A stretch of 64,000 nucleotides of DNA from Boseongicola sp. SB0665_bin_10 (lineage in GTDB: Bacteria; Pseudomonadota; Alphaproteobacteria; Rhodobacterales; Rhodobacteraceae): contig VXSG01000097.1 in NCBI GenBank assembly GCA_009838075.1, positions 1-64,000 on the forward strand, in the 5' to 3' direction. A model generated the notes under the pieces. It did no database searches, was not told where the DNA came from, and saw only the letters and a list, made by a program, of their open reading frames with translations. How positions within the stretch are numbered: the first letter of the stretch is position 1; every line of letters begins with the position of its first letter. Shown here piece by piece: positions 1-64,000 of the stretch. Made by a program: the position numbers and the translations under genes.

Positions 1-1
1 A

Positions 2-127
2 GTCTGGGCACCCCGTCTCTCGAACCTGACCGTGGAACTTGTGCCCGGCGGGCATTTCTTCGTGGACCAGTCGCCCGGCGAAACCGCCAAGGCGCTCTGC
101 AGGTTCCTGTTGCCACTGGCCTCATGA
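2..127 (+). CDS. C-terminal fragment of an alpha/beta hydrolase, truncated by the window edge
   Basis: Frame 2 reads ...VELVPGGHFFVDQSPGETAKALCRFLLPLAS*, typical of the catalytic-His tail of haloalkane dehalogenase-like hydrolases; no start inside the window. Confidence 0.6.
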   Translation, partial: VWAPRLSNLTVELVPGGHFFVDQSPGETAKALCRFLLPLAS

Positions 128-215
128 ACGCAGCAGGCCCTTTGCGGGCCCGTCGTGCCCCTGGCCGGGCAAGGCGGGTGTTCCCTCGCGAGATGTGCGG
201 TCCGGCTTGGGCGTC

Positions 216-1592
216 TCAGCGAACCAGCGCGTCGAGCACACGGACCCAGCTCCTTATGCCCTTGTGAAAGGAACGAAGGTCGTACTTTTCGTTCGGCGAG
301 TGGATCTGGTCGTCGTCCAGTCCGAAGCCGATCAGCATGGACGGAAGACCGAGGACTTCGCGGAAATATCCCGCTATCGGAATCGATCCGCCCGAGCCGA
401 CAAAGGCGGCTTCGTTGGGCCACTCGTCCGAGAGCGCCTGCCGTGACGCCTCGAAGGCAGGGTCGTCGGTCGACATGACCGAAGCCGGAGACGCGCCGTG
501 GTCGGCGAATTCCACGCTGCAGTCGGGTGGAAGTGCTTTGCGCACCATCGCACGGAAGCTCTTCCTGATCGCGACCGGATCCTGGCGGCCAACAAGACGA
601 AAGCTGATCTTGGCCGAGGCCCAGGAGGGCAGCACGGTCTTGAAGCCGTCTCCCGTGTAGCCACCATTGATCCCGTTCACTTCGCATGTGGGCCTGGACC
701 AGATCATTTCGAGCACGCTGCGTCCCGATTCCCCTGCCGGTTCCGAAAGATCCACGGCCTGCAGGAATCCGTCCGCATCAAACCCCAGCGCATCCCACTG
801 CGTTCTGATGCCTTCGGACAGTTCATCAACGCCATCGTAGAATCCCGGGACGGTGATGCGGCCGCTCTCGTCGTGCAGGGACGCAATGATGCGCGCGAGC
901 ACCCGGATCGGATTGATCGCCGCACCTCCATACGAGCCGGAATGCAGGTCCTTGTCAGGGCCGGTGACCTTGACCTCCTCGCCGAGCAGCCCGCGGAGCA
1001 TCGTCGTAATGGCCGGCGTGTCGCGATCAAAGAGCCCCGTGTCGCAGATCAGCGCCAGATCGGGCTGACTCAGTTCCTCGGCATGTGCCTCGAGGAACGG
1101 GACAAGCGAGGTGGATCCGGATTCCTCTTCTCCCTCGAAGATGAACGAGAGCCTGCACGGCCAGTCGCCCTTGACGGCCCTCCAGGCACGACACGCCTCC
1201 ATGAAGGTCATGAGCTGACCCTTGTCATCGCACGCCCCCCGGGCGCGGATCACCTTTCCCGCCGGCGCGTCCTCGACAACCGGGTCGAAAGGGTCGTGGG
1301 TCCAGAGTTCCAGCGGGTCGGCCGGCTGAACATCGTAATGGCCGTAGAACATCAGGTGCGGGCTGCCGTCGCCCACATGGCCCACAACCATCGGATGGCC
1401 GGGCGTTCGGCGAGCCTCCGCCTCGACCCCAAGGGATGCGAGATCTGCAACCAGCCAGTCCGCAGCCGCCTGGCAGTCGTTCTTGAATGCCGGGTCGGTC
1501 GAGATTGACGGGATGCGGACCAGGGCTTTCAGGCGCTCCAGTGCTGCATCAAGGTTGTCGTCGACATGTGAGAGTACGGCGTCGATCGTCAT
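216..1592 (-). CDS. M20 family metallopeptidase / dipeptidase
   Basis: 458 aa; FYGHYDVQP, RGACDDKGQ, EGEEESGS and DLHSGSYGG metal-site and dimerisation motifs. Confidence 0.93.
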   Translation of the reverse strand: MTIDAVLSHVDDNLDAALERLKALVRIPSISTDPAFKNDCQAAADWLVADLASLGVEAEARRTPGHPMVVGHVGDGSPHLMFYGHYDVQPADPLELWTHDPFDPVVEDAPAGKVIRARGACDDKGQLMTFMEACRAWRAVKGDWPCRLSFIFEGEEESGSTSLVPFLEAHAEELSQPDLALICDTGLFDRDTPAITTMLRGLLGEEVKVTGPDKDLHSGSYGGAAINPIRVLARIIASLHDESGRITVPGFYDGVDELSEGIRTQWDALGFDADGFLQAVDLSEPAGESGRSVLEMIWSRPTCEVNGINGGYTGDGFKTVLPSWASAKISFRLVGRQDPVAIRKSFRAMVRKALPPDCSVEFADHGASPASVMSTDDPAFEASRQALSDEWPNEAAFVGSGGSIPIAGYFREVLGLPSMLIGFGLDDDQIHSPNEKYDLRSFHKGIRSWVRVLDALVR

Positions 1593-1777
1593 GTTGCCTC
1601 CTTTGGTTGCCGGTCACGTAAGCCGAGTTCGGCGCGGCGTCCAGCGCCTTCGGTCGCAGGGGGACTTGCAACCGCGGCATTTTTCGGCGATTCGGGCGGC
1701 GTCAATTTGTTATCCGTGCGCTTTGACCTTAAACTCGTGTTCGCAGGTTTGACCAAACCCGCCAAAGGGAGAAGGAA

Positions 1778-3001
1778 GTGGACTATTCCGCGTGCCTCGA
1801 TGACGCAATCCGGCGGCTTCACGACGAGGGCCGTTACCGGACATTTATCGACATCGTGAGAAATCGGGGCAAGTTCCCGAATGCGACGTGGCGACGCCCT
1901 GACGGGACGGAGCGCCCGGTAAGGGTCTGGTGCGGCAACGACTACCTGGGCATGGGCCAGCATCCCGACGTGCTGTCCGCCATGCACGATGCGATTGACG
2001 AAGCCGGGGCAGGTTCCGGTGGGACGCGCAACATTTCCGGCACGACCCTTTATCACAAGAGCCTGGAGGCCGAACTGGCCGACCTTCACGGCAAGGAGGC
2101 CGCCCTCCTGTTCACGAGCGCCTACATTGCCAATGACGCGACGCTTTCCACGCTGCCCAGGATTTTCCCGGGCCTGATCATCTATTCGGACGAGTTGAAC
2201 CACGCGTCGATGATTGAAGGCATTCGCCGCAATGGCGGATCAAAACGGGTGTTTCGCCACAACGACCTGGCGCATTTGCGCGCGTTGCTGGAAGCGGACG
2301 ACCGCTCTGCGCCCAAGCTGATCGCAATCGAGTCGCTGTATTCCATGGACGGGGATTTCGGCCCGATCGAGGGAATCTGCGATCTGGCGGAGGAATTCGA
2401 TGCCATCACCTATGTGGACGAAGTCCATGCAGTGGGCATGTACGGACAGCGCGGCAGCGGGGTGGCCCAGCGGGATTGGCAGGCTCACAGGGTGGACATC
2501 ATGAACGGTACGCTCGCGAAAGCCTTCGGTGTCATGGGCGGCTACGTGGCCGCAAGCGCCAGGATGTGCGACGCACTGAGATCCTATGCGCCGGGGTTCA
2601 TCTTCACGACGTCGCTCGCGCCGGCCATCGCGGCAGGCGCCACGGCATCGGTCCGGATCCTGAAGTCGGATCAGTTCAGGCGTGACAAGCTTCAGGTGCA
2701 GGCGCATGTCCTGAAGACGCGGCTCAAGGCGCTTGGCCTGCCGCTTATTGATCATGGCAGCCATATCGTGCCCGTCATCGTCGGGGATCCCGTGCATACC
2801 AAGCTTCTCTCCGACATGCTGCTCGAGGATCACGGGATCTACGTTCAGCCGATAAACTACCCGACCGTGCCACGAGGCACGGAACGGCTGCGCTTCACGC
2901 CTTCGCCCGTGCATGGCCAGGATGACATGGAGCACCTGATCAAGGCGATGGACACGCTTTGGTCCCATTGCGAACTCAATCGGTCCGAATTGTCTGCATA
3001 G
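1778..3001 (+). CDS. hemA: 5-aminolevulinate synthase
   Basis: 407 aa, GTG start with upstream [32 protein letters not shown] and the [12 protein letters not shown]-lysine motif. Confidence 0.96.
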
Positions 3002-3057
3002 CACAATGGGCGATGACGCCCTGTCTTGTGTTTGGCGGTTGTAGACGCACTGCAAAC

Positions 3058-3086
3058 TTGGTAAATTTGCAGTGTTGCACTATACT
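3058..3086 (+). promoter_or_regulatory. Putative sigma70-type promoter (-35 TTGGTA, 17 nt, -10 TATACT) overlapped by a 27-nt inverted repeat (3048-3074)
   Basis: TTGGTA at 3058-3063 and TATACT at 3081-3086; CACTGCAAA-N9-TTTGCAGTG perfect 9-bp arms span the -35. Confidence 0.5.
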
Positions 3087-3115
3087 TAAGGAAGACAGTC
3101 ACGTCCGGACAGCGC

Positions 3116-4405
3116 ATGGTTGCGGAGATGCAGGTATCAGCCGACGCCGCAGGCCCGTCGAAGCTCAGGGGTTTTGACGATTTCGAAATGCGTCTTGGCG
3201 ACATCTTGCGGGGCGAGAGGGCGACAAGGGGAAAGTCGCTCCTCGACGTTCAGAACGAACTCAGGATCAAGGCGGAATACATCTCGGCGATAGAGGCGGC
3301 GGACTCGTCGGTGTTTGACGTGCCGAGCTTCGTGGCGGGCTACGTTCGCTCATACGCAGGCTACCTGGACGTTGATCCGGACTGGGCGCTCGAGACCTTT
3401 TGCAAGGAAAGCGGGTTCTTCCTCGCGACCGGCCGAAGCTCGCGGATGCGGCAGCACTTGAAGCATTCCGTCAGGAAAGACGAGTTGAGCGCACCAGCCG
3501 GGCAGGCCCCGACCGGCAGGCATCCGATCGCAAGCCGTTACGTCGGATACTTGATGGACCGGGAAACGTCGCTGTCGAGTCCAGAGCCGAGGGCATTGGG
3601 GTCAATTGCCGCGTTGCTCGCGCTTCTGGCCGGAATCGGCTACGGTGGCTGGGTCGTCCTGCAGGAGGTCCAGAAGGTGCGTCTCGCACCGGTTGACCAG
3701 ACACCGCAGGTCATTATCGACCTTGATCCGGTCAATTCCGCATTTCCTCTGGAGGAGGACGCGGCGGAGCAGGATGGCGTCGCAACCGTCGTCGCGTCGG
3801 GCAGGATCAACGGGTTTTCCCGGCCGGAAGTGGCGGACGTTCCCGCGATTGTTGCGCGAGACGGCCCGATCGCCGCGATTGATCCAGACACGTTCGGGGC
3901 ATTGGCTCCGGAATCGGGAGTGCGAGGCGTGTCCGACGTTACGGCGCCGTACAGCCATTCAACGTTTGCCGGCATGGAAGTCGAATTCGATCTGCCGCAC
4001 GCCGACCCAATGACCTACTTTCCGAGGGTTCAGGAGGTCGCTCCGGACGTTTCGGCGATCGAGCCGAGTGCGCCCTCCGTTGAGCTTTTGGCGGTGCGCC
4101 CGTGCTGGGTGCGCGTTCGCGGACCAGACGGAACGGTCATACTCGAGAAGATTCTTGATGCCGGCGAGACGTTTGACGTTCCCCTTACGGATGAGCCGGC
4201 GCGTCTGCGGGCCGGCAATGCCGGGTCGCTCTACTTCGAGGTGAACGGTCAGGTACACGGCCCGGCCGGCAACGGACAATCCGTCGTGCGTGACATCGTG
4301 CTGTCACCCGAAGCGCTTGTCGAGAACTATGGTGCGGCCGACGTTGCGTCGGACTCGGAACTGGCCCGTTACATATCGGTGGCCGAGGCAGCGAGCGGCG
4401 AATGA
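3116..4405 (+). CDS. RodZ-like helix-turn-helix membrane protein (DUF4115 C-terminus)
   Basis: 429 aa; N-terminal HTH (LGDILRGERATRGKSLLDVQNELRIKAEYISAIE), central TM segment, C-terminal PCWVRVRGPDGTVILEKIL..GET domain. Confidence 0.85.
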   Translation: MVAEMQVSADAAGPSKLRGFDDFEMRLGDILRGERATRGKSLLDVQNELRIKAEYISAIEAADSSVFDVPSFVAGYVRSYAGYLDVDPDWALETFCKESGFFLATGRSSRMRQHLKHSVRKDELSAPAGQAPTGRHPIASRYVGYLMDRETSLSSPEPRALGSIAALLALLAGIGYGGWVVLQEVQKVRLAPVDQTPQVIIDLDPVNSAFPLEEDAAEQDGVATVVASGRINGFSRPEVADVPAIVARDGPIAAIDPDTFGALAPESGVRGVSDVTAPYSHSTFAGMEVEFDLPHADPMTYFPRVQEVAPDVSAIEPSAPSVELLAVRPCWVRVRGPDGTVILEKILDAGETFDVPLTDEPARLRAGNAGSLYFEVNGQVHGPAGNGQSVVRDIVLSPEALVENYGAADVASDSELARYISVAEAASGE

Positions 4406-4463
4406 TGGCTTTCGAGCGCCAGTCCGACCGTGAATGTGTCCGTGTGGTGGGGGTATTCCTGAC

Positions 4464-5573
4464 ATGTCGCTGAACAGCGTTCGTCCGTGGCGCAACATCT
4501 ATCGCAGGAAGTCACGGCAAATCCACGTGGGTTCCGTGCCGGTTGGAGGTGATGCGCCGATCACCGTTCAGACGATGACGAACACTGACACCACGAATGT
4601 TGCCGCGACCGTTGCGCAAGTCCAGGCAACCGCGGAGGCAGGGGCCGACATCGTGCGCGTTTCGGTCCCGGACGAGCCGAGTTCCCGGGCGCTCAAGGAG
4701 ATTGTCGCGGAAAGTCCGGTCCCGATCGTTGCCGACATCCATTTTCACTACAAGCGCGCGATCGAGGCCGCGGAGGCCGGCGCCGCATGCCTTCGCATCA
4801 ATCCGGGCAACATTGGTTCGGAGGATCGCGTCCGCGAAGTCATCCGGGCGGCCAGGGACCATGGCTGCGCGATCCGGATCGGCGTGAATGCGGGCAGTCT
4901 CGAGAAGCACCTGCTCGAAAAATACGCCGAGCCGTGTCCCGAGGCGATGGTGGAAAGCGGGCTGAATCACATCAGGATCCTGGAAGACAACGACTTCCTT
5001 GAGTTCAAGATCAGCTGCAAGGCGTCTGACGTGTTTCTTGCGGCCGCGGCCTACCAGGCATTGGCCGAGGCCACGGACGCGCCGATCCATCTTGGGATCA
5101 CCGAAGCGGGCGGACGCGTCCCAGGCACGATCAAGTCCGCGATTGGCCTCGGAAACCTGCTCTGGATGGGCATCGGCGACACGATCCGGGTGTCGCTGAG
5201 TGCCGATCCCGTCGAGGAGGTGAAGGCGGGAAGCGAGATCCTGAAGTCGCTCGGGCTGCGGCATAGAGGCGTGAACATCATCGCCTGCCCTTCCTGTGCA
5301 CGTCAGGGCTTTGACGTCATCAGGACCGTCGAGGTTCTCGAGAAGAGACTTGAACACGTGAAGACGCCCATGAGCCTTTCGATCATCGGTTGCGTCGTGA
5401 ATGGCCCCGGCGAGGCGCTGATGACGGATGTCGGATTCACGGGCGGCGGTGCCGGATCGGGAATGGTCTACCTGGCGGGAAAGCAGGCCCACAAGATGTC
5501 TAACGAAGAGATGATCGACCATATCGTCGATCAGGTCGAGAGGCGCGCAACGGAGATCGAAGCCGCCTCGTAG
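4464..5573 (+). CDS. ispG: 4-hydroxy-3-methylbut-2-enyl diphosphate synthase (flavodoxin-dependent)
   Basis: [12 protein letters not shown]-terminus, [12 protein letters not shown] and CVVNGPGEA Fe-S cysteine motifs; start chosen at internal Met (track ORF from 4434). Confidence 0.96.
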
Positions 5574-5633
5574 CCGGCTGTCTTGAAGTCCCTCCCTTCC
5601 GCTTGAGGCGTCTGCCGCCCTGATCCGTGCGTC

Positions 5634-6386
5634 CTATCCCCGGTTCGCTCGGATCACGGCCACGATCTCGCGCATCTGCTCGAGTTCCAGAAAGCCGCGC
5701 AGTATAAGGTCTCCCAGGATGAATCCGGGCGTGCCCTGGACGTCCAGCGCCTGGGCAAGCGCATGGTTCTTGCCAATTGCCGATGCAACATCATCGCTGT
5801 CCATTGCTTCCGTGATCGCGTCATGGTCAAGCCCCAGTTCGCGGGAGGTCCGGACCAGGAAACCGCCAGTCACCGCGCCGTCATGCTGCATGAGCGTGTC
5901 GTGTACGCGCTTGTAGGCTGCGTCGCCGGCGACGATCTTGACGGCAATTGCGTATTGCGCGGCCAGGGTCGACTGGTCACCGAGAATGGGAAACTCCTTG
6001 ACGATGTAGCGAATGTTGCCGTCGCTGGCGACCAGTTCTTCCACCGCCGGGAAAGCGCGCTTGCAGAAGCCGCAGCGGTAGTCCAGGAACTCGACCAGCG
6101 TGACGTCGCCGTCCGGGTTGCCGCCAACGTAGCTGAAGCCGTCGTCAAAAATGCTGGCGTGGAGACGTTCGATCGCATCGCTGTCCCGGGCCACGGCGTC
6201 CTGCTCGCGGCGTTCCTCGAGGACCGAGATGGCTTCCATCAGGACTTCCGGGTGTTCGATCAGGTAGTCGCGGATTTCGGATCGAAGGGCGGCGCGTTCG
6301 CTCGCCGACATGGATTCAATGTCGAATGCAGCAGCCATCGACGCCGCGAGGGTCACGAACAGTATGCTCATGATCTTGAATTGCAT
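5634..6386 (-). CDS. DsbA-family thiol:disulfide interchange protein
   Basis: 250 aa, signal peptide, VEFLDYRCGFCKRAFP CxxC motif, cis-Pro QGTPGFILG. Confidence 0.9.
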   Translation of the reverse strand: MQFKIMSILFVTLAASMAAAFDIESMSASERAALRSEIRDYLIEHPEVLMEAISVLEERREQDAVARDSDAIERLHASIFDDGFSYVGGNPDGDVTLVEFLDYRCGFCKRAFPAVEELVASDGNIRYIVKEFPILGDQSTLAAQYAIAVKIVAGDAAYKRVHDTLMQHDGAVTGGFLVRTSRELGLDHDAITEAMDSDDVASAIGKNHALAQALDVQGTPGFILGDLILRGFLELEQMREIVAVIRANRG

Positions 6387-6651
6387 TGGCGATCTCCAGA
6401 AATTGCTGACTGAGCATCTGCAGAATGCGGAACGAACGCAAGGGTTTCACCAATTCGTGTAGACCCGCGACCGTAGACGATCCGTTCCTCGAGGAATTCT
6501 TCAGCGATGCCGGTTGGTCTTGTTTCGGGGAAAGGCGCCGGGAGTGATGGACCGACGGTGCATGTCAGGTTCGGCATGCATGTGGGAAGGCCGGTCGGAG
6601 TCCTCACCGACCTTGTCGGCGGCTTCGCGGGTCATGCGACACCGGGCGCAG

Positions 6652-6673
6652 CGGACGGGCAAGAGCCCGTCCG
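6652..6673. repeat. Perfect 9-bp inverted repeat / stem-loop CGGACGGGC-AAGA-GCCCGTCCG
   Basis: Read directly; lies in the 6387-7083 gap with no credible CDS. Confidence 0.7.
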
Positions 6674-7083
6674 GACCCTCTCAGATGAGATCGGGCGCCT
6701 TGCTGACCCGGGCGTTGGGTCCGGGACACGAAGCCAAGGCTGCATGGCGAAATGAGATGCGCGGAGCGCCGGCGCGCACCCGCGAAGACGGTGACCAGGA
6801 TCTGGTCGGACTCCAGGTGGTCGCATCCATTCGCGGGTCGATCGTCGTTGCCTGCCGCCGCGAACTGATGCAGGCGCGTCCAAGGCCGTTGTCCTGGACA
6901 CATGGGCAGATCGCGAGACTTCACGATCCTGGCCGGATGGAACCTGGCCGGGCAACCGTCACGCCGGCCCGGCTCGTCCGGGGGACTCCAGTTTCCAGGC
7001 AAGCATCCGTGTCCCGACGCATGCCTTGATTGACGCGGTCCGGCAACTTTGGCAGAGGACACTTCATCACCGAGGACAGTCTC

Positions 7084-8235
7084 ATGCGCCTTTCCCGTAG
7101 GTCCCAAGTAGACCCGTTCATTGTCATGGACGTCATGGAAGCGGCGGCACGGGCCGAGGCTGAAGGTCGGCACATCATACATATGGAAGTCGGTCAGCCC
7201 GGCACGCCCGCGCCGAAGAGTGCGCGGCGGGCGCTTGCGGATGCCATGGAGAAGAACGCGCTTGGATACACCCTGGCGCTGGGCAATCCTGCACTGAGGG
7301 CGAAGATCGCCTCGCTCTACCGGTCTCGATATGGTGTCGACCTGTCGCCCGAGCGGGTCATCGTCACGGCTGGATCGTCCGGGGCATTCCTTCTGGCTTT
7401 CACCGCGCTTTTCGAGGCAGGCGACCGCGTGGCGCTCGGAGCCCCCGGATATCCTTCGTACCGCCAGATTCTGCGCGCGCTCAGCCTGGTTCCGGTCGAT
7501 GTCGAAACCCGAGCGGAGGATCGGTACCAACCCGTGCCGCACCTCCTGCCGGATGGCATCAAGGGCCTGATCGTGGCGTCGCCGGCAAATCCGACCGGGA
7601 CCATGCTGGACAGACCGGCATTGGCGGCGCTTATGGATGCGGCGGCCGAACGGAATGCCCGTTTCATCTCCGACGAGATCTACCACGGCCTCGAATACGA
7701 GCGTCCGGCAGTCACTGCGCTTGAAGTCTCGGACGATGCCTGTGTCATCAACTCCTTTTCCAAGTATTTCTCCATGACGGGCTGGCGGGTCGGCTGGATG
7801 ATCGTCCCGGAGGCACATGTGCGCACGATCGAACGACTTGCCCAGAACATGTTCATCTGTGCTCCGCATGCAAGTCAGGTAGCCGCCCTTGCGGCGATGG
7901 ACTGCGACGACGAGCTCGAACGAAACGTGGCAACCTATCGGGCCAACCGTGACCTGATGATCAAGGGCCTGGCAGATTGCGGGTTTGACCGGATCGCTCC
8001 GCCGGACGGCGCCTTCTACGTTTATGCCGATGTTGCGCAATTCACCGATGACAGCCGGGTGTTCGCGAGAGAGATCCTGGACAAGGCGGGCGTCGCGGTC
8101 ACACCAGGCGCGGACTTCGACAAGGCGCGGGGCGGACAGACGATCAGGTTCTCCTACGCGCGCTCGACTCCTGACATCGAGGAGGGGCTCGTGCGCCTCA
8201 ACCGCTTCATGAAGTCCCGCGATGCCGCCGCGTAG
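7084..8235 (+). CDS. Pyridoxal phosphate-dependent class I/II aminotransferase
   Basis: VGQPGTPAP, SPANPTGT, SDEIYHG, SFSKYFSMTGWRVGW PLP-Lys motif; start at MRLSRRSQVDP (track ORF from 7030). Confidence 0.93.
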   Translation: MRLSRRSQVDPFIVMDVMEAAARAEAEGRHIIHMEVGQPGTPAPKSARRALADAMEKNALGYTLALGNPALRAKIASLYRSRYGVDLSPERVIVTAGSSGAFLLAFTALFEAGDRVALGAPGYPSYRQILRALSLVPVDVETRAEDRYQPVPHLLPDGIKGLIVASPANPTGTMLDRPALAALMDAAAERNARFISDEIYHGLEYERPAVTALEVSDDACVINSFSKYFSMTGWRVGWMIVPEAHVRTIERLAQNMFICAPHASQVAALAAMDCDDELERNVATYRANRDLMIKGLADCGFDRIAPPDGAFYVYADVAQFTDDSRVFAREILDKAGVAVTPGADFDKARGGQTIRFSYARSTPDIEEGLVRLNRFMKSRDAAA

Positions 8236-10945
8236 GGTCGAACCGCCGTTGCAGCCCAACTCTCGAGCCGGGGTTGGCGGGATGGATGCAACCGGCTTGA
8301 GGGCAATGCGATCGCAGCCAGCGGAGTCTCAGCGAGCCCGGAAATCCCGACCCGGCTCTTTTCTTTCGTCGATAAAGGCATCATATAGGTTAGTCCAGGC
8401 AATGGCGGGAAGGGGCGTGGTCCGGTTCATCCTCTTGTTTGCAGGTGCGGCATTCAGCTTCCTGACGCTTGGTCTGCTGGCGTTTTCGCTGTTGGTCTGG
8501 ATGGTGTTTGCGGCCCACGAAAAGGGGTTGCCCGACGTTTCGTCGCTCGCGAACTATCGGCCGCCAACCCTGACCAGGATCTATTCGCCGGACGGACGGC
8601 TCATCGACGAGTACGCCCAGCAGCGGCGCATCTACATTCCATTTGACGAGATTCCAGATCTTGTGAAGCAGGCCTTCATGTCCGCCGAGGACAAGAACTT
8701 TTACGCGCATGCGGGGTTCGACGTCCGGGGAATTGCCGCCGCTCTCTACGAGGCGGTGATGTCAAGGGGGCAGTCACTGCGGGGCGCCTCGACCATCCCG
8801 CAGCAGGTGGCCAAGATCATCTATTTTGGAAGCGAACGTGCGATCGAGCGAAAGATCAAGGAACTGATCCAGGCCAATCGCATGGTTGCCACGATTGGTC
8901 GCAAGAAGATCCTGGAAATCTATCTCAACGAGATATTCCTCGGCCAAAATGCATACGGCGTGGCCGCCGCCGCCCAGACCTACTTCAACAAGACCCTGGC
9001 AGAGCTGGAGCCCCAGGACGCCGCCTACCTGGCTGCACTGCCAAAGGCGCCGTCGACCTATCATCCGGTTCGGGAGACCGAGCGCGCGATGGCGCGGCGG
9101 AACTTCGTGCTCCGCGAGATGTGGCAGAACGGCCATCTGGACAAGGACGCATACGAGGCCGCTGTGGCCGCTCCGTTGCTGACTGTCCAGGCAGGGGACA
9201 GGGAATCCTTCGCGACAAGGCTTCCGACGCGGGACTACTTCACCGAGGAGATCAGGCGGCAGCTCAGTCGGGATTTCGGTGACGACGGATTCAAGTCCGC
9301 AGGCCTCACGATCCGCGCGACCGTTGACCCCGAAATGCAGAAGATTGCGGCGCGGGCGCTTCGGCACGCGTTGGAGGAATACGACCGGGCGCTGGGCAGA
9401 TGGCGCGGGCCTGCCGCCACGATCGCGACCGAGGAACTGGACGCCGGCTGGCGGGCGGCGCTCGCGGAGGTTCCGAAGCTTGCCCGGGACGTGGAAGGCT
9501 GGTCGCCTGCCGTGGTGCTCGGGGTTGAAGGCAATGCGGCACGCATTGGCGTCGAGAGGCAGGAAGGAGACGAGGATGAATTCCTGCTGACGCCCGAGGA
9601 CGTCGAATGGGTCAGGAAGGCGAGTGGGCCCGGTGACATCCTGAAAGTTGGTGACGTGATCTATGTGCGGCACGAAGGCGACACGTCATCCGGTCCGGAT
9701 TTCTCGCTGAGGCAGGTTCCGGGCGTGCAGGGGGCCTTCATGGCAATGGACGTGAACACAGGCCGGGTGCTCGCAATGCAGGGGGGCTTTTCCTACCAGG
9801 AGTCAAATTTCAACCGCGCGACGCAGGGCCTTCGGCAGCCCGGTTCCTCGTTCAAGCCCTTCGTGTACGCGGCGGCCCTGGATTCCGGATTCACGCCCGC
9901 GACGATCATCATCGATGCTCCGATCGAGGTGGAGATGGCAGACGAAACCGTCTGGAGCCCCAAGAACGCAACGGACAAGTTCTATGGACCGGCACCCTTG
10001 AGGACGGCCATTGAGCGGTCCCGCAACCTGATGACGGTCCGCCTGGCCCAGGAGGTGGGAATGCCCGTGGTGGCGGGCTACGCGGAACGATCCGGCGTTT
10101 ACGACCGGATGGAGCCATATCTGGCCAATTCCCTTGGAGCTCAGGAGACCACGCTCTATCGAATGGTCTCGGCCTACTCCATGTTCGCAAACGGGGGCGA
10201 AAGGGTGATCCCGACGCTCGTCGACAGGGTTCAGGACCGTTGGGGAACGACGATTCATCGACACGACCGCAGAAACTGCGTGGAATGCGGTTTGAGAGAG
10301 CTTCCGGAGGGGCATGTGCCCGCGATCACGTCCAACCGGGAACGCGCGTTTGATCCCATCACCGCATACCAGCTCACCTCCATGATGGAGGGCGTGGTCG
10401 AGCGCGGCACCGCCGCCGGCGCGATCAACCTGGACGTTCCGGTCGCGGGCAAGACGGGCACGACGAACGAAGCGCGTGACGTTTGGTTCATAGGCTTTAC
10501 GTCAACCATCGCGGCAGGCTGCTACATCGGTTACGACCAGCCCGAACCGCTTGGTCGCACCGCGTCGGGCGGCAGGATGTGCGCCCCGGTCTTTCAGAAG
10601 TTCATGGAAGAAGCCGTGAAGAAATACGGTGGCGGACGCTTTGTCGTGCCGCCGGGCGGAAAGTTCATAAACATCGACCGTCACAACGGTGCGCGCCTTC
10701 CCGACGAGGCGGTTGGCGACAACGTGGTGGCGGAGTATTTTCGCGAAGGCGAAGAACCGGTCTTTGGCGTTGCCTTTGACGGCGGATTCGCCTTGGGGGC
10801 AAGCCTGCCGAACCTGGACGACCTGGCAGACGTTGAAGACGTGCAGGATCCCACGTTCCTGGAGGCTGGGAACGAAGCGGATCCTGACCCGGACGTGCCG
10901 GCCCAGGCTACGGAAAGCGAAATTTCGGCGGGCGGGCTCTATTGA
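8222..10945 (+). CDS. mrcA: Penicillin-binding protein 1A (class A PBP, transglycosylase/transpeptidase)
   Basis: GT51 motifs (EDKNFYAHAGFD, RGASTIPQQ, KIKELIQA, EIYLNEIFLGQNAYG), transpeptidase SxxK (PGSSFKPF) and AGKTGTTN; true start may be downstream, e.g. 8402. Confidence 0.94.
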   Translation: MPPRRVEPPLQPNSRAGVGGMDATGLRAMRSQPAESQRARKSRPGSFLSSIKASYRLVQAMAGRGVVRFILLFAGAAFSFLTLGLLAFSLLVWMVFAAHEKGLPDVSSLANYRPPTLTRIYSPDGRLIDEYAQQRRIYIPFDEIPDLVKQAFMSAEDKNFYAHAGFDVRGIAAALYEAVMSRGQSLRGASTIPQQVAKIIYFGSERAIERKIKELIQANRMVATIGRKKILEIYLNEIFLGQNAYGVAAAAQTYFNKTLAELEPQDAAYLAALPKAPSTYHPVRETERAMARRNFVLREMWQNGHLDKDAYEAAVAAPLLTVQAGDRESFATRLPTRDYFTEEIRRQLSRDFGDDGFKSAGLTIRATVDPEMQKIAARALRHALEEYDRALGRWRGPAATIATEELDAGWRAALAEVPKLARDVEGWSPAVVLGVEGNAARIGVERQEGDEDEFLLTPEDVEWVRKASGPGDILKVGDVIYVRHEGDTSSGPDFSLRQVPGVQGAFMAMDVNTGRVLAMQGGFSYQESNFNRATQGLRQPGSSFKPFVYAAALDSGFTPATIIIDAPIEVEMADETVWSPKNATDKFYGPAPLRTAIERSRNLMTVRLAQEVGMPVVAGYAERSGVYDRMEPYLANSLGAQETTLYRMVSAYSMFANGGERVIPTLVDRVQDRWGTTIHRHDRRNCVECGLRELPEGHVPAITSNRERAFDPITAYQLTSMMEGVVERGTAAGAINLDVPVAGKTGTTNEARDVWFIGFTSTIAAGCYIGYDQPEPLGRTASGGRMCAPVFQKFMEEAVKKYGGGRFVVPPGGKFINIDRHNGARLPDEAVGDNVVAEYFREGEEPVFGVAFDGGFALGASLPNLDDLADVEDVQDPTFLEAGNEADPDPDVPAQATESEISAGGLY

Positions 10946-11022
10946 AGGTGTAGCCACGCGCCAGTGGTGCGTGCGTTTCCAACGCAACTGCGATCCATCT
11001 CGTCCAAGGCGCGATCGTTACG

Positions 11023-12147
11023 TTACCCCGCCCTTGCTTCGTCCCGCCTCTTTCCGGAAACGCCGAGAGCCAGCGTTGCAGCCATGAACGCATCAAGATC
11101 GCCGTCAAGAACACCTGCCGTGTCTGACGTCTCGTGCCCGGTTCGCAGGTCCTTCACCATCTGGTAGGGCTGCAGGACGTAGGACCGGATCTGGTTGCCC
11201 CAGCCGGCGTCTCCCTTGCCTTCATGGGCCTCGGTGATCTCCGCGTTTCGCCTTTCGAGCTCCAGCTGGTACAGGCGGGACTTCAGGGTTTTCATGGCGA
11301 TTTCACGGTTCTGGTGCTGCGACTTTTCGGAGGAGGTGACGACGATGCCGGTCGGCAAGTGCGTCATTCTTACGGCAGAATCCGTGGTGTTGACGTGCTG
11401 ACCGCCAGCGCCGGACGAGCGAAAGGTGTCGATGCGGACATCCGCCGGGTTCACCTCGACCTCGATGCTGTCGTCCACGACGGGGTAGACCCAGACGGAC
11501 GAGAAGGAGGTGTGCCGCCGCGCCGCGCTGTCGTATGGGGAAATGCGGACCAGTCGGTGCACGCCGCTTTCGGACTTCAGCCACCCGTATGCGTTCTGAC
11601 CAGCAATCTTGAAGCATACCGACTTGAGTCCAGCCTCTTCGCCCGGTTGCAGGGACTGGATCCGCACTTCGTAGCCGTGGGCTTCGGCCCAGCGTTCATA
11701 CATGCGCGCCAGCATTTTCACCCAGTCGCAGCTCTCCGTTCCGCCGGCACCCGCATTGATCTCGAGATAGGTGTCGTTGCCATCGGCTTCGCCATCCAGG
11801 AGCGCTTCGACCTCGGCTTGGGCGGCGCGTTCGGCGAGAGACGTCAGCGCCGCCTTTGCGTCCTCCAGAACTTCAAGATCGTTTTCCTGCTCTCCGAGCC
11901 CGATCAGTTCGACGTTGTCGGAGAGCTCCTGCCGCATGGACGTGAGGCGCTCCATCGCGTCAACGAGCATCTGCCGCTCGCGCATGAGCGTTTGTGCGCG
12001 TTCTGGATCTTTCCAGAGGTTCGGGTCTTCGGCCATCGCGTTGAATTCTTCCAGGCGATGTGCCGCCGTGTCCCAGTCCATGCGTTGGGCCAGCAGATCG
12101 AGCGACTTCTCGATGGCGGCGACCGTGTTTTCCGCCTCGGCACGCAT
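11023..12147 (-). CDS. prfB: Peptide chain release factor 2
   Basis: GAGGQHVNTTDSAVRMTHLPTG GGQ motif, SSEKSQHQNREIAMK, SPYDSAARRHTSF; continuous frame with no frameshift site. Confidence 0.96.
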   Translation of the reverse strand: MRAEAENTVAAIEKSLDLLAQRMDWDTAAHRLEEFNAMAEDPNLWKDPERAQTLMRERQMLVDAMERLTSMRQELSDNVELIGLGEQENDLEVLEDAKAALTSLAERAAQAEVEALLDGEADGNDTYLEINAGAGGTESCDWVKMLARMYERWAEAHGYEVRIQSLQPGEEAGLKSVCFKIAGQNAYGWLKSESGVHRLVRISPYDSAARRHTSFSSVWVYPVVDDSIEVEVNPADVRIDTFRSSGAGGQHVNTTDSAVRMTHLPTGIVVTSSEKSQHQNREIAMKTLKSRLYQLELERRNAEITEAHEGKGDAGWGNQIRSYVLQPYQMVKDLRTGHETSDTAGVLDGDLDAFMAATLALGVSGKRRDEARAG

Positions 12148-12292
12148 GACACCTCTCCATGCAAATCTTGGCTGGCGGACGGGTGATAACAATGCCCGTT
12201 CCTGGCTTCAAGGCAACCGCTTGCAGGCGCGAAACGGACACGGCAAGTTGTTGCCGCAGGAGCAAGACCGGAACTCCATAAGGCGCGAGGCA

Positions 12293-13081
12293 ATGAGTCA
12301 GGGTGTCCAGAGCGAGTCGGCTGCCAGCCCGGTTCCGGAAATCGCGGACGTCACGCTGGCCGAGCTTTTCGTGTCGATCAAGGCTGGAGTGCACGATTTC
12401 AGGAGTGCGCCACTGCACGGAATCCTGTTCAGCGGCGTCTATGTCGTCTCAGGATGGCTGCTTGTCTGGCTCGGCGCCGGCACCTTTTTCTGGACTCTCG
12501 CCATTGCGCTCGGCTTTCCGCTGGTTGCTCCCTTTGCCGCCGCGGGACTTTATGAGACAAGCCGCCGGATCGAGGCAGATGAGCCACTGGAATGGGCCGG
12601 AATGCTGACCGTGGTCTGGAAGGAGCGCGGACGGCAGTTGCCTTGGGTGGGCGCGATTCTCGCTTTCGTGTTCCTGTTCTGGAGCATTTTTGCCCATATG
12701 AGTTTCGCGCTGTTTCTCGGTCGCGCGGCCATGACAAATGTCCTGACCTCGTGGGATGTGTACCTGACGCCAACCGGCTTCTCGATGCTGGTGTTCCAAG
12801 GTGTCATTGGCGGCGCAGTCGCATTCCTGACATTCGCGTTGACGGTCGTGTCGCTGCCATTGCTGGTGGACAAGGAGATCGACTTTGTGACGGCAATGCT
12901 GATTAGTGTCAGGACCGTCGCCAGGAACAGGCTGGCCATGTGCGTTTGGGCCGCGATCATTGCCGCCAGCCTGCTTGTCGCGATGCTGCCCCTGTTCTTG
13001 GGGCTTCTCATTGTGTTGCCCGTCCTCGGACATGCAACCTGGCACCTCTACAGACGAGCACTCTACGTTCCGCTGACGTGA
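12293..13081 (+). CDS. DUF2189 family integral membrane protein
   Basis: 262 aa polytopic; start at ATG MSQGVQSES (track ORF extends upstream over prfB). Confidence 0.8.
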   Translation: MSQGVQSESAASPVPEIADVTLAELFVSIKAGVHDFRSAPLHGILFSGVYVVSGWLLVWLGAGTFFWTLAIALGFPLVAPFAAAGLYETSRRIEADEPLEWAGMLTVVWKERGRQLPWVGAILAFVFLFWSIFAHMSFALFLGRAAMTNVLTSWDVYLTPTGFSMLVFQGVIGGAVAFLTFALTVVSLPLLVDKEIDFVTAMLISVRTVARNRLAMCVWAAIIAASLLVAMLPLFLGLLIVLPVLGHATWHLYRRALYVPLT

Positions 13082-13099
13082 CCTCGGCGTCGCGCAGCA

Positions 13100-13118
13100 G
13101 CGGGCCGGACTGGCCCGC
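13100..13118. terminator. Stem-loop between convergent genes, possible bidirectional terminator (no T-tract)
   Basis: GCGGGCC-GGACT-GGCCCGC perfect 7-bp stem in the 62-nt convergent gap. Confidence 0.45.
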
Positions 13119-13143
13119 ATGTGAGTCGCATCGTTCGGGTGCG

Positions 13144-14061
13144 CTACAGTTCGCGCTCGGGTGTTCGGAAGATCGTGTCCCGGTGCCATTCCAGATAGCT
13201 CTTCCTTGGGAGATATTCCGAACTCTGCGGTTTCCTCAGGCTCTTGCCGTGAAATCCGACCAGCCAGTCGACGTTGGTCGATCCCGAGAGGTGCTGGCTG
13301 CAGGCGATGGTGCTTCCGTCGTCCCGGACGGTGAACGCTCCCAAATCGAATGCCTTGTGATGAAGCACGCAGAGCGAAAGGCCGTTCGGGACGTCGTCAG
13401 GCCCGCCGTGCGTGTGCCACTTGATGTGCGCGGCCTCAAGCCCCGCTGGCCGATCCCCGAGCCGCAGGTCGTAGCCGCAGACGCAGCACCGTTTCTCGTA
13501 GGCCATAAGGACCTTTTGGCGGAACTCGGGATCCCGCTTCCTTCTTTCGGCAGTGACCGCTCCGGCAACATGGCTGAGACCGACGTCTTCAAGGATTCCC
13601 TGGTGCAGGGAGTCGGGAAAGTGTTTGTCAAGGAGGCGCCGCGCCACGACTCCCACACTTCTTGAATCGGCCATCAGGACTTGCAGGACGTCGTCCTCGA
13701 ACCCGCCTCTCGCGTGCTTTTCGACCAAGTCGCGCCTGCGCGCGTCGCCTTGGTCATTGGGCAGGATGGGCGGCCCGTCCGCCCTGACCTTCCACAGCCC
13801 GTCGTTCTGGAGTCTCCAGAACGGATATTCCGGTCTGGGATTTGGTGTCCACGGACCATATGCCTTCAGCAGCGCCTTCAACCTGTCGTCCAGGTCATGA
13901 AACGCAACCGCTTCATTGCCTCTGCGCAGTTCGCCAAGAGCCAGCAGGACGAGCAAGGGCTTGTGCGCGGCCGGCTGCTGTCTGGCGACGCCGGACTTGC
14001 CCAACTGGATGTTGTCGAACCTGTCTAGGAGTGAGGCTAGGTCAGTCATGCACGCAAGCAC
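13144..14061 (-). CDS. HNH endonuclease with N-terminal sulfur-binding-like domain; probable phosphorothioated-DNA-dependent type IV restriction endonuclease
   Basis: 305 aa; N-terminal AAHKPLLVLLALGELRRG...PEYPFWRLQNDGLW (SBD-like), C-terminal CCVCGYD...LEAAHIKWHTHGGPDDVPNGLSLCVLHHKAFD HNH. Confidence 0.75.
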   Translation of the reverse strand: MLACMTDLASLLDRFDNIQLGKSGVARQQPAAHKPLLVLLALGELRRGNEAVAFHDLDDRLKALLKAYGPWTPNPRPEYPFWRLQNDGLWKVRADGPPILPNDQGDARRRDLVEKHARGGFEDDVLQVLMADSRSVGVVARRLLDKHFPDSLHQGILEDVGLSHVAGAVTAERRKRDPEFRQKVLMAYEKRCCVCGYDLRLGDRPAGLEAAHIKWHTHGGPDDVPNGLSLCVLHHKAFDLGAFTVRDDGSTIACSQHLSGSTNVDWLVGFHGKSLRKPQSSEYLPRKSYLEWHRDTIFRTPEREL

Positions 14062-14220
14062 GAAAGCCGCACTTCAATTTGGAGAGATGCACGGCTTCGG
14101 TGCGGACCGGGACAGACAGCCTCACGCCAGAATGCCCCGGCTAAATCAGTCGCTCCTCGAATGACCAAGATTGGGCGCTTCGCTTGGTGAAACGATGTTC
14201 CCGCAATGGTCGGCAATGCG

Positions 14221-15594
14221 TCAATCGTCGTCGTCATCCGCTTCGGGGACAGCCACGAATTCCGGATAGGCCTCTATACCGAGTTCCACGACGTCCTGAC
14301 CCAACTGCTCCGCGCTCGGCGAGACACGCAGTCCGATGAGCCGGTCGATCAGCATCCAGATCACTGTCGAGACGCCAAAGACAAAGACGCCAATCGCAAC
14401 GATGCCGGTCAGCTGCACGAAAAGGTTTCCGCCCGCTGCAAGGCAGACGGCGAGCGTTCCCCAGATGCCGGCGAACAGGTGGGCCGGAATGGCGCCCACG
14501 ACGTCATCGACCCGAACCATCTCCAGCAGCCGGAGTCCCGCAACCGCAATGGCGCCTCCGACCCCGCCAATCAGGATCGCCCATTGGTGGTCGACGAGGT
14601 CCGGCCCGGCGGTGATCGCCACGAGCCCTGCGATCGCTCCGTTCAGCGTTGCCAGAAGGTCCATGCGTCCGAGGATTGGCTTGGACAGAACCAGCGCCGC
14701 CACGACGCCCGCTCCGGCCGCGATGTTGGTGTTGGCGAATATGTTGCTCAGCGCCACCGCGTCCGTTGCCGAATTCAGTGCGAGCTGGGAGCCGCCGTTG
14801 AATCCGAACCAGCCCAGCCAAAGGATGAACACGCCCAGCGTGACGATGGGGACGTTTGAGGGCGGCATCTGCCGAACGGTGCCGTCCTTGCGGAACCGTC
14901 CGCGCCGCGCACCGAGCAGCATGGCGCCGGACAGCGCGGCCCATCCCCCGGTCGAGTGCACGATCGTGGACCCAGCAAAGTCCTGGAAGCCCATTTCGGC
15001 CAGCCAGCCGCCGCCCCAGGTCCATGCGCCCACGATCGGATAGATGACGGCGGTCAGTATCGCCACGAACAGGAAGAACGACCACAGCCGCACGCGCTCG
15101 GCGAGTGTGCCGGAGATGATTGACGCCGTTGTCGCGACAAAGACCATCTGGAAGAACCAGTCCGACATCGTGGCATGTCCGGAGGAATCCGCCAGCAATG
15201 TTTCGCGGGCCTGGTCGATTGCGTCCGGAGCGGCGCTCAGGAGCGCGACCTCGCTGGCCGAGTTGCCGCGGAACAGCGAGAGCGATCCGAAGAAGCCGCC
15301 GTCTACGTCGACATACATGACGTTGTAGCCGATGACGTAGTAGGCCAACCCGGCAATCGAGTAGAGCCCGATGTTCTTCATGCAGATGACGGAGGCGTTC
15401 TTCGTGCGAACGGACCCGGCTTCCAGCATCGTGAAGCCGGCGCACATCCACATGACCAGTGCGCCCCAGATAAGAAACGCAAACGTGTTGAGCACGAATC
15501 CGGTTTCCGCGCCGACCGGCGCCTGCGCCATGGCTGAGGCCGGCAGAAGACCCAGAATCGCTGCGAGTCCCAGAATTTCAATCAGCTTTTGCAT
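14221..15594 (-). CDS. amtB: Ammonium transporter
   Basis: Signal-like N-terminus MQKLIEILGLAAILGLLPASAMAQ, WGGGWLAEMGFQDFAGSTIVHSTGGWAAL, C-terminal QDVVELGIEAYPEF. Confidence 0.95.
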   Translation of the reverse strand: MQKLIEILGLAAILGLLPASAMAQAPVGAETGFVLNTFAFLIWGALVMWMCAGFTMLEAGSVRTKNASVICMKNIGLYSIAGLAYYVIGYNVMYVDVDGGFFGSLSLFRGNSASEVALLSAAPDAIDQARETLLADSSGHATMSDWFFQMVFVATTASIISGTLAERVRLWSFFLFVAILTAVIYPIVGAWTWGGGWLAEMGFQDFAGSTIVHSTGGWAALSGAMLLGARRGRFRKDGTVRQMPPSNVPIVTLGVFILWLGWFGFNGGSQLALNSATDAVALSNIFANTNIAAGAGVVAALVLSKPILGRMDLLATLNGAIAGLVAITAGPDLVDHQWAILIGGVGGAIAVAGLRLLEMVRVDDVVGAIPAHLFAGIWGTLAVCLAAGGNLFVQLTGIVAIGVFVFGVSTVIWMLIDRLIGLRVSPSAEQLGQDVVELGIEAYPEFVAVPEADDDDD

Positions 15595-15806
15595 GATGAT
15601 CGTGTCCCTGTCTTTCGTGAACGCACTTTGGCATGTCACGGCGGAGCCCGAAAATCAACGCTGAACCTGACATGACAATCCGATTGTGCCCTTGACACCG
15701 CGATGCATCGTCGGCAGACAATTGACGGAAATTACGCGCGGAAAATGCTGCTTGTCACTTTCGTGGCAAGTTCATGGCCGCGCAAGTCTTGGGTAAGGAG
15801 ATTGAG

Positions 15807-16160
15807 ATGGATTGCAGAGCCTCGCGGGACGGACACGCTGTGGTCGTCGAAGTCGAAGGACGCATCGACGGTGCCACGGCCGGGGATCTGGAGAATTCTA
15901 TGATGGCCGAAATCGAGGACACGGACAAGGTTGTGGTCTGTGACCTCAACGGCGTTTCATATGTCAGCAGCGCCGGACTCCGGGCAATTCTCGTCGTTGC
16001 CAAGCGACTCTCCAAGCAGGCGGTGGATTTCTCGATCTGCGGGCTCAACGGCCCCGTGGCCGAAGTGTTCCACATTTCCGGATTTGACAGGATTTTCAAG
16101 GTTTACGAAAAGCGCGAAGAGGCACTGGCAGAAGCGACCGCCAATTCAGGACAGGCCTAA
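15807..16160 (+). CDS. STAS-domain anti-sigma factor antagonist (RsbV/SpoIIAA-like)
   Basis: DLNGVSYVSSAGLRAILVVAK phosphorylatable-Ser motif; ATG 15807 preceded by AAGGAG. Confidence 0.9.
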   Translation: MDCRASRDGHAVVVEVEGRIDGATAGDLENSMMAEIEDTDKVVVCDLNGVSYVSSAGLRAILVVAKRLSKQAVDFSICGLNGPVAEVFHISGFDRIFKVYEKREEALAEATANSGQA

Positions 16161-16161
16161 A

Positions 16162-16653
16162 ATGTCCAAGGTGGAGCGCCTTGAGATTGACAGCCAGGTC
16201 GAAAACCTCACAAAGATCGAGGCTTGGATAGATTCATTCTGCGAATCTCACTTCCCGGCGGTTGAGTTCAGGCACAAGATGCATCTTGTCATCGAGGAAC
16301 TGTTCATGAACGCCGTCATGCATGGCTACGGAGGAGACCGCAAGGACGGCCCGATCTGGCTTGCCCTGCATCCGTTGCCCGAAGGTGCGGCGCTCGTCAT
16401 AGAGGATGACGCGCCGCCTTTCAATGTCCTTGAGGACGGTCCAGCACCGGATACGCAGTCCGGCGTGGAGGACAGACCGATCGGCGGGCTTGGCATCATG
16501 CTGGTCCGGAACATGGCCGACCACGTAAGCTACGACTACGACAAGCGCAATCGGATCACCACGGTCTTTGGCCGCGGGCCGCCGCCCGGCGGCGGCGCGG
16601 ATATGGACGTGGAAGGATCGGCAGCGGCCGGGCTGCAGGGGTCGTCGCCATGA
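16162..16653 (+). CDS. GHKL ATP-binding anti-sigma factor kinase (RsbW/SpoIIAB-like)
   Basis: HLVIEELFMNAVMHGYGG N-box, LVIEDDAPPFN, GGLGIMLVRNMAD G2 box. Confidence 0.9.
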   Translation: MSKVERLEIDSQVENLTKIEAWIDSFCESHFPAVEFRHKMHLVIEELFMNAVMHGYGGDRKDGPIWLALHPLPEGAALVIEDDAPPFNVLEDGPAPDTQSGVEDRPIGGLGIMLVRNMADHVSYDYDKRNRITTVFGRGPPPGGGADMDVEGSAAAGLQGSSP

Positions 16654-16680
16654 AGTTCGGCAAGTCAAGGCGGTCAAGAG

Positions 16681-17424
16681 ATGCGACCCGGTAGGCTGAC
16701 GATCCAGTTCATCTTCGTGCTTTGCCTGTTGCCGATCGTCGGGCTGTCGGTTGCGGGCGTTCTGAACTACCTGAAATTCGAGCGACTTCTCACGTCGAAT
16801 GTTGCGGCCCGCTACGACGCCGTGCTGCGCGACCTGGTCTTGGCCATCGGGAACAGCCTCGAGGAGGGGTTGACGCTGGGCACGACGAGATCGACCGAAC
16901 AGTTGATCCAGCGCTCCGTAAGCCAGTTCGAAGGCGCCTTCGACCTTTTCGTGACGGACGTAGATGGCGTGCTGCTCTACACGACCAGGCCATCTGCCGA
17001 GGAACAGGACAACGCCGCGTTCGAAGAAGGGGTTGCGGAGCTTGAGATCCCGACGCCGGGTGACGTCCTGCACACTTTCGGTTCCGGAGAAGGCTTCTCG
17101 GCCCGAATGGCAATCCTGCAGAACGGCAGGCCGGTCGGGACGCTTGTGCTGTCACATGACGGTGGCGATGTCATGGGAGACCTGGACGAGACATCGTTGC
17201 ATCTCGTCAATGCGCTGCTTGGCTCCTTGCTGCCGGTCATTCCGCTCCTGGTTCTCGGAACCGTGGTGGTCCTGGGGCGAATCGAGGGGCAGATCGCGAA
17301 GCGAAGCGAAACCTTGCATCAGGCGAGCGAACCCGAAGCCCCCGAGCCCGCGTCTCCCGACCCGCTCGTGCACGCGGTATGGAAGATCGGGCAGGAGATG
17401 GCCAATGCGCGGAAGGCCGGATGA
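16681..17424 (+). CDS. Membrane sensor-like protein, two TM segments flanking an extracytoplasmic domain
   Basis: N-terminal TM (LTIQFIFVLCLLPIVGLSVAGVLNY), C-proximal TM (LLGSLLPVIPLLVLGTVVVLG); no family firmly recognised. Confidence 0.65.
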   Translation: MRPGRLTIQFIFVLCLLPIVGLSVAGVLNYLKFERLLTSNVAARYDAVLRDLVLAIGNSLEEGLTLGTTRSTEQLIQRSVSQFEGAFDLFVTDVDGVLLYTTRPSAEEQDNAAFEEGVAELEIPTPGDVLHTFGSGEGFSARMAILQNGRPVGTLVLSHDGGDVMGDLDETSLHLVNALLGSLLPVIPLLVLGTVVVLGRIEGQIAKRSETLHQASEPEAPEPASPDPLVHAVWKIGQEMANARKAG

Positions 17425-17425
17425 C

Positions 17426-19576
17426 ATGAAGTCCCGTTTTCTCGCTTTCTTCATGCTGGCCCTGATTCTGCTGACGCTGATTCCGTTTCTGCTGTTCGGG
17501 ATACTGTCGGTTCGCACATTCGAGGCTCGCCTTCTGCCGGAAGTGGAGAACCAGACGATCAATTCCGCTCTGAGCCTCCAGCGACGCCTCAATCTCGCAA
17601 TTGCGTTCTCCGGCGGCTTGGAATCGTTGCGCGGAGTCGAAGAGACGCTTGACGCGACTCGGTCATTTTCGGCAGGCATGGAGTTTCTGGCGTTGACGGA
17701 TCCGGACGGAGAGATTCTCTACCTTTCCGCAAGTGATCCGGACAGCGTTGCCGGAACACTTTCCAAGCTGGCCGATCCGGCCCCGATGGCGATGGCCGAA
17801 CGGCTATTTGGCACATGGGAGAAGGTGACCGGCAGGCCGCTTCTCTCTCCCATCGAGATGTCCGGTCGCCGGATGGGCAACCTGCTCCTGTCCAGCCTGC
17901 CGCTCGGGAGAGACCCCGACAGTCCCGATGGCTTCCTGCATGCAGGTGTCAATATCGAGGTGATCGATGCACTGACGCGTGACATCTGGTTTGACATAGT
18001 CACCGTGGTGATTGCGGTCGCCCTTGTGGCCATCGAGTTCCTGATCCTGATCTACGCCGTACTGATCATCCGCCCTCTCTGGATGATCGAATTCCTCACG
18101 GCCAGGCTGCTGGTCAAGGATCTGCGTTTCGTGCCTGCGTCCCTGTGGGGCGGCGGCATGCAGAAGCTGGTTCGTCGGATCAACGAGGTGATCTGGCGAG
18201 GCGTTGACATCGCCAAGACCCGCGCGGGCGAGATTGGGCTGCTCCTGCCAGGTGCCGACGGCCCCCGACCGATTCGGTCTCCGGCTGTCTCGTACATCCG
18301 CCTTCCCCTTTTCATGTTCTTCCTCTCGGAGGCCATCCTGCGACCGATCCTGCCGCAGTTTCTGGGACAGTTTGCGCCGCCTGACAGCGACCCGGGTCTG
18401 CGGATCGGCCAGATCATGGCCGGTTTCATGGCGGCATCCCTGATTTCAGTGCTTGTCGGCTCGGTTCTCGCGGAGCGTTTCGGCGCCCGACGTGTCTTCT
18501 TCTGGGGCGCCGTCCTGAGCGCCGCCGGCATAGCGGGCCATCTCGCCGCGCAGGGCTTTGCCAGCATCCTGCTATCGAGGTCGCTCACGGGATTCGGCTA
18601 CGGGCTGGTTTACGCTGCGGCGCAGATCTACATCAGCCAGCATGCAAAGCGTGATCGCCGAAGCTCCGGGTTTTCGGTGTTCTTTGCCGTGGTCGTCTCC
18701 GCCGAAATCTGCGGCCCGGCCTTGGGCGGCGTGCTGGCGGACAGGCTTGGCCTGGCTTCCGCACTGGTGGCGGCAACCGTCGTCGCGGCAGTTTCGGCAT
18801 TGCTCTGCATGCTTGTCATCTCCCGCTTGGTGCCGGACCTTACGGATGCTTCGGCCACGCCGGAGGATGTTGCCGAGGCAGAGGCCGAAGACCATGTCAC
18901 GAGACAACTGCCCGGCGTGCAATGGGACGCGTTCCGGACAGTCCTGCTGAATCCGAGATTCATGGTCGCCATGATCTGTTTCGCGATTCCTGCCAAGGCG
19001 CTCCTGACCGGGGGCCTGTTCCTCCTGATGCCGCTGGCGGTCGTGGGGTCGGGAGGCAGCGTCGCGGACAGCGCCCGCGTGCTCATGGCCTATGGCATTG
19101 CCATTCTTCTGCTGGCGCCGATTGTGTCGCCGCTCGCCGATCGCTGGCGAAAGTTCCATCTTTGGGTGGCCGTGGGCTGCGGCGTTGCGGGGATAGGGCT
19201 CGTCCTGCCTCACACGTTGCACACGCTCGGCCACGGAGGATTGATCGTGCTCATGGTCGCCACGTTGCTCTTTGGTGTGGGCCAGACCTTGTCTATCCCG
19301 GCTCAGATCAGCTATCTCATGCATGTGTCCGAGACGAGAGGTCCCAGCACCAGCGCGGGTGCGGTGCTAGGCGTCTTTCGTTTCATCGAGCGCCTGGGTT
19401 CGCTTTTTGGCCCGTTGGTCGCGAGCGGCTTGCTGCTGGCGTCGACACCGGAGGAGGCGCTAATGTTGATGGGCATTGCGGCCGTGCTGCTGATGGCCTG
19501 CGGATTGAGCTGGTATCTGGCATTCGGGGATCAGGAGGAGGGAGATGCGATTCGTGCCTTGCTTTTCGAGACGTGA
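17426..19576 (+). CDS. MFS transporter with N-terminal TM-extracytoplasmic sensor-like domain
   Basis: MKSRFLAFFMLALILLTLIPFLLFGILSVRTFEARLLPEVENQ... extracytoplasmic region, then MFS helices and motifs (GSVLAERFGARRVFF, GFGYGLVYAAAQIYIS, SPLADRWRKFHLW). Confidence 0.8.
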   Translation: MKSRFLAFFMLALILLTLIPFLLFGILSVRTFEARLLPEVENQTINSALSLQRRLNLAIAFSGGLESLRGVEETLDATRSFSAGMEFLALTDPDGEILYLSASDPDSVAGTLSKLADPAPMAMAERLFGTWEKVTGRPLLSPIEMSGRRMGNLLLSSLPLGRDPDSPDGFLHAGVNIEVIDALTRDIWFDIVTVVIAVALVAIEFLILIYAVLIIRPLWMIEFLTARLLVKDLRFVPASLWGGGMQKLVRRINEVIWRGVDIAKTRAGEIGLLLPGADGPRPIRSPAVSYIRLPLFMFFLSEAILRPILPQFLGQFAPPDSDPGLRIGQIMAGFMAASLISVLVGSVLAERFGARRVFFWGAVLSAAGIAGHLAAQGFASILLSRSLTGFGYGLVYAAAQIYISQHAKRDRRSSGFSVFFAVVVSAEICGPALGGVLADRLGLASALVAATVVAAVSALLCMLVISRLVPDLTDASATPEDVAEAEAEDHVTRQLPGVQWDAFRTVLLNPRFMVAMICFAIPAKALLTGGLFLLMPLAVVGSGGSVADSARVLMAYGIAILLLAPIVSPLADRWRKFHLWVAVGCGVAGIGLVLPHTLHTLGHGGLIVLMVATLLFGVGQTLSIPAQISYLMHVSETRGPSTSAGAVLGVFRFIERLGSLFGPLVASGLLLASTPEEALMLMGIAAVLLMACGLSWYLAFGDQEEGDAIRALLFET

Positions 19577-20585
19577 ACTGATTGTCGGGTCACTGGCCTT
19601 CGGAGTGGCCGGTTCGATGCCCGAACGCCTGCGCGCGGATGCGGCGGGCAAGTCAGTATTCATGGTTCTGTGGCGGGGCGAAACCGAAGTCGAGGAGGGC
19701 TTTCGCGCACATTTCGCCGAAGCCGACGTTCCGATCGATTTCACGATTCGGTCCCTTGACCGGGACGTGAGCAAGCTTCCGTCCATCATCGAGGAGATCC
19801 AGCGCGTCGAGCCCGATCTCGTCTACACCTGGGGCACCTCGGTCACTCTCGGCATTGCCGGCCGGGATCCCGAACTGGCGGAAGGTCCGGACGACTATCC
19901 GCCCATGATTCTCGACCGGCCGGTCCTGTTCACGATGGTGTCGCAGCCCGTACGCTCACGCATCATTGAGGAGTTCGGCCCGACGGGCCGCAACGTGACC
20001 GGCGTCAGTCACATCGTGCCCGTGGAGACGCAGGTCAGCGCGATGATGGCCTACATGCCGGTGGACCGCATCGCGGTCATCTTCACCCCCACGGAGACGA
20101 ATTCCGTGCTGGCCGTGGAACAGCTTGTCGCTCTGGGAGATCGTGAAGGCATCCGGGTCGACGAATTTCCGGTGCCGCTGGACTCCGGGGGCAATCCCAG
20201 CCGGGAGGCCTTGCCGGAGCTGATTGACAAGGCGGCGGACGGCGGGCCGCAATTCCTCTATCTGGGACCTGACAGCTTCGTCGGCGAGCACGCGAAGTAC
20301 ATCACCGGTCTTGCGAATGAGAAGCGGCTCCCCTCCTTTGCCTCGACCGAGCGGATGCTTGCCTCGTCGGACGCTCTGTACGGACTGGTGGCGCCTTACC
20401 GGAAGGTCGGGCGCTTCACGGCCCAGAAGGCGGAGCAAATACTTTGCGGCGAGAAAGCCGTGTCGGACATTCCCGTCGAGGTGATGCCGGAATTCTCGTA
20501 CCAGATCCGGGTGGACGTCGCGCAGTCTCTCAACATCCTGCCCAATCTTTCGCTTCTCGACTACGCGGAAATCATTGGCCAATGA
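19545..20585 (+). CDS. ABC transporter substrate-binding protein (TrpX-like / PF04392-type)
   Basis: Twin-arginine-like signal SRRELIVGSLAFGVAG; VEPDLVYTWGTSVTLG, PVLFTMVSQPV, GRNVTGVSH motifs. Confidence 0.82.
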   Translation: MRFVPCFSRRELIVGSLAFGVAGSMPERLRADAAGKSVFMVLWRGETEVEEGFRAHFAEADVPIDFTIRSLDRDVSKLPSIIEEIQRVEPDLVYTWGTSVTLGIAGRDPELAEGPDDYPPMILDRPVLFTMVSQPVRSRIIEEFGPTGRNVTGVSHIVPVETQVSAMMAYMPVDRIAVIFTPTETNSVLAVEQLVALGDREGIRVDEFPVPLDSGGNPSREALPELIDKAADGGPQFLYLGPDSFVGEHAKYITGLANEKRLPSFASTERMLASSDALYGLVAPYRKVGRFTAQKAEQILCGEKAVSDIPVEVMPEFSYQIRVDVAQSLNILPNLSLLDYAEIIGQ

Positions 20586-21328
20586 CCGCGACCCCTCTCC
20601 CAGCGGGCCCAGGCAAGAACGTGGGGAGGGGCAGGCTGAGCGATGTCGCCGGGCGCCGCCTGGACCGGACGGCTCGTGACATCCCTGCCGGCACCGGCCT
20701 GCGGCTTGCCACGATGGAGGACGTTCCGGCGCTGGTGGACATCGTCGACTGGGCGACAAGCCAGACGAAACGGGAGGGCCTGTTCCTGCGCATGTCCGAG
20801 GAATTTCTGGCCAAGTTCGTCAGGGACGGATTCGTGGTTCTTCCGGTGTCGGACAGCAAGATACTCGGATACAGCAACGCGATGCAGGCAAACAGCGACC
20901 ATCCGCCCTTCCTTGACGGGTCGTACAGCCGGGCGCCGGGTCTCCTCTTTGGCACCGTGCTCGGCCCCGAGGCGCGTGCCCAGGGCTGGCACGGCAGGTT
21001 GATCCGGATCCGAATGGACATCTTCCGCGAGGCTGGCATTGATTCCGTGCAATGCACGGTGTCGCCCTACAATCGGGTTTCCCTCGGCAACCTTCTGGCT
21101 GCCGGTTTCCGCGCCTACGGATTGAAGGACTTGCTTGACGGACATCCTCGATTTCTGCTTCGGCATGACTTTGAACAAGAGGCGATGCCGGGCCCGTATT
21201 GCAAGCTGGCACTGCCGGAGTCAGGAAGCGTGGCAGACCACGGGGCGTTGCTGGCGGACGGCTATGTCGGCGTGAGCCTGGAACGGGGCGAGACCAACGC
21301 CCTGTGCTACGTGGCGGGATCCGGGTAG
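20582..21328 (+). CDS. GNAT-like N-acetyltransferase
   Basis: GLRLATMEDVPALVDIVDWA..., GTVLGPEARAQGWHGRLIRIRMDIFREAGIDSVQCTVSPYNRVSLGNLLAAGFR; ATGA overlap with the upstream gene. Confidence 0.7.
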   Translation: MTATPLPAGPGKNVGRGRLSDVAGRRLDRTARDIPAGTGLRLATMEDVPALVDIVDWATSQTKREGLFLRMSEEFLAKFVRDGFVVLPVSDSKILGYSNAMQANSDHPPFLDGSYSRAPGLLFGTVLGPEARAQGWHGRLIRIRMDIFREAGIDSVQCTVSPYNRVSLGNLLAAGFRAYGLKDLLDGHPRFLLRHDFEQEAMPGPYCKLALPESGSVADHGALLADGYVGVSLERGETNALCYVAGSG

Positions 21329-21355
21329 GGTCGCGGGGGTCGATGGTTCGGAGAG

Positions 21356-23278
21356 ATGACGGCAAGCTCCACAAAGCACGGAACCCGGAAGGGGCGAAGC
21401 CTGCGGCGCGGGATCACCATGATTGCTGCCGCCGCCCTGGTGGCAGTATCGGGAATCATCATCGCCTACGCGGAATTCCGCAATGACCTGGTGAGCCGGA
21501 GATACGAGTCGTCTTGGATCGAAGTGCAGTCGGATTTGCTCGACACGATGCTGGAACTCTATCGCGGGCGCCTGGGAGACGTCTCAAGGACGGTTGTCCT
21601 GGATGCCGAGATTGACGCAGCGCTGAGAAACGGCAGCTCGGATGATCTCAACAGGATGCTCGAGCAAGTCAGGAACACGGTGCGTGCACGGCCTGAGTTC
21701 GCCGTGCTTTCCGCCTCGGGGCAGATTCTGGCCACCACGGGCGACGAGGCCGGACTGGTTGAATCGGGCGCGGTCGAGGAAAGGGCCACAGATGCCATCC
21801 GAAACCGCATCATCGTCGCTCCAAGCGGCTCGCCGTTCCTGGTGCATTATTCGCCGGTACGGCGCGGCGACGTCGTCGTGGCGCAGGTCGTGGCGTATCT
21901 TGAAATCAGTGACGGGATCTCGTTCTTTTTTCCGGACCTGATCGGGCTGGCGCTTTCACAACCAAAGGGCGGGCTGCTCGGGCTTGCGGGAGATGTGCCG
22001 GAACTCGAATCCGCCCTTCCGGAACCCGATGGACAGGCACGGCATCAGATCATGTCCAGCTCGGATGGCAGGCGTTTCGACGTGGCGACCCTGCCGCTCA
22101 GGGACGAGGACGGAAACTTCTCCGGCGAACTCGTTCTCCTGAGGGACATCTCTGACGCGCTGGAGCGCGAGGAAGTTCTTGCCACGCTGGCGTTCTCGTC
22201 GGTGCTGGTCATAGTTCTCCTGTCGCTTGGGCTGCTTGCTCGGGCGCTTCGCCTTGGATTTCGGCCCTTGGGGGCAGTGGTGTACCTGCTCGATGCCATG
22301 GCGCGCGGCGAAACCGGCCTGCGCATGCGAAACGTCGAGCCGCCTCCGGAGCCCGAGAGTGACGTCGAAGGGGTGCCTGAACGGTTCGCGTACCACAGTG
22401 TCGCCAGGAAAGACCAAGAGCCCGACAGTTCCGGCTCGACGAGTCTCGCCCAGCGGTCGGTGGCGGAAATTGATACGCTTCTTGACACGGTGGAGCGGTT
22501 CCGTGCCAGCATAGACGCTCGTAATGCCTTGATCGCCGTGCAGGAGCAGCTCGAGAGCGCAAGGCGAATTCAGCAATCGCTGCTTCCTGAGGATTTTGAC
22601 CTGCATCCCGGTCTCGACTTCAGCGGGCGGATGCGTGCCGCCCAGGATGTCGGCGGGGACTTTTTCGACGCGTTTCCGGTGGACGACGGCCGCGTAGCGG
22701 CAGTGATCGCGGACGTGTCCGGCAAGGGCATCGCCGCGGCGCTCTTTGCCGCGCAGGCAAGTGTTGTTCTGCGGTCGCATTGCCAAACGCCAGAAAACCT
22801 GCCCGTGCAGATACAGGCGGCGAACAACGCGCTCTGCCAACGCAACCCCGAAGAGATGTTCCTTACCGCGATCGTGGCCTTCATCACGCCGCGAACTGGT
22901 GAGGTTGCCTTCGTCAATGCGGGCCACTGTCCACCTATGATCGCCGGCATTGACGGGAAGGTCAGACTTGAAATGCGGCCGCCAAATCTCGTGCTCGGGG
23001 TCCTGCCGGACGTGGACTGGTCGCTGCATCACCTGACCTTGGGTCCCGGGGAGAGCCTGCTATTTCACAGCGACGGATTCGACGAGGCACAGACAAAGGA
23101 AGGCGAGATACTGGGCCGGGACAAGTCAATGGAGATTTTTGGCAAGGTGATTGGCGAGGCTGAGAGCCAAGATTGCGCGGCCGTGTCGGAACGCATTCTT
23201 GAAGAGATCGACCAGTTTGCCGGGGACGCGCCGCAGGCCGACGACATCACGCTGATTACGATGAAACTGGTTGACTGA
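21356..23278 (+). CDS. Membrane-bound SpoIIE-family PP2C phosphatase with extracytoplasmic sensor (RsbU-like)
   Basis: Two TM segments, linker, then AAQDVGGDFFDAF, ADVSGKGIAAALFAA, VNAGHCPPMI, LFHSDGFDEA, ADDITLITMKL. Confidence 0.92.
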   Translation: MTASSTKHGTRKGRSLRRGITMIAAAALVAVSGIIIAYAEFRNDLVSRRYESSWIEVQSDLLDTMLELYRGRLGDVSRTVVLDAEIDAALRNGSSDDLNRMLEQVRNTVRARPEFAVLSASGQILATTGDEAGLVESGAVEERATDAIRNRIIVAPSGSPFLVHYSPVRRGDVVVAQVVAYLEISDGISFFFPDLIGLALSQPKGGLLGLAGDVPELESALPEPDGQARHQIMSSSDGRRFDVATLPLRDEDGNFSGELVLLRDISDALEREEVLATLAFSSVLVIVLLSLGLLARALRLGFRPLGAVVYLLDAMARGETGLRMRNVEPPPEPESDVEGVPERFAYHSVARKDQEPDSSGSTSLAQRSVAEIDTLLDTVERFRASIDARNALIAVQEQLESARRIQQSLLPEDFDLHPGLDFSGRMRAAQDVGGDFFDAFPVDDGRVAAVIADVSGKGIAAALFAAQASVVLRSHCQTPENLPVQIQAANNALCQRNPEEMFLTAIVAFITPRTGEVAFVNAGHCPPMIAGIDGKVRLEMRPPNLVLGVLPDVDWSLHHLTLGPGESLLFHSDGFDEAQTKEGEILGRDKSMEIFGKVIGEAESQDCAAVSERILEEIDQFAGDAPQADDITLITMKLVD

Positions 23279-23339
23279 CAGCGCGTACCTGAGACGCTCC
23301 ATGCCATCACGGCTGTCGCTGGGTGGGGGCCAGTGACGT

Positions 23340-23849
23340 GCCTCCGGTCGGCTGGGCCGGGTTTCGTGCATGAACCGTCCTGCAGGCAAGTGGCGTCACG
23401 CCGTAATGTGCGCGGAAGAGCTTGGAAAATGGCTCATGTTCTCAATCCCGCAATCCAGCGCAATGCCGGAATTTGACTGATCGCTGGAGCCGAGGGCCAT
23501 CGCGGCGTACTGCATCCGGATCCCGCTGCCATAGACGGATGGCGTGATTCCAAGATGACACCGGGCCATCCGGCAGACGTGCTCGAGCCCTCGCCCGGCT
23601 GCGGCCACGAACCGGCCGCGCCACGGCGGAACACTTCGGGGTGCTGCGCAACCAGGCGAGCCATGGCTGCACGGCCGCGTGGCCCGTGACCGCATAGTCC
23701 ACGACCCGAGTCATCATCGCGAGCAGGAAGTCCTCGATCCTGGCGAGGCTGCGTCGTGCGGTCTGCCGTTCCAGCGCCGTGTCCTCAAGCGAGCGCAATG
23801 CGTCCTCTTCGAGCCCCATTGGACAGATGCGCCTCAAGTTTCTAGACAA
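23340..23849 (-). pseudogene. AraC-family transcriptional regulator remnant, at least three frameshifts
   Basis: Minus-strand frames join as ...AVQPWLAWL / MARLVAQHPEVFRRGAAG / RFVAAAGRGLEHVCRMARCHLGITPSVYGSGIRMQYAAMALGSSDQSNSGIALDCGIENMSHF / SKLFRAHYGVTPLACR, reconstituting an AraC HTH. Confidence 0.82.
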
Positions 23850-23933
23850 TGGCCCTCACTTTCGGCATTGCTATGCACATCAGGATTAGGGGTCCGAGCG
23901 GCCCTCCCAGTTCAACAACGGAGAACACTGCAC

Positions 23934-24935
23934 ATGAAGTACTTCGCAACCGCTGCAGCGGCCATGACATTGGCCATTGGCGCACCGGCCGCCTTTGCCG
24001 CCTGTGACTCTGGCGAGATTGTCGTCAAGTTCAGCCACGTCACCAACACCGACAAGCACCCAAAGGGGATTGCCGCGACGCTTCTCATGATGCGCGTGAA
24101 CGATGAAATGAACGGGAAGATGTGCATGGAGGTCTTCCCGAACTCCACGCTTTACAACGACGACAAGGTGCTCGAAGCGCTTCTTCAAGGCGACGTGCAG
24201 CTTGCTGCGCCCTCGCTGTCAAAGTTCGAGAACTTCACGCGCCAGTTCAGGCTCTTCGACCTGCCCTTCATGTTCAAGAACGTCGAGGCTGTGGATGCGT
24301 TCCAGGCTTCGGCGACCGGACAGGCCATGAAGGATTCGATGCAACGTCGAGGTCTTCAGGGGCTGGAATTCTGGCACAACGGCATGAAGCAGATGTCGGC
24401 CAACGTGCCGCTTCTTTCTCCATCCGATGCCCAAGGGCTCAAGTTCCGCATTCAGGCGAGCGACGTCTTGCAGGCGCAGTTCGAGGCCATCGGCGCAAAC
24501 CCGCAAAAGATGGCCTTTTCGGAAGTGTACGGAGCCCTGCAGCAGGGTGTCGTGGACGGGCAGGAAAACACCTGGTCGAACATTTATGGCCGAAAGTTCT
24601 TCGAAGTCCAGGACGGTGTCACCGAGACCAATCACGGCATCATCGACTATCTGGTGGTCGCCTCGACGGATTGGCTTGACGGCCTGGATTCGAGCGTGCG
24701 CGAGCAATTTCTCGGCATCCTGCGGGATGTTACCGAGACCCGCAACGGCGAGGCGTTTGCCGTCAATCAGCAGGCTCGCCAGGCAATCCTGGATGCTGGC
24801 GGGACTATCCGCGAACTGACGCCGGAGCAGCGTGCGGCCTGGGTTGATGCAATGCGTCCGGTCTGGGACAAGTTCTCGAAAGATGTTCCTGCGGCACTGA
24901 TCGATGCCGCCCAAGACATCAACATGAGCATGTAG
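23934..24935 (+). CDS. dctP: TRAP transporter substrate-binding protein (DctP family)
   Basis: Signal peptide MKYFATAAAAMTLAIGAPAAFA; GDVQLAAPSLSKF, GLKFRIQASDV, QQGVVDGQENTWSNI. Confidence 0.93.
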   Translation: MKYFATAAAAMTLAIGAPAAFAACDSGEIVVKFSHVTNTDKHPKGIAATLLMMRVNDEMNGKMCMEVFPNSTLYNDDKVLEALLQGDVQLAAPSLSKFENFTRQFRLFDLPFMFKNVEAVDAFQASATGQAMKDSMQRRGLQGLEFWHNGMKQMSANVPLLSPSDAQGLKFRIQASDVLQAQFEAIGANPQKMAFSEVYGALQQGVVDGQENTWSNIYGRKFFEVQDGVTETNHGIIDYLVVASTDWLDGLDSSVREQFLGILRDVTETRNGEAFAVNQQARQAILDAGGTIRELTPEQRAAWVDAMRPVWDKFSKDVPAALIDAAQDINMSM

Positions 24936-25255
24936 AAGCTGATGCGGGCGGGCCACGTAGCTCGTCCGCAATCTTGACGCGGAGAATCCAGAAGGCACGC
25001 TTGCCAGACGGGTCCCCGCCGCGGAAGCGTCATCAAGCTGAATCCGCGGCCTTGATCCATGCCCTGCATGCACGCAATGCCCGTCCGGCGCCAATTGCGG
25101 TCCCGGATGTCGGGAACGGCGCATGGTTGCACGTCGCAGGCAACACGCGGTCCGCGTACGCCGCTTGAACCTTGTCGTGTTTGGGCACCTTGCTTTGCGG
25201 GATGCAATCGAAGTCCGGTTCGGGTAATGATCCTGACGGAACGGGGACATTGGCA

Positions 25256-25921
25256 ATGCATGCGAACTGGACGGATGCGATCGAGGAAACGCTGATTGCG
25301 GCGCTTCTCGGCCTGATGACCCTTTTGACCTTCGCGAACGTAGTTGCCCGGTACGTGTTCAATTCAAACATCCTCTGGGCGCTGGAGTTGACGGTCTTTG
25401 CCTTCGGCTGGCTTGTGCTTCTTGGCGCGTCCTACGCGGTCAAGAAGGGCATGCATCTGGGCGTCGACCTGGTCATCAATGCGGTGCAGCCGCGCGCGCG
25501 CCGCGTCCTTGGCCTGGTTTCGGTTGCTTGCTGCATTGCGTTTGCATGTCTGCTCCTGAAGGGCGGCTACGACTACTGGGCGGTTTTCGCGGACCTGCCT
25601 CCAACCGAGGGACGCTGGTTTCCCTTGGGATTCCCCGAAACGTTTCGAAGCCAGTCCTTCTACGAGGTGAACGACATTCCGCTGCCCGAATTCCTGAGAT
25701 TCATCGAGGGTTGGCTGCTGTATCCCGGCGATCCTCCCTTCGAGAAGGTGCCGAAGGCAATCCCCTACGCTGTGCTGCCGCTGTCCGCAATGCTCCTGCT
25801 CTTTCGATTCCTTCAGGCAGCATGGCGCATCTGGCACGGCAGCACCGATCGGCTGGTTGTCAGTCACGAGGTCGACGACGAGCTGGCGGAAACCCGGGCA
25901 GGTGCGAGGGAGACGGAATAG
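25256..25921 (+). CDS. dctQ: TRAP transporter small permease (DctQ)
   Basis: ANVVARYVFNSNILWALELTVFAFGWLVLLGASYAVKKGMHLGVDLV. Confidence 0.9.
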   Translation: MHANWTDAIEETLIAALLGLMTLLTFANVVARYVFNSNILWALELTVFAFGWLVLLGASYAVKKGMHLGVDLVINAVQPRARRVLGLVSVACCIAFACLLLKGGYDYWAVFADLPPTEGRWFPLGFPETFRSQSFYEVNDIPLPEFLRFIEGWLLYPGDPPFEKVPKAIPYAVLPLSAMLLLFRFLQAAWRIWHGSTDRLVVSHEVDDELAETRAGARETE

Positions 25922-27297
25922 TGGAGGTCGTCCTTCTGTTCTCGACGGTCATCGGGTTCCTGCTGCTCGGCGTCCCGATCGCGGTTGCGCTCGGGTTGTC
26001 CTCGACGCTGTTCCTGCTGATCTACTCGGAGAGTTCGCTTGCCTCCGTATCAGGTACGCTCTTCGAGGCATTCGAGGGCCACTTCACGTTGCTTGCAATA
26101 CCGTTCTTCATTCTGGCGTCGGCCTTCATGACGACGGGTGGCGTTGCGCGCCGGATCATCCGGTTCTCGGTCGCTTGCGTCGGGCACTTGCCTGGCGGCC
26201 TGGCAATCGCTGGCGTCTTCGCCTGCATGCTCTTTGCGGCGCTTTCCGGCTCGTCCCCTGCAACGGTTGTCGCAATCGGCACGATCGTGGTGGCCGGCAT
26301 GCGTCAAGTTGGATACTCGAAGGAGTTCGCGGCAGGCGTGATCTGCAATGCAGGCACGCTTGGCATCCTCATTCCGCCGTCAATTGTCATGGTCGTGTAC
26401 GCGGCGGCGGTCGAGGTCTCGGTGGGACGGATGTTTCTCGCTGGCGTCATTCCCGGAATAGTCGCGGGCCTCATGCTGATGGTCACGATCTACGTGATAG
26501 CCAGGGTCCGCAACCTGCCACGGGGCGACTGGAAGGGCTTTCGGGAGATTCTTGAGAGTGGGCGCGAAGCAGGCTGGGGCCTCTTTCTCATACTCATCAT
26601 TCTTGGCGGCATCTATGGCGGGGTATTCACGCCAACCGAAGCCGCGGCAGTGGCAGCGGTCTACGCATTCGTTGTCGCCTGTTTTGTGTATCGCGACATG
26701 GGTCCGCTCGCGACGGCATCTGAGGCAGAAAACATTCCGCTGCATCGCAAGCCCCAGGCCCTGTTCACGGCATTCGTTCACCCGGACACCAGGCACACGC
26801 TTCTGGAGGCCGGAAAACTGACGATCACGCTTCTGTTCGTCATTGCGAACGCGCTTCTCCTGAAACACGTGCTGACCGACGAGCAGATTCCCCAGGGCAT
26901 TGCCGCAGCCATGCTGGAAGTTGGCTACGGTCCAGTCGCGTTCCTGATCATCGTGAACATCATCCTGCTGATCGGCGGGCAGTTCATGGAGCCATCCGGC
27001 CTGCTCGTGATCGTTGCTCCATTGATGTTCCCGATTGCGATCGAGCTTGGGATCGATCCGATCCATCTGGGCATCATCATGGTGGTCAACATGGAAATCG
27101 GCATGATCACGCCTCCCGTGGGCCTGAATCTCTTCGTGACGTCTGGCGTTGCGGGCATGCCGATGATGGCCGTCGTGCGGGCCGCATTGCCGTTCCTGGC
27201 CGTGCTGGTCGCGTTCCTGGTTCTGGTCACTTACGTGCCTTGGCTCAGCACCTTCCTGCCAAACACGTTCATGGGCCCGGAAATCATCACGAGGTAG
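25921..27297 (+). CDS. dctM: TRAP transporter large permease (DctM)
   Basis: GTG start overlapping the dctQ stop; GGVARRIIRFSVACVGHLPGGLAIAGVFACMLFAALSGSSPATVVAIGTI, ITPPVGLNLFVTSG. Confidence 0.94.
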   Translation: MEVVLLFSTVIGFLLLGVPIAVALGLSSTLFLLIYSESSLASVSGTLFEAFEGHFTLLAIPFFILASAFMTTGGVARRIIRFSVACVGHLPGGLAIAGVFACMLFAALSGSSPATVVAIGTIVVAGMRQVGYSKEFAAGVICNAGTLGILIPPSIVMVVYAAAVEVSVGRMFLAGVIPGIVAGLMLMVTIYVIARVRNLPRGDWKGFREILESGREAGWGLFLILIILGGIYGGVFTPTEAAAVAAVYAFVVACFVYRDMGPLATASEAENIPLHRKPQALFTAFVHPDTRHTLLEAGKLTITLLFVIANALLLKHVLTDEQIPQGIAAAMLEVGYGPVAFLIIVNIILLIGGQFMEPSGLLVIVAPLMFPIAIELGIDPIHLGIIMVVNMEIGMITPPVGLNLFVTSGVAGMPMMAVVRAALPFLAVLVAFLVLVTYVPWLSTFLPNTFMGPEIITR

Positions 27298-27335
27298 CGG
27301 CCCCTTCCGGCATCCGTTCGCCCCGGGGAGAGGCG

Positions 27336-30326
27336 TCAGTCACGTGCCTCAACGCGCAGCTTCCCTTCCACTATCGTGCGCGTGAAGACGTCCGTCACCG
27401 CTTGCGCGGTGTCTTTCAGATGAGCCACGAGCGTGTCGAAGTCCGGGAAGTCGACACATCCAAGCATGAGTTCCCGGAATGCGTGGGGTGCGGTTTCCGG
27501 GTCGAACTGGCCTTCGAGACAAAGGCGGATGACCTGCTGAATCTGGGTATAAAGATGCAGCGCGTCGACGAGCGTCGCGGTTTCGTTTGCGCCGATCATC
27601 ACCGGACCAAGTGCCTCAAGCGTCGACCGCGTTTCGGCTCCCGGCGCCGGGAGGTCGTCCAGGACGTGGCCGGCGTGCAGGCGCAGGAACTGCGCGATGA
27701 ACTCGATGTCGATCAGGCCACCCGGAACCAGCTTCAGGTCCCAGACGTTCGCGGGAGGCTTTTCGTCCGCGATCCGCCGCCGCATCTCCGCCATGCTCTT
27801 GGCGGACTTTTTCACGTCGCGGACGGCAAAGAGAACGTCGTCAAGCACTTCCCAGACGTCAAGGGCAAGCGTCTGGTCGCCGGCAACGACGCGGGCGCGC
27901 GTCAACGCCATGTGCTCCCAGGTCCATGCTTCCTCGCGCTGATACCTGCTGAAGGCCTTGATGTTTGTTGCCACCGGACCCTTGTTGCCAGAGGGCCGAA
28001 GACGCATGTCAACTTCGTAGAGCACGCCCTCTGCGGTCGGGGCGGAGAGGGCGGCGATCAGCCGTCGCGTAAGCCGGGTGTAGTAGCGGACCGGGTCGAT
28101 CGGGTTGTCGCCATCCGATTCCGGGCAGTCGGGGTCGTGCGTGTAGAGCAGAATGATGTCGACGTCGGAATCTGCAGTCATCTCCAGGCTGCCGAGCTTT
28201 CCGAGGCCGACAATCGTCACCTTGCCGCCGGCGACGCGGCCGTGCGCGGCCTCCATTTCCCTCGTGACCGCAGCGAGCGCGGCCTGCATCGTCAGATCGG
28301 CTATGTCGGTGAATGCCCAGGCTGCGCGCTCGCCGCTGATTGCGCCGGTCAGGAGCCGCACGCCGATCAGGAACTTCTGTTCGGCGGCGAAGATGCGCAG
28401 GCGGTTGAGAATCTCCTCGTGGGCGAATTCGCCGTTGAGAAATGCGTCAAGGCGGTCCGACAGCACGCGACGGACTGGCAGTTCTGACAGCAGCGCCGGA
28501 TCCAGCATGCCGTCGAATATGTTCGGCTTGCGGCTTATGACAGTGGCGAGTTTCGGGGCGGCGCCGAGGATGTTCACCAGCAGCGACATCAGGCCGGAAT
28601 TGCTGCCGAGGACGGAGAAAAGCTGAATGCCGGCAGGCAATGCAGAAAGAAACGTGTCAAACTTCACGAGCGTCCCGTCAGGCTGCCCGGTATCGGCGAA
28701 TGTCTGCAAGAGCCGCGGCATGAGATCGGCAAGACGATGGCGCGCCGCGTCGGTCCGGGTTGCACGGTAGCGTCCGGACTGCCACGTCCGGACGGTTGAC
28801 GACACCTCGGACGGGCGTTGAAACCCCATCCTGCCCAGTGTTTCAAGAGTGTCCGGATCGTCGTCGTCACCGGCGAAGACAAAACTGCCTTCCTCGACCG
28901 GGTGGTCCTTGTCCTGCTCGAAGAGCCGGTCATAGTGGCCCTCGACCAGTTCCAGCGTCTTCCGAAACGTGTCGGCAAAGGACTCTGCGCTCTCAAATCC
29001 CATCATCAGGGCGAGTTCGCAGAGTTCTTCCTCGTTGTCCGGCAGCAAGTGGGTTTGCTCGTCGCGTCGCATCTGGATGCGGTGTTCGACATCGCGCAGG
29101 AACCAGTAGGCGTCCCGGAGCAGGATTTCCGTCTTGTGGTCGATCCATCCTTGCTCGGCCAGCGCCGCAAGGGTTCTCTCCGTCGGACGCGTGCGGAGCG
29201 CAGGCATGCGTCCGCCCGCAATCAGTTGCTGGGTCTGTGCAAAGAACTCGATTTCCCGAATGCCGCCGCGCCCGAGCTTGACGTTGTGTCCAAGCACCGT
29301 GATTTCGCCAAATCCCTTGTGCGCATGGATCTGCCGCTTGATCGAGTGGATGTCCGCGATGGCAACGTAATCGAGGTACTTGCGGAAGATGAACGGCGTC
29401 ATGTCCCTGCAAAAGGCGCCGCCGGTCTGCAGGTCGCCTGCCACGACGCCCGCCTTGATGTATGCCGCTCGCTCCCAGGTCTGGCCCCTGTCCTCGTAGT
29501 AGCGCATCGCGATTTCGTAGGGCAGGGCAAGTGCTGTGGAGCCGGGGTCCGGCCGCAGGCGGAGGTCGGTCCGGAAGACGTACCCGTCTCCCGTGCGTTC
29601 CTGCAGGATCTTGATGAGACGGCGGATCATGCGGGAGAAGATGCGTGTGGCCTCGCCCTCATCCCTCACGATCCCTGCCTGCGGATCGTAGATCACAACG
29701 AGATCGATGTCGGAGGAGTAGTTCAGCTCGCCTGAACCGAGCTTGCCCATGCCGATGACGGCAAGTCCCGACGCCCTGCTCGGGTCCTCCGTGTCGTTCA
29801 GGACCAGCCTGCCGGAATTGTGCGCCGCCATCAGCACGTGATTGACTGCCGACGATGCGGCGGCGCGCGCGAAGGCGCTGAGCCACGAGGTGACCTTTCG
29901 CGCCTCGAGGACCCGCCTGAGGTCGTACAGTGCCAGCGAGAAGGCAAGCTGGCGCTTGAGCTCGCGCAGGCGTCGCATGATGTCAGGTTCCGCAGGGTGG
30001 GTTCGCCACGCCGCCCTTGCATCCTCGACAAGGCGATTGAGCAATCCGTCCGGCGCTTCAACAAAGGTCGGCAGGACGCATTCCGGGTGAGTGGTCGCGA
30101 TGCCGCGAAGATGCGGCGAAAGCGCGAGCGAAGCCAGAAGAAGGTCTCGGTTCCGCGATTCCTTGGCCAGAAACGCGATCAGCTCGGGTTGGTCGGACCT
30201 GGCTTCGCGAAGATCGCTCAACACCTCTTCGGCGACTTCCCCCGAAACGGATCTTATCGGCCTGCAGATGCCTGCAAGGAAGAGTTCGTCGGCTGCATCG
30301 GTGATCGTCGAAACCTGACCCGGCAT
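27336..30326 (-). CDS. glnE: Bifunctional glutamine synthetase adenylyltransferase/deadenylase
   Basis: 996 aa with two nucleotidyltransferase cores: GMGKLGSGELNYSSDIDLVVIYD and GLGKLGSLEMTADSDVDIILLYTHD. Confidence 0.96.
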   Translation of the reverse strand: MPGQVSTITDAADELFLAGICRPIRSVSGEVAEEVLSDLREARSDQPELIAFLAKESRNRDLLLASLALSPHLRGIATTHPECVLPTFVEAPDGLLNRLVEDARAAWRTHPAEPDIMRRLRELKRQLAFSLALYDLRRVLEARKVTSWLSAFARAAASSAVNHVLMAAHNSGRLVLNDTEDPSRASGLAVIGMGKLGSGELNYSSDIDLVVIYDPQAGIVRDEGEATRIFSRMIRRLIKILQERTGDGYVFRTDLRLRPDPGSTALALPYEIAMRYYEDRGQTWERAAYIKAGVVAGDLQTGGAFCRDMTPFIFRKYLDYVAIADIHSIKRQIHAHKGFGEITVLGHNVKLGRGGIREIEFFAQTQQLIAGGRMPALRTRPTERTLAALAEQGWIDHKTEILLRDAYWFLRDVEHRIQMRRDEQTHLLPDNEEELCELALMMGFESAESFADTFRKTLELVEGHYDRLFEQDKDHPVEEGSFVFAGDDDDPDTLETLGRMGFQRPSEVSSTVRTWQSGRYRATRTDAARHRLADLMPRLLQTFADTGQPDGTLVKFDTFLSALPAGIQLFSVLGSNSGLMSLLVNILGAAPKLATVISRKPNIFDGMLDPALLSELPVRRVLSDRLDAFLNGEFAHEEILNRLRIFAAEQKFLIGVRLLTGAISGERAAWAFTDIADLTMQAALAAVTREMEAAHGRVAGGKVTIVGLGKLGSLEMTADSDVDIILLYTHDPDCPESDGDNPIDPVRYYTRLTRRLIAALSAPTAEGVLYEVDMRLRPSGNKGPVATNIKAFSRYQREEAWTWEHMALTRARVVAGDQTLALDVWEVLDDVLFAVRDVKKSAKSMAEMRRRIADEKPPANVWDLKLVPGGLIDIEFIAQFLRLHAGHVLDDLPAPGAETRSTLEALGPVMIGANETATLVDALHLYTQIQQVIRLCLEGQFDPETAPHAFRELMLGCVDFPDFDTLVAHLKDTAQAVTDVFTRTIVEGKLRVEARD

Positions 30327-30519
30327 GCCAAATGCCCTTCTTCGAACACTTCCGCTACGTTGCTTGTCCCGTTCGCGATTGACAAGATCCGGGCCGGACG
30401 GCTTCGCGACGTATTCGGCGGCGAAGCCGGGCCTTCAAGGACTCGATGTCGCCCCTTGCAGATGCGCGTCCAAGAACAGGACGCCACGGTCGCGGCGTCC
30501 CGATCTCATCGCGTGCGGT

Positions 30520-31047
30520 TCACGTCTTGATTGACGCCGTCATCGCCGGGGCATCTGGCGGAGGCGATCCAGAAGCCTTGGGCGGGTTGCTGACAGGCTT
30601 GACGCTGGGCGGATCCTTCTGCCGCTGAACCGAACCGTCAAAATGTGCGCCCGATTCGATTGCGATCGTCTTGTGGATGATATCGCCCTCGACGCGCGCA
30701 TTGGATGTGAGACGCACCTTGAGGCCACGCACCTTGCCGACGACACGTCCGTGCACGACCACATCGTCAGCGTTGCATTCGCCCTTGATGGTCGCGCTTT
30801 CTCCAACGGTGAGGAGATGAGCGTGAATGTTGCCCTCCACCTCGCCTTCGATGTTGATGTCGCCTGACGTCTTGATGTTGCCGATGACCTTGAGGTCCGA
30901 TGCCAGCACCGAGGGAGGCGGCTTGGCCTTCTGGGTGCGTGCGGGCACTTCGCTGACGGTCGGCACGTCCTCTCCAGCCTTGGCCTTGAAGGTCTCGCCG
31001 GACGTCTGATTCGAGTCGGGTTCGCTTGTCTTGGTCTTAGAAAACAT
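30520..31047 (-). CDS. Bactofilin
   Basis: VIGNIKTSGDINIEGEVEGNIHAHLLTVGESATIKGECNADDVVVHGRVVGKVRG beta-helix repeats. Confidence 0.92.
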   Translation of the reverse strand: MFSKTKTSEPDSNQTSGETFKAKAGEDVPTVSEVPARTQKAKPPPSVLASDLKVIGNIKTSGDINIEGEVEGNIHAHLLTVGESATIKGECNADDVVVHGRVVGKVRGLKVRLTSNARVEGDIIHKTIAIESGAHFDGSVQRQKDPPSVKPVSNPPKASGSPPPDAPAMTASIKT

Positions 31048-32356
31048 CTCTCGCTGCCTTGATGTAAATCAGTGGGTTGATCGCTTTCCCATGTGTACGG
31101 ATTTCGTAGTGCAGATGGGTCCCCGTCGAGTTTCCAGTGTTTCCCATATCACCGATTCTCTCCCCGCGCGAGACTCTTTGCCCTTCTTTCACCCGGATTC
31201 GAGAAAGATGTGCATATCGGGTCTCGAAGTCGAAATCGTGCTTGATCTTGACCAGTTTGCCGTAGCCCGCATGCCGTCTCGCAAACGTCACGACGCCGTC
31301 CCCGGTTGCAAGGATCGGGGTTCCGGACGGTCCCGCCCAGTCATGGCCCCGATGCATCTTGCCCCAGCGCATCCCGAACCCGCTGGTCGAACGATGAACA
31401 CCTCGAATCGGATAGCCGAAGGGCATGCTCTGCACTGCGACGCGGTACAGCTCGACCTCGCGAAGCTGTTCCAGAACTTCGCCGGCCCGGAGCAGCTGGG
31501 GATCCTCGTCGGCATCCCCCGACGTCGAAAAGACCACCGGCGAAATCAGGCCGCCCTGTCCGGAATATCGCCGCCTCACCTGTTCGATAATGCTGTCGGT
31601 CGGCAGGCCGACGGCAGCGAACATGTCCTTGATCGGCGCCAGCGAGGTCTCGACGGCGTCTTCGATCTGGCGAAACACCCGTTCGTTGCGTTCGATCTCC
31701 AGTCTCTTCTCGAACGCGATCTCGTCGAGCCGGGCCTCCGCCGTGTCGGCGGCTCTCCTTATGTCATCCCTCTCCTCCGCAACGCTGGCCAGCGCGGAGG
31801 TCAGGAAGCCGAGCGTTGCGACAAGCTCTTCTTCCGTCGTTTCGGCAGCAAGCCCATCCGCATTTTCGCCGAGCCTTGCCAGCAGGGCTGCGGCTTGCAA
31901 CCGTGCGTCGTCACGCTCCTCCATGGACTTTCGAAGCGTGCTGGCGATCACGTCGACGCCTGTTTCCAGTTCTCGGCGGCGATCTTCGGAACGAAGAAGC
32001 CGGGACTGGATGGTCGATATCTCGTCCAGGGCGGCAGCAAGTCGCTCATGGGCGTCAGCTGCCTCCCTCGCACGGTCGTTGCGCTCGATTGCCAGCCCGT
32101 TGAGGCGCGACTCGTAGACGGCCTGGTCCCGGAGCGCCTGTTCGTAGAGGGTGCCCGACCCGAATCCGTGCATCACGACCATGGCTGACGACACTATCGT
32201 CCAGCAGAGGAGCAGCGCGGCGCCCGAAATTCCGGCGATCTGGACGAAGGGAGTGAGCCTAATGAGCCTTGTTTCGCCGTCAGTTCGAAGGAATAGCCGT
32301 TTCTCTGGAAAGGCGCGTGCGAGCGTTGAACGAAATTTCATGCCCAAGAGATTCAC
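31037..32356 (-). CDS. M23 family metallopeptidase (DUF5930-type N-terminus)
   Basis: RGVHRSTSGFGMR...MHRGHDWAGPSGTPILATGDGVV...GNTGNSTGTHLHYEIR; overlaps the bactofilin gene by 11 bp. Confidence 0.92.
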   Translation of the reverse strand: MNLLGMKFRSTLARAFPEKRLFLRTDGETRLIRLTPFVQIAGISGAALLLCWTIVSSAMVVMHGFGSGTLYEQALRDQAVYESRLNGLAIERNDRAREAADAHERLAAALDEISTIQSRLLRSEDRRRELETGVDVIASTLRKSMEERDDARLQAAALLARLGENADGLAAETTEEELVATLGFLTSALASVAEERDDIRRAADTAEARLDEIAFEKRLEIERNERVFRQIEDAVETSLAPIKDMFAAVGLPTDSIIEQVRRRYSGQGGLISPVVFSTSGDADEDPQLLRAGEVLEQLREVELYRVAVQSMPFGYPIRGVHRSTSGFGMRWGKMHRGHDWAGPSGTPILATGDGVVTFARRHAGYGKLVKIKHDFDFETRYAHLSRIRVKEGQRVSRGERIGDMGNTGNSTGTHLHYEIRTHGKAINPLIYIKAARDVF

Positions 32357-32605
32357 GTGCGGCTGTACCTTGTCTTGGGAAAAGTGCTAAGGATTCATGC
32401 CTTTGCGCGGTGCCTTGTGTCAAGTCCCGCGCCATGTCCATTCGGAGTCCTTCGCCCATCCGGACCAACGGCAGGCCAAATGGGCGGAAATCTGCCGAAA
32501 TCCCGCAATTGATCCACAGGAAGCGCACGCATGGGGCATCGCCTGCAACGTGCATCGAGACACGTTGGCGCAGACTTCGGGATCGCAAGGCGCTCCGGGA
32601 CCGAG

Positions 32606-32666
32606 GCCAGGCGGGCACAACCTGGCTGGCACCTTCCCGGGACAGCCCGGGCGAGCGCAAGGTGCC
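32606..32666. repeat. Tandem stem-loops upstream of the AsmA-like gene
   Basis: GCCAGG-N9-CCTGGC (32606-32626) then GGCACCTT[CCCGGG-ACAG-CCCGGG]CGAGCGC-AAGGTGCC (32628-32666). Confidence 0.6.
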
Positions 32667-32761
32667 GTGCGGGCCGGTTCGCAGGAACGGACTCATGTTT
32701 GTTTTCGGCTCCATGGAATGCTGCTAGGTTCCGGCGCACATCATGCTGAGCGGTTTCCAAC

Positions 32762-35700
32762 ATGAAGACTTCGGAGACGGGCAAGAACGGCGAGCCTCCC
32801 GAGACCCCAAGGACCGGCGGGACGGGCGGACGCCTGCGCGCAGGCCTTGGGCTGATGCTGTCGCTTGCAGCTGCCGGTCTCGTGATCGTTGTTCTGGCGC
32901 TGGTCCTGTCTGGACGGTCGCTGCCGCTGCCCGAATTCGCGCGTGCCATGGTCGAGGACAGGGTGAACACACTTGCCGGGGACGTCGTGATCAATCTGGG
33001 AAGCGTGAGTCTTTCCGTTGGACGCGACGGATCGCCGTTGATCCTGATGCGTGATGTCCTTGTGGCGCAGCGTGACGGCAATTCGCTTGCGCACTTGAAC
33101 AGCCTGGGCGTTGGCATGTCGCTGGAAAGCCTGTTTCGCGGAAGGGTTGCCCTTTCGCGCATGCTGCTGGAGGGTGCACAGGTCACGGTGAGACGCGACG
33201 GTGACGGGCGGTTTTCCTATCGTTCGCAGGAGGAGTTCTGGGAATCAGAGGCGGAACCGCTGCCGGGAATTCTCGAGGAAGTCGACCGGGTCATCGGCGG
33301 CCCGACGCTGTCCTCCCTGGAGGAGATCAGGGCGACCGGAATCGTGCTGACCCTCGAGGACGCCCGAAGCGGGCGCATCTGGCAGGCCTCCAACGCCTCG
33401 GCAGTGCTCCGGCAGTCCGAGGACGTGCTGACGGTTTCGGCGAGTTCGGATGTGTTCAGCGGCACGGACGAGCTTGCCCAGATGCAACTATCCGTTTCAA
33501 GGAGCCGTGACACCGGACGTGTTTCGCTCGGCGCCCAGGTCACGAACATGCCTGCGGCCGACATTGCGCTTCAGTCTCCGGTCCTTTCCCTGCTTGGCGT
33601 GCTTGATGCACCGATTTCGGGCGCCGTTCGAACGGAATTCGGAGCGAACGGCGAGTTGTTATCCCTCGCAGGAACGCTGGACATTGCACAGGGTGCGCTT
33701 CGTCCGACCGAGGACGTTCCGCCAGTCGAGTTCGATTCCGCACGCGCTTATTTCAATTTCGATTCCGAACAGCAGAGAATCGTGCTCTCCGAGGTGGCCT
33801 TTTCCGCCATGAGCGGCGAAGTCCTGGCCACCGGCCATGTCTATCTGCGCGATCCTGACGGGGCATGGCCCCGCTCGTTCCTTGGCCAGTTCAGGATCGA
33901 GAGGCTTGCCTATGCCGGAGACATCTTTCAGGCCCCGCTGTCATTCGAGGATGTCAGGATGGACGTTCGACTGAGACTTGATCCGTTCTCGGTGGAACTG
34001 GCCCAACTCGTCGTCGACAACGAGGGCATTCCTCTGCGGGCCAGCGGCAGTGTCAGCATCCGCAACGGTCATTGGCTTGCAACGATTGACGCGAAGACCG
34101 AAAGAGTCGCAACAAGGCGGGTCATGGACTTGTGGCCTACGGCGTTGGCTCCCAAGACGCGAGGCTGGGTGGCGCGCAACGTGAAGGGCGGCGTGCTCCA
34201 CAATGCGTCAGCCGCGGTTCGTTACGAGACCGGGGAACTGACGCCCGAGTATTCCTTGAGCTTTGAAGTCGAGGAAGGGACCGCGAAGGTCCTTTCCGGG
34301 ATGCCGACGCTCGACGGCGTCGGAGCCCTGGCCACGATTCGCGACAGCGCCTTCGTCCTGGCGATGGATCAAGGGGGAATGACGGTCGGAACCGGCGACA
34401 GGCTTGATCTTTCCGGGTCCGTGTTTCGGGTCGCTGACTTGCGCGCGAAACCGGCGCAAGGCGTCATTGAGATTGACGTTACGGGATCCTTGACCGCCGT
34501 CCTGACCGCCCTGAACAACCGTCCGTTGCGAGTCATGGAACGGGCGAGCCAGCCTCCGCACATCGCGCGCGCAAACGCCGAGGCGCGCGCGGTCGTGCGC
34601 CTGCCCTTGATTGACGGCCTCCGGCAGGACGACGTCACGTATCGCGTTGATGCGCGGATCCGCAACGTGCACTCGGAATTGCTGGTGGCGGACCGGGTCT
34701 TCGCTTCGCCGGAACTGGTGCTTGCAGCGAACGAGTCCGGGATCGGCGTCGTAGGCTCGGCGACCCTGGATGACGTTCCGCTGACCGCAAGCTGGCGTCA
34801 GCCTTTCGGGGCCGGTGCGTCTGACGGGGGACGCATCAAGGGGACGGTGGTCCTTTCGCCGGAAGCCGCGGCCGCGTTCGGCGTGCCCTTGCCGCCGACA
34901 TCGATCAGCGGAAGTGCCGTTGCGCAATTCGACCTTGCATTGCCGTTGACCGGTCCTGCCCGGCTGGATCTCGCGTCCGATCTCAAGGGAATTGCGATCA
35001 CGTTGCCGCAAATCGAGTGGAGCAAACCGGCGGATGCAGTCGCCATGCTTGAAGCGAAGGCAAAGCTGGGCGACGCGCCGGAAGTCGAACGCCTTTCCTT
35101 CTCGGGTGACGGCCTGTCCTTTGTCGGGGCGTTCGAACTCCTTGACGGGGGCCTCGGGCGTGCAGCATTCGATGAAATCAGGATCGGCGACTGGGCGGAT
35201 GTTTCCGCCGAAATCTCGGCTGGCCCGGGCGGCGCGGTCGCAGTGATCACGGGAGGCATGCTTGACCTGCGCGAAAGCGAATTTGGCGACGACGGAGAAT
35301 CCGGCGTGACGACGCGCACGTTGTTCGACATCACGCTGGACCGATTGATCATGTCGGACAGCGTCGTGCTGTCTCCCTTTGTTGGCCAGGTTGAAAGAGG
35401 ACCCAACGGATTCTCGGGCGCAATCGAGAGTCGCGTGAACGGGCGCACGGCGATTTCGGGACGGCTCGTGCCGACGGACGGCGGAACGGCCATTCGGATA
35501 CAGTCGGACGACGCCTCCGGGGTCCTTCGGGATACCGGCATAACGCCCAATGCCAGGGAAGGGGTGCTTGACCTTGCCCTGGTTCCTGTTCCCGGAGCGG
35601 GTGGCAACACGTATGACGGGGAATTCCAGATCAGCGACCTGCGTATTCGGAGGGCGCCGGCAATGGCGGAGCTGCTTGACGCGATCAGCGTGGTCGGCCT

Positions 35701-36061
35701 GCTGGATCAGCTGGACGGGCCCGGAATCAAGTTCACGAACGTCGACGGACGCTTTCGTCTGACGCCAGGTCAGCTTCGCATTCACGAGGCAGCCGCCGTC
35801 GGCGGGTCGCTCGGACTTTCCGCGAGCGGGAGCTATCAGCTTGATACCAGGGAACTGGACGTGGAGGGCGTGATTTCGCCTGTCTATTTCCTAAACGCGA
35901 TCGGCTCGATATTTTCGCGACGGGGCGAAGGGCTGTTCGGCTTCAACTATCGCGTGGCCGGATCGACGGACGATCCGAAAGTCTCGGTCAATCCGCTGTC
36001 GATCTTGACACCCGGGATGTTCCGCGAAATTTTCCGTGCCAATCCGCCGGCGGAGAACTAG
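32762..36061 (+). CDS. AsmA/YhdP-like large envelope protein (AsmA-like C-terminal region)
   Basis: 1099 aa, single N-terminal TM, long beta-rich region, C-terminal FRLTPGQLRIHEAAAVGGSLGLSASGSYQLDTRELDVEGVISP. Confidence 0.85.
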   Translation: MKTSETGKNGEPPETPRTGGTGGRLRAGLGLMLSLAAAGLVIVVLALVLSGRSLPLPEFARAMVEDRVNTLAGDVVINLGSVSLSVGRDGSPLILMRDVLVAQRDGNSLAHLNSLGVGMSLESLFRGRVALSRMLLEGAQVTVRRDGDGRFSYRSQEEFWESEAEPLPGILEEVDRVIGGPTLSSLEEIRATGIVLTLEDARSGRIWQASNASAVLRQSEDVLTVSASSDVFSGTDELAQMQLSVSRSRDTGRVSLGAQVTNMPAADIALQSPVLSLLGVLDAPISGAVRTEFGANGELLSLAGTLDIAQGALRPTEDVPPVEFDSARAYFNFDSEQQRIVLSEVAFSAMSGEVLATGHVYLRDPDGAWPRSFLGQFRIERLAYAGDIFQAPLSFEDVRMDVRLRLDPFSVELAQLVVDNEGIPLRASGSVSIRNGHWLATIDAKTERVATRRVMDLWPTALAPKTRGWVARNVKGGVLHNASAAVRYETGELTPEYSLSFEVEEGTAKVLSGMPTLDGVGALATIRDSAFVLAMDQGGMTVGTGDRLDLSGSVFRVADLRAKPAQGVIEIDVTGSLTAVLTALNNRPLRVMERASQPPHIARANAEARAVVRLPLIDGLRQDDVTYRVDARIRNVHSELLVADRVFASPELVLAANESGIGVVGSATLDDVPLTASWRQPFGAGASDGGRIKGTVVLSPEAAAAFGVPLPPTSISGSAVAQFDLALPLTGPARLDLASDLKGIAITLPQIEWSKPADAVAMLEAKAKLGDAPEVERLSFSGDGLSFVGAFELLDGGLGRAAFDEIRIGDWADVSAEISAGPGGAVAVITGGMLDLRESEFGDDGESGVTTRTLFDITLDRLIMSDSVVLSPFVGQVERGPNGFSGAIESRVNGRTAISGRLVPTDGGTAIRIQSDDASGVLRDTGITPNAREGVLDLALVPVPGAGGNTYDGEFQISDLRIRRAPAMAELLDAISVVGLLDQLDGPGIKFTNVDGRFRLTPGQLRIHEAAAVGGSLGLSASGSYQLDTRELDVEGVISPVYFLNAIGSIFSRRGEGLFGFNYRVAGSTDDPKVSVNPLSILTPGMFREIFRANPPAEN

Positions 36062-36067
36062 GTTTCC

Positions 36068-37123
36068 GTGCGCCTTTCCGACTTCGACTTCGATCTGCCC
36101 GAGCGACTGATCGCGACCCGGCCGGCGCGTCCTCGGTCATCGTCCCGGCTTCTGGTTGCGACGAAGAGGGACTGCATAGATGCGCATGCCATCGATCTGC
36201 CCGATCATCTGCGCCCGGGCGATCGTCTCGTCCTGAACGACACGCGCGTGATTCCAGCACGATTGACTGGAACCCGGCGGCGCGCGGATGCGAACGGCGA
36301 GACGCGGGCAAGGGTCGAGGTGACCCTGCTCGAGCCTTGCGTCGATGGAACTTGGGAAGCGTTGCTGAAGCCGCTGAAGAGGGTGCGCGAGGGCGAAGTC
36401 ATCGAATTCTCGAACGATCTCGCTGCCGAGGTTGAGCGCAGGGGAGAAACGACCGCCTGTCTCGGCTTCAACCTCAAGGGGCCAGACTTCGATGCCGCGC
36501 TTGCCGCAGCGGGCGCCATGCCGCTGCCGCCCTATATCGAGAGCAGGCGCCCGGTGGACGATCTTGACCGGCAGGACTATCAGGCCATCTGGGCGCGTGA
36601 AAGCGGTGCGGTCGCTGCGCCGACCGCTTCACTGCACTTCGACCAGGCGCTCCTGGCCAGGGTGGACGGGGCCCGGATAGATCGCAGCTTTGTCACGCTG
36701 CACGTCGGTGCAGGCACGTTTCTGCCCGTCAAGACGGACGACATATCCGACCACAGGATGCATGCCGAGCGGGGCGTCATCTCGCAAGCCGCGGCAACTG
36801 AGATCACGAAGACCCAGGAGTCCGGCGGGCGGGTCATCCCGGTTGGAACAACGGCGTTGCGGCTGCTCGAATCCGCCGCTGACGCGGACGGGACGATCAG
36901 GCCGTGGAAAGGTTCCACGGAGATCTTCATCACGCCAGGCCACCGGTTCCGCATTTCCAATGCGCTCATGACAAATTTTCACTTGCCGCGGTCCACGCTG
37001 ATCATGCTGGTCTCGGCCTTCATGGGCGTGGACCGAATTCGTGAGATCTATGCCCATGCGATTGCGCAGGAGTATCGGTTCTTCTCTTACGGCGACGCTT
37101 CGCTGCTGCTGCCCGGGGAGTGA
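36068..37123 (+). CDS. queA: tRNA preQ1(34) S-adenosylmethionine ribosyltransferase-isomerase
   Basis: [74 protein letters not shown]. Confidence 0.96.
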
Positions 37124-37391
37124 GCTTCCGGCGGCCAAGGGGATGCAAGAGCAGGTCGAGGCCTTGGTGCCTGGAGGATTCCAATTCGAGCCGTGAGGGC
37201 AAGAGGTCGTCGGCTGCGCGGTCGGCAATCGCGACGACCAGGAAGAATCGCTTGCGGTCGAATCAAGGTTCGGATTGCGGAGTGATCCTGCAGTCATGCG
37301 TGCAGTGCGGATTTCCGACATGCTCTCGTCGCAGATGAACATTTGACGAATCCCCGATGCGACTATTCGAAAGAAAAAACGGAGCACGCTG

Positions 37392-38681
37392 ATGCTAAGG
37401 GTCATAGGCAGCGTCTGGGCGCTCATGCTCGGCATGTTCCTGTTGATGGTCGGAAACGGCCTTCAGGGCTCGCTCATCGGGATTCGCGGCGCGATCGAGG
37501 AATTCTCGACCACCGAACTTGCCATCGTCACTTCGGCCTACTTTGTCGGGTTTCTCTTCGGCTCGCGCCTGGCGCCCGCAATGATACGCCGCGTCGGCCA
37601 TGTCAGGGTTTTTGCCGCCCTTGGCTCGTTCATCTCCGCGGTGTTGATCCTTTATCCCACGATCACCTTTCCGTGGGCGTGGATCCTGATGCGCGTGATC
37701 ATCGGGTTCTCGTTCTCCGGCGTCTATGTCACGGCGGAAAGCTGGCTGAACAACGCTTCGCCAAACGAGAGCCGCGGCAAGGCACTGTCACTGTACATGA
37801 TCGTTCAGATGTCAGGCATAGTGAGCGGCCAGGCGCTCCTGAACGTTGCGGATCCTGCAGGGTTCGAGATCTTTGTCATTCCGTCAGTCCTGGTCTCCTT
37901 CGCGTTTGTTCCGATCTTGCTTGCCGCAACGCCTACGCCCGCCTTTGAGGCGACGAAGGCGATGAACCTCGCCCAACTCTACCAGGTGTCTCCAACCGGG
38001 ATCGTGGGCATGTTCCTGCTCGGACTGATCTTCTCGGCACAATTCGGAATGGCGCCGATATATGGCACGGAAGCAGGCTTCACGGTTTCCCAGATCGCGC
38101 TATTTGTCTCCGCGATCTTTGTCGGCGGGATGGTTCTGCAATATCCGTTCGGATGGCTGTCGGACCGGATGGATCGACGCGTGCTGATCTTTGTGGCTGC
38201 CGTGGGCGGTTCCATCGGCGGCGGCATTGGCTTCCTTTGGGGAGGTGTCTTCGAATTTGCGTTGTTGGCAGGATTCATTGCGGGCGGTGTCTCGAATCCG
38301 CTTTACGCGCTCCTGATTGCATACACGAACGACTATCTCGAACCGGATGACATGGCTTCGGCGTCGGGCGGACTGATTTTCGTGAACGGGCTGGGTGCCA
38401 TCGTTGGTCCGATCATTGTCGGGTGGGCCATGGCGGCCGTAGGGCCGAACGGTTTCTGGATTTTCATGGCTGGCGTAATGCTCGTGCTGACGGCATACGT
38501 GGCCTTGAGGATGTCGCGGCGCCCGTCGATATATGCGAGCGAAGACGCGTCCGGCACGGTGAGCTATGCGCCAGTTCTGCCGACGGCAACGCCGGTTGCC
38601 GTCGAGGCGGCGCAGGAAATCTATGCCGAGAGCACGGAAGCGGAGGCCGACGCGGACGAAGACGTGCAGGGCCTTGCATGA
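37392..38681 (+). CDS. MFS transporter
   Basis: 429 aa, about 12 TM segments; GFLFGSRLAPAMIRRVGHVRVF and GWLSDRMDRRVL MFS loop motifs. Confidence 0.88.
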   Translation: MLRVIGSVWALMLGMFLLMVGNGLQGSLIGIRGAIEEFSTTELAIVTSAYFVGFLFGSRLAPAMIRRVGHVRVFAALGSFISAVLILYPTITFPWAWILMRVIIGFSFSGVYVTAESWLNNASPNESRGKALSLYMIVQMSGIVSGQALLNVADPAGFEIFVIPSVLVSFAFVPILLAATPTPAFEATKAMNLAQLYQVSPTGIVGMFLLGLIFSAQFGMAPIYGTEAGFTVSQIALFVSAIFVGGMVLQYPFGWLSDRMDRRVLIFVAAVGGSIGGGIGFLWGGVFEFALLAGFIAGGVSNPLYALLIAYTNDYLEPDDMASASGGLIFVNGLGAIVGPIIVGWAMAAVGPNGFWIFMAGVMLVLTAYVALRMSRRPSIYASEDASGTVSYAPVLPTATPVAVEAAQEIYAESTEAEADADEDVQGLA

Positions 38682-39010
38682 ACGGGTGCGGTTGCCGGAA
38701 GACCTTGCGATGCCGGAATCTGTCCCTGCGGGTTCGGGGTGCAGGGATTCGATCTCGGTCCAATTCGATCCAGGCCGAAGCCGCAAGATGCAGTCAGCGC
38801 ATTCGGCACGTGGCGCAACATGATGTGCCGAATTGCGGCGCATTAGACTGCCGCGCCGCCGGCAGGATGTGGCCAAAGTGCCATGCGAAGTCCGGCAACG
38901 GCCGAGAATCAAAGATCTGTGTTGCGATCAATGCCTGATTGAGGGTAAGGCGAACGTGACGCTGAGTCGTCCTTGGGGGGCGGAAACGGAGCGACCAAAG
39001 GTGGTGTTTC

Positions 39011-39586
39011 ATGTCAATCCCCGAAGAAATCCTGGCTTTTTGGCTGAACGAGACCGGACCGTCCGGATGGTATGAGGGCGGAGAGGATCTGGACCAGGAA
39101 ATCCGAAACCGATTTGAAGGCGATCATGAGGACGTGTGTGAAGGCAGGTTGTCGCTTTGGCTCACCTACCCGGAAGGAACCCTTGCATACATCATTCTGA
39201 CCGACCAGTTCCCAAGGAACATGTTTCGGGACAGTCCAAGGGCGTTTGAGTCCGACAAGCTGGCCAAGGCGGCCGCAAAGATGGCGATAGCGAAATGCTG
39301 GGACACAAGGTTCGAGGAGCCCGCGCGACAGTTCTTCTACATGCCGCTTGTGCACTCGGAATGCCTTGAGGACCAGGATCGCGCGGTCCGCCTGATGATG
39401 TCGCGGATGCCGGACACGGGCCACCGGTCTTTGCCGCACGCGCGTGCGCATCGCGAGGTGATCCGTCGCTTCGGCAGGTTCCCCACGCGCAACGAGGCGC
39501 TGTCCCGGGCGAGCAACGCGGCGGAGCAGGCTTATCTTGATGCCGGTGGATACAAGGCCGTGGTCGAGGAGATGAAGGCAGCCTGA
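39011..39586 (+). CDS. DUF924 family protein
   Basis: YIILTDQFPRNMFRDSPRAFESDKLA, FFYMPLVHSECLEDQDRAVRL, RFGRFPTRNEALSR. Confidence 0.9.
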   Translation: MSIPEEILAFWLNETGPSGWYEGGEDLDQEIRNRFEGDHEDVCEGRLSLWLTYPEGTLAYIILTDQFPRNMFRDSPRAFESDKLAKAAAKMAIAKCWDTRFEEPARQFFYMPLVHSECLEDQDRAVRLMMSRMPDTGHRSLPHARAHREVIRRFGRFPTRNEALSRASNAAEQAYLDAGGYKAVVEEMKAA

Positions 39587-39904
39587 GCGCGTCGGCAGGA
39601 TCCGCATTCCAGGCGAAGAAGCCACGTCTTGCGGCGAGGCGGGCGAAAGAAGGGCGGCACTCTTTCGGCAGAGAATGCGACATGTCGTTCGCGCTTTCGG
39701 AACAATGCCGCCCCGGCATGCACGCCCGCAAATTGGGCGAAATTCTCGTTCGAGCCGAGTCTCCCTTCGGTTTGTTCGTGCTCACCGCCCGTAATCAAAG
39801 TTCTGGAACCGTGCGCAGGCAGTCGGCAGCTGTCGCAGAATCGCATGGCAGGCATTCCCGGATTTCAACGGCCCAAGGGTGACTCCCTGCTCAGCCTGTG
39901 GCAG

Positions 39905-39924
39905 ATTGTTTAACGTCAAACAAT
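39905..39924. promoter_or_regulatory. Candidate operator palindrome ATTGTTT-AACGTC-AAACAAT upstream of lpdA
   Basis: Perfect 7-bp arms, ends 20 nt before the lpdA ATG. Confidence 0.4.
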
Positions 39925-39944
39925 TTATTCGCTGGAGAGAGGGC

Positions 39945-41342
39945 ATGGCTGAAAAGGCGTTTGATGTCATCGTGATCGGCGCTGGACCGGGGGGGTATGT
40001 TGCCGCGATTCGCGCCAGTCAACTGGGCCTCAGGACGGCGATCATAGAGCGCGAGCACATGGGGGGCATTTGCCTGAATTGGGGATGCATACCGACGAAG
40101 GCAATGCTGCGTTCGTCCGAGGTGTTCCACCTGATGCAGCGCGCCAAGGAATTCGGACTGAAGGCCAAGGACGTCGAGTATGATCTCGATGCGGTGGTTG
40201 AGCGGTCGCGCAGTATCGCAAAGCAGCTCAACGGCGGCGTCGGCCATCTGATGAAAAAGAACAAGGTCAAGGTCGTCATGGGAGAGGCGACGGTGCCTGC
40301 CCAAGGCATGGTCCTGGTGAAGACGGGTGCCGGAGAAGAAAGGCTCTCCGCCAAGTCGATCATTGTTGCCACCGGAGCACGTGCCCGGGAATTGCCCGGT
40401 CTCGAAGCCGATGGGGAGCGCATCTGGACCTACAAGCACGCGCTCATGCCGCCGCGCATGCCGAAGAAGCTGCTCGTGATCGGTTCCGGAGCGATCGGCA
40501 TCGAGTTTGCCAGCTTCTACAAGACGCTCGGAGCTGAGACGACCGTCGTCGAGGTCATGGACCGCATACTGCCGGTCGAGGATGCCGAGATCAGCGCGTT
40601 TGCTAGGAAGGCCTTCCTTAGGCAGGGAATGAAGATCCTCGAAGGGGCAAACGTGACGAAACTGGATCGCGCGGGCAGCAAATTGACTGCCCATGTCGAG
40701 ATTGGCGGCAAGATCGAGAAACACGATTTCGACACGGTCATTTCAGCAGTGGGCATCGTGGGCAATACGGAAGGCCTCGGGCTCGAAGCGCTTGGTGCCA
40801 GGATCGACCGCACGCATGTGGTGACCGACGAATTCTGCAGGACCGGCGTCGAAGGACTGTACGCGATCGGTGACGTCGCCGGCGCCCCTTGGCTTGCACA
40901 CAAGGCCAGCCATGAAGGGGTCATGGTTGCGGAACTGATCGCGGGCAAGAACAAGGTGCATCCGGTCAAGGCGGAGAGCATCGCGGGCTGCACCTACTGC
41001 CATCCGCAGATCGCAAGTGTCGGGCACACCGAGGCCAAGGCCAGGGAAATGGGCTACAAGGTCAAGGTCGGCAGCTTTCCCTTCGTCGGCAACGGCAAGG
41101 CAATTGCGCTTGGTGAACAGGAGGGGCTGGTCAAGACGGTGTTCGACGAGAAGACCGGCGAGCTGTTGGGCGCGCACATGGTTGGCGCTGAGGTCACCGA
41201 GCTCATTCAGGGCTATGTCGTGGGCCGGCAACTCGAGACGACCGAAGAGGACCTCATGTCAACCGTCTTCCCGCATCCGACGCTCAGCGAGATGATGCAC
41301 GAAAGCGTGCTGGAGGCCTACGATCGCGCCATCCACATTTGA
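39945..41342 (+). CDS. lpdA: Dihydrolipoyl dehydrogenase
   Basis: DVIVIGAGPGGYVAAIRASQLG, GGICLNWGCIPTKAML redox motif, FPHPTLSEMMHESVLEAY C-terminus; start at internal Met (track ORF from 39879). Confidence 0.94.
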   Translation: MAEKAFDVIVIGAGPGGYVAAIRASQLGLRTAIIEREHMGGICLNWGCIPTKAMLRSSEVFHLMQRAKEFGLKAKDVEYDLDAVVERSRSIAKQLNGGVGHLMKKNKVKVVMGEATVPAQGMVLVKTGAGEERLSAKSIIVATGARARELPGLEADGERIWTYKHALMPPRMPKKLLVIGSGAIGIEFASFYKTLGAETTVVEVMDRILPVEDAEISAFARKAFLRQGMKILEGANVTKLDRAGSKLTAHVEIGGKIEKHDFDTVISAVGIVGNTEGLGLEALGARIDRTHVVTDEFCRTGVEGLYAIGDVAGAPWLAHKASHEGVMVAELIAGKNKVHPVKAESIAGCTYCHPQIASVGHTEAKAREMGYKVKVGSFPFVGNGKAIALGEQEGLVKTVFDEKTGELLGAHMVGAEVTELIQGYVVGRQLETTEEDLMSTVFPHPTLSEMMHESVLEAYDRAIHI

Positions 41343-41794
41343 ACTGGACGCATTCGCGGCACCCTTGCCCGCGGTCCGTGCGGCGAGGCGGAGCACGCGA
41401 GGGGCGTGACGACCGGAAGACTGCGCAGCCGTGGACTGACGCACGCGTTCGGCGTTGAATCCGACAGACGGTTCGCGCTCCGTGTCACCGTTCGCGGCTT
41501 CCGGCGCGGCGGGGCAGCGAAACCAGCCCTTCGTGCGAATGACGGTCCGGGGACGTCTTCCGGCATCCGGTGTCACGTTCACGGGAATGGCGCCCGTCCT
41601 GCGGCGACGAGGCGTTGCCAGGTCGAAATGCACTGCAGTCTTCGGGATTCGTTGCGTTCGGGAACCGGCTGGATCCCCGTGTCTGCAAAGGGGATCGGAA
41701 TGGGACCTTCCTGCAGCCGCCGAGAGCCGCACGGAACCCACGAACCTGCATTTCAAACTTCAGGAGATCCAGGATGCCGGGGCTGTTTGCATGG

Positions 41795-42451
41795 CTACAT
41801 CGGGTGCATCGTCATGGATTGAGCAATGCGCGTCTCGATTTCCCGGACAGCCGTGACCACGGTGTCGGCGATCAATTCCAGTTTCCGTATCTGGTTGATG
41901 CGGGCGCGGACCCTTTCGCGTTCCGGCCGTGCAAGCAAGTGCTCGAAAATCCTGCACACATCAGCCAGGCCTATGATTGCAATGTCGCGCGGCTCCGGGA
42001 TTTCATCACTGAACAGCAGGGACATTATGCGGAGCTTCACTTCCCGGCGCTCAACCGCACCATCGCGCGTGGGATACCGGCGGGACCTGAACACCCAGAG
42101 AAAAAGGTTCTCCTCTTCCGTCAGGATGCCGTTGGCGCACAGGCGGTCAAGGGATGCTCTCCGGATGTCATCGGATTTACGGCTGAAGAATTCGACCCAG
42201 TAGCGGGAATCATGCTGCTCCTCGGAGGCACAGATGTCTCGCAGCGCCGAATCGAGCAGATCATCCCCTGTGGGTTCGCGATCCGTGACAAAGAGCCTTT
42301 CTGGATCAGTGTCGACTTTGCCCTCAAAGGCGAGGTCCATCAATACCGCGCCCGAAAGCGCATAGCCGACGGAATGCTCCGGAACATGAACAAACTTTCC
42401 GCTCTCATCTTCGAGCATGAGAAGAACGATTTCTTCAGCAAGGGTCAGCAA
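41795..42451 (-). CDS. GPP34 (GOLPH3/VPS74-like) family protein
   Basis: MLTLAEEIVLLMLEDESGKFV...SVGYALSGAVLMDLAFEGKVDTDPERLFVTDREPTGDDLLDSALRDI. Confidence 0.8.
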   Translation of the reverse strand: MLTLAEEIVLLMLEDESGKFVHVPEHSVGYALSGAVLMDLAFEGKVDTDPERLFVTDREPTGDDLLDSALRDICASEEQHDSRYWVEFFSRKSDDIRRASLDRLCANGILTEEENLFLWVFRSRRYPTRDGAVERREVKLRIMSLLFSDEIPEPRDIAIIGLADVCRIFEHLLARPERERVRARINQIRKLELIADTVVTAVREIETRIAQSMTMHPM

Positions 42452-43065
42452 TGTCTTTTCTCCTCGTTTTCTGGCAATCCTGACCGGCAGGACCAGTCGC
42501 TTTCAGAACCATGATCGCGAGGGGCGACCGCGATATGCGTATTGGGAATCATGTGCGTAGGTGACGATCGGGTCTCTCCCGCACTGATTTCACGGGTCAG
42601 TGGAGGGTGCCGGCGCAAACGCCACACGCCGTGCAGATGCGTCAATCCCGGACGCCTCGTTCCGCACGACCCTGGAACATGCGCCTCGCCGCGTGGCCGC
42701 GCAACCCCGTGCCGGAGATTGGCGGGAGACCCGGCCTTCCAGCTTGTGCCACAAGTGTCAATATCCATCGTTCCAGTCCACCAAATCATGTCCCGGTGAC
42801 CCGATGGTCACTCACGCCCGAAAACTTCCCTATGCATTCTCTTCATTGTGCCAACATTTGACGTCTTGAGCAATGCGGCGTCGACAATCAGGATACGCGT
42901 CAACATCCCCCGCTTCAAGTGATTCCCAATGCCATTCCCGGTACGAAGTGGATCACGTCACGTCCCGGGGAACGAACGAGGTGGGCACGGGTCGCCGGTG
43001 GTCCGGTGTCCCGAAAGTCAGTTCGGCCACGGGTTCCGACGGGAGCCGGTGCTGACCGCATCGCG

Positions 43066-43165
43066 GGTCCGTGGAAGAGTTCCACGGACCGCGATAGAAT
43101 TTCCTGTCATCCGGAATCCAGATCCAGCTCCCGGAATTCGGGAACACGACGCCCGCCAGGCGTCG
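43066..43165. repeat. Cluster of three short stem-loops
   Basis: GGTCCGTGGAA-GAG-TTCCACGGACC (43066-43090); TCCCG-GAATT-CGGGA (43129-43143); CGACGCC-CGCCA-GGCGTCG (43147-43165). Confidence 0.6.
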
Positions 43166-43374
43166 ATTGGACGGCAGGCGGCCCCTTGGTCACGGAATGC
43201 AGGCAAGCTGGGAAGTCCATGATGCATGGGCTGACATCCGGCAATCAATGGCACGAGGAATGCGTTGTGGCACGGCGCTGCCAAGCAGGGTGATTTCGTC
43301 CGCAACCCGGCAAGAATCGCCTTTTCTGTCCGTCGGGCTTGACCTATCTGTGAAGCGCGACAGAGGGGAGGCGA

Positions 43375-46233
43375 ATGGCCGAGCAGAAGAACATCGAGGT
43401 CCGAGGCGCCCGCGAGCACAATCTCAAGAACATCGACGTCGACATTCCACGCAACAGCCTCGTGGTGATCACCGGCCTTTCGGGATCCGGCAAGTCGTCT
43501 CTTGCCTTTGACACGATCTACGCAGAGGGCCAGCGTCGCTACGTCGAGTCGTTGTCGGCCTATGCGCGGCAGTTCCTCAACATGATGGAAAAGCCTGACG
43601 TGGATCATATCAGCGGGCTGTCGCCCGCGATCTCGATAGAACAGAAGACGACCTCCAAGAACCCGCGCTCGACCGTTGGAACGGTCACGGAGATCTACGA
43701 TTACCTGCGCCTCCTGTTCGCCCGTGCCGGCACGCCCTTCTCGCCGGAAACAGGCCTGCCGATCGAGGCGCAACAGGTGCAGGACATGGTTGATCGCGTC
43801 ATGACGATGGAGAGGGGAACCCGAGCCTATCTCCTGGCTCCCATAGTGCGCGACAGGAAGGGCGAATACCGCAAGGAGTTCCTTGAACTTCGCAAGCAGG
43901 GATTCCAGCGCGTCAAGGTGGACGGCCGGTTCTTCGATCTCGAGGAGCCGCCTGTGCTTGACAAGAAATTCCGTCACGACATCGACGTGGTGGTCGACCG
44001 CATAGTGATCAAGGAGGGCATCGAGACCCGGATGGCCGACAGTTTCAGGACTGCGCTTGATCTCGCCGACGGCATCGCGGTGCTGGAAACCGCTCCGGGG
44101 AGCGGCGATCCGGAGAGAATCACATTTTCCGAGAACTTCGCCTGCCCGGTTTCCGGATTCACGATCCCGGAGATCGAGCCCAGGCTATTTTCGTTCAATG
44201 CGCCCTTCGGAGCCTGCCCTGATTGCGACGGCCTGGGCGTCGAACTGTACTTCGACGAGCGCCTTGTGGTACCGGACGGGAACCTGAGGGTCTACGACGG
44301 TGCACTTGCCCCGTGGCGGAAGGGCAAGAGCCCGTATTTCAGGCAGACCATCGAAGCCCTCGCGAGGCACTACAAGTTCGACACCAGCACAATGTGGAAG
44401 GATCTGCCGGCCAAGGTCCAGCGCGTCTTCCTCTACGGCTCCGGCGAGGAGCAGATCCTGTTCCGCTACGACGAAAACGGGCGCATTTACCAGGTGAGGC
44501 GACCGTTCGAAGGCGTGATTCCGAACATGGAGCGTCGCTATCGCGAAACCGATTCAAACTGGATCCGCGAAGAGTTCGAACGCTATCAGAACAACCGGCC
44601 CTGCGGGACCTGCGAGGGATATCGGCTGAGGCCCGAGGCGCTTGCAGTGAAGATTGGCGGGCTACATGTCGGCGAAGTCGTGCAGATGTCGATTCACGAA
44701 GCGCTCAAATGGGTCGATGGTGCGCCGAAGCAACTCACCAGGCAGAAGAACGAAATTGCGCACGCGGTGCTCAAGGAGGTCCGCGAGCGGCTTGGCTTCC
44801 TGAACAATGTGGGACTCGAATATCTCACTCTCAGCCGGAACGCGGGCACGCTTTCCGGCGGCGAATCACAAAGGATCAGGCTGGCAAGCCAGATCGGCTC
44901 CGGCCTGACCGGCGTGCTCTATGTTCTGGACGAACCTTCCATCGGGCTGCACCAGCGAGACAACGGGCGACTCCTGCAGACACTGAAGAACCTTCGCGAC
45001 CAGGGCAACACGGTCATCGTGGTGGAACATGACGAAGAGGCGATCAGGGCGGCCGATCACGTCTTCGACATCGGCCCGGGTGCGGGGGTCCATGGCGGGC
45101 AGGTCGTGGCCGAAGGCGCTCCGGCAAGGATCTCCGCCAACAAGCAGAGCATCACGGGCGACTATCTGGCCGGACGGCGTGCCATCGGCGTGCCGATTTC
45201 GCGGCGGGCCGGCAAGGGCAAGTCGGTCAGCGTCGCAGGGGCGACCGGCAACAACCTGAAGGAGGTCACGGCGGAATTTCCGCTTGGCAAGTTCGTTTGC
45301 GTGACCGGCGTGTCCGGGGGCGGCAAGTCGACTCTCACCATCGAAACGCTCTTCAAGACCGCCTCGATGCGTCTCAACGCCGCACGTCAGACCCCAGCAC
45401 CCTGCGAGGGCATTAAGGGGCTCGAATACCTGGACAAGGTGATCGACATCGACCAGCGGCCAATCGGTCGAACCCCCCGTTCGAACCCGGCCACCTACAC
45501 CGGCGCATTCACGCCAATCCGAGACTGGTTCACAGGCCTCCCCGAATCGCGTGCCCGGGGATACAAGCCGGGGCGCTTCAGCTTCAACGTGAAGGGCGGG
45601 CGTTGCGAGGCGTGCCATGGTGACGGCGTCATCAAGATCGAGATGCACTTCCTTCCGGACGTGTACGTGACCTGCGAAACCTGCAAGGGCGCGAGGTACA
45701 ATCGCGAAACGCTGGAAATCAAGTTCAAGGGCAAGTCGATTGCCGATGTTCTCGACATGACGGTCGAGGACGCGCAGCGGTTCTTCAAGGCGGTACCCTC
45801 GATCCGGGAGAAGATGGATGCGCTGATGCGTGTCGGGCTCGGCTACATCAAGGTCGGCCAGCAGGCCACCACGCTGTCGGGCGGCGAGGCGCAGCGTGTC
45901 AAGCTCTCCAAGGAACTGTCGCGCCGCGCGACGGGCCGCACGCTCTACATCCTCGACGAGCCAACCACAGGGTTGCACTTCGACGACGTGCGGAAACTTC
46001 TCGAGGTGCTTCACGAACTGGTGGATCAAGGCAATTCGGTGATCGTCATCGAACACAATCTCGACGTCATCAAGACCGCTGACTGGATCATCGACATTGG
46101 GCCGGAAGGCGGTGACGGCGGAGGGCAGATCGTTGCGGTCGGCACGCCCGAGGACGTGGCCAAGTCGCCGGACAGCCATACCGGGCGGTACTTGGCGGGC
46201 CTGCTTGGAGCCGAGAGAGTCGCGGCGGAGTAG
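43375..46233 (+). CDS. uvrA: UvrABC system protein A
   Basis: 952 aa, duplicated ABC ATPase: [64 protein letters not shown], zinc-finger CxxC pairs. Confidence 0.97.
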
Positions 46234-46300
46234 AGCGGGCGCGGCGTATTTGCGGCGCCGACAGGATCATGACTGGCGTCCTGGAGCAAGCCAGGCCGGT

Positions 46301-47080
46301 TCAGGCGTCCAGTTCAATCCAGACCGGCGTATGGTCCGAGGGTCTTTCGCGACCCCGCAGCTCGGCCTCGATCCAGCAGCCGGACATCAGGTCCGCTGCC
46401 TGCGGCGTCAGCAGCAGGTGATCGATCCGGATGCCGTCATTGCGGTCGAAGGCGTTCCGCTGGTAGTCCCAGAACGAGTAGTGACCGGAATCCTGGTGCC
46501 GGGCGCGAAAGGCGTCGGTGAAGCCCAGGTTCAGGATTTCGCGAAAGGCGGCGCGGGTTTCGGGCCTTCCGAGAGCATCTTCGCGCCATGCGTCCGGCCT
46601 GGCCGCGTCCTCGTCCTGCGGGATCACGTTGTAGTCGCCGGCCATGACCGCAGGCTCTTCGGCAGCCAGCAATTCCAGGGCCCTCTCCTGCAGGCGTTTC
46701 ATCCAGACGAGCTTGTAATCGTATTTCTCGCCCGGGGCCGGATTGCCGTTTGGAAGATAGAGACAGCAGACGCGAACCGCTTTCCTGCCAATCGCCGTCG
46801 CCTCGATCCAGCGCGCCTGTTCGTCGTTCGGGTCGCCCGGGAGACCGCGGACGACATCTTCGAGCGGGAGCCTTGAGAGGATTGCCACGCCGTTGAAGCC
46901 CTTCTGGCCGTGGGTCTTCACGCCGTAGCCAAGGTCCTCGAAGCGTTCGCGGGGAAAGGTCTCGTCAAGGGACTTGATTTCCTGAAGAAGGGCGACGTCC
47001 GGAGCACTGGTGCCAAGCCAGTCCGCAAGGCCTTCAAGGCGCGCCTTGACTCCGTTGATGTTGAATGTCGCGATGCGCAT
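46301..47080 (-). CDS. xth: Exodeoxyribonuclease III
   Basis: MRIATFNINGVKARLEGLADWL, LLQEIKS, GDYNVIPQDEDA, IRIDHLLLTP, PSDHTPVWIEL. Confidence 0.93.
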   Translation of the reverse strand: MRIATFNINGVKARLEGLADWLGTSAPDVALLQEIKSLDETFPRERFEDLGYGVKTHGQKGFNGVAILSRLPLEDVVRGLPGDPNDEQARWIEATAIGRKAVRVCCLYLPNGNPAPGEKYDYKLVWMKRLQERALELLAAEEPAVMAGDYNVIPQDEDAARPDAWREDALGRPETRAAFREILNLGFTDAFRARHQDSGHYSFWDYQRNAFDRNDGIRIDHLLLTPQAADLMSGCWIEAELRGRERPSDHTPVWIELDA

Positions 47081-47244
47081 TTGGTCCCTCCCTGCCAGTT
47101 TCTGGACCATCCGCTCGGACTCGGCAAGCAGCGCGGAGAGTCAGCACTCCGTTCGATCGTCGGTGACTGACGCGGTCGCGAAGCGTCAGGTCGCGTCACT
47201 CGGAGAGTTGCGCGGCCGACGTCAATCCGAGGCGTGAGAATGGG

Positions 47245-47577
47245 TCACATCGAAAAGGACGTGCCGCAACCGCAGCTTGATGTCGCGTTTGGGTTCTCGA
47301 CAACGAAACGCGCGCCGATGAGTTCGTCCGAGAAGTCGATGACGGCGTTTGACAGGAACGGGAGCGACACTTCGTCCACGACAACCCTTTGTCCCTTGCC
47401 TTCCAGAACAAGATCTCCTTCCGCGGGTTCGTCCAGGTCGATGCTATACTGGAAGCCCGAGCAGCCGCCGCCTTCGACTGCGACGCGAAGTGCCTTGGGA
47501 TCGCTCGCTCCTGAATTGATTTCGGCCAGCCGCTCAAATGCGCGGTGGGTGACCTGGGGTGGGATTGCGATGTCCAT
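47245..47577 (-). CDS. erpA: HesB/IscA/ErpA-type iron-sulfur cluster insertion protein
   Basis: VEGGGCSGFQYSIDLDE, C-terminal SSCGCGTSFSM; start at internal Met. Confidence 0.88.
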   Translation of the reverse strand: MDIAIPPQVTHRAFERLAEINSGASDPKALRVAVEGGGCSGFQYSIDLDEPAEGDLVLEGKGQRVVVDEVSLPFLSNAVIDFSDELIGARFVVENPNATSSCGCGTSFSM

Positions 47578-47651
47578 GCCGAACTCCGGCGTTTTCTTTT
47601 GGGGTATTGCTGAATATACGGAGCGCGGCACAGCCGGGCAAGAGAAGGGCA

Positions 47652-48800
47652 ATGATGAAGCCCTATGCATCGGATCCGACCAGGAGTCGCGGGCGCTTGT
47701 TTCCGGAGGAGCAAAGCGCCCTTCGGTCGTGTTATCAGCGCGACCGCGACCGAATCATTCATTCCAGCGCATTCCGCCGGCTCAAGCACAAATCGCAGGT
47801 CTTCATCGAACATGAGGGGGACTACTTCCGGACGAGGTTGACCCATTCGATCGAAGTCGCACAGGTGGCGCGCACCATTTCCAACGCTCTCGGTTTCAAC
47901 ACGGAACTGACCGAAGCCGTGGCCTTGGCGCACGATCTTGGCCATACGCCTTTCGGCCACACTGGCGAGGATGCCCTTGCGGAACTGATGGCGCCTCACG
48001 GCGGATTCGATCACAACGCGCAGGCGTTGCGCATCGTGACGGATCTTGAGCGTCACTATGCCGAATTTGACGGCCTGAACCTCACTTGGGAGACGCTGGA
48101 GGGAATCGCGAAGCATAATGGCCCGGTGACTGGTGACCTGCCTTGGGCGCTCGCGGCCTACCAGAAGCGTCACGATCTCGAAACGGACACCTTCGCCGGC
48201 GCGGAGGCCCAGGTGGCTGCGGTTTCGGACGACATTGCCTACAACCACCATGACCTGCATGACGGATTGAGAGCGAAGCTGTTTTCGACCGATGACCTGG
48301 CCGGGTTGCCGATTCTGTGCCGGTGCTTCGAGCGCGTGGACGAACTGTATCCGGGTCTCGACCGCTATCGCCGTCGCCACGAGGCGTTGCGTCGGTTCTT
48401 CGGAGTCCTGGTCGAGGACGTGATTGCAGTTGCACGGCAGAACCTGGCCAGGCTCGCACCGCGAACGTCCGACGACATTCGAAATGCAGGGTTCCAGATC
48501 ATCCTGTTCTCGGACGCACTTCATCGGGATCTGAAAGTGGTCAGCGACTTCCTGTTCGACCGGATGTACCGTGCGCCCTCGGTGGTCAGGAAGCGCAAGC
48601 AGGTCACGGGCGTGGTCAGGGACCTGTTTCCGTACTTTCTTGAACACCCGGAAGGGCTTCCCCGCAGCTGGCGCGAGGACATCGAGAAGGCCGCCGGCGG
48701 GACCGAGCTTGCCCGGATCGTCTCGGACTACATTGCCGGGATGACGGACCGGTTCGCGCTTCAGTGTCACGAGACGTTCATCGCGGAACGCATGCGCTGA
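47652..48800 (+). CDS. dgt: Deoxyguanosinetriphosphate triphosphohydrolase-like protein
   Basis: RDRDRIIHSSAFRRLKHKSQVF, RTRLTHSIEVAQVAR, ALAHDLGHTPFGHTGE HD motif. Confidence 0.94.
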   Translation: MMKPYASDPTRSRGRLFPEEQSALRSCYQRDRDRIIHSSAFRRLKHKSQVFIEHEGDYFRTRLTHSIEVAQVARTISNALGFNTELTEAVALAHDLGHTPFGHTGEDALAELMAPHGGFDHNAQALRIVTDLERHYAEFDGLNLTWETLEGIAKHNGPVTGDLPWALAAYQKRHDLETDTFAGAEAQVAAVSDDIAYNHHDLHDGLRAKLFSTDDLAGLPILCRCFERVDELYPGLDRYRRRHEALRRFFGVLVEDVIAVARQNLARLAPRTSDDIRNAGFQIILFSDALHRDLKVVSDFLFDRMYRAPSVVRKRKQVTGVVRDLFPYFLEHPEGLPRSWREDIEKAAGGTELARIVSDYIAGMTDRFALQCHETFIAERMR

Positions 48801-48865
48801 GCCCGGCTCCAGGTTTCTGTCGCGCCTCAGATTGACTGCAACTGATTGAATGGTAAACCGCGCGC

Positions 48866-50590
48866 ATGAACATCTTCGGCGAAATCCGTGCATCGGTCCT
48901 GGAAACGCTTGACGCCTTGGTGGCGGAGGGTGTGCTGCCGGTCGGCCTCTCATGGGGCAGCGTCACGGTGGAGCCGCCAAGGGACGCGGCCCATGGCGAC
49001 ATGGCAACGAATGCCGCGATGGTGCTTGCAAAGCCCGCCGGCAAGCCCCCGCGGGACTTCGCCGAAGTTCTGGCCGAGAGATTGATGAATGATCCGAACA
49101 TCGTTCGCGCCGAAGTTGCGGGCCCCGGCTTCATAAACCTGCGGCTGGCTCCCGTGATTTGGCATGACGTGCTGGCGGAAGCGATCGATGCAGGACCGCA
49201 ATTCGGTCATTCCGGCATGGGCGCCGGTGTCAAGGTCAATGTCGAGTTCGTGTCCGCCAACCCGACCGGGCCGCTGCATGTCGGCAACCTGCGGGGAGCG
49301 GTCTTCGGTGACGCGCTCGCATCTCTGCTGGAATTCACGGGCTACGACGTTACGCGCGAATACTACGTCAATGACGGCGGCACGCAGGTCGACACTTTGG
49401 CGCGGTCGGTCTACCTCCGCTATCTTGAGACGCATGGACAGGACGTCGAGTTCGACGAGGACGCATATCCGGGCGAATACCTGGTTCAGGTGGCTGAGGC
49501 GCTCAAGGAATGCGTGGGCGACGCCTATGTCGGCAGGGACGAGGGGGCCTGGCTGTCGGAAGTCAGGGAATTCGCGACCCGAGAGATGATGAATCTGGTC
49601 CGGGAGGATCTTTCGGCCATCGGGGTCACGATGGACGTGTTCTTCAGCGAGAGGTCGCTCTTTGGCACGGGCCGGATCGAGGCGGCGGTTGAAGAGTTGA
49701 AGCGGCGCGACCTCATCTATCAGGGGACGCTTGAGCCGCCAAAGGGCAAGCAGCCCGAAGACTGGGAACCACGCGAACAGACGCTTTTCCGTTCCACGGC
49801 CCACGGCGACGACGTGGACAGGCCGATCATGAAGTCGGACGGTTCATGGACATATTTCGCACCGGACATTGCATATCACTGGGACAAGATCCTGCGCGAC
49901 TATGATGAATTGATCGATGTGTTCGGTGCCGACCACGGCGGATACGTGAAGCGCATGCTGGCCGCCGTGTCCGCGCTTTCGGACGGGCGCGTGCCCTTGG
50001 ACATCAAGCTGACGCAGCTGGTCAGGCTTTGGGAGGGCGGCAAGCCCCTGAGGATGTCCAAGCGGGCGGGCGCGTTCGTTTCGCTGCAGGATCTGGTCGA
50101 ACGCGTGGGCGCGGACGTGACCCGGATGGTGATGCTGACCCGCAGAAATGACGCGCCGCTGGATTTCGACCTTGCAAAGGTGACCGAGCAGTCCAAGGAC
50201 AATCCCGTGTTTTACGTGCAATATGCTCACGCGCGCGTTCGCTCCGTGATGCGCAAGGCAGAGGAGATGCATCTCGATTGGTCAGATGATGCCAAGCTCG
50301 AAGACGAGGCCGAATTTGCATTGGCACGCAAGGTTGCCGAGTGGCCCAGGCTGGTCGAGATCGCGGCACGAAACCATGAGCCGCACCGGATCGCATTCTA
50401 TCTCCATGACCTCGCATCCGAGTTCCATGCCCTTTGGAACCTTGGCAATTCCAAGCCTGCGCTGCGCTTCCTGCACGAAGGGCATCCAAATGCGACAGCA
50501 AGGAAAATGGCGCTTCCACGCGCCGTGGGCATTGTAATTTCCAATGGATTGGGTATTCTGGGGGTGACGCCGGTCGAGGAAATGCGCTGA
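48866..50590 (+). CDS. argS: Arginyl-tRNA synthetase
   Basis: EFVSANPTGPLHVGNLRGAVFGD HIGH-type motif, GKPLRMSKRAG, DALR-like C-terminus. Confidence 0.96.
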   Translation: MNIFGEIRASVLETLDALVAEGVLPVGLSWGSVTVEPPRDAAHGDMATNAAMVLAKPAGKPPRDFAEVLAERLMNDPNIVRAEVAGPGFINLRLAPVIWHDVLAEAIDAGPQFGHSGMGAGVKVNVEFVSANPTGPLHVGNLRGAVFGDALASLLEFTGYDVTREYYVNDGGTQVDTLARSVYLRYLETHGQDVEFDEDAYPGEYLVQVAEALKECVGDAYVGRDEGAWLSEVREFATREMMNLVREDLSAIGVTMDVFFSERSLFGTGRIEAAVEELKRRDLIYQGTLEPPKGKQPEDWEPREQTLFRSTAHGDDVDRPIMKSDGSWTYFAPDIAYHWDKILRDYDELIDVFGADHGGYVKRMLAAVSALSDGRVPLDIKLTQLVRLWEGGKPLRMSKRAGAFVSLQDLVERVGADVTRMVMLTRRNDAPLDFDLAKVTEQSKDNPVFYVQYAHARVRSVMRKAEEMHLDWSDDAKLEDEAEFALARKVAEWPRLVEIAARNHEPHRIAFYLHDLASEFHALWNLGNSKPALRFLHEGHPNATARKMALPRAVGIVISNGLGILGVTPVEEMR

Positions 50591-50669
50591 ATACAACAGG
50601 TACCCGGACCGTGCGCGAGACGAGCAGGATGACCGCTGGACCAACCGGTGGCAGCATTGAGGCACGGAA

Positions 50670-51608
50670 ATGACGGCAATCAATTTCGAAGATCAAGAGG
50701 AATCCGCCGAGGCCGGATTCCTGGCGGCTGTCATGAATTGGGCCGGCGCGCTCCTTTCGGTCCTGTTGATTGCGGGACTGATGGCTTGGGCATGGCAGCT
50801 ATGGGTCAGGGACGTGACGGGCGTCCCGGTGATAAGGGCGCTTTCGGGCCCGATGCGGGTGTTGCCCGAAGACCCCGGGGGTCTGGCCAGCGAAAATCGG
50901 GGCCTGACAGTCAACCGGATCGCGGAGGATCGCACGGATGTTGCTCCTGCGAAGGAGGTGGTTCTGGTTTCCGTACCCGTTGCACTGGACGAAGACGAGG
51001 ATCTTGCAATGGGTGCGCTGCCGCGAGCGGCCGATGCCGGGGCAGACGTGGCGCTGCCCGGCACCGCGGGTGATGTCGAAGGGGCAGTCATGACGGTAGG
51101 CGAGGTTCCCGGATTCGGCACGGAGCAGGAGATCGTCGGTCAGGGCGAGGTGGTGCGTTTCGGAACAGACCGGGCCGTTCAGGAAGCGCTGGCGGACGTC
51201 TTGGCGGCTTCCGCGGGCACGACTGTCGGCGCGTCCGGTGCCAGGATGATTCCGGCGGCATTTCGACCGCCTCCGCGTCGTCCGGAAGGCCTGCGAGCCT
51301 TGGCTGCACCTGCCGCAGGTCCAGGCACCGGCGATGTTCAACTCTCGGCAGTCCCGCCGGGCACGAGGCTCGTGCAACTCGGCGCCTACGGAGACACGGG
51401 CGCTGCGCACGCAGAGTGGGACAGGATCGTTGCACGCTTCGGCGACTACATGGTCGGCAAGCGGCGGGTCGTGCAGGAAGTGGAGTCAGGCCACCGCACG
51501 TTCTTCCGCTTGCGGGCAACGGGCTTCGTCGACCTGGCCGATGCGCGGCGCTTTTGCTCTGTACTGCAGGCGGATGGTGCAGACTGCATTCCGGTCGTGC
51601 AGCAGTAA
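50670..51608 (+). CDS. SPOR domain-containing protein
   Basis: N-terminal TM; C-terminal RLVQLGAYGDTGAAHAEWDRIVARFGDYMVGKRRVVQ...FFRLRATGFVDLADARRFCSVLQADGADCIPV. Confidence 0.9.
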   Translation: MTAINFEDQEESAEAGFLAAVMNWAGALLSVLLIAGLMAWAWQLWVRDVTGVPVIRALSGPMRVLPEDPGGLASENRGLTVNRIAEDRTDVAPAKEVVLVSVPVALDEDEDLAMGALPRAADAGADVALPGTAGDVEGAVMTVGEVPGFGTEQEIVGQGEVVRFGTDRAVQEALADVLAASAGTTVGASGARMIPAAFRPPPRRPEGLRALAAPAAGPGTGDVQLSAVPPGTRLVQLGAYGDTGAAHAEWDRIVARFGDYMVGKRRVVQEVESGHRTFFRLRATGFVDLADARRFCSVLQADGADCIPVVQQ

Positions 51609-52643
51609 GTGCCAAGTGGCGCGTATATCTTTGCGCCATCCGGGACTGAGCTCGGGCCCCGGGAAGCCAGGTTTTTCTCCGAGGCGCAGCCCTTCGGGTT
51701 CATCATGTTTCAACGGAATTGCAAGTCCCCGGACCAGCTTCGCCGCCTGACAGCGGAGATTCGCGAGGCCGTCGGGCGCAATGCACCGATCTTGATTGAT
51801 CAGGAGGGCGGCCGCGTCCAGCGGATGCGGGCACCCCATTGGCGCGAGTGGATGCCTCCCCTTGACCAGGTGGAAGCGCTTGCCGGCACAGGCGACGTAT
51901 CGTGCGCGGCAGAACGGGCAATGTACCTGCGCGGGTTCCTGATCGGCACCGAGCTGCTCGCGCACGGAATAGACGTGAACTGCGCTCCATGCGCGGACGT
52001 GGCCAGGCCCGAAACTCATCCCTTCCTCAGGAATCGTTGCCTCGGCTCATCAGCCGTCGTGGTGACGGTCATGGCGCGTGCGCTCGCCGCGGGCCTGACA
52101 GATGCGGGCTGCCTGCCTGTCCTAAAGCATGCGCCCGGTCACGGACGCGCGACACGCGACAGTCATGAGGCCCTGCCTCGCATCGACGCATCGCTTGCCG
52201 AGCTTTTCGAGACCGACTTCCTGCCGTTTCGCGAACTCGCGGGCCTGCCAATGGCGATGACGGCACATGTTGTCCTTCCTGAAATCGATCCTGAACGGCC
52301 GGTGACGCTCTCCGAAGCCGGCGTGACATATCTGCGCGAAGAGCTTGGGCTTGCGGGATTGTTGCTGACGGACGACATCTCGATGGGGGCATTGTTCGGG
52401 AAGGTCGAATCCCGCGCTGCATCGGCACATGAGGCCGGATGTGACCTGGTGCTCCATTGCAACGGGGATCTCGCCGAGATGTCGGCGATTGCGACGGTCG
52501 TGGGTGAAATGTCGTCATCGGCCCGAAGAATGGCAGATATTGCGTTTTCTGGACGAAAGAACCCACTAGATGTTGACATTTCCGATTTTGAAGCCGAGTT
52601 TGCGGCGCTAACGCAGGAGGCGAACAAGAATGCCGGACGGTGA
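51609..52643 (+). CDS. nagZ: Beta-N-acetylhexosaminidase (GH3)
   Basis: LIDQEGGRVQRMRAPHW, KHAPGHGRATRDSHEALPRID, LLTDDISMGAL; GTG start directly after the upstream stop. Confidence 0.93.
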   Translation: MPSGAYIFAPSGTELGPREARFFSEAQPFGFIMFQRNCKSPDQLRRLTAEIREAVGRNAPILIDQEGGRVQRMRAPHWREWMPPLDQVEALAGTGDVSCAAERAMYLRGFLIGTELLAHGIDVNCAPCADVARPETHPFLRNRCLGSSAVVVTVMARALAAGLTDAGCLPVLKHAPGHGRATRDSHEALPRIDASLAELFETDFLPFRELAGLPMAMTAHVVLPEIDPERPVTLSEAGVTYLREELGLAGLLLTDDISMGALFGKVESRAASAHEAGCDLVLHCNGDLAEMSAIATVVGEMSSSARRMADIAFSGRKNPLDVDISDFEAEFAALTQEANKNAGR

Positions 52644-53412
52644 TGCGGAATTTGTCGAGGTCGAGGCTCGCGTCGAGCCCGATGCACTGCTTGTCGACGT
52701 GGATGGGTTCGAGGGGCCGCTCGACCTGCTTCTTCAGCTTGCACGGAACCAGAAAGTGGATCTACGCAAGATCAGCGTGCTGGCGCTTGCAGAGCAGTAC
52801 CTCCTGTTCATCGAACGCGCGAAATCCCTCAGAATCGAGCTCGCGGCCGACTATCTGGTCCTGGCGGCCTGGCTGACCTTTCTGAAGTCGCGATTGCTCT
52901 TGCCGCGAGACCCGGACGACGAGGGACAGTCCGGCGAGGAACTGGCAGCGCATCTCGCGTTCCAGCTCGAACGCCTGGCTGCGATGCGGGACTCCGCGGC
53001 AAGGCTCATGGCGCGGGATCAGAAGGGCAGGGAATTCTTTGTGCGCGGCATTCCGGAAGACGTGAATCGCGTGTGCCGCGTTCGCTACACCGCGTCACTC
53101 CTGGATCTCATGCAGGGTTATGCCCGGGTTCGGACTCGAGACGAGTTTCGCCCGTTCACGTTCATCCGTGAACACGTGATGACGCTCGAGCACGCGCTTG
53201 AGCGAATGCGGAGCTTGATCGGATACGCGGGCGAATGGACCGATCTCATGTCCTACTTGCCTCAAGGTTGGGAGACTGACCCGAAACGGCGTCGTTCGGC
53301 CACTGCATCGCACTTCGCCGCATCACTGGAACTCGCAAAGGGCGGCGCAATTCAGATTCGGCAAAGCGAGATATTTGCACCGATCCAGATCAAGGTGGTT
53401 CAGGGTGGTTGA
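52630..53412 (+). CDS. scpA: Segregation and condensation protein A
   Basis: FEGPLDLLLQLARNQKVDLRKISVLALAEQYL, ADYLVLAAWLTFLKSRLLLP. Confidence 0.94.
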   Translation: MPDGDAEFVEVEARVEPDALLVDVDGFEGPLDLLLQLARNQKVDLRKISVLALAEQYLLFIERAKSLRIELAADYLVLAAWLTFLKSRLLLPRDPDDEGQSGEELAAHLAFQLERLAAMRDSAARLMARDQKGREFFVRGIPEDVNRVCRVRYTASLLDLMQGYARVRTRDEFRPFTFIREHVMTLEHALERMRSLIGYAGEWTDLMSYLPQGWETDPKRRRSATASHFAASLELAKGGAIQIRQSEIFAPIQIKVVQGG

Positions 53413-54079
53413 CGCCGACGAGGACCTCGGGGCGCTTGGCAGCCTGTTCGAAGCTCCCGCGCTGCATGAACAGGAGCGGATGGTCGAGGCCATGCTGTTC
53501 GCGTCGGCGGAGCCGATTTCAATTGTCGACCTCAATGCCCGCATGCCCCATGGAAGCGATGCCGCCAAGGCACTTGAACTGCTGAAGGCACGCTACGAGG
53601 GGCGAGGCGTGAACGTGCGAAAGTCAGGTGATGGTTGGGCCATCCGCACATCGCCTGATCTCGGATTCCTGATGACGAAGGAGATCGTTGAGACGCGCAG
53701 GCTGAGTCGCGCCGCGATCGAGACATTGACGATCATTGCCTATCACCAGCCTGCGACCCGGGCGGAGATCGAGGAAATTCGCGGCGTAAGCGTCAGCCGG
53801 GGAACGCTCGACCAGCTCTTCGAGCTCGAGTGGATAAGGCTGGGTCGCCGGAGGATGACTCCCGGGCGACCGGTGACGTATGCCGTGACCCAGACCTTCC
53901 TGGACCATTTTGGGCTTGAAAGCACGAAGGACCTTCCGGGACTCAAGGAGCTTCGGTCGGCGGGCCTCCTGGACAGCCGTCCTCCTCCCGACAATGAGTC
54001 CGGCGAGCGCGGCGGGGAGACTGACTCCCAGTCGGAAATGTTCGCCGAGGACGAAGAAGCGGACGCGAGGGACGCATGA
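53405..54079 (+). CDS. scpB: Segregation and condensation protein B
   Basis: MVEAMLFASAEPISI, TLTIIAYHQPATRAEIEEIRGVS, GRPVTYAVTQTFLDHFGL; GTG start overlaps the scpA stop. Confidence 0.93.
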   Translation: MVDADEDLGALGSLFEAPALHEQERMVEAMLFASAEPISIVDLNARMPHGSDAAKALELLKARYEGRGVNVRKSGDGWAIRTSPDLGFLMTKEIVETRRLSRAAIETLTIIAYHQPATRAEIEEIRGVSVSRGTLDQLFELEWIRLGRRRMTPGRPVTYAVTQTFLDHFGLESTKDLPGLKELRSAGLLDSRPPPDNESGERGGETDSQSEMFAEDEEADARDA

Positions 54080-54415
54080 GGCAGGTCATGTTCGCTTGAC
54101 GATGCCACGGCGCGTGCGGCTGAATTGATGGTGGAGGTGGCGCGCTCGGGCCTCCTGCATGTTCGACCGTCAGTTCAGGGTTGAAGGATTTCGCCCGCTG
54201 CGCACCTTGGCCGTACGCAGCACACGTGCTCCTACTGAAGAAGACCTGTCCTGCGGGGCGCGAAGATCGAGGACAACATGTCCGGCTCAAGCCAGTGACC
54301 CGGACACGAGTCTTTTCCAGCAACGGCGTTGAAGGTCGGTCGGCGCCGTGTCGCGCGGAGAATCGCTGCACGAACCTGTCATCGGCGAGGGCTGGGGACG
54401 GTATCGGGTTCGCGC

Positions 54416-55195
54416 CTACTGGCCAAACCGGTAGAAGATCATCACGCGCGCCATTCCGCCCTGGTTGTCGAGCGAATAGGTGCAGGGCCTGAACTCGCCG
54501 CCCCGACCACAGCGATTGTTGCCGGACGCGTTTACCTGATAGTTTTCCTGCCCGAAGTCAAAGCGCGTCCCGTCGAGTCGCACGGCCCAACCGGAGGAGA
54601 GCGGCATCTCGAGACCCGCCCCAAGCGCCCATCCAACCCGGGTTTTGTCACTTCGGAAAGAGTCGTCGGCGTCAAAAAGCAGGTTCCCTTCAAGGCAACC
54701 GGGCCCCCCGTAGTCAATGTCAGTGACTGAATTGACGATCCGTGCCAGCGCAGGCCCGCCGGCGAGAAAGACCCGGGTGTTCCCGACATCCATGTCAAGG
54801 CCCATTCGCGCCGTGGCCATCCAGCGAATGCGCGCCGTGGCGGTTTCGTCGCCACATGTCGGATCCAGCTGGTCCGTGTCCGCGGACATTCTGCCGGCCA
54901 GGGCGTCGATTTCGATCCGCAGCCCCGTTCGACCCATGTCAAGGCGGCGGCCTGCCAGAAGGCCGACGGCGGCGGCCGGACTGTCGAACTTGTTGGTTGA
55001 CCCCGGACTGCCCCAATCGGCAAATCCGTCGACATCAACGATCTTGTTCGCCACCTTTCCGGTGCTGACGAACAATCCGGCGTAATTCCCGTTGCCGCCA
55101 ATGTCGGCAGCCCGTGTCTCCGCGGCACTGATAGCCAGCACGGCGAGGGCGGCCACGGTCATGGTCCGCCACCGCCAAGACATGTCCCGTATCAT
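54416..55195 (-). CDS. Outer membrane beta-barrel protein
   Basis: Signal peptide (MTVAALAVLAISAAETRAADI), alternating beta-strand pattern, terminal ...GGMARVMIFYRFGQ ; start approximate. Confidence 0.72.
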   Translation of the reverse strand: MIRDMSWRWRTMTVAALAVLAISAAETRAADIGGNGNYAGLFVSTGKVANKIVDVDGFADWGSPGSTNKFDSPAAAVGLLAGRRLDMGRTGLRIEIDALAGRMSADTDQLDPTCGDETATARIRWMATARMGLDMDVGNTRVFLAGGPALARIVNSVTDIDYGGPGCLEGNLLFDADDSFRSDKTRVGWALGAGLEMPLSSGWAVRLDGTRFDFGQENYQVNASGNNRCGRGGEFRPCTYSLDNQGGMARVMIFYRFGQ

Positions 55196-55654
55196 GCGGC
55201 TCCAGCCTCCATCGTGCCAGCGATGCGACGGCGTCGTGCGCGCACCAACCAAAGTGCCAATGGAAGCACGATCGACCGCGGCACGGAAAGGGCGGTCCTT
55301 CGCGACTTCGTCCAACATCGCACACTTCCCCCGTCGAGTATCAGCCTTCGAAAATGCCGGTGCACAGCGACTCATTGCAAGCGGAACAAGTTACGTCAAC
55401 CGACCCGATGGAGCAGGTCCCCGTCCGGCGGGGCAGCACGGTGCGGTCAACGCAGCATGTGCATCGCGGGCAACCCCTTGTCGCAAGATGGTTCGGGACG
55501 AGAGTCCATGAACGGCGCGGTTCGCGACGGAACCGTTCAAGCTCTCACCGCCGCACGGCACGGGTCCGCCAGCTCTTGCGGACGAAAATGAAGTGGCCAG
55601 AGGAGAAATGGCGGAACAATGCATTTCACGGCGCCGAAATCAGGCCAGGATGTT

Positions 55655-56746
55655 TCAGGGCGGGGTCGCTGACCCCATCCGGAACTGCTTTGAGAGCTTG
55701 AGCCCCTGGCCCTGGTAGTTGGACGAAATCGCGCTTCCATACAGCGCTGCAGGCCGCGCGGACATCCTTTCGTACACCAGGCGCCCGACAATCTGGCCAT
55801 GCTCAAGAACGAACGGCGCCTCATGGCACCGCACTTCCAACACGCCTCGGGAACCTGCGCCACCCGCCTCGGCCCAGCCGAATCCCGGGTCGAAGAAACC
55901 CGCGTAGTGGACGCGAAACTCTCCGGCCATGGCCAGGTATGGCGCCATTTCCGCGGCATGAGTCGGCGGGATCGTCACGGCCTCCCGGCTGACCAGGATG
56001 TAGAAGGCTCCGGGATCCAGGATGATCCGTCCCTCGCCGGTGTGGACTTCCTCCCAGAATTCGTCAGGTTCGTAGCCAGCAAAGTTGTCGAGGTCGATCA
56101 CCCCGCCATGCGGCTTGGCGCGGTAGCCGACGAGCGTTCCGTCGGCCGGATCCAGGTCGACCGAGAATCCGAGACCCTCGGAGATCACTGCCGTTCCGGA
56201 GACGAGGCCGACTTCCTCATGGAGTGCGGCTAGGGCGGTGTCATCCAGCGCGACGTGTCCTTCTCGGAACCGGATCTGGTTGAGCCGCATGCCCGGCCGG
56301 ACCAGCACGGAGAACGACCGAGGGCAGATCTCGGCATAAAGCGGTCCATGATAGCCCGCCGGGATGCGGTCGAACTCCGTCGCGCCGTCCGTGATGGCCC
56401 GGGTCAGAAGGTCAAGCCTGCCGGTCGAGCTCTTTGCGTTCGCGACCGCTGAAATGGTCTTTGGCAGGGCAAGTCGCTCCTGCAAGGGCACGACATAGAC
56501 GCATCCCCTTTCGAGCACCGCACCGTCGCTGAGATCGAATCGATGCATCTCGAACTTGTGCAGCCGATCCTCGACGCCGGCACCGCCGGTTGCGAGGAAG
56601 GATGCGCGGACACGATAGGCGACGTCGCCGAGTCGCAGGTCCAGCGACGCGGGCTGGACCTGTGCGTCCGCGAATCCCGCGCCGGCGTCGATCGAACCGT
56701 TCCCGATCATGGCCCGGATTTCGGTGTCTGGCAGAACGCCAGTCAC
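55655..56746 (-). CDS. dcd: 2'-deoxycytidine 5'-triphosphate deaminase (long alphaproteobacterial form)
   Basis: VQPASLDLRLGDVAYRVRASFL, AVANAKSSTGRLDLLTRAITDG, GYHGPLYAEICPRSFSVLVRPGMRLNQIRFREG; GTG start inferred. Confidence 0.88.
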   Translation of the reverse strand: MTGVLPDTEIRAMIGNGSIDAGAGFADAQVQPASLDLRLGDVAYRVRASFLATGGAGVEDRLHKFEMHRFDLSDGAVLERGCVYVVPLQERLALPKTISAVANAKSSTGRLDLLTRAITDGATEFDRIPAGYHGPLYAEICPRSFSVLVRPGMRLNQIRFREGHVALDDTALAALHEEVGLVSGTAVISEGLGFSVDLDPADGTLVGYRAKPHGGVIDLDNFAGYEPDEFWEEVHTGEGRIILDPGAFYILVSREAVTIPPTHAAEMAPYLAMAGEFRVHYAGFFDPGFGWAEAGGAGSRGVLEVRCHEAPFVLEHGQIVGRLVYERMSARPAALYGSAISSNYQGQGLKLSKQFRMGSATPP

Positions 56747-56916
56747 GGTCGGCGCTCGGAAGTGGGCGGCAATTTCTCGGGTGCAGCGTCTCGATGGCGT
56801 CGGCATGCGCGAAGAGCGGCCAGGTGTCCTGCGACACGGAACGCACGGACCCGGCTGCCCTTGCAACTCTTCCTGCATGATGAATTCGTCATCGGTTGCC
56901 CAGGTCTTTCAGGTGA

Positions 56917-56994
56917 TGGTCGGGCTAGCAGGATTTGAACCTGCGACCTTCCGTCCCCCAGACGGACGCGCTAACCAAGCTGCGCCATAGCCCG
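56917..56994 (-). tRNA. tRNA-Pro (anticodon GGG)
   Basis: CGGGCTATGGCGCAGCTTGGTTAGCGCGTCCGTCTGGGGGACGGAAGGTCGCAGGTTCAAATCCTGCTAGCCCGACCA folds as a cloverleaf with encoded CCA. Confidence 0.95.
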
Positions 56995-57051
56995 ACTTTC
57001 GGCCTTCTGTCGCAAAAGGGGACGCGTGGCAATGGTTGATCCGGCGGCATG

Positions 57052-57729
57052 TCACGAATCCACGGACCTGCGCGTTGAAAGGGCCCTAAGTCGTCCGGCA
57101 ACCTTCAACAGGCCATCGCGACGCGCTTTCAGCTTGGCCGGGTCGGCCAGAATCACGCGTGCGGCGATCCCAGGCCCCCGAGCAAAATCCTCGGCATCGT
57201 CCTCGGGGTCCGCTTCAGCGGCATCGGATGGATCGATCTCGAGGGCAGCTTCCCGTGCGGGCCGCAGGCCCGCATCTGCCTGTTCCGCGGCATCCGCTTC
57301 TTCCTGGGGCCGGCTCTCCATCGTGTCGGCATCGGTGTCGGCGTGTCCGCCGTCCCCTTCCATCTCGTCGGGCGCGGCGGGGGAGGGAATCCGTTGCGCG
57401 TCCTTTGCAACGGACTCAACTTGGTCTTGAGCTTCCTGCTCCGCCTGTTCTGAATCAAGCGGAATCGAGAAGGAGGAGACGTGACTCGCTCCTTGTTCCC
57501 GGAGCAGCTTCTGCACCCCGCGAATCGTCATGCCCTTGTCCCGTAGAAGCGTCTTTATCCCTCCAACGAGCAGCATGTCGGCAGGACGATAGTAGCGGCG
57601 TCCACCGGCACGCTTTGTCGGCTTGATTTGCGCAAACCGCGTTTCCCAGAAGCGAAGGACGTGTGCGGGCACATCCAGCCAGTCAGCCACTTCAGAAATG
57701 GTTCGGAACGCCTCGCGGGACTTTTGCAC
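57052..57729 (-). CDS. MerR family transcriptional regulator
   Basis: [55 protein letters not shown]. Confidence 0.92.
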
Positions 57730-57735
57730 CGTGGA

Positions 57736-58038
57736 TCAAGCCTTGTTGCCGGCAGCTACTCGCTCTTTCATCAGATGAGAGGGACGAAACGTAAGAACTT
57801 TGCGTGGATGGATCGGCACCTCTTCGCCGGTCTTGGGATTGCGGCCGACGCGCGGTCCCTTTTCCCGGATGGAGAATGTTCCGAAGGAAGAGACTTTCAC
57901 CTGTTCACCCCTGGCGAGAGTGTCTGAAATGTGTTCAATGACGCTTTCGACCAGTTGAGCGGATTCGTTGCGACTGAGACCGACTTCCTGGTAGACGGCA
58001 TCCCTGAGATCCATCCGTGTCAATGTCTGTTCGCCCAT
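57736..58038 (-). CDS. ihfA: Integration host factor subunit alpha
   Basis: [67 protein letters not shown]. Confidence 0.96.
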
Positions 58039-58135
58039 AAATTCCCCCTGCACGAATTTGTTTTGTGGCGGCAGAATGGGCGGGGAGAGTTGCCGAGTCA
58101 ATAACGGGACGCCCCCAAAATCGGGCTGGTCCGGA

Positions 58136-59107
58136 CTACCAGCGGAGAATGACCGATCCCCAGGCCAGGCCGCCGCCGATCGCCTCGGTAAGAAGCAGGT
58201 CGCCGGGCTTGATCTGGCCGCGCTCGACCCCGACCGAAAGCGCGAGGGGAATCGATGCCGCCGAGGTGTTGCCGTGTTCCTGCACTGTCAGCACGACCCG
58301 CTCCAGCCCGAGACCGAGCTTCTGGGCGGTTGACTTGATTATCCTCAGATTCGCCTGATGCGGAACGAGCCAGTCTACGTCAGCGCCCGTGAGCCTGAGA
58401 CTGTCCAGCGAGGCTTGCGCCGTCCGCGCCAGCTTTTCCACGGCATGCCGGAACACTTCGCGGCCTTGCATGCGCAGGTGCCCGATCTCCTGCGTCGACA
58501 CGCCGCCGTCAACGTAGAGGATGTCGCGGTAGCGCCCGTCGGAATGGAGGTCCGTCGCAAGGATTCCGCGATCAGCGTTAGACCCCTCGCCCTCGGCGAC
58601 CTCTAGCAGGACCGCCCCAGCGCCGTCACCGAACAGCACGCAGGTCGTGCGGTCGCTCCAGTCAAGAATGCTGCTGAAGGTCTCCGCTCCGATCACGAGA
58701 ATGCGGCGAGCCTCGCCCGAGACGATCAATGCGTTGGCCTGGGACAGTCCGAAGACGAATCCCGCACAGACGGCCTGCACGTCGAAGGCGAATCCTCGAG
58801 TCATGCCGAGTTTTCCCTGCACGATCGTCGCCGCCGACGGGAACGTCAGGTCCGGCGTGGACGTGGCGACGATCACCGCGTCGATGTCGTCTGCTGCGCG
58901 GCCCCCCGCAGCCAGCGCCGACAACGCGGCCTTGGTTGCAAGTTCGGAGACAGCTTCGCCTTCAGCGGCAAAGTGACGAGATTCGATTCCCGTTCGCGCC
59001 CTGATCCATTCATCCGACGTGTCGAGCTTGCTCTCGAACCAGGAATTCGGAATCACCCGTTCGGGCAGATAGTGCCCAACCCCTTGCACCACCGCGCGTG
59101 TCGTCAT
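58136..59107 (-). CDS. fabH: Beta-ketoacyl-ACP synthase III
   Basis: [34 protein letters not shown] active-site Cys, [27 protein letters not shown]. Confidence 0.96.
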
Positions 59108-60237
59108 CGTTCCCGTTCTTTGCCAGCCGCCTCGGCGGTTCCCCCGTTCCCACACTGCCCGCCGGGGTTGACGGATGCAACCCGGGCCGCGAGGCGTTCG
59201 TTGAACCGGCTTTCTGCCAGGCGGCATGCAAGCCCAATGGCGGAAGCGACGCCGACCGCGTCGGCTGACCCGTGGCTCTTGACCACGGTGCCGTTGAGGC
59301 CGAGGAACACGCCGCCATTCACGCGCCTGGGATCAATTCGCTTCGAAAGGCGGCGAAGCGACGTCACCGCCAGCAGCGCTGCAATCCGTGAGAGCGGCGT
59401 GGCGCGAAAGGCCTCGCGCAGGAACTCGCGGATGAGCAATGCAGTTCCTTCCCCTGTCTTCAGCGCGATATTGCCGGTAAATCCGTCCGTCACGATCACG
59501 TCCACGCGGCCCGACGGAATGTCGCCGCCCTCGACAAAGCCGACAAATTCGAAATTTGCGTCGTCGGCTGCCGACGCGATCAGGTCGTGCGCCTCGCGAA
59601 TCTCTGTATGGCCCTTGTTCTCCTCGGTGCCGACGTTCATGAGGCCGATGCGCGGCCGGGACAGTTCCAGGCCGTTTCGCGCGTAGGAAGCGCCCATGAG
59701 CGCGTATTGAAGGAGATTCCTGGCGTCGGCCCGAATGTCCGCGCCGACGTCAAGCAAGACATTGAATCCTCCCGGACTGCGAGATGGCCAGAGGCAGGCG
59801 ATTGCAGGCCGGTCGACGCCTGGAAGCTTCTTCAGCCTGATCGTGGACAGCGCCATCAGGGCGCCGGTGTTTCCGCATGACACCACGGCATCGGCCTCTC
59901 CGCCCCTGACAGCCTCGACCGCCGCCCACATGGAAGTTCCCTTGCCGTTGCGCAGCACGTGGCTTGGCTTGTCGTCCATGCTGACGACTTCGTCCACGTG
60001 ACGGATTCCGCAGCAGTCCACCAGCATGCGCTTCTTGCCCAGCCTGTTCCTTCTGCGGAGCAGCCTGCGCAGCTCGGGCTCGGGGCCAAAGAGCAGGAAT
60101 TCGAATTTGGGGTTCTTTCTTGCGGCCCTGGCAATGCCGGCAACGACGGCGGCCGGTCCCCGGTCGCCTCCCATGGCGTCAACGGAAATCGTCATGCGCT
60201 TGTTCGCGCCGCTGGACAGATCGGGAATATTCGCCAT
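59104..60237 (-). CDS. plsX: Phosphate acyltransferase PlsX
   Basis: MTISVDAMGGDRGPAAVVAG, SCGNTGALMALS, RPAIACLWPS, LMNVGTEENKGH; ATGA overlap with fabH; start may be at internal Met 60195. Confidence 0.95.
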   Translation of the reverse strand: MANIPDLSSGANKRMTISVDAMGGDRGPAAVVAGIARAARKNPKFEFLLFGPEPELRRLLRRRNRLGKKRMLVDCCGIRHVDEVVSMDDKPSHVLRNGKGTSMWAAVEAVRGGEADAVVSCGNTGALMALSTIRLKKLPGVDRPAIACLWPSRSPGGFNVLLDVGADIRADARNLLQYALMGASYARNGLELSRPRIGLMNVGTEENKGHTEIREAHDLIASAADDANFEFVGFVEGGDIPSGRVDVIVTDGFTGNIALKTGEGTALLIREFLREAFRATPLSRIAALLAVTSLRRLSKRIDPRRVNGGVFLGLNGTVVKSHGSADAVGVASAIGLACRLAESRFNERLAARVASVNPGGQCGNGGTAEAAGKERER

Positions 60238-60260
60238 CCCAGGTGTGTTGGATGCCGGGT

Positions 60261-60467
60261 TCAGGCTGCGTCCTCATCCAAGTCGAATTCCTCGATCTGG
60301 GCAACAACTTCCTGACCATCGTAGTAGCCGCAGGCGGCGCAGACATGGTGCGGGCGTTTCAATTCGCCGCAGTTGGGACACTCGCCGGGATTCGAGGCGA
60401 ACAGCGCGTCATGGGAACGGCGCTTGTTGCGGCGAGATGGAGTGATCTTGTTCTGCTGGACGGCCAT
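60261..60467 (-). CDS. rpmF: 50S ribosomal protein L32
   Basis: [47 protein letters not shown] zinc ribbon. Confidence 0.96.
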
Positions 60468-60614
60468 TTCCTAGATCCTCGGTTCAGTTTGGAAGTGCCT
60501 GACCCCGTCCAGGGTCCAAGCGGTCTTACGCGCCGGCACGCTTCTTGTCCAATCCATTGTCCTTCGTGCGGAGCCGGGAACATAGCGCGATTTCGTCCAA
60601 GGGCAAGGACGAAT

Positions 60615-61172
60615 TCACCGGCGGTTCTTGTCAGCGTCAGGCGTCCGTTCCTGCAGTGATTTCAATGCCGCGAACGGGCGGACCTCCTCGTCTGTCATCG
60701 GGGACTTTCCTGGCGCGGAAACCGAAATGCTGACAGGATCGACACCCTTGGCCCTTGGCCACGGCGGAAGGGCCAGGGCGAGGGCTTCGGCCAGGACTTC
60801 CTCGAGATCCAAGGTGGTCGGCAGCGGGTCTGCGTTTTCATCGGCAGGCATCTCGACCTCGTCACCCTCTGGCACCGGCAGGTCGTGCACGTAGAGACGG
60901 GTCACCCGTTCGTCGATGCGGGTGGTCACCGGGCTGCCCGTGGCAACGCAGTCCTGCTGGACCGTTGCGCCGAGCTTGGCGTCGAGCTTCAGGTCCCGGA
61001 GCCCGTCCGGCGAGAGATGGCCCTCGAGCTTCAGCTTTCGCAATCCCCTGATGCCGAGCGTCCGCGCGAGGGCGGCCCGCGCGTCCTCATCCGGCTCAAG
61101 CGAGAATGAAATCCTCTCCCTGACGGACTGGCACCTGATGATGTGACTGCCTGCACCGGTTGCCACGAGCAA
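60615..61172 (-). CDS. DUF177 (YceD-like) domain protein
   Basis: LKLDAKLGATVQQDCVATGSPVTTRIDERVTRLYV; upstream of rpmF-plsX-fabH on the same strand. Confidence 0.87.
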   Translation of the reverse strand: MLVATGAGSHIIRCQSVRERISFSLEPDEDARAALARTLGIRGLRKLKLEGHLSPDGLRDLKLDAKLGATVQQDCVATGSPVTTRIDERVTRLYVHDLPVPEGDEVEMPADENADPLPTTLDLEEVLAEALALALPPWPRAKGVDPVSISVSAPGKSPMTDEEVRPFAALKSLQERTPDADKNRR

Positions 61173-61245
61173 ATCCTTGAACCTGCGATCTTCTGTGGAT
61201 ATGCCGACTAGGCGGAGGTCGCGGATTTATCAAGAGGTGGGCGCA

Positions 61246-61710
61246 ATGAAGGTTTCGCGTGGGACGGTCTTCGGGGCAGGGGCCCTGCTGCTGAACCTTG
61301 TGCTTGTTCCTGCCTGTTCAAGCCTTGAAGACAGTCATGGCTATGTTCCGGAAGCCGGACTGGTCGAGGAAATCCAGGTCGGCATCGACACGAAGGTGAC
61401 GGTCGCCCGCATCCTTGGTCGCCCTGGCGTGGAAGGGATCATCGACGACCGAGGCTGGTACTATGTCAGATCCGACTACCAGCGCCGTCTCTGGTATGCA
61501 CCCGTCGAGTCGAATCGCGAAGTTCTGTCGGTCTCCTTTGCCGACGACGGCGTTGTCGAGAATGTCGAACGCTTCGGGTTGGAGGATGGCCGTGTCGTCG
61601 CGCTGGAGCGCAGGGTCACGGATTCAAACACGCAGGGCATCAGTTTCCTGCGTCAGCTCTTCTCGAATTTCGGCAATTTCGATGCGAGCGCGCTCTTCGA
61701 CGAGAACTAG
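61246..61710 (+). CDS. bamE: Outer membrane assembly lipoprotein, SmpA/OmlA (BamE) family
   Basis: Lipobox LVPACSS; EIQVGIDTKVTVARILGRPGVEG...WYYVRSDYQRRLWYAP. Confidence 0.87.
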   Translation: MKVSRGTVFGAGALLLNLVLVPACSSLEDSHGYVPEAGLVEEIQVGIDTKVTVARILGRPGVEGIIDDRGWYYVRSDYQRRLWYAPVESNREVLSVSFADDGVVENVERFGLEDGRVVALERRVTDSNTQGISFLRQLFSNFGNFDASALFDEN

Positions 61711-61813
61711 GGTCTTCCGAAATGCAGGACCCCGCATTGGGCCAGTCCGGGCCCGCGGCATTGACCATGATCCGCGGCATGGGCGGACATCCGGCAGGTC
61801 GCATTGCAATACG

Positions 61814-62269
61814 TCACGTGGTCGTCGGTCCGGACTCCGGCTTGCCTGCCGATCCAGGCTCGAAGTTGAGCGCAACGCCATTGATGCAGTATCGAAGGCC
61901 CGTCGGCTTCGGACCGTCGGGGAACAAATGCCCCAGATGCCCGTCGCATCGTGCGCAATGCACCTCGGTCCTGCGCATGAAGAAACTGCGATCCTCGCTT
62001 TCGCCGATCGTGCGGTCGTCAATTGGCTGGTAGAAGGACGGCCATCCGGTACCGCTTTCGAACTTGTGGGCCTGGTCAAAAAGGCGTGATCCGCAGCCCT
62101 TGCACGTGAAGACGCCCGGCTCCTTCGGGAAATCGTCATGCGTGAAGGCGCGTTCTGTACCGTGCTTCCTGAGGACGTCGTATGCCGGCCCGCCCAACTG
62201 GTCGCGCCACTCTTCATCTGATTTGACGATCTTCTCCACCTGGTTTCCCCTTTGTCGTGCTACGGTCAA
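61814..62269 (-). CDS. msrB: Peptide-methionine (R)-S-oxide reductase
   Basis: FTCKGCGSRLFDQAHKFESGTGWPSFYQPI, EVHCARCDGHLGHLFPDGPKPTGLRYCINGVAL. Confidence 0.95.
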   Translation of the reverse strand: MTVARQRGNQVEKIVKSDEEWRDQLGGPAYDVLRKHGTERAFTHDDFPKEPGVFTCKGCGSRLFDQAHKFESGTGWPSFYQPIDDRTIGESEDRSFFMRRTEVHCARCDGHLGHLFPDGPKPTGLRYCINGVALNFEPGSAGKPESGPTTT

Positions 62270-62337
62270 GGTTGCGGGGCAACATTGCCCACGCGAAACT
62301 TAAGTCGGCGAACCGGAATCACCAAGGGGACACTGCG

Positions 62338-63096
62338 GTGCGCGCAACGTATAGGGCCCGACTCGCCGCTGCGCCCGAGGACATCGAGGTTGCACAGCGG
62401 CTTCGGTACAGGGCCTTCATCGCGTGTCGGGATGCCGTGGCCCGTCCTGACGGGCTTGACGCGGACCCGTTTGACGACATTTGCCAGCAGGTTCTCGTCG
62501 CCGAGGTGGGCAGCGACCGGGTCGTTGCCACGTTTCGGCTGCTGCGGCTTGGATGCGGGGCCGAAATCGGCAGGAGCTATTCGGCACAGCACTACGGGCT
62601 GAACGGCCTTTCCCGGTTTCGGTGGCCGATGGTCGAGATCGGCCGGTTCTGCGTGGCGCCAGACGAAGGCGATCCCGGCATCCTGCACGCGGCATGGGGC
62701 GCGCTGACCGCGTTCGTTGACCGGGAAGGGATCAAGCTTCTGTTCGGCTGTTCGTCGTTTCATGGAACCGACGCGGGGATCTACAGCGATGCATTCGCCA
62801 TGCTGCGGGAACGCCATCTCGCACCGCAGCGCTGGCTGCCGCGCATCAAGGCGCCGCACGTGTTCAGGTTCGCGCAACGGCTTCGGCAGAAGCCGGACCG
62901 GCGCCGGGCGCTGAGCTCGATGCCACCATTGCTGAGAAGCTACCTGTCAATGGGTGGCTGGGTCAGCGATCACGCGGTCATCGACCGGGAACTGAACACG
63001 CTTCACGTCTTCACCGGTCTGGAGGTTGACTCAATCCCGCCAGGGCGGGCACGCCTGCTGCGCACGGCCGCTGTCTCGCCGGACCGTCACGCTTGA
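62338..63096 (+). CDS. OlsB-like acyl-ACP-dependent N-acyltransferase (GNAT; ornithine lipid synthesis)
   Basis: EVAQRLRYRAFI, DDICQQVLVAEVGSDRVVATFRLLRL, MVEIGRFCVAPDEGDPGILHAAWGALTAFVDREGIKLLFGCSSFHGTD; GTG start. Confidence 0.78.
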   Translation: MRATYRARLAAAPEDIEVAQRLRYRAFIACRDAVARPDGLDADPFDDICQQVLVAEVGSDRVVATFRLLRLGCGAEIGRSYSAQHYGLNGLSRFRWPMVEIGRFCVAPDEGDPGILHAAWGALTAFVDREGIKLLFGCSSFHGTDAGIYSDAFAMLRERHLAPQRWLPRIKAPHVFRFAQRLRQKPDRRRALSSMPPLLRSYLSMGGWVSDHAVIDRELNTLHVFTGLEVDSIPPGRARLLRTAAVSPDRHA

Positions 63097-63127
63097 CCTG
63101 TTTCGGAGTCCCGCATAGCCCGCCGGC

Positions 63128-64000
63128 ATGGCACGTGCACCGCTTCTTCAACTGACCGGCATCGCGCTGAAATTCGGCGGCAACCCGCTTTTTGAAGACG
63201 TGTCGCTGATCATCCAGCCGGGAGACCGCCTGGCGCTGGTCGGACGGAACGGCTCGGGGAAATCCACGCTTCTCAAGATCATGGCCGGAATGGTCGAGGT
63301 TGACGAGGGCGAACGGGCGGTTTCATCCGGAGGCAGCGTTGGCTACATGGAGCAGGAACCCGACCTGCGGGGGTGCCAGACGCTCGGCGACCTGGCGACC
63401 CAAGGCGTGGAGATCTCGGAGCATTGGCGTGTCGATGCTGCGGCCGACGGGCTGAAATTCGATGTCGACACGCCCGTCGAAGCCGCTTCCGGCGGCGCGC
63501 GGCGGAAAGCCGGGCTGGCACGGCTCATTGCGCAGGTGCCGGAGCTGCTGCTGCTTGACGAGCCAACAAACCACCTGGACATCGAGTCGATTGCCTGGCT
63601 TGAGGCGCACCTGGCCGAAGTCGGGCAGGCCTTCGTCGTGATCAGCCACGACCGTGCCTTCCTTCGCGCGCTCACGCGCGCGACGATCTGGATCGACAGG
63701 GGAGTCGTGCGCCGGCGCGAAGGCAGCTTCGCGGGCTTCGAGGAATGGCGCGACCGGGTCTGGGCGGTGGAGGACGCTGCGCGACACAAGCTCGATCGCA
63801 AGATCCTGAGCGAAGGCAAATGGGCGGTCGAGGGCATCAGCGCGCGCCGGCGGCGGGATCTGGGCCGCGTCCGGGCATTGGAGGCCATGCGGGCTGAACG
63901 TGCGAACCAGGTTCTGCGCCAGGATGCTGCAAGGATGGAACTGATGTCCGGCCCGAGATCGGGCAAGCGCATCATCGAAGCGCGACGGATTTCCAAGGAA
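63128..64000 (+). CDS. ABC-F family ATP-binding protein (Uup-like), truncated at the window edge
   Basis: Own translation (absent from the ORF track because no stop falls in the window): ALVGRNGSGKSTLLKIMAG Walker A, ASGGARRKAGLARLIA signature, LLLLDEPTNHLDIESIAWLE Walker B. Confidence 0.9.
   Translation, partial: MARAPLLQLTGIALKFGGNPLFEDVSLIIQPGDRLALVGRNGSGKSTLLKIMAGMVEVDEGERAVSSGGSVGYMEQEPDLRGCQTLGDLATQGVEISEHWRVDAAADGLKFDVDTPVEAASGGARRKAGLARLIAQVPELLLLDEPTNHLDIESIAWLEAHLAEVGQAFVVISHDRAFLRALTRATIWIDRGVVRRREGSFAGFEEWRDRVWAVEDAARHKLDRKILSEGKWAVEGISARRRRDLGRVRALEAMRAERANQVLRQDAARMELMSGPRSGKRIIEARRISKE

Follow-up and report, generated by a model that had tools for sequence, protein, structure and literature searches.

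A putative portable sensing cassette encoded beside an RsbU/V/W-type partner switch

At positions 15807-23278 of the window (the 64-kb stretch of DNA analyzed here), genes for a partner switch and genes for transporter-like surface proteins share a single run, and the question raised by this arrangement is whether the surface proteins supply the switch with its signal. The seven ORFs were described in the first-pass annotation as co-directional with short gaps or overlaps, and an ORF check reproduced both their number and their positions (Table 1); no gap exceeds 27 nt, and the two overlaps are 32 and 4 nt. All seven genes are under purifying selection (dN/dS of 0.13-0.33 versus two congeners). 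Promoter and terminator scans of the locus returned no signal above shuffles worth claiming. The host is a marine bacterium.

Table 1. Features of the seven-gene locus, with profile matches (E-values).
Feature	Coordinates	Strand	Assignment	Profile match
STAS	15807..16160	+	STAS-only protein, anti-anti-sigma-type, RsbV/SpoIIAA-like	PF01740 3.9e-21; TIGR00377 9.1e-22
HATPase	16162..16653	+	stand-alone HATPase_c_2, RsbW/SpoIIAB-like serine kinase	PF13581 1.9e-20
TM3	16681..17424	+	small membrane sensor: TM, single Cache, TM, short cytoplasmic helix	
Cache-MFS fusion	17426..19576	+	TM, Cache, TM, then MFS domain	MFS_1 7.4e-40
PF04392 protein	19545..20585	+	TrpX/TyrX-type periplasmic binding protein	ABC_sub_bind 6.4e-23
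GNAT	20582..21328	+	divergent GNAT-fold protein	
SpoIIE	21356..23278	+	membrane SpoIIE/RsbU-type PP2C phosphatase with N-terminal Cache-like ectodomain	PF07228 1.3e-43

The STAS reading frame contains two in-frame ATGs (15774 and 15807), of which the latter was taken as the likelier start because 33 of 36 relatives also have a Met at that position of the alignment. The SSAGLR motif, which holds the phosphoacceptor Ser, was invariant in all 36 relatives. The same was true of the N-box residues Glu46 and Asn50 and the G2 box (GGLG) of the HATPase (25/25 relatives), and of the catalytic residues Asp435, Asp453, Asp573, and Asp629/630 of the SpoIIE protein (30 sequences). Taken with the Pfam matches, these residues uphold the earlier proposal that the STAS, GHKL, and PP2C motifs are intact and that a complete RsbU/V/W-type switch is plausible. 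One SpoIIE protein was found in the host's own genome. Its ectodomain was matched to a dCache profile at 4.6e-8 (0.2 for the reversed-profile control), and a simple pattern search did not find the dCache amino-acid motif (R-x-W-Y) in the SpoIIE and kinase sensor domains. The claim that no sigma factor is adjacent also held, there being no Sigma70_r2 protein encoded within the window; the genome has four, each on a contig other than that of the locus. SigB/SigF-type systems encode a sigma factor with the switch, and this locus does not.

Three surface components (TM3, the Cache-MFS fusion, and the PF04392 protein; hereafter, the trio) lie between the HATPase and GNAT genes. TM3 had no Pfam family match; its AlphaFold model (pLDDT 85) had the WalK/YycG sensor as its best Foldseek match. 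In the fusion, the MFS_1 match is confined to residues 296-663 and covers a full MFS_1 domain (AlphaFold pLDDT 83.7, pTM 0.81). The TM3 ectodomain was homologous to the N-terminus of the MFS protein in hhalign (1.9e-20; reversed controls, 0.13-0.15; all E-values being for a single comparison), and both ectodomains also matched a dCache profile. By profile comparison, then, TM3 and the MFS N-terminus carry one homologous predicted single-Cache domain. Extracytoplasmic sensor domains had been claimed for this locus at the outset, and they are accounted for by these two Cache domains and the Cache-like domain of SpoIIE.

The PF04392 protein bears a possible twin-arginine signal (SRRELIVG) and belongs by profile to the same fold family as the TrpX/TyrX proteins CD0873, SP1069, and VC_1101. 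Solved relatives include 6hni (Tyr bound), 3lft (Trp), and 3lkv (Phe) (PMC6816091). When the pocket was aligned by hand, a Tyr was kept at the position of CD0873 Tyr279, and a Thr was located at that of Glu263; these residues would argue against tryptophan, too weakly for the ligand to be called. CD0873 and TrpX are components of ABC importers, whereas the protein studied here pairs with the MFS fusion instead. Neither a permease nor an ATPase for it was found among the window genes at 14221-27297, and no cognate ABC permease was found beside the trio genes in the relatives examined. A role as part of an ABC importer was rejected, the BPD_transp_2 permease and the ATPase being missing beside the gene; its description as an orphan binding protein stands, with the Cache-MFS fusion as its neighbor. 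In one relative (L104), a second, separate PF04392 gene does adjoin an ABC permease.

The neighborhood was surveyed in 79 loci that were fetched with the binding protein alone and that included flanks of ca. 10 kb. In 72 of the 79, the Cache-MFS fusion lay directly upstream of the PF04392 gene and in the same orientation, and an MFS gene was present under 52 of the 56 organism labels represented in loci thus fetched. At least one switch gene was found in the fetched flanks of 45 loci, and all three in 29; the chance expectation for a SpoIIE gene near the binding protein is roughly 2%. Switch genes were absent from the fetched flanks, some of which lie on short contigs, in the other 34 (e.g., Thalassospira). 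Independent gene fusions recur. The HATPase is fused to TM3 in L049, L050, L051, L055, L056, L058, and L059; a HATPase-TM3-MFS fusion of 1125 aa is found in L034/L054, L053, and L060; and SpoIIE is fused to the HATPase in L087, L095, L105, L115, and L117. As judged from these gene structures, the fusions place the predicted kinase directly on the sensor and tie the switch and sensing layers together.

Every one of these families also occurs alone elsewhere, as would be expected if an RsbUVW-type operon had merely come to lie beside unrelated transporter genes. The adjacency counts and the repeated fusions speak against such a chance neighborhood, as does the retention of the complete gene set in several family members at ~35-70% identity; the explanation was rejected on the neighborhood counts and is given almost no credence. 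The functional linkage proposed in the first-pass annotation was to be judged by whether the seven genes are rarely neighbors. They were found to adjoin regularly, across three proteobacterial classes, and the proposal is retained.

It is likely that the locus forms one signaling unit, with the trio as input and the partner switch as processor; the trio of surface parts probably controls an on/off protein-phosphorylation switch. This model is carried by the gene set, the motifs, the shared Cache domains, the conserved neighborhood, the fusions, and the exchanged output modules described below; we infer its ligand, physical contacts, signaling direction, and output. The PF04392 protein would most likely bind a small periplasmic ligand, probably one resembling an amino acid, and pass it to the Cache domains, the MFS domain, or both. 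The HATPase would phosphorylate the STAS protein, and the phosphate would be removed by SpoIIE, the membrane phosphatase with its own Cache-like domain; TM3, to which the kinase is fused in several relatives, may hold the kinase at the membrane. The ligand signal would shift the kinase/phosphatase balance and with it the phosphorylation state of the STAS protein, which would gate a putative partner. The MFS domain could be a transceptor or, alternatively, a transporter that contributes to the signal through its flux. The working model of the first-pass annotation stands in large part, the relay of the ligand to the sensor domains and the phosphatase being its putative step.

A primarily transport-related role was also considered, in which the MFS protein is the main output, the binding protein collects its substrate, the STAS protein binds and gates it, and feedback comes from the Cache domains. 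It is well established that SulP transporters include STAS domains, the MFS protein accompanies the binding protein more constantly than any other partner, and a xanthine/uracil permease is encoded between STAS and HATPase in L058. However, many MFS fusions have a Ser/Thr kinase, a cyclase, or a type VI secretion system (T6SS) nearby rather than STAS, and therefore STAS cannot be a general MFS gate; the fusion of a cytoplasmic kinase to the sensor likewise argues for signaling. We regard this regulated-transporter scheme as unlikely.

The GNAT protein has no obvious place in the signaling-unit model. Alone, it had no Pfam match; 20 of 25 relatives match Acetyltransf_1, and the family profile matches solved GNATs. 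A make-export-sense loop was also considered, in which the GNAT produces or alters a small molecule that the MFS protein exports; the binding protein and the Cache domains would then read the concentration of this molecule outside the cell and set the switch, i.e., cell-cell or self-sensing. A GNAT gene is near the PF04392 gene in 50/79 loci, and the MFS domain is akin to DHA-type exporters (nearest solved relatives EmrB, NorA, and VMAT2); 59 of 77 sequences contain a GPxxGG-like motif. In other lineages the GNAT would be joined in the loop by an alanine racemase, whose gene is directly 3' of that of the GNAT in L076, L083, L112, and L159, or by an alpha/beta hydrolase and a histidine phosphatase, families that recur in 17 and 16 loci, respectively. 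Yet the versions linked to Ser/Thr kinases and to T6SS usually lack the GNAT, its motif (RGxGLQ) deviates from the usual glycine-rich CoA loop, and the enzymes vary by lineage and may themselves be controlled by the switch. The loop is quite improbable. Very doubtful, too, is its extension to a closed extracellular-signal circuit, in which the GNAT (with the racemase or hydrolase in relatives) would make an amino-acid-derived compound, the Cache-MFS fusion would export and sense it, the PF04392 protein would report how much of it is outside, and the read-out would be the partner switch; the cassette would then serve Proteobacteria generally as an input module to STAS switches, Ser/Thr kinases, cyclases, and T6SS.

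The signaling-unit model also draws support from the other outputs to which the trio is wired in other bacteria. The same trio accompanies a dCache-HAMP Ser/Thr kinase in L071, L077, L084, and L103 and a dCache-HAMP adenylate cyclase in L116; in Competibacteraceae, a Ser/Thr kinase adjoins STAS and SpoIIE. It was also found inside T6SS clusters of other Proteobacteria lineages, and it stands at the head of such clusters on a Vibrio plasmid and in one genome of the phylum sample (G441). Co-occurrence of the trio and T6SS gave Fisher values of 0.017 among relatives and 0.07 in the phylum sample; the physical linkage is the better evidence for this tie. TssC (PF05943) was found neither in the host genome nor in those of its seven congeners, and T6SS was rejected as the output of the host strain; because its own genome lacks T6SS, this context is uninformative on that output. 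From these gene arrangements, the trio is read as a portable, separable cassette for extracytoplasmic sensing, which at this locus would drive an RsbU/V/W-type switch.

The locus resembles RsbU/RsbV/RsbW and SpoIIE/SpoIIAA/SpoIIAB in having a STAS protein, a GHKL serine kinase, and a PP2C phosphatase whose catalytic and phosphoacceptor motifs are conserved; it differs in lacking a sigma factor, in a kinase that can be fused to a membrane sensor, and in its Cache/MFS/binding-protein input. Transporter-derived sensing is exemplified by UhpC/UhpB, in which, as at this locus, an MFS protein is coupled to a signaling enzyme; unlike the MFS protein of the locus, UhpC partners with a histidine kinase and is not known to carry a Cache domain or to act with a PF04392 protein. 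We know of no Cache-MFS fusion, TM3, or PF04392 partner in the Chlamydia RsbU and Pseudomonas SiaA systems, which are similar in that a phosphatase with an extracytoplasmic sensor acts on a STAS protein (the NCBIfam SiaA match is weak, 1.5e-6). Nor, to our knowledge, is there an MFS or binding-protein partner in the RbaV system of Rhodobacter capsulatus, a related alphaproteobacterium, which is likened here by description for its STAS output. The Chlamydia RsbU sensor domain is cited in PMC8256260, where RbaV is described as a STAS output with paired serines whose target was not identified (PMC8256260). The nearest precedent of the cassette, again by description, may be vtsABCD of the Vibrio anguillarum/Aliivibrio wodanis T6SS3-type cluster; these are described as transporter-protein genes that influence hcp expression and the response to stress (PMC8861277, citing Weber et al. 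2009), and, unlike at the locus, no partner switch is reported there.

In the papers covered by literature searches on SpoIIE or STAS together with MFS or Cache, the cassette (Cache sensor, Cache-MFS fusion, and orphan binding protein) was not described; it is apparently undescribed as well as portable. By neighborhood and fusions, four or more kinds of output are associated with it. Proteobacterial partner switches, whose signals are mostly obscure, thereby gain a concrete candidate input, and one class of T6SS clusters gains a candidate regulator. The full gene set is present in the isolate Pseudooceanicola sp. HF7 (L058), and the trio is also known from cultured Thalassospira, Rubricella, and Motiliproteus, which makes its ligand and output directly testable.

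The seven genes of the locus were found as the first-pass annotation had described them. The intergenic distances (1, 27, 1, -32, -4 and 27 nt, in order) suit a single transcription unit. The dN/dS values, calculated against two congeners, were 0.13-0.33 for each gene, and all seven are therefore real coding genes. The host genome (4.8 Mb in 124 contigs), whose closest relatives in the public genome collection are Boseongicola/Silicimonas MAGs, encodes one SpoIIE protein.

The genome collection was scanned using the PF04392-family binding protein as the only seed. Because the MFS fusion and the switch genes (STAS, HATPase and SpoIIE) played no part in the selection, the scan is a fair test of neighbourhood. 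It returned 79 loci (L numbers) from Alpha-, Beta- and Gammaproteobacteria, in which partner genes were called by six-frame profile searches. The MFS fusion lay directly 5' of the binding-protein gene, on the same strand, in 72 of 79 loci; the remaining seven were truncated by a contig end (L098, L107), rearranged with the MFS retained (L102, L075), or without MFS (L057, L089, L091). At least one switch gene was present in 45/79 loci and all three in 29/79 (near the binding protein: GNAT 50, SpoIIE 43, HATPase 35, STAS 34). Per organism label, the MFS was found in 52/56 and a switch gene in 34/56. The chance expectation for one SpoIIE gene in a 20-kb stretch is ~2%, assuming five SpoIIE genes per genome. 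The genes are thus regular neighbours, and the proposed merger of a partner switch with transporter-derived sensing parts stands against the possibility that they seldom adjoin.

Coordinates of the locus, its flanks and related features in public genomes
Feature	Position	Strand	Context
Seven-gene locus	15807-23278	+	window
Ammonium transporter gene	14221-15639	-	upstream flank, divergent
TRAP transporter set	starts 23934		downstream flank
GlnE (glutamine synthetase adenylyltransferase)	27336-30326	-	near locus; also L050, L051, L054, L055, L060
Twin-arginine-like signal SRRELIVG	19545-19620		binding-protein start
Ammonium transporter gene	L087:15871-17247	-	adjoins STAS; gammaproteobacterial example
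Alpha/beta hydrolase and histidine-phosphatase genes	L087:13645-15313		by cassette; ~16 other beta/gammaproteobacterial loci
Xanthine/uracil permease gene	L058:4831-6606		between STAS and HATPase-TM3 fusion, Pseudooceanicola sp. HF7
Second, near-identical binding-protein gene	L033:14019-15050 (= L046:232-1266)		Silicimonas MAG, ~7 kb from cassette
Trio or its MFS fusion	L164:7004-18935; L177-L180; L036; L065 with L155; L040		inside/beside T6SS clusters in various lineages

The 247-aa membrane protein TM3 had no match in Pfam. AlphaFold (pLDDT 85) predicts a TM - PAS/Cache - TM arrangement for it, and the best Foldseek matches to the model were the WalK/YycG sensor and similar domains. The MFS protein carries the same domain within its first 285 residues (hhalign of TM3 and MFS ectodomain profiles, 1.9e-20; reversed profiles, 0.13-0.15), and its MFS domain has EmrB, NorA and VMAT2 as closest solved structures. 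The SpoIIE ectodomain matched TM3 at 1.8e-6 and a dCache profile at 4.6e-8 (controls 0.2-0.41); by these profiles it is a remoter relative of the TM3/MFS Cache domain than those two are of each other. The GNAT sequence is divergent. In NCBIfam, the MFS fusion stayed below the cut-off of every equivalog, and the window's TM3 and GNAT matched no equivalog at all.

The window's binding protein lacks the ABC-importer feature. L104 carries, in addition to the trio (TM3, MFS fusion, binding protein), a second PF04392 gene that adjoins a BPD_transp_2 permease; a cognate permease would therefore have been noticed. Solved relatives of the binding protein had Tyr, Trp or Phe bound (PMC6816091). An alanine racemase gene lies directly 3' of the GNAT gene in L076, L083, L112 and L159. 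From the PF04392 family and these neighbours, we infer an amino-acid-like ligand. The twin-arginine-like signal also occurs in close relatives and is absent from the remoter L035. The extra Silicimonas gene is either a duplication or an assembly artefact.

All RsbU/V/W sequence features are present in the switch: the STAS motif SSAGLR (36/36 relatives), the HATPase N-box Glu/Asn and GGLG (25/25 relatives) and the SpoIIE PP2C aspartates (30/30 sequences) are invariant. The sigma-factor feature of such systems is absent, and no sigma factor occurs within the window. Several reviewed STAS systems have no known output (PMC8256260).

HATPase-TM3 fusions, with the kinase N-terminal before TM1, occurred in L049, L050, L051, L055, L056, L058 and L059, and HATPase-TM3-MFS formed a single frame of ~1125 aa in L034/L054, L053 and L060. 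SpoIIE-HATPase fusions were found in L087, L095, L105, L115 and L117. One lineage thus has its kinase attached to the sensor, whereas another has it attached to the phosphatase; as L058 is an isolate, the fusions cannot all be MAG artefacts.

At beta- and gammaproteobacterial loci, the trio adjoins one of two dCache-HAMP enzymes: a Ser/Thr kinase (L071, L077, L084 and L103, Pfam-tested; L093, L109 and L120, by similarity) or, in L116, an adenylate cyclase. Competibacteraceae have STAS and SpoIIE together with a Ser/Thr kinase gene, and in some Alphaproteobacteria (L076, L083, L085, L096, L112, L119) there is a second, divergent TM3-MFS pair, then SpoIIE. On an MFS tree from a quick search, with several long branches, output labels were clustered yet interleaved (the five labels required 18 changes, against a mean of 39 after shuffling). 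The simplest interpretation is that the binding protein, TM3 and Cache-MFS form an input cassette, which here would set the kinase/phosphatase balance on STAS and in other bacteria would act on other enzymes. No description of the cassette was found in the open-licence papers searched.

MFS and binding-protein genes also lay inside T6SS clusters on a Vibrio plasmid (L164; VgrG, PAAR, TssA, Hcp and TssC Pfam-checked) and in genomes G268, G441, G361 and G046 (TssA and TssC Pfam-checked in G046). Of the 399 genomes in the phylum sample, 12 encoded either the MFS fusion or a closely related protein, with TssC ~8-10 kb away in four (G208, G268, G361, G441), a closeness not expected by chance. Genome-level co-occurrence was weaker evidence, with Fisher 0.017 among relatives and 0.07 for the phylum sample, and TssC is absent from the window's genus. 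With such placements in several lineages, the trio may regulate one class of T6SS. PMC8861277 describes extra genes for transporter proteins, vtsABCD, in A. wodanis T6SS3 and, citing Weber et al. 2009, an effect of V. anguillarum vtsABCD on the stress response and hcp expression; a possible identity of vtsABCD with the trio is a lead.

The ammonium transporter gene adjoins STAS in the window's genus and in several gammaproteobacterial loci. GlnE lies directly 5' of STAS in several Rhodobacteraceae, and its proximity may be simple synteny.
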